Shown here one piece after another: positions 1 to 11,698 of a DNA stretch of 11,698 bases. The first letter of the stretch is position 1; every line of letters starts with the position of its first letter. The stretch covers positions 1 to 11,698 of the forward strand of contig DGDY01000290.1 of assembly GCA_002385675.1 (NCBI GenBank), written 5' to 3'. Source of the DNA: Anaerolineales bacterium UBA3940 (GTDB lineage Bacteria; Chloroflexota; Anaerolineae; Aggregatilineales; UBA3940). Both the position numbers and the translations under genes were made by a program. Below the pieces are notes generated by a model that was not told the origin of the DNA, did no database searches, and worked only from the letters and a program-made list of their open reading frames with translations.

Positions 1-1371
1 AACCGGCAGATCACCCCCGTGATCCCGCGCTCCGGCTCGCTGGGCTCAAGCGGCGACCTTGCCCCGCTCTCCCACCTGGCGCTCGTCATCAGCCGCGAAC
101 CGGAGAGCATGGCGGGGGAGTCCTCCGCGCCTGGTTTTGACGGCTTCAGCGGCGAGGCAGCCGTGCCCATCACGAACGAGACGGGGCACATCATCGGGCG
201 CAAGGTCGTCCCTGCACAGGAGGCGATGACGTGGGATGGCGAGGACCAGCGTATTGTGCTCCGCGCCAAGGAGGGCCTTGCCCTTAACAACGGCGCGACG
301 TTCTCGGCGGCGCTCGGTGTGCTCGCGCTGCTTGACGCCGAAAACCTTGTCGCCAACGCGGAGATCGCCGTCGCGATGACGCTTGAGGCCCTGCAGGGCT
401 ACCGCGACGCCTTCCTGCCGCAGATCCACCATGCCCGCCCCCACCCCGGCCAGATAGCAACCGCCTCCAACGTGCTGCGCATGGTCGAAGACAGCCTGCT
501 TGTCGACCCCGGCCATGTGGACCATGACCCGGTGCTCCAGCCGCCACAGGACGCCTACTCGCTGCGCTGCGCGCCGCAGGTCATCGGCGTTGTGCGCGAG
601 GTGCTCGCCCGCCTGCGCGACGTGCTGACGCGTGAGATCAACGCAGCGACCGACAACCCGCTGATCTTCGTCCGCCCCGAAGATGGTCTCCCGCGCGAGT
701 ACAAGGCGATCTCCGGCGGCAACTTTCACGGCGAGGTCATCGCATCCGAGCTTGATCACCTGAAGATCGCGCTCACCGAACTGGCCGGTATCAGCGAGCG
801 CCGCACCTTCTGGCTGCTTGACGCCAATATGTCGCGCGGGCTGCCGAGTATGCTGGTGCGCAGCGGCCCCTCCCGCATCGAGAGCGGGCTGATGCTCGCG
901 CAGTACGTGGCAGCCTCGCTCGTCTCCAAATGCAAGACACTGGCCCACCCGGACAGCATCGACTCGATTCCGAGTTCGGCCAATCAGGAAGACTACGTCA
1001 GCATGAGCATGAACGCGGGGCTGCACACCCGCGAGATTGTCGAGAATGTAACGGCGGTCATTGCCATTGAACTGCTCACCGCGCTCACCGCGCTACGCCA
1101 CCGTCTCACCTCACTACGGCGCGACGGCACCTACCACCCTCTCACCGAGGTGGCGCTTGGCAGGGGCACGCAGGCGGTATGGGCCGCATTGCAGGATGCC
1201 GCGCCCGAACTGTTCGAAATTCCGCTTGACCGCGATGTGATCTATTATCCCTACCTTCGCCGCATGATCGAGGTCGTGCAGAGCGGCGCGCTCGTTGAAG
1301 CTGTCCGCGAGGCAGGTATCCCGTTCTATAGCGTGCGCTCCAGCACGGAATTGGTAGTGCCGGAGGGGTAA
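1..1371 (+). CDS. hutH: Histidine ammonia-lyase family MIO enzyme, 5'-truncated by window edge
   Basis: Members deaminate histidine to urocanate in the cytoplasm, the first step of histidine breakdown, using an MIO prosthetic group made from an internal Ala-Ser-Gly. The frame is open from base 1 and gives 456 residues. About 125 N-terminal residues are missing compared with the usual ~510. Visible motifs are the MIO segment GSLGSSGDLAPLSH (residues 12-25), KEGLALNNG, QDAYSLRCAPQVIG, NAATDNPLIF, SGGNFHGE and SSANQEDYVSM. The QDxYSLR, SGGNFH and NQED signatures are those of HAL rather than of plant-type PAL. Two positions are unusual: the MIO triad reads Ser-Ser-Gly (46-54) where Ala-Ser-Gly is usual, and NQED is followed by Tyr where HAL normally has His. 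It could therefore be a HAL or a related aromatic amino acid lyase of other specificity. No other hut gene is in view. The stop codon sits in the loop of a perfect 9-bp hairpin. Confidence 0.88.
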   Translation, partial: NRQITPVIPRSGSLGSSGDLAPLSHLALVISREPESMAGESSAPGFDGFSGEAAVPITNETGHIIGRKVVPAQEAMTWDGEDQRIVLRAKEGLALNNGATFSAALGVLALLDAENLVANAEIAVAMTLEALQGYRDAFLPQIHHARPHPGQIATASNVLRMVEDSLLVDPGHVDHDPVLQPPQDAYSLRCAPQVIGVVREVLARLRDVLTREINAATDNPLIFVRPEDGLPREYKAISGGNFHGEVIASELDHLKIALTELAGISERRTFWLLDANMSRGLPSMLVRSGPSRIESGLMLAQYVAASLVSKCKTLAHPDSIDSIPSSANQEDYVSMSMNAGLHTREIVENVTAVIAIELLTALTALRHRLTSLRRDGTYHPLTEVALGRGTQAVWAALQDAAPELFEIPLDRDVIYYPYLRRMIEVVQSGALVEAVREAGIPFYSVRSSTELVVPEG

Positions 1372-1381
1372 CCCCCTCCGG
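1360..1381 (+). terminator. Hairpin spanning the hutH stop codon, possible terminator
   Basis: CCGGAGGGG (1360-1368) and CCCCTCCGG (1373-1381) form a perfect 9-bp stem. Its 4-nt loop TAAC contains the TAA stop. No T-run follows, so it is not a canonical intrinsic terminator. It could protect the 3' end or slow polymerase. Confidence 0.4.
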
Positions 1382-1403
1382 GCGAGCCGGCGACGGCGAC
1401 GCT

Positions 1404-1426
1404 GGGGTGGGTGGGGTTCCGGCGGG
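1404..1426 (+). other. Potential G-quadruplex motif
   Basis: Four G-runs GGGG, GGG, GGGG and GGG are separated by loops T, T and TTCCGGC. This meets the usual G3+N1-7 rule on the + strand, downstream of the hutH stop. On the opposite strand it is a C-rich tract 3' of hisS. Formation in the cell is not shown. Confidence 0.5.
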
Positions 1427-1459
1427 AGACCGTCGTAGGGGCAATCCTGCAAACTGAAA

Positions 1460-1478
1460 CCACGAAGTTTATTCGCGG
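1460..1478 (+). repeat. Diverged copy of GTTTA-loop palindrome
   Basis: CCACGAA (1460-1466), loop GTTTA (1467-1471) and TTCGCGG (1472-1478) pair over 7 positions with one mismatch. Geometry and loop match the exact copies at 1618-1636 and 3591-3609, so it is probably a decayed member of the same family. Confidence 0.5.
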
Positions 1479-1516
1479 CAGGTTTATCCTAGCGTTTGCC
1501 CATTCGCGGCAGGTTT
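1471..1516. repeat. 15-bp direct repeat pair
   Basis: ATTCGCGGCAGGTTT occurs exactly at 1471-1485 and again at 1502-1516, a period of 31 bases. The first copy overlaps the right arm of the palindrome at 1460-1478. Both neighbouring genes converge here, so an operator role is unlikely. It is more likely debris of a short repeated element. Confidence 0.6.
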
Positions 1517-1564
1517 CTATACCAGGTGCATCACACCTACCCTTGCATCCCCCGCGACGGGGAA

Positions 1565-1599
1565 GCATAAGGGCGCATCTGAGATGCGCCCTACTATGC
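1565..1599. repeat. Long interrupted palindrome
   Basis: GGGCGCATC (1571-1579), loop TGA and GATGCGCCC (1583-1591) form a perfect 9-bp stem. Outer arms GCATA (1565-1569) and TATGC (1595-1599) add five pairs across a small internal bulge. It lies between convergent genes without a good T-run on either strand. It may be a bidirectional transcription barrier or a palindromic repeat. A 5-bp hairpin CCCCG-CGA-CGGGG directly precedes it at 1550-1562, and an AGGTG/CACCT hairpin lies at 1524-1538. Confidence 0.6.
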
Positions 1600-1617
1600 G
1601 ATCTTGTTAACCCGGAG

Positions 1618-1636
1618 CCGCGACTAAACGTCGCGG
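1618..1636. repeat. GTTTA/TAAAC-loop palindrome, copy in TAAAC orientation
   Basis: CCGCGAC, loop TAAAC, GTCGCGG: a perfect 7-bp stem. It is the exact reverse complement of 3591-3609, so the two copies bracket the hisS transcription unit in inverted orientation. It lies 37 bases beyond the hisS stop and could act as an RNA hairpin at the hisS 3' end. Confidence 0.7.
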
Positions 1637-1672
1637 TGGATTTATATAATCGAGTGCGCCGGGTGCGCCCTC

Positions 1673-3283
1673 TCACCAGCTCCGGATCGTCTCCGCGACC
1701 TTCTCCATCGGCACGGTGCGCTGCTCGCTGTCCTTGCGCGTCGCGCCGAGCCGCCGCACTGTGGCCTCGCCTCGCTTCACTTCGTCCGGCCCGACGATCA
1801 CGACGAACGGGATACCCTTCGCCGACGCATACCCGAGCTGATCCCCAAGCCGAACCTCGTAGTCGTAGTACACCGTCGTGTTGATGCCCGCGCGGCGAAG
1901 GTCCGTCCCGATCCGCAGCGCCGCCTCGACCACCTCCTCATTGAAGATCGCCACCATTACCTCGGCGGTCGTCGAGCGAATGTCCGGCGGGAACATACCC
2001 AGCTCGTCCATCGCGTCGATAATGCGCTCAATGCCGAGGCTCGTCCCCGTTGCCGGGTACGTGACATCCGAGAACAGCCCGATAAGCTCGTCATAGCGTC
2101 CGCCCCCGGTGATGCTCGGCATGGCCTTCGGCTTCTCCACCGTGGTTTCGAAGATCGGGCCGGTGTAGTACTCCAGCCCGCGCACCATCGCGAAGTTCAG
2201 CGAGTACGCCTCTTCCCCTACCCCGTACAGTTCCAGGTAGCGGAACATCTGCTCAAGCTCATCGATGCCCTCCACCGCACGCGGGTAATCGCCCAGCCGC
2301 GCGCGCAGGTCAGCCAGCACTTCTCGCGTCGGCCCGGAAATGTGCAGCAGGTCAAGCAGGCGGTTCACCACGTCTTCGGGGATGATCGCTGCCCGCCTGC
2401 CATAGTAGCTGCGCAGCCCCGGCGCGACCTCCTGCACGATCTCCCGCGTGACGGCCTGCAACTCGCCGGACGGCACCTTCCGCGCGATGGCATCCTCGAC
2501 CTGCGCCCGGAGCGGATCAAGCACCTCGTCTACCAGTTCGGCGTCAAGCCCTTCATCCTCGATCATCGCGCGGCGCATGTCATCGAGCGCCAGCTTGCCC
2601 TGAATCGCCAGCCGCGCGATGCGCTGCAGTGGCTGCACCGGGTCGCTCGGCACGCCTACCATCATCAACTCCCGCCGCACGCCCTCCAGCCCGATCTTGT
2701 CCAGCTTGTCGATCGAGCGATACAGGCCCGGTCGCAGTTCGTCGGGCACACCCGCATACTGCCCGATGCCGTCAAGCAGCTTGCGGTGGTTGATGGAGAT
2801 GGTCACGCCCTCGAAGCCCAGCCGCTGCAGCGCCTCGACCGTCACTGCGACGATCTCCGCGTCGGCCATCATGCTCGCTGTGCCGACGATATCCACGTCA
2901 CACTGGAAGAACTCGCGGTAGCGGCCCTTCTGCGGGCGGTCGGCGCGCCACACCGGGGCGATCTGGTAGCGCTTGAAAGGGCGCGGCAGGTCGGGGTTCA
3001 TCGCCACAAAGCGCGAGAGCGGCACTGAGAGGTCGTAGCGCAGCGCGAACTCGCCGCCCGGCTCCTCGCCGTACCAGGCCCGGTAGATCAGCCGTTCGGC
3101 GTCCGGACCGTACTTGCCCATCAGCGTCTCGGCAAGCTCCACCGCCGAGGTCTGCAGCGGCTCAAAGCCAAATTCCTCAAACACACCGCGCACCACGTCG
3201 AGCACATACTGCCGCTTGAGCATCGCATCGGGCGGGATATCACGCATCCCGGCGGGGATGCGGGGCGCAACCTTTTCAGCCAT
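1673..3283 (-). CDS. hisS: Histidyl-tRNA synthetase, long form
   Basis: Class II synthetase that charges tRNA-His with histidine using ATP, in the cytosol. The product has 536 residues. The catalytic core shows motif 1 around 42-52, the motif 2 region RYDLSVPL (82-89) through FKRYQIAPVWRADRP (103-117), the histidine-binding signature RGLEYYTG (368-375), GGGRYDEL (393-400), and motif 3 GTSLGIERI (413-421). The anticodon-binding domain covers about 440-536. Typical bacterial HisRS is about 420-430 residues; the extra length lies mainly between about 180 and 360, between motif 2 and RGLEYYTG. The ATG at 3283 is supported by AAGGA (3296-3292) 8 nt upstream; the in-frame ATG at 3310 runs into a stop after three codons. 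The gene is preceded by its own promoter, a His-codon leader frame and an intrinsic terminator, so histidine-dependent attenuation is likely. Confidence 0.96.
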   Translation of the reverse strand: MAEKVAPRIPAGMRDIPPDAMLKRQYVLDVVRGVFEEFGFEPLQTSAVELAETLMGKYGPDAERLIYRAWYGEEPGGEFALRYDLSVPLSRFVAMNPDLPRPFKRYQIAPVWRADRPQKGRYREFFQCDVDIVGTASMMADAEIVAVTVEALQRLGFEGVTISINHRKLLDGIGQYAGVPDELRPGLYRSIDKLDKIGLEGVRRELMMVGVPSDPVQPLQRIARLAIQGKLALDDMRRAMIEDEGLDAELVDEVLDPLRAQVEDAIARKVPSGELQAVTREIVQEVAPGLRSYYGRRAAIIPEDVVNRLLDLLHISGPTREVLADLRARLGDYPRAVEGIDELEQMFRYLELYGVGEEAYSLNFAMVRGLEYYTGPIFETTVEKPKAMPSITGGGRYDELIGLFSDVTYPATGTSLGIERIIDAMDELGMFPPDIRSTTAEVMVAIFNEEVVEAALRIGTDLRRAGINTTVYYDYEVRLGDQLGYASAKGIPFVVIVGPDEVKRGEATVRRLGATRKDSEQRTVPMEKVAETIRSW

Positions 3284-3321
3284 TCGTCGTGTCCTTTCTC
3301 ATGTCCTCATGGTGAGTCAAC

Positions 3322-3351
3322 AAAAAACGTGGAGTTGCAGTCAACTCCACG
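3322..3351 (-). terminator. Intrinsic terminator in the hisS leader (attenuator)
   Basis: On the - strand CGTGGAGTTG (3351-3342), loop ACTG and CAACTCCACG (3337-3328) form a perfect 10-bp stem followed directly by six T (3327-3322). It ends 38 bases before the hisS start codon and after the leader frame. It would stop transcription before hisS unless prevented. Its 5' arm is also complementary to 3413-3403. Confidence 0.85.
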
Positions 3352-3413
3352 CTCGAACTTCCAACGGGCAGCCGTCAGGCGTACAGCACCTGCGCCGCTC
3401 CACAAGCGTGGAG
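3345..3413 (-). promoter_or_regulatory. Antiterminator and competing leader hairpin of the hisS attenuator
   Basis: On the - strand, CTCCACGCTTG (3413-3403) can pair with CGAGCGTGGAG (3355-3345): ten Watson-Crick pairs plus one G-U. This would remove the 5' arm of the terminator. The same upstream strand can instead fold locally, CTCCAC (3413-3408) with GTGGAG (3403-3398) around a GCTT loop, leaving the terminator free. A further small hairpin, CAGGTG (3392-3387) with CGCCTG (3381-3376), covers the leader stop codon. The pairings are seen in the sequence; the switch is inferred. Confidence 0.65.
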
Positions 3414-3461
3414 GCGATACCCGTGATGATGGTGGGCGCGGGCCATACGCGTGCGCAGCAT
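3375..3461 (-). CDS. Histidine-rich leader peptide of hisS (28 aa)
   Basis: A short frame starts at ATG 3461 and ends at TGA 3377-3375, coding 28 residues. From the second in-frame ATG (3446) it reads MARAHHHHGYRLH and onward. The four consecutive His codons (3434-3423) are CAC CAT CAT CAC, and a fifth His codon lies at 3410-3408. A purine-rich GAGAAGAG precedes the 3461 start, while the 3446 start has no visible ribosome site. The frame lies about 32 nt after the predicted transcription start and 24 nt before the terminator stem. This is the architecture of amino-acid leader peptides such as hisL of the enterobacterial his operon, where ribosome stalling reports charged tRNA-His. Here the regulated gene is the synthetase itself. 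The peptide is not expected to have a function of its own. Confidence 0.8.
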   Translation of the reverse strand: MLRTRMARAHHHHGYRLHACGAAQVLYA

Positions 3462-3499
3462 ACTCTTCTCGGAATAACCAGGCTTCTGATATCGCTCCT

Positions 3500-3528
3500 A
3501 TTGTAATGTGGCAGGCGCCCGCTTGCAA
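3500..3528 (-). promoter_or_regulatory. Sigma70-like promoter of the hisS leader
   Basis: On the - strand, TTGCAA (3528-3523) and TACAAT (3505-3500) are separated by exactly 17 bases. This matches 4/6 and 5/6 of the -35 and -10 consensus. The predicted start near 3493 lies just upstream of the His leader frame, giving a leader RNA of about 210 nt. Confidence 0.65.
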
Positions 3529-3577
3529 TCGTTGCGCCCGACGAGTGCAGATCGTCAAGGCGATGGATGAGGGGGAG

Positions 3578-3609
3578 CCGCGACGTTTAGCCGCGACGTT
3601 TAGTCGCGG
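3578..3609. repeat. GTTTA-loop palindrome with a tandem half copy
   Basis: CCGCGAC-GTTTA-GTCGCGG occupies 3591-3609, the exact reverse complement of 1618-1636. Its left 13 bases (CCGCGACGTTTAG) are repeated immediately before, at 3578-3590. The element overlaps the end of the HAD gene and supplies its TAA stop (3602-3600) from the loop, suggesting insertion or expansion at the gene end. Confidence 0.7.
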
Positions 3610-4232
3610 TGACGGGTGTTTCCCGTTGTCTCACCCAGCCACACCTCGATCTCGCGCCGCAGGTCCATGCCAGGCCGGTAGTGAACCGCCGCCATGCCGA
3701 CTGTACGCGCCGCCTCCACGTTCTCGATAAAATCGTCCACAAAGAGTGCATCGGCAGGCTGCACATCGAGCTTTTGCAGGATCAGCTCATAGGGTCGGGG
3801 ATCGGGTTTCATGACGCCGATCTCCGCCGAGATCACCTGCGCGTCGAATAGGTTGTGGACCTGATGCTCCAGCAGCGCGTCAGTGAGGTCGGGCGTGTTG
3901 TTGCTCAGCAGCCCGATCAACACACCCCGCGTCCGCAGATCCCGGATCAACTCGACAAGGGCCGTGTTCAGCCGGTCGCCGCTGTAGAAGCCGGCCCGTA
4001 GTTCCGCCAGCGCCTGCCCGTCGAGGCCCAGTTCCCGCCCGACCGCCTGCCAGTAGGCATCCACGCTGATCTCGCCCCGCTGCGCCTGCTGCCACGCCTC
4101 GATGCCATGCACCACACTCTCGACATGCCCGGTCGGCATGCCGAGGCGTGCGTCCCACGCGTGGCGAGGTGAGTAGTCTTCAGTACGCATCAGCACCCCA
4201 CCCCAATCAAAGATGACTGCCCTGCGAGTCAT
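3600..4232 (-). CDS. HAD-superfamily phosphatase (subfamily IA, YihX-like)
   Basis: A cytosolic haloacid-dehalogenase-fold hydrolase of 210 residues, probably a phosphatase for a small phosphorylated metabolite; the substrate cannot be told from sequence. Motif I is FDWGGVL, with nucleophile Asp9 and Gly in place of the second Asp. The same change occurs in the FDLGNV-type proteins related to E. coli YihX, so it need not mean inactivity. Motif II is LLSNN with Ser110, motif III is KPDP with Lys142, and motif IV is FVDD with Asp166-Asp167. The helical cap lies between about 20 and 90. The start at 4232 is preferred because AAGGGG (4246-4241) lies 8 nt upstream; the in-frame ATG at 4238 would sit only 2 nt from it. 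The last codons and the stop come from a dispersed palindrome. It is separate from hisS, which has its own promoter. Confidence 0.9.
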   Translation of the reverse strand: MTRRAVIFDWGGVLMRTEDYSPRHAWDARLGMPTGHVESVVHGIEAWQQAQRGEISVDAYWQAVGRELGLDGQALAELRAGFYSGDRLNTALVELIRDLRTRGVLIGLLSNNTPDLTDALLEHQVHNLFDAQVISAEIGVMKPDPRPYELILQKLDVQPADALFVDDFIENVEAARTVGMAAVHYRPGMDLRREIEVWLGETTGNTRHRD

Positions 4233-4296
4233 TCCCATGCCCCCTTTTCAATACGGCGAAGTATTTGGATCTTATTAACATCAGAAGGTTGCTGCA

Positions 4297-4325
4297 TTGT
4301 AGGAATCTGAGTCAAAAGCTATACT
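4297..4325 (+). promoter_or_regulatory. Possible promoter of the response regulator unit
   Basis: TTGTAG (4297-4302), a 17-base spacer and TATACT (4320-4325), placed in the AT-richer divergent gap between the HAD gene and the response regulator. The -10 is good and the -35 is weak. Predicted start near 4332. Confidence 0.45.
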
Positions 4326-4373
4326 CTGACCAACCACAGACTGCGTGAAGCCTGAAACGACATGGAGTGATGT

Positions 4374-5033
4374 ATGGCACGGCAGCGAATCCTGATCGTT
4401 GATGACCACGAAGTGGTCCGCTTGGGACTTCGCTCACTGCTGGAGCGCCATCCGGACTTCGAGGTGGTGGCCGAAGCTGGCAATGGGCGCGAGGCGATCG
4501 AGAAGGTTGAGGCCTATCAGCCTGACGTCGTCGTCCTCGACATCCGTTTGCCGGGCATGAGCGGCGTTGAGGTCTGCCAACAGATCACCGACAAGTACCC
4601 CAACGTTCACGTTATCATGCTGACATCGTACGCAGAAGACGAGATGCTCTTTGCCGCCATCCGCGCCGGGGCCGCTGGCTACGTGCTCAAGCAGATCGGC
4701 GGTGACGACCTCACCCGTGCTATTGAAGCCGTGGGGCGCGGCGAAGCCCTCCTCGATCCGATGCTCACGCAGCGCGTGTTTGAGGAAGTCCGCAAGGCTC
4801 AGCGCGAGGAGGAGGCTTCCGCCTTCAGTGACCTCACCAACCAGGAGATGCAGGTACTGCAGCTCGTCAGCGAGGGCAAGACAAACCGCGAAATCGCCGA
4901 AGCGCTGTACCTGGGCGAGGGCACTGTCCGCAACTATGTCAGCAACATCCTCGGCAAGCTCGGCGTGGCAAACCGTGCCGAGGCAGCAGCCTATGCCGTT
5001 CAGCACAACCTGAAAGACTATTTGCAATCTTAA
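4374..5033 (+). CDS. NarL/DevR-type response regulator
   Basis: A two-component response regulator of 219 residues with a receiver domain (about 4-120) and a LuxR-type helix-turn-helix (about 150-212). Receiver residues are Asp10-Asp11, phospho-acceptor Asp56 in VVLDIRLPGMSG, Thr84 and Lys106, all present, so phosphorylation-competent chemistry is expected. The output domain shows LTNQEMQVLQLVSEGKTNREIA followed by GTVRNYVSNILGKL, the standard DNA-contacting helices. GGAG (4364-4367) lies 6 nt before the ATG. No histidine kinase lies nearby, so it is an orphan within the window. The next gene follows after 14 nt and is probably co-transcribed. The signal it answers to is unknown. Confidence 0.95.
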   Translation: MARQRILIVDDHEVVRLGLRSLLERHPDFEVVAEAGNGREAIEKVEAYQPDVVVLDIRLPGMSGVEVCQQITDKYPNVHVIMLTSYAEDEMLFAAIRAGAAGYVLKQIGGDDLTRAIEAVGRGEALLDPMLTQRVFEEVRKAQREEEASAFSDLTNQEMQVLQLVSEGKTNREIAEALYLGEGTVRNYVSNILGKLGVANRAEAAAYAVQHNLKDYLQS

Positions 5034-5047
5034 TACCAGGGCCAATT

Positions 5048-5422
5048 ATGACTTCTACATCTGCGCCTTCCAACCTTCGCCCGACGAACATCCACCTCGA
5101 CCGCGAAGCGCATGAACTGCGTATAACCTGGAACGATGGCCACGCGAGCGTCTACCCGCTAGACGCCCTCCGCGAGGCCTGCCCGTGCGCAGAGTGCCGG
5201 GGTGGACATGAGTTTATGGGCCCGGCGCACGACCCCGATCTGTTGTTGCTCACGCCCGCACGCTCCTACGATGTGCGGGATATCCAGCTTGTGGGCAAAT
5301 ACGCCCTCAACGTTACCTGGAATGATGGTCACGACGCAGGTATCTACACATGGAAGTACCTGCGTCGTATCTGTCCCTGCCCGGAGTGCGAGGCGGCGCG
5401 CCAGCCGTCAGCCGAAGACTGA
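5048..5422 (+). CDS. DUF971 (GBBH-like N-terminal) protein with two CPCxEC motifs
   Basis: A protein of 124 residues resembling DUF971, the domain also found at the N-terminus of gamma-butyrobetaine hydroxylase and in some Mrp/ApbC-type Fe-S carriers. Its function alone is not established. Two half-domains echo each other: TWNDGH (27-32) with LREACPCAEC (41-50), and TWNDGH (90-95) with LRRICPCPEC (105-114). Six cysteines form two CxCxxC sets (Cys45, 47, 50 and Cys109, 111, 114), plausible ligands for zinc or an iron-sulfur cluster. There is no signal peptide or membrane segment. It follows the response regulator after 14 nt, with only a weak AGGG ribosome site, suggesting translation in one operon. 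A metal-related role is inference. Confidence 0.85.
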   Translation: MTSTSAPSNLRPTNIHLDREAHELRITWNDGHASVYPLDALREACPCAECRGGHEFMGPAHDPDLLLLTPARSYDVRDIQLVGKYALNVTWNDGHDAGIYTWKYLRRICPCPECEAARQPSAED

Positions 5423-5425
5423 CGG
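5405..5425 (+). terminator. Weak terminator-like hairpin at the end of the DUF971 gene
   Basis: CCGTCAG (5405-5411), loop CCGAAGA and CTGACGG (5419-5425) form a 7-bp stem that contains the TGA stop. It is followed by GTTGTTAT rather than a clean T-run. Confidence 0.4.
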
Positions 5426-5445
5426 GTTGTTATAGTGCTGTACAA

Positions 5446-5464
5446 ATGTGAATCACATCTGTGA
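5446..5464. promoter_or_regulatory. TGTGA/TCACA half-site cluster, possible operator
   Basis: ATGTGA-A-TCACAT (5446-5458) is a perfect 13-bp palindrome. A third half-site, TGTGA, follows at 5460-5464. It lies about 40 bases upstream of the predicted -35 of the BTAD regulator gene. The half-sites resemble CRP/FNR half-sites, but the spacing is not the CRP N6. Confidence 0.4.
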
Positions 5465-5502
5465 AAAATGATCTTCGGTAATTTTTAAGTCTTTAGTAAT
5501 GA

Positions 5503-5531
5503 TTGTGTCAACGTGCAAGTCATGATAAGAT
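5503..5531 (+). promoter_or_regulatory. Possible promoter of the BTAD regulator
   Basis: TTGTGT (5503-5508), a 17-base spacer and TAAGAT (5526-5531) in an AT-rich stretch. Both hexamers are imperfect. Predicted start near 5538, which falls on a 12-bp palindrome. Confidence 0.4.
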
Positions 5532-5537
5532 ACGATA

Positions 5538-5549
5538 GCTGAGCTCAGC
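5538..5549. promoter_or_regulatory. 12-bp perfect palindrome at the predicted start site
   Basis: GCTGAGCTCAGC is its own reverse complement and sits immediately downstream of the -10, where a repressor would block initiation. Autoregulation by the downstream gene is possible but not shown. Confidence 0.4.
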
Positions 5550-5601
5550 AGGATGTGGGTGGTTCTCTTCGTGTTTACTGACTAGAGCAAGGAAGCAGGT
5601 T

Positions 5602-6882
5602 ATGTCTCTCAAAGAGCAGGTCGCTCCATCTATAGAGACCCTGGCTGCTCACTTCGCGACGAACAAGCTACTTCTGATCCATCCTAGTAGCCGATATCGC
5701 ACGCTCCTTATCGCAGCCCTGATCGACTCCCCCCCTGCCCCGCTGTACTACTACAGCCTCGGCATTCGGGACAACAGTCTGGCACAGTTCCTGACGGGTC
5801 TATCGCATGATCTCGGCGATCAGAGCCCAACCTTCGGTCGCCGTCTGAATCAAGCCCGTAATGAGTCGCCGGACGACATCGACAAGCTGGCCCAGGCTCT
5901 CGCCGCAGACCTGGACGATCTCAACAGCGAGGACTACTTGCTGATCCTCGACGAGTACGATCGTGCGGATGCGGTTCAGGAGATTCAGGCCTTCGTCGAA
6001 GTGCTGCTCGACAAACTGCCCAAGCAGTGTCACCTGCTGATCAACAGCCGGACACTGCCGCGCTTGCCGTGGGTTGCACTCGTCGCCAAACACGAGGCGG
6101 TGGTGCTCCGGGATTCAAAACTGCTCACCAGCGGCTTCTACACCGAGAGGATCTCCGAAAACCCTAACGTCGAGGTATATGCCCTGGGGCCGGGTTATGT
6201 GCTGGTCAACGGCCAGAATGTCACGACATGGGAAGGGCATCTACCTCGTCTCCTGTTTTTCTTCGCACTTGATCGTCCCATGGTGACGCGCGCTGATATT
6301 TGTCAGGCGTTCTGGCCGGATTTACCCCTCGATCAAGCTGTCAATGTGTTCCATGTCACCAAGCGGCGTTTGCACAAAGCCCTCGGGTTTGACGTGCTCG
6401 TGCACGAAGGCGGCCACTATCGTGTAAATCCGCAGCTCAACCTGCAGTACGACGTGCTGGAGTTCGTCGGCAGCCTGGTCGAGGCACGCAGCGCCGAGGG
6501 TGAGGAGGCCGCCCAGCACTACCAGTACGCCATCGACCTGTATCGCGGTGCCTACCTGCAGGGTCACGACGATGCGTGGATCCTTGCCCGTCGTGACGAC
6601 TTCCGCGAGGGCTACCTGGAAGCGCTCAGCGAGCTTGCCCGTCTGCGCGAGCAGCAGGGCGCGGACGAAGCCGCTCTCGGGTTGTACCTGCGTGCGGTAA
6701 GCGAGGCACGCAACCGCGAGGACCTGCATCGCGAAGTGATTCGCCTGTACGGCAAGCTGGGCCGCCGCAGTGAGGCAGCAGATCACTACCAGAAGCTGGA
6801 GCAGGAGTTCAAGGAGCGGTACGGTTTCAAGCCCTCACCTGAGACACAGCACGTGTATCAGGAGGCAATCGGCGGCGGCTAG
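5602..6882 (+). CDS. Transcriptional regulator: degenerate STAND-like region, winged helix and BTAD domain
   Basis: A protein of 426 residues that is probably a cytosolic DNA-binding regulator. Residues about 20-170 look like the ATPase region of MalT/STAND-type regulators: LLLIHPSSRYRT (23-34) sits where the P-loop should be but lacks the GxGK[T/S] glycine and lysine. LLILDEYD (113-120) resembles Walker B, and LINSRTLPRLPW (146-157) resembles the following sensor strand. Residues about 190-275 form an OmpR/SARP-like winged helix, with LLFFFALDRPMVTRADICQAFWPD and AVNVFHVTKRRLHKAL as its helices. Residues about 282-422 form a helical bacterial transcriptional activator domain with TPR-like repeats. 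The large C-terminal TPR sensor common in this class is absent. AAGGA upstream supports the ATG. A strong terminator follows. Target genes are unknown; autoregulation is possible. Confidence 0.85.
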   Translation: MSLKEQVAPSIETLAAHFATNKLLLIHPSSRYRTLLIAALIDSPPAPLYYYSLGIRDNSLAQFLTGLSHDLGDQSPTFGRRLNQARNESPDDIDKLAQALAADLDDLNSEDYLLILDEYDRADAVQEIQAFVEVLLDKLPKQCHLLINSRTLPRLPWVALVAKHEAVVLRDSKLLTSGFYTERISENPNVEVYALGPGYVLVNGQNVTTWEGHLPRLLFFFALDRPMVTRADICQAFWPDLPLDQAVNVFHVTKRRLHKALGFDVLVHEGGHYRVNPQLNLQYDVLEFVGSLVEARSAEGEEAAQHYQYAIDLYRGAYLQGHDDAWILARRDDFREGYLEALSELARLREQQGADEAALGLYLRAVSEARNREDLHREVIRLYGKLGRRSEAADHYQKLEQEFKERYGFKPSPETQHVYQEAIGGG

Positions 6883-6903
6883 CCGCAGCCAGGGAAGCAC
6901 AGC

Positions 6904-6926
6904 GCCCCGCAGATGCGGGGCTTTTT
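6904..6926 (+). terminator. Intrinsic terminator after the BTAD regulator
   Basis: GCCCCGC (6904-6910), loop AGAT and GCGGGGC (6915-6921) form a perfect 7-bp GC-rich stem, followed by five T (6922-6926). It acts on the + strand and separates this gene from the convergent esterase gene. Confidence 0.9.
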
Positions 6927-6942
6927 GTTGGTGGGGCCTGCC

Positions 6943-8250
6943 TCAACCCGGAAGCGGCGGACCGCCGGGGGTGTACGTCGCTTCGTCGAGTAGAGCCAGC
7001 CAATCAAAATCGGTGAGGCTCTGCGCAGTGAGCGGGAAGTACGTCGAGTTTTTGGTGCTGCCGGATCGCACGGGCAGCGAGTCTATCTCGGCTGTGGGTA
7101 GCCCCGCGCCCCGGTAGGTCGGCACGAAGCGCGCCGGGCCGGGTGCAGCCATCAACCGCGCCTCAAGCGTGCCCGCCTCCGGCTGGCCGATGCCGTTTTC
7201 CGCCGACACGCCCAGCCCCGTACCGATCACCACGTACCCTGCTCCGAATATCGCGTCGAGGTGCGCGCCGGCGGGCCACCACACATTGGCGTGCGGCCCA
7301 AGCTGCCACCGCATCTGCCCGCGTTGCACGTGGCCATTCGCGGCGAAGACCAGCACCCTGCCCCGCCCGCGCTCGCGCCCCACTGCATAGGCGATGTTGT
7401 CTGCCATTATCGCATCGCGGATGCCAAGCAGCCGCGAGATCCGGTCCGGCGATTCGCGCGCGATTTCGGCGTGGTAGTTGAGAAGCTGCCGCGCCACCTT
7501 CGCATACTGCCGTGCCTCCGCGTACCTGTCCCAACCGCCTTTGGCGACAAGTTCCGGGCGGCGAACGTCAAGCTCGGAGATGAGGTCTTCCGTCTCAATG
7601 CGCAGTGCGCTGGCCGCGGGCGACAGCCCCACCGCCCTGGCCGGGTCCATCATCGCCTCGAAGCTCTCCCAGTCCGCATCCGCACCGATAAGCGAGTCGA
7701 TGCGCTGGCGGCGCTCCTCGCCCCCGCCGTCCAACGCAGCGAGATAGTCGAGCACGAAGGCCAGCGCCTGCCGGGGGCTATCCGTACTCGTCATCTCCGT
7801 CGGGCTATCCACACCATAAAACCGCAGCTTGACCGTGCGATCCGGGTCGGCGTTCGCCTCGCGCATCCATTCGATAAGTTCGCGGTTGGCCTCCAGGCTG
7901 CCAAAGCCGTGGCTGAACCCCGTCTCCCGGATCGCCTCGTAGGAGTCCGGCCCGCGTCCGGCGACGTACTCGTTGACCACGCCTGCCCGCGTAAAGCTGC
8001 TCTCAATGGCGATGGCGCTGAACCCGTGCGCCTCGACCAGCCGCTGGAACAGCCTGTTGCGTAGCACAAGGAACTCCTGCCCGCCGTGCAGCGGCTCGCC
8101 CAGCGCGAGCAGCACCATCGAGCTGCCCGCCGAGGCCATCAGCCGGTCGGCGGCGGCGTTGAGGCTCTCCGTCGAGTCAAGCGCAAAGGGGATCGCTTCG
8201 GATGTGATCCACCCGTCAAGCGTCGCATACGCGGGGATGTTGTCAGGCAT
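6943..8250 (-). CDS. Erythromycin esterase family protein
   Basis: A protein of 435 residues matching the erythromycin-esterase fold. EreA/EreB open macrolide rings by hydrolysis, but many family members are uncharacterised. Visible catalytic-region motifs are LGEPLHGG (Glu52 and His55, with the spacing of the EreB active-site Glu43/His46), AIESSF (Glu83), the IRDAIMADNIAYAV helix (277-290) and VFAANGHVQRG (His307), equivalent to the conserved downstream histidine. No signal peptide is evident from the chosen start. The ATG at 8250 is preferred because GGAGG (8262-8258) lies 7 nt upstream; the frame extends to a TTG at 8292 that has no ribosome site. It forms a single-gene unit between convergent and upstream neighbours, with no other resistance gene nearby. 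Macrolide hydrolysis cannot be claimed from sequence; a general hydrolase is as likely. Confidence 0.88.
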   Translation of the reverse strand: MPDNIPAYATLDGWITSEAIPFALDSTESLNAAADRLMASAGSSMVLLALGEPLHGGQEFLVLRNRLFQRLVEAHGFSAIAIESSFTRAGVVNEYVAGRGPDSYEAIRETGFSHGFGSLEANRELIEWMREANADPDRTVKLRFYGVDSPTEMTSTDSPRQALAFVLDYLAALDGGGEERRQRIDSLIGADADWESFEAMMDPARAVGLSPAASALRIETEDLISELDVRRPELVAKGGWDRYAEARQYAKVARQLLNYHAEIARESPDRISRLLGIRDAIMADNIAYAVGRERGRGRVLVFAANGHVQRGQMRWQLGPHANVWWPAGAHLDAIFGAGYVVIGTGLGVSAENGIGQPEAGTLEARLMAAPGPARFVPTYRGAGLPTAEIDSLPVRSGSTKNSTYFPLTAQSLTDFDWLALLDEATYTPGGPPLPG

Positions 8251-8300
8251 GGCAGATCCTCCAGATAGCAGCCGCGCCGGGCAGAGTGCCAAAACGGGGA

Positions 8301-8319
8301 ACCGGCCCGATGGGCCGGT
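8301..8319 (-). other. GC-rich hairpin in the leader of the esterase gene
   Basis: ACCGGCCC and GGGCCGGT form a perfect 8-bp stem with a 3-nt loop. On the - strand it is followed by TCCCCGTTTTGG, an offset T-run. It may terminate the upstream glycosyltransferase transcript. If the promoter at 8340-8368 is real, it lies inside the esterase 5' UTR and could modulate it. Confidence 0.5.
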
Positions 8320-8339
8320 ACAGATTGCAAGCGTCTTTG

Positions 8340-8368
8340 ATTATCGTGCGTATCGTGGCACCCGGCAA
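8340..8368 (-). promoter_or_regulatory. Possible promoter of the esterase gene
   Basis: On the - strand TTGCCG (8368-8363), a 17-base spacer and GATAAT (8345-8340) match the consensus 4/6 and 5/6. Predicted start near 8333, giving a leader of about 80 nt that includes the hairpin at 8301-8319. Confidence 0.5.
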
Positions 8369-8403
8369 GCGGTGCTGCGAGGCAGCGACGGTCCGCCGTC
8401 CCC

Positions 8404-9735
8404 TCAGGCGTATTCCCAGGAGCCGGGCCGGACGGACACCGGCTCCGGCGTCGCAGCGATGCTCGCGCGGTAGATCTGCTCGATCTGGTCGGCAATGCGC
8501 GGCCAGCTATAGCCCTGTGCGTAGCTGCGTGCCACAGAGGACATCTCGCGCCGCAGCTCGTCATTCTGGAGCATCAGGTGGATGCGCCCGGCCAGTTCTT
8601 CGGGGTCATCTGCGGGCACGTGGAAGCCGGTCAGCCCGTCCTGCACAAGGTACGCCAGCCCGCCCACCTCGGACGCAACGACCGGGGTGCCGCAGGCCAT
8701 CGCCTCAAGCGCGACCATGCCGAACGACTCGTAGTGCGAGGGCATGATGACCGCTTCTGCCGCCGAATAGTAGTACTGGAGCGTATCCTGGCTCTTCGCG
8801 CCGAGAAACGTCACGAAATTCTCCAGCCCAAGCTCGTCGCTGAGCGCCCGCAGCCGCCGCAGCTCCACATCCTCGTCGTCTTCGTCGTCCAGGCTGCCGC
8901 CGATGACGGACAGGCACAGCCGCTCGATGTCATCGCCCATGCGATCCTTGAGGATGGCAATCGCACGCAGCAGCGTATCGACGCCCTTCAGCGGCTCGAT
9001 ACGCCCGACGAACAGCAACAACTGCGCGTGTTCGGGGATGCCGATGATCTGACGGGCCACCCGCCGCGGCACGGGCTGAAAGTGCTCCACATCCACACCC
9101 GGCGGCACAACCCGGATCTTGCGCATGTCGGCGTTGTAAAGCCATATGAGCTGGATGCGCTCGGCAGGCGTGGCCGCCACGAGGATGTCCGCCCAGTTCA
9201 TGATCTGCTGCTCGGTTTCGATGCGCAGCGCCGACTCGCGCTCGCTCTGGCTCCGCGCGATCCGGTTTTTCATCCGCCCCAGCGTGTGGAACATCTGCAC
9301 AATGGGCGGGCCGCCCCATGCCTGCTGGAGCTTGTGAGCCGCCCACCCCGACAGCCAGTAGTGGCTGTGGATCACGTCATAACGAATGCCCTCGCGTTCA
9401 GCGAAGCGGGTTACATTCTCGACGAACTCGGGTAGATGTGGGTAGATCTGGTCGGAGGACAGCGGCGCTTCCGGCCCGGCGGGGATGTGAATCACACGCG
9501 CGCGGTCGCCGAGATCCGTATCGTTCACGTGGGGCACGCACGGGTCCTGCGAGCGGGTAAACACATCCACGTAAATACCGCGCCGGCTGAGTTCGGCGCT
9601 TAACTCGCGAACGTACACGTTCATGCCGCCGGTTTTCTTCCCGCCCAGTACGGCAAGCGGGCACGTATGGACGCTCAGCATCGCAACGCGCAGGGGAGAG
9701 TGAGTTACCGCGTTGATCTTGTCCTCCTCAATCAA
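8404..9735 (-). CDS. GT4 family glycosyltransferase (MshA / sucrose-phosphate-synthase-like)
   Basis: A retaining GT-B glycosyltransferase of 443 residues that uses a nucleotide-sugar donor; the acceptor is unknown. The N-terminal Rossmann domain begins LRVAMLSVHTCP (15-26), with GGKKTGGMNVYV (31-42) as the donor/acceptor loop and HSHYW (123-127). The C-terminal domain has FVGRIEPLKG (242-251, Arg245 and Lys250) and the EX7E motif from Glu336 to Glu344 in ESFGMVALEA. The GGMNVYV signature is shared with MshA, which makes GlcNAc-inositol-phosphate, and with sucrose-phosphate synthases, so annotation as either is tempting but unproven. An acidic DDEDDED loop lies at 283-289. The start is uncertain: TTG 9735 is the only recognised start near the front, yet the strong GAGGAGG site falls inside codons 2-5 of that reading. 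A separate promoter-like site lies upstream, so it is probably monocistronic. Confidence 0.9.
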   Translation of the reverse strand: MIEEDKINAVTHSPLRVAMLSVHTCPLAVLGGKKTGGMNVYVRELSAELSRRGIYVDVFTRSQDPCVPHVNDTDLGDRARVIHIPAGPEAPLSSDQIYPHLPEFVENVTRFAEREGIRYDVIHSHYWLSGWAAHKLQQAWGGPPIVQMFHTLGRMKNRIARSQSERESALRIETEQQIMNWADILVAATPAERIQLIWLYNADMRKIRVVPPGVDVEHFQPVPRRVARQIIGIPEHAQLLLFVGRIEPLKGVDTLLRAIAILKDRMGDDIERLCLSVIGGSLDDEDDEDVELRRLRALSDELGLENFVTFLGAKSQDTLQYYYSAAEAVIMPSHYESFGMVALEAMACGTPVVASEVGGLAYLVQDGLTGFHVPADDPEELAGRIHLMLQNDELRREMSSVARSYAQGYSWPRIADQIEQIYRASIAATPEPVSVRPGSWEYA

Positions 9736-9783
9736 TGAACGCGGGCTTGCAGGCGCGGGCGATTGCCCCGCCAGCTAACCCGG

Positions 9784-9813
9784 ATTCTACAGTGCGTGCA
9801 GGGTGAATTCCAA
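9784..9813 (-). promoter_or_regulatory. Possible promoter of the glycosyltransferase gene
   Basis: On the - strand TTGGAA (9813-9808), an 18-base spacer and TAGAAT (9789-9784) match the consensus 4/6 and 5/6. Predicted start near 9777, about 40 bases before the gene. Confidence 0.4.
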
Positions 9814-9868
9814 CCCGCGCATGCGTGTATGCTCGCCGGGTGGAACTTTATAACTCAAGGAATTTGCT

Positions 9869-10336
9869 CTAGCGGGCTTTGGCGAAAGGAGGCGGATCGT
9901 CAAAGAACAGCGACCACCACACGCGCCATGACGAGAACGGCTGATCGCTCTGCGGCTGCTGCTGCGGTGCTATCGCCACGAGGGGCTCCGGCGTCGGGCG
10001 CTCGTACAGCGGGACGACGAGCACCTCGCCGTCACGGACCATCTTCCCTTCGCTGTGGGCCCAGGCTTCGACGTATGCCGGGCTGCTGTAGTAGGCCTTC
10101 TCCGCTTCCAGCCGGCGCTGCTCCTCCAGCAGCGCCTCGATCTCCGCTTCCAGCCGGCGCTGCTCGTCCACCTTCTGCTGCCCGTCGATGATGCGCTCGC
10201 TGAAGTCGAACACCAGCCGCCCGCCGAAGATCACCAGCGCGATCAGGATGATCTGCCAGTTGGTGAGCCGCATGCGGCGGAAGCGAAAGCCTCTATCTGC
10301 CCGGGTAGCATCCTGGACGTCTGGCGAGTCAGCCAA
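9869..10336 (-). CDS. FtsB/DivIC-like septum formation initiator protein
   Basis: A small bitopic membrane protein of 155 residues resembling FtsB/DivIC, which link FtsL and FtsQ in the divisome. It has a short basic N-terminus and one membrane helix at about 27-45 (WQIILIALVIFGGRLVFDF). A coiled coil follows at about 46-83, then the typical post-coil segment AYYSSPAYVEAWAHSEGKMVRDGEVLVVPL. It ends in a Pro/Gln-rich tail with Trp and Phe residues. The motif QRRLEAE appears twice in the coil, from a 42-bp duplication. The chosen TTG (10336) has AAGGAG 10 nt upstream; ATG 10273, just before the membrane helix, is the main alternative. Further 5' extension would run through a terminator into the tRNA gene and is not credible. 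No other division gene lies beside it, so the family call rests on topology and the post-coil motif. Confidence 0.78.
   Translation of the reverse strand: MADSPDVQDATRADRGFRFRRMRLTNWQIILIALVIFGGRLVFDFSERIIDGQQKVDEQRRLEAEIEALLEEQRRLEAEKAYYSSPAYVEAWAHSEGKMVRDGEVLVVPLYERPTPEPLVAIAPQQQPQSDQPFSSWRVWWSLFFDDPPPFAKAR
10099..10165. repeat. Direct repeat within the coiled coil (period 42 bp)
   Basis: A 25-base segment at 10099-10123 recurs exactly at 10141-10165. The period is 42 bases, or 14 residues, exactly two heptads. It encodes the repeated QRRLEAE of the coiled coil. Confidence 0.75.
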
Positions 10337-10355
10337 CGTTCGTGCTCTCCTTAAC

Positions 10356-10383
10356 AAAAAAGCTGAGCGGGCGCTCAGCTTTT
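10356..10383 (-). terminator. Intrinsic terminator after tRNA-Leu
   Basis: An 11-bp stem (10383-10373 with 10368-10358) built on AGCTGAGC/GCTCAGCT with a 4-base loop. On the - strand it ends in six T (10361-10356). It lies 7 nt past the tRNA 3' end and about 20 nt before the FtsB-like gene. Confidence 0.88.
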
Positions 10384-10389
10384 GCGCAG

Positions 10390-10473
<84 letters not shown>

Positions 10474-10486
10474 TGTCACGTGTGAT

Positions 10487-10514
10487 ATTTTACCCCCGCG
10501 CCTGCATTTGTCAA
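10487..10514 (-). promoter_or_regulatory. Strong promoter of tRNA-Leu
   Basis: On the - strand a perfect -35 TTGACA (10514-10509), a 16-base spacer and TAAAAT (10492-10487). The predicted start near 10480 lies about 7 bases before the tRNA 5' end. Confidence 0.8.
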
Positions 10515-10609
10515 GGAATGCGAATCAGAAACGTGTAAAAAGATAACTGGCATCCAATTGATATTCTTCCACCTTCGCACGGTCAAATGTCCTTCTGCCA
10601 GCCGCGTTC

Positions 10610-10638
10610 TTGCCCTTGCAAGACAGGTATGTTAGGAT
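10610..10638 (+). promoter_or_regulatory. Possible promoter of the molybdenum hydroxylase genes
   Basis: TTGCCC (10610-10615), a 17-base spacer and TAGGAT (10633-10638), 4/6 matches each. It lies in the roughly 290-base gap between the tRNA and the FAD-subunit gene, which shows no coding frame of its own that looks real. Confidence 0.35.
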
Positions 10639-10688
10639 CAAAACTACCCTGGAACCGGTTGGTAGTCGCTGGAACGATGCTCCAACGG

Positions 10689-10709
10689 CGTCGGGTCCCC
10701 CACCCGACG
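10689..10709 (+). other. Leader hairpin upstream of the FAD-subunit gene
   Basis: CGTCGGGT (10689-10696), loop CCCCC and ACCCGACG (10702-10709) form a perfect 8-bp stem, followed by AAAAG. It lies 57 bases before the start codon, inside the predicted 5' UTR. It is not a terminator on either strand. A regulatory role is possible but unsupported. Confidence 0.45.
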
Positions 10710-10765
10710 AAAAGTGCTGCCAATCTCCACACGCCTAAACCTAAGTAGAGATGGAGTTTCGAGCT

Positions 10766-11680
10766 ATGAAACTGTGGGAGCACTACCACACTCCCCATAC
10801 GTTCGAGGAAGCTTCTGATCTCCTGGCACGATATGGCGGCGCAGCCCGTGTCATTGGCGGCGGTACTGACTTGCTGCTTGAAATCAAGCAGGGGCACCGT
10901 CCTCCCGTCGAAGCCCTCATCGACATCACCAAGGTTAAAGACCTCACACATATCACTCAAAACGGCGATACGATTACAATCGGCGCAGGGGTCACTCACA
11001 GCCAGATCGTCAGGTGCGAGGTGATCGCCCAGCGTGCGACCTGCCTCGTGGAGAGCTGCGGCGTCGTTGGCGGGCCGCAGGTCCGCAACGTCGGCACGAT
11101 CGGCGGTAATGTGGCTCACGCCCTGCCCGCCGCCGACGGCACGACCTCGCTCGTCGCGCTCGATGCCGAGGCGGAGATCTGGCAGAACGGCGAACGGCGC
11201 TGGGTTCCCATCCTGGAGATGTTCGCCGGCCCTGGCCAGTCCATTCTGGACTCGACGCGCGACCTGCTGATCCAGTTCCGCTTCCAGCTTGCCGGCCCAC
11301 GCGAGGCCTCGGCCTTCAAGCGCATTATGCGCCCGCAGGGCGTCGCGCTGCCCATCCTGGCAGCCGCCGTCTGGGTACGGCTCAGTGAGGACGGCGACAC
11401 TATCGAAAAGAGCCGGGTGTGCATCGGCCCGGTTGCACCCGTGCCCACGCGCATCGGCGTCGTTGAAGAGGTGCTGAACGGCAGCCAGTACAACGACGAC
11501 CTGCTCGAAGAAGTCGTCCGTGTTGCACGCGCCGAACTGAAGCCGCGCACCAGCAAATATCGCGCCACATCAGAGTACCGCACCGAGATGGTCGAGGTGC
11601 TGCTGCGCCGGGCACTGCCGCTTGCCGTCAAGCGCGCGCGCACCGGCGAAGTCGTACCTGAGGGCATCGGGCTGCAGTGA
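10766..11680 (+). CDS. FAD-binding subunit of a xanthine dehydrogenase / CO dehydrogenase-type molybdenum hydroxylase (CoxM-like)
   Basis: The medium subunit, which passes electrons from the Fe-S subunit to an acceptor through FAD. It has 304 residues, a normal length for separate M subunits. FAD-binding signatures are VIGGGTDLL (29-37) and VRNVGTIGGNVAHALPAAD (106-124). The CoxM C-terminal domain ends in KYRATSEYRTEMVEVLLRRAL (264-284 region). The ATG at 10766 is preferred because GGAG (10753-10756) lies 9 nt upstream and the family usually begins MKxFxYxxP, here MKLWEHYHTP; an ATG at 10751 would add five residues. The substrate (CO, purine, aldehyde or other) is set by the large subunit, which is outside the window. 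A start codon with a ribosome site follows after 13 nt, so this begins an operon. Confidence 0.93.
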   Translation: MKLWEHYHTPHTFEEASDLLARYGGAARVIGGGTDLLLEIKQGHRPPVEALIDITKVKDLTHITQNGDTITIGAGVTHSQIVRCEVIAQRATCLVESCGVVGGPQVRNVGTIGGNVAHALPAADGTTSLVALDAEAEIWQNGERRWVPILEMFAGPGQSILDSTRDLLIQFRFQLAGPREASAFKRIMRPQGVALPILAAAVWVRLSEDGDTIEKSRVCIGPVAPVPTRIGVVEEVLNGSQYNDDLLEEVVRVARAELKPRTSKYRATSEYRTEMVEVLLRRALPLAVKRARTGEVVPEGIGLQ

Positions 11681-11693
11681 GTGGGGGAGAGAG

Positions 11694-11698
11694 ATGAC
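11694..11698 (+). CDS. Start of the next gene (partial), probably another molybdenum hydroxylase subunit
   Basis: ATG at 11694 is preceded by GGGGGAG (11683-11689). Only the first codon and two further bases are visible. Given the usual order of these operons it is probably the [2Fe-2S] small subunit or the large subunit; this is inference from context. Confidence 0.45.

Follow-up and report, generated by a model that had tools for sequence, protein, structure and literature searches.

The leader of the enterobacterial histidine operon, hisL, combines tandem His codons with a terminator and a competing antiterminator, and the synthetase genes of other groups are often controlled by T-boxes. 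Descriptions of leader-peptide attenuation come mainly from Proteobacteria, Actinobacteria and some Firmicutes, and mostly concern biosynthesis genes, according to the accessible portions of two studies (PMC2965389, PMC9413887). A 2022 study reported His attenuators for the his operons of Firmicutes (PMC9413887), and in 2010 Naville and Gautheret predicted a His leader before a Bacillus paralogue of hisS (hisS*) and before hisZ (PMC2965389). For the histidine operons of Actinobacteria, the available part of one study reports no conserved RNA structure (PMC1262725), and a conference paper on Actinobacteria His leaders is cited elsewhere (PMC4833913). No Chloroflexota His leader was among the matches listed in the open-access literature, as far as its texts were accessible; subscription papers, among them a 2010 survey by Lopatovskaya and colleagues, may report one.

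The Chloroflexota locus described here shares with hisL (RF00514) the tandem His codons, the terminator and a predicted competing antiterminator (PMC9413887), differing from it in phylum, in the absence of an Rfam match and in its target, which is hisS and, elsewhere in the same order, also hisG. Three to five consecutive His codons likewise precede the attenuators of Firmicutes, whereas the targets there are biosynthesis and transport genes, hisS going unmentioned in the main text as far as available (PMC9413887). The Bacillus hisS* and hisZ leaders are similar in that a terminator and a short frame containing a stretch of His codons precede a gene of the hisS family, and both they and the present case are predictions (PMC2965389). 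In Bacillus, however, the leader belongs to a second hisS paralogue and the main hisS has a T-box (PMC2965389, in the part accessible), whilst here hisS was the single match at 1e-40 in five relatives carrying the same long HisRS form (G001, G508, G511, G512 and G513). Classical attenuation of a tRNA-synthetase gene is found with pheST and with Streptomyces trpS and leuS, which respond to amino acids other than His (PMC1262725, in the portion available). The preliminary description of this DNA knew of no described His-codon attenuator controlling hisS in such an organism: this holds for Chloroflexota among the matches listed, but the Bacillus hisS paralogue provides a precedent (PMC2965389, as far as accessible). 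What appears to be new is the unexpected place of a known attenuation mechanism, at Chloroflexota hisS plus hisG of the same order, in a putative family that is well supported by sequence comparison.

Throughout, the window denotes the whole stretch of DNA analysed (11,698 nucleotides), in which hisS lies on the minus strand behind the elements listed in Table 1. The hisS product scores 352 bits against TIGR00442 (cut-off 286.75), contains the anticodon-binding domain PF03129 and stays below the cut-off of the hisZ model TIGR00443; judged by these models, it is a true HisRS rather than HisZ. Ordinary HisRS of the order align to it at about residues 4-215 and 301-535, and given the gap between residues 215 and 301, an insertion of about 85 residues seems to be present in the window protein. 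Upstream and on the same strand, a HAD-hydrolase frame ends at 3600. On the other side, positions 1-1371 hold a partial aromatic amino acid lyase (PF00221) convergent toward hisS, whose best NCBIfam models are those of histidine ammonia-lyase, with scores below cut-off.

Table 1. Elements of the hisS leader region, with positions counted from the first letter of the window.
Feature	Positions	Strand	Detail or basis
Promoter TTGCAA-17-TACAAT	3500..3528	-	-35 TTGCAA 3528-3523, 17 nt, -10 TACAAT 3505-3500
Leader frame, 28 codons + TGA	3375..3461	-	ATG 3461, TGA 3377-3375, peptide MLRTRMARAHHHHGYRLHACGAAQVLYA
Regulatory codons CAC CAT CAT CAC	3423..3434	-	Sequence, order survey, shuffles
Arm B, CTCCACGCT	3405..3413	-	Partner is C (antiterminator) or B'
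Arm B', GTGGAG	3398..3403	-	Local hairpin with B
Apical helix CAGGTG/CGCCTG of antiterminator rod	3376..3392	-	Includes T and G of leader stop codon
Arm C, AGCGTGGAG	3345..3353	-	Terminator 5' arm; 9 bp complementary to B
Arm D, AACTCCACG	3328..3336	-	Terminator 3' arm
T run of intrinsic terminator	3322..3327	-	Sequence and terminator scan
hisS ribosome-binding site AAGGA	3292..3296	-	Sequence
hisS, histidyl-tRNA synthetase, 536 aa	1673..3283	-	TIGR00442 above cut-off, PF03129

Each part that the preliminary description had placed here was recovered at its position on the minus strand: the promoter TTGCAA-17-TACAAT, the 28-codon frame with CAC CAT CAT CAC at 3434-3423 and its stop, the terminator with six T, the ribosome site and hisS. 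An in-frame ATG at 3446 (minus strand) makes an alternative leader start possible. The predicted intrinsic terminator stands between leader and gene, its stem running in the scan from 3354 to 3325 with 13 pairs if G-U is allowed, around a core of 9 Watson-Crick pairs (CGTGGAGTT/AACTCCACG). The leader stop lies 91 nt from the hisS start, and only 38 nt separate the T run from hisS, leaving little room there for another promoter.

Promoter and terminator were each the sole one found in 2900-3900; shuffles expect 0.3 and 0.6, respectively, so that either element alone is within chance. When the 320 nt upstream of hisS were dinucleotide-shuffled, a short frame with HHHH arose in 0/4000 shuffles, bearing out the earlier remark that four tandem His codons are hard to ascribe to chance. 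Three His in four codons of a short frame appeared in 44/4000, and such a frame with a terminator 8-45 nt past its stop in 0/4000. The whole leader RNA folded somewhat better than its shuffles, with a z of -2.05 and 7/200 of the shuffles equally good. Searches for known RNA families revealed no match at gathering score to the T-box or to Rfam His_leader (RF00514), either in the window or in 40 further hisS/hisG leader loci. Among the three sub-threshold Rfam matches in the window, His_leader did not appear and none qualified as a T-box; an L20_leader match at 3315-3471 (21.3 bits, gathering 58.7, E 0.043) is probably due to chance.

Recurrence was surveyed in the order, taken as the GTDB order Aggregatilineales, comprising 154 genomes (G001, the source genome of L001, included), of which 138 have a hisS match at 1e-40. 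The larger set comprised 135 of these 138 regions, up to 900 nt each, G438, G449 and G460 being omitted as they gave no N-terminal match. A His-rich short frame with its stop 8-45 nt before a terminator precedes hisS in 39/135, the next amino acid being Ser with 9 and antisense His giving 0; the strict test for His frame and terminator was failed by 96/135. The expectation that the His codons and terminator would be kept as the rest of the leader drifts was realised in those 39/135, their remaining leader residues having drifted. In a smaller set of 91 regions including the window, 32/44 of those with a terminator but 5/47 of those without had three His within four codons of a short frame (Fisher 8e-10). 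Of other amino acids in the 44 terminator regions, Ser came next at 9/44 and none was higher; shuffles of these regions yielded 0.47 His frames on average and 3 at most. Model matches led to further His frames in G425, G407, G410, G405 and G431 (L319-L323).

Typical leaders of the order are short (MFHHHHLTKSS, MIHHHGCTNYY, MTIHHHHFHPCR). His accounts for 158/614 leader codons in 43 leaders, 100 of them CAT and 58 CAC, and the distance from leader stop to terminator is 18-35 nt (38 hisS leaders). Promoter-like sites matching at least 9 of 12 positions with 16-18 nt spacing, at most 90 nt upstream, accompany 28/43 leaders vs 1.7 expected from base shuffles, the commonest being TTGCAA-17-TATACT. 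Leader ribosome sites are weak: an SD-like word was seen at 19/43 vs 9.8 expected, about twofold. ATG starts 42/43 leaders, a count biased by the preference of the leader scan for ATG. By its sequence, then, hisS is preceded by a promoter and a short frame that appears translatable. In L151, a gene for an arsC-like low-molecular-weight phosphatase (named by eye) lies between the His attenuator and hisS, and the frames place one there also in L146, L169, L321 and L322.

Relatives that share the long HisRS form present a mixed picture. L001 (JAFGNO010000137.1, HisRS 69% identity) keeps the leader (...QRHHHHHAYRLHGRGAAQGLYA) and has a terminator in the matching place; by eye its promoter is of the window type, TTGCAT-17-TACAAT, the promoter script having scored a different pair. 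Of the 20 codons that can be aligned beginning with the His run, one extra His of L001 being left out, 8 are identical to the window; 8 of the changes are synonymous and 4 nonsynonymous, with a synonymous difference at each of the four aligned His codons. The run of His codons, the amino acid of the target gene, appears from these comparisons to be kept by selection. L104 and L105 also have long leaders built on the window's plan. It had been held that orthologues lacking the leader would speak against an attenuator, and on this point the relatives divide: L001, L104 and L105 keep it, but L103 (71% HisRS identity) has neither His frame nor terminator, L106 (63%), L107 (55%) and L003 (54%) have a terminator and no His frame, and L002 (74%) has three His among four codons of its frame and no terminator. 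With the leader present in some long-form relatives and absent from others, the element has been gained or lost within the group. At L003:3546-3701, two tandem tRNA-His genes lie upstream of hisS, followed by a AAGCGTGGAGG-type terminator, without a His leader.

Covariation was measured in the compact sister form of the leader. Alignment A2 consists of 26 compact leaders hand-picked from 38, and its covariation is conditional on that choice; kinship can, moreover, inflate such scores. The terminator scored 0.340 vs 0.242, with 0/500 shuffles as high. The antiterminator, in which the region starting at the second base of the leader stop codon pairs with the terminator 5' arm and loop, scored 0.432 vs 0.251, again with 0/500 shuffles as high and with slid controls reaching at most 0.123. 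Changes on both sides affect 7/8 antiterminator pairs, doubly changed cells number 27 vs 9.9 expected, and 81.3% of antiterminator cells pair. The stop codon takes part: its second base pairs as G (TGA)-C in 13 rows and A-U in 6, with A-C in 5 (Fisher 0.02 over 25 of 26 rows, a test that ignores kinship). Two competing helices covary in these leaders, and the covariation across the 26 points to a mutually exclusive antiterminator in the compact form. Folding without the terminator 3' arm, computed without shuffles, produced at least 5 pairs between leader and terminator arm in 35/36 compact leaders, and the leader-to-terminator-arm duplex was stronger than in shuffles at p 0.05 or less for 15/40 leaders (combined p 1e-12). 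The first His lies 18-72 nt from the frame end in 40 leaders. As the ribosome extends about 12 nt downstream (PMC4833913, in the part available) and none of the 40 has its first His closer than 18 nt to the frame end, a stall would leave the antiterminator arm free and a ribosome at the stop would cover it, a geometry that the compact form fits.

In the window, which has the long form, B (3413-3405) can form 9 bp with C (3353-3345). Its leader/terminator-arm duplex reaches -22.2 vs -16.9 kcal/mol in shuffles (p 0.03). The same test gave p 0.02 for L104, with weak results of p 0.14 for L001 and p 0.48 for L105. Folding the RNA after the His run without D placed B:C at the base and the stop-codon helix at the apex of a rod of -30 to -41 kcal/mol (window, L001, L104 and L105). 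With the stop masked and D absent, B:C was still predicted in all four long leaders, more weakly, at -15 to -19 kcal/mol; with D present the terminator was preferred in all four and B entered a local hairpin, whether the stop was masked or not. B lies upstream of a ribosome positioned at the stop in the window, which would not mask it directly. Since the terminator wins with D regardless of masking and B:C persists when masked, equilibrium folds alone give no on/off switch, and kinetics would be needed. We suggest that the rod would form first and persist, and that a ribosome at the stop would weaken it; this is a kinetic argument of which the folds give no proof, and the predicted folds support the window's own switch in part.

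Taken together, the recurrence in 39/135, the promoter-like sites, the antiterminator covariation of the compact form and the hisG counterparts lend support to the original reading of the locus as a His leader-peptide attenuator, and hisS expression is very probably set by the supply of charged tRNA-His through ribosome-mediated transcription attenuation. RNA polymerase would start at the 3528-3500 promoter and make the leader, with a ribosome following on the 28-codon frame. Under ample His-tRNA, the ribosome would clear the His run, reach the stop at 3375 and break the stop-codon helix; B would then fold on B', leaving C free, and the C:D terminator would end transcription before hisS. When His-tRNA is short, for want of histidine or of HisRS, the ribosome would stall on CAC CAT CAT CAC, and during the stall the B:C rod, with the stop-straddling helix inside it, would form before D is made. 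With C occupied by the rod, polymerase would read into hisS.

The hairpin could instead be the ordinary terminator of the upstream HAD-hydrolase gene, with a His frame there by chance. That gene shares the strand, its end lying about 250 nt upstream, the terminator alone is within chance, and at 17/43 leader loci the longest upstream frame is likewise on the same strand. We nevertheless regard this as decidedly improbable: the longest upstream frame is on the opposite strand at 13/43 loci (13 are unclear, the test being a rough one), the T run ends only 38 nt before hisS, a promoter-like site intervenes between HAD gene and terminator, His frames accompany terminators (32/44 vs 5/47), and terminator and leader stop region covary in the compact form. 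Improbable, too, is a translated leader that acts on hisS translation, reinitiation or transcript stability rather than on termination. Other modes of action are known for leader frames (PMC4833913, in the portion accessible), but what is conserved downstream is a stem plus T run, and the 91 nt from leader stop to hisS start exceed the reinitiation reach of roughly 12 nt given in the same portion of that source (PMC4833913).

Direct sensing of uncharged tRNA-His by a T-box riboswitch is exceedingly unlikely given that no T-box match at gathering score was obtained in the window and 40 loci, the best sub-threshold match in the leader being L20_leader at 21.3 vs 58.7 bits; the precedents are hisS T-boxes in Bacillus and Lactobacillales (PMC2965389, in the part available) and the occurrence of T-boxes in Chloroflexi (PMC3766115, likewise). 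It is also very unlikely that the family is real and the window copy a degenerate one that no longer regulates. The full leader is absent from several close relatives and so seems easily lost, and the window's switch is partly supported by folds; against this, the window has all the parts, B can pair with C along 9 bp, and relative to L001 the four His codons have changed only synonymously.

Beyond attenuation of the window's hisS itself, we lean towards the broader view that Chloroflexota evolved, probably independently, a His regulon governed by leader-peptide attenuation, covering hisS (in places with an arsC-like gene) and hisG, in which the antiterminator is built around the leader stop codon and the terminator covaries with whether that codon is TGA or TAA. 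Such a family would offer many natural variants for studying how attenuators arise, get lost and move between genes, and it bears on what makes a lineage rely on a leader peptide instead of a T-box. An antiterminator centred on the stop codon makes clear predictions that reporters can test.

HisG is present in 126/151 genomes of the order. A His frame with terminator precedes hisG at 4/30 loci and in 19/40 further regions (antisense 1), the latter hand-chosen, not random, and scored by a looser terminator rule (5 T rather than 6, at most 60 nt past the stop). Among the genomes with this combination before hisG are G512 and G508, which have the window's HisRS form; of others with that form, G513 and one of two G511 hisG regions have the His frame without a called terminator. 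Most of the 11 hisG leaders whose RNA was folded in the absence of D show, by eye, a helix spanning the leader stop. hisG His leaders with terminators, many of them long, are found at L335, L348, L351, L355, L366, L368-L377, L379, L382, L383 and L398-L402, an example being MINYTLQAHAHHHHHLNASPLWRGDGACVWRA (L402). Around trpE, where the terminator rule was loosened in the same way, 1/30 loci had a His frame with terminator. Those 30 loci gave no Trp leader before trpE at three of five codons, and at two of five one Trp frame, near a locus end (L428). HisG and the TrpE N-terminal domain were not found in G001 and G002, which may be auxotrophs or incomplete genomes.

Distribution was also followed with model R1, built from the 26 compact leaders, which match it by construction. 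R1 matches 62/154 genomes of the order at E 0.5 and 42/154 at 1e-3; it misses G001, the window's relative, and its counts are therefore uninformative on the long form. The weaker or misplaced R1 matches L324, L325, L327 and L328 were set aside as false on inspection. A class sample of 396 genomes, scored with at most nine candidates per genome, yielded nine R1 matches at 2e-6 or better, all in genomes also listed in the order. In the phylum sample, hisS was matched in 69 of 301 genomes, and 34 upstream regions (29 with loci and 5 others) were scored by the frame-and-terminator test used for the 135 regions of the order. It was passed by 4/34, of which L256 duplicates G022 from the order, L269 (MFERTLHHHHDVPDS) and L245 look convincing by eye and L264 is less so. 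The six hits that this test gave in the named group (77 loci) repeat leaders of order genomes. A scan of viral contigs with the His-run pattern returned 15 stretches (L085-L099).
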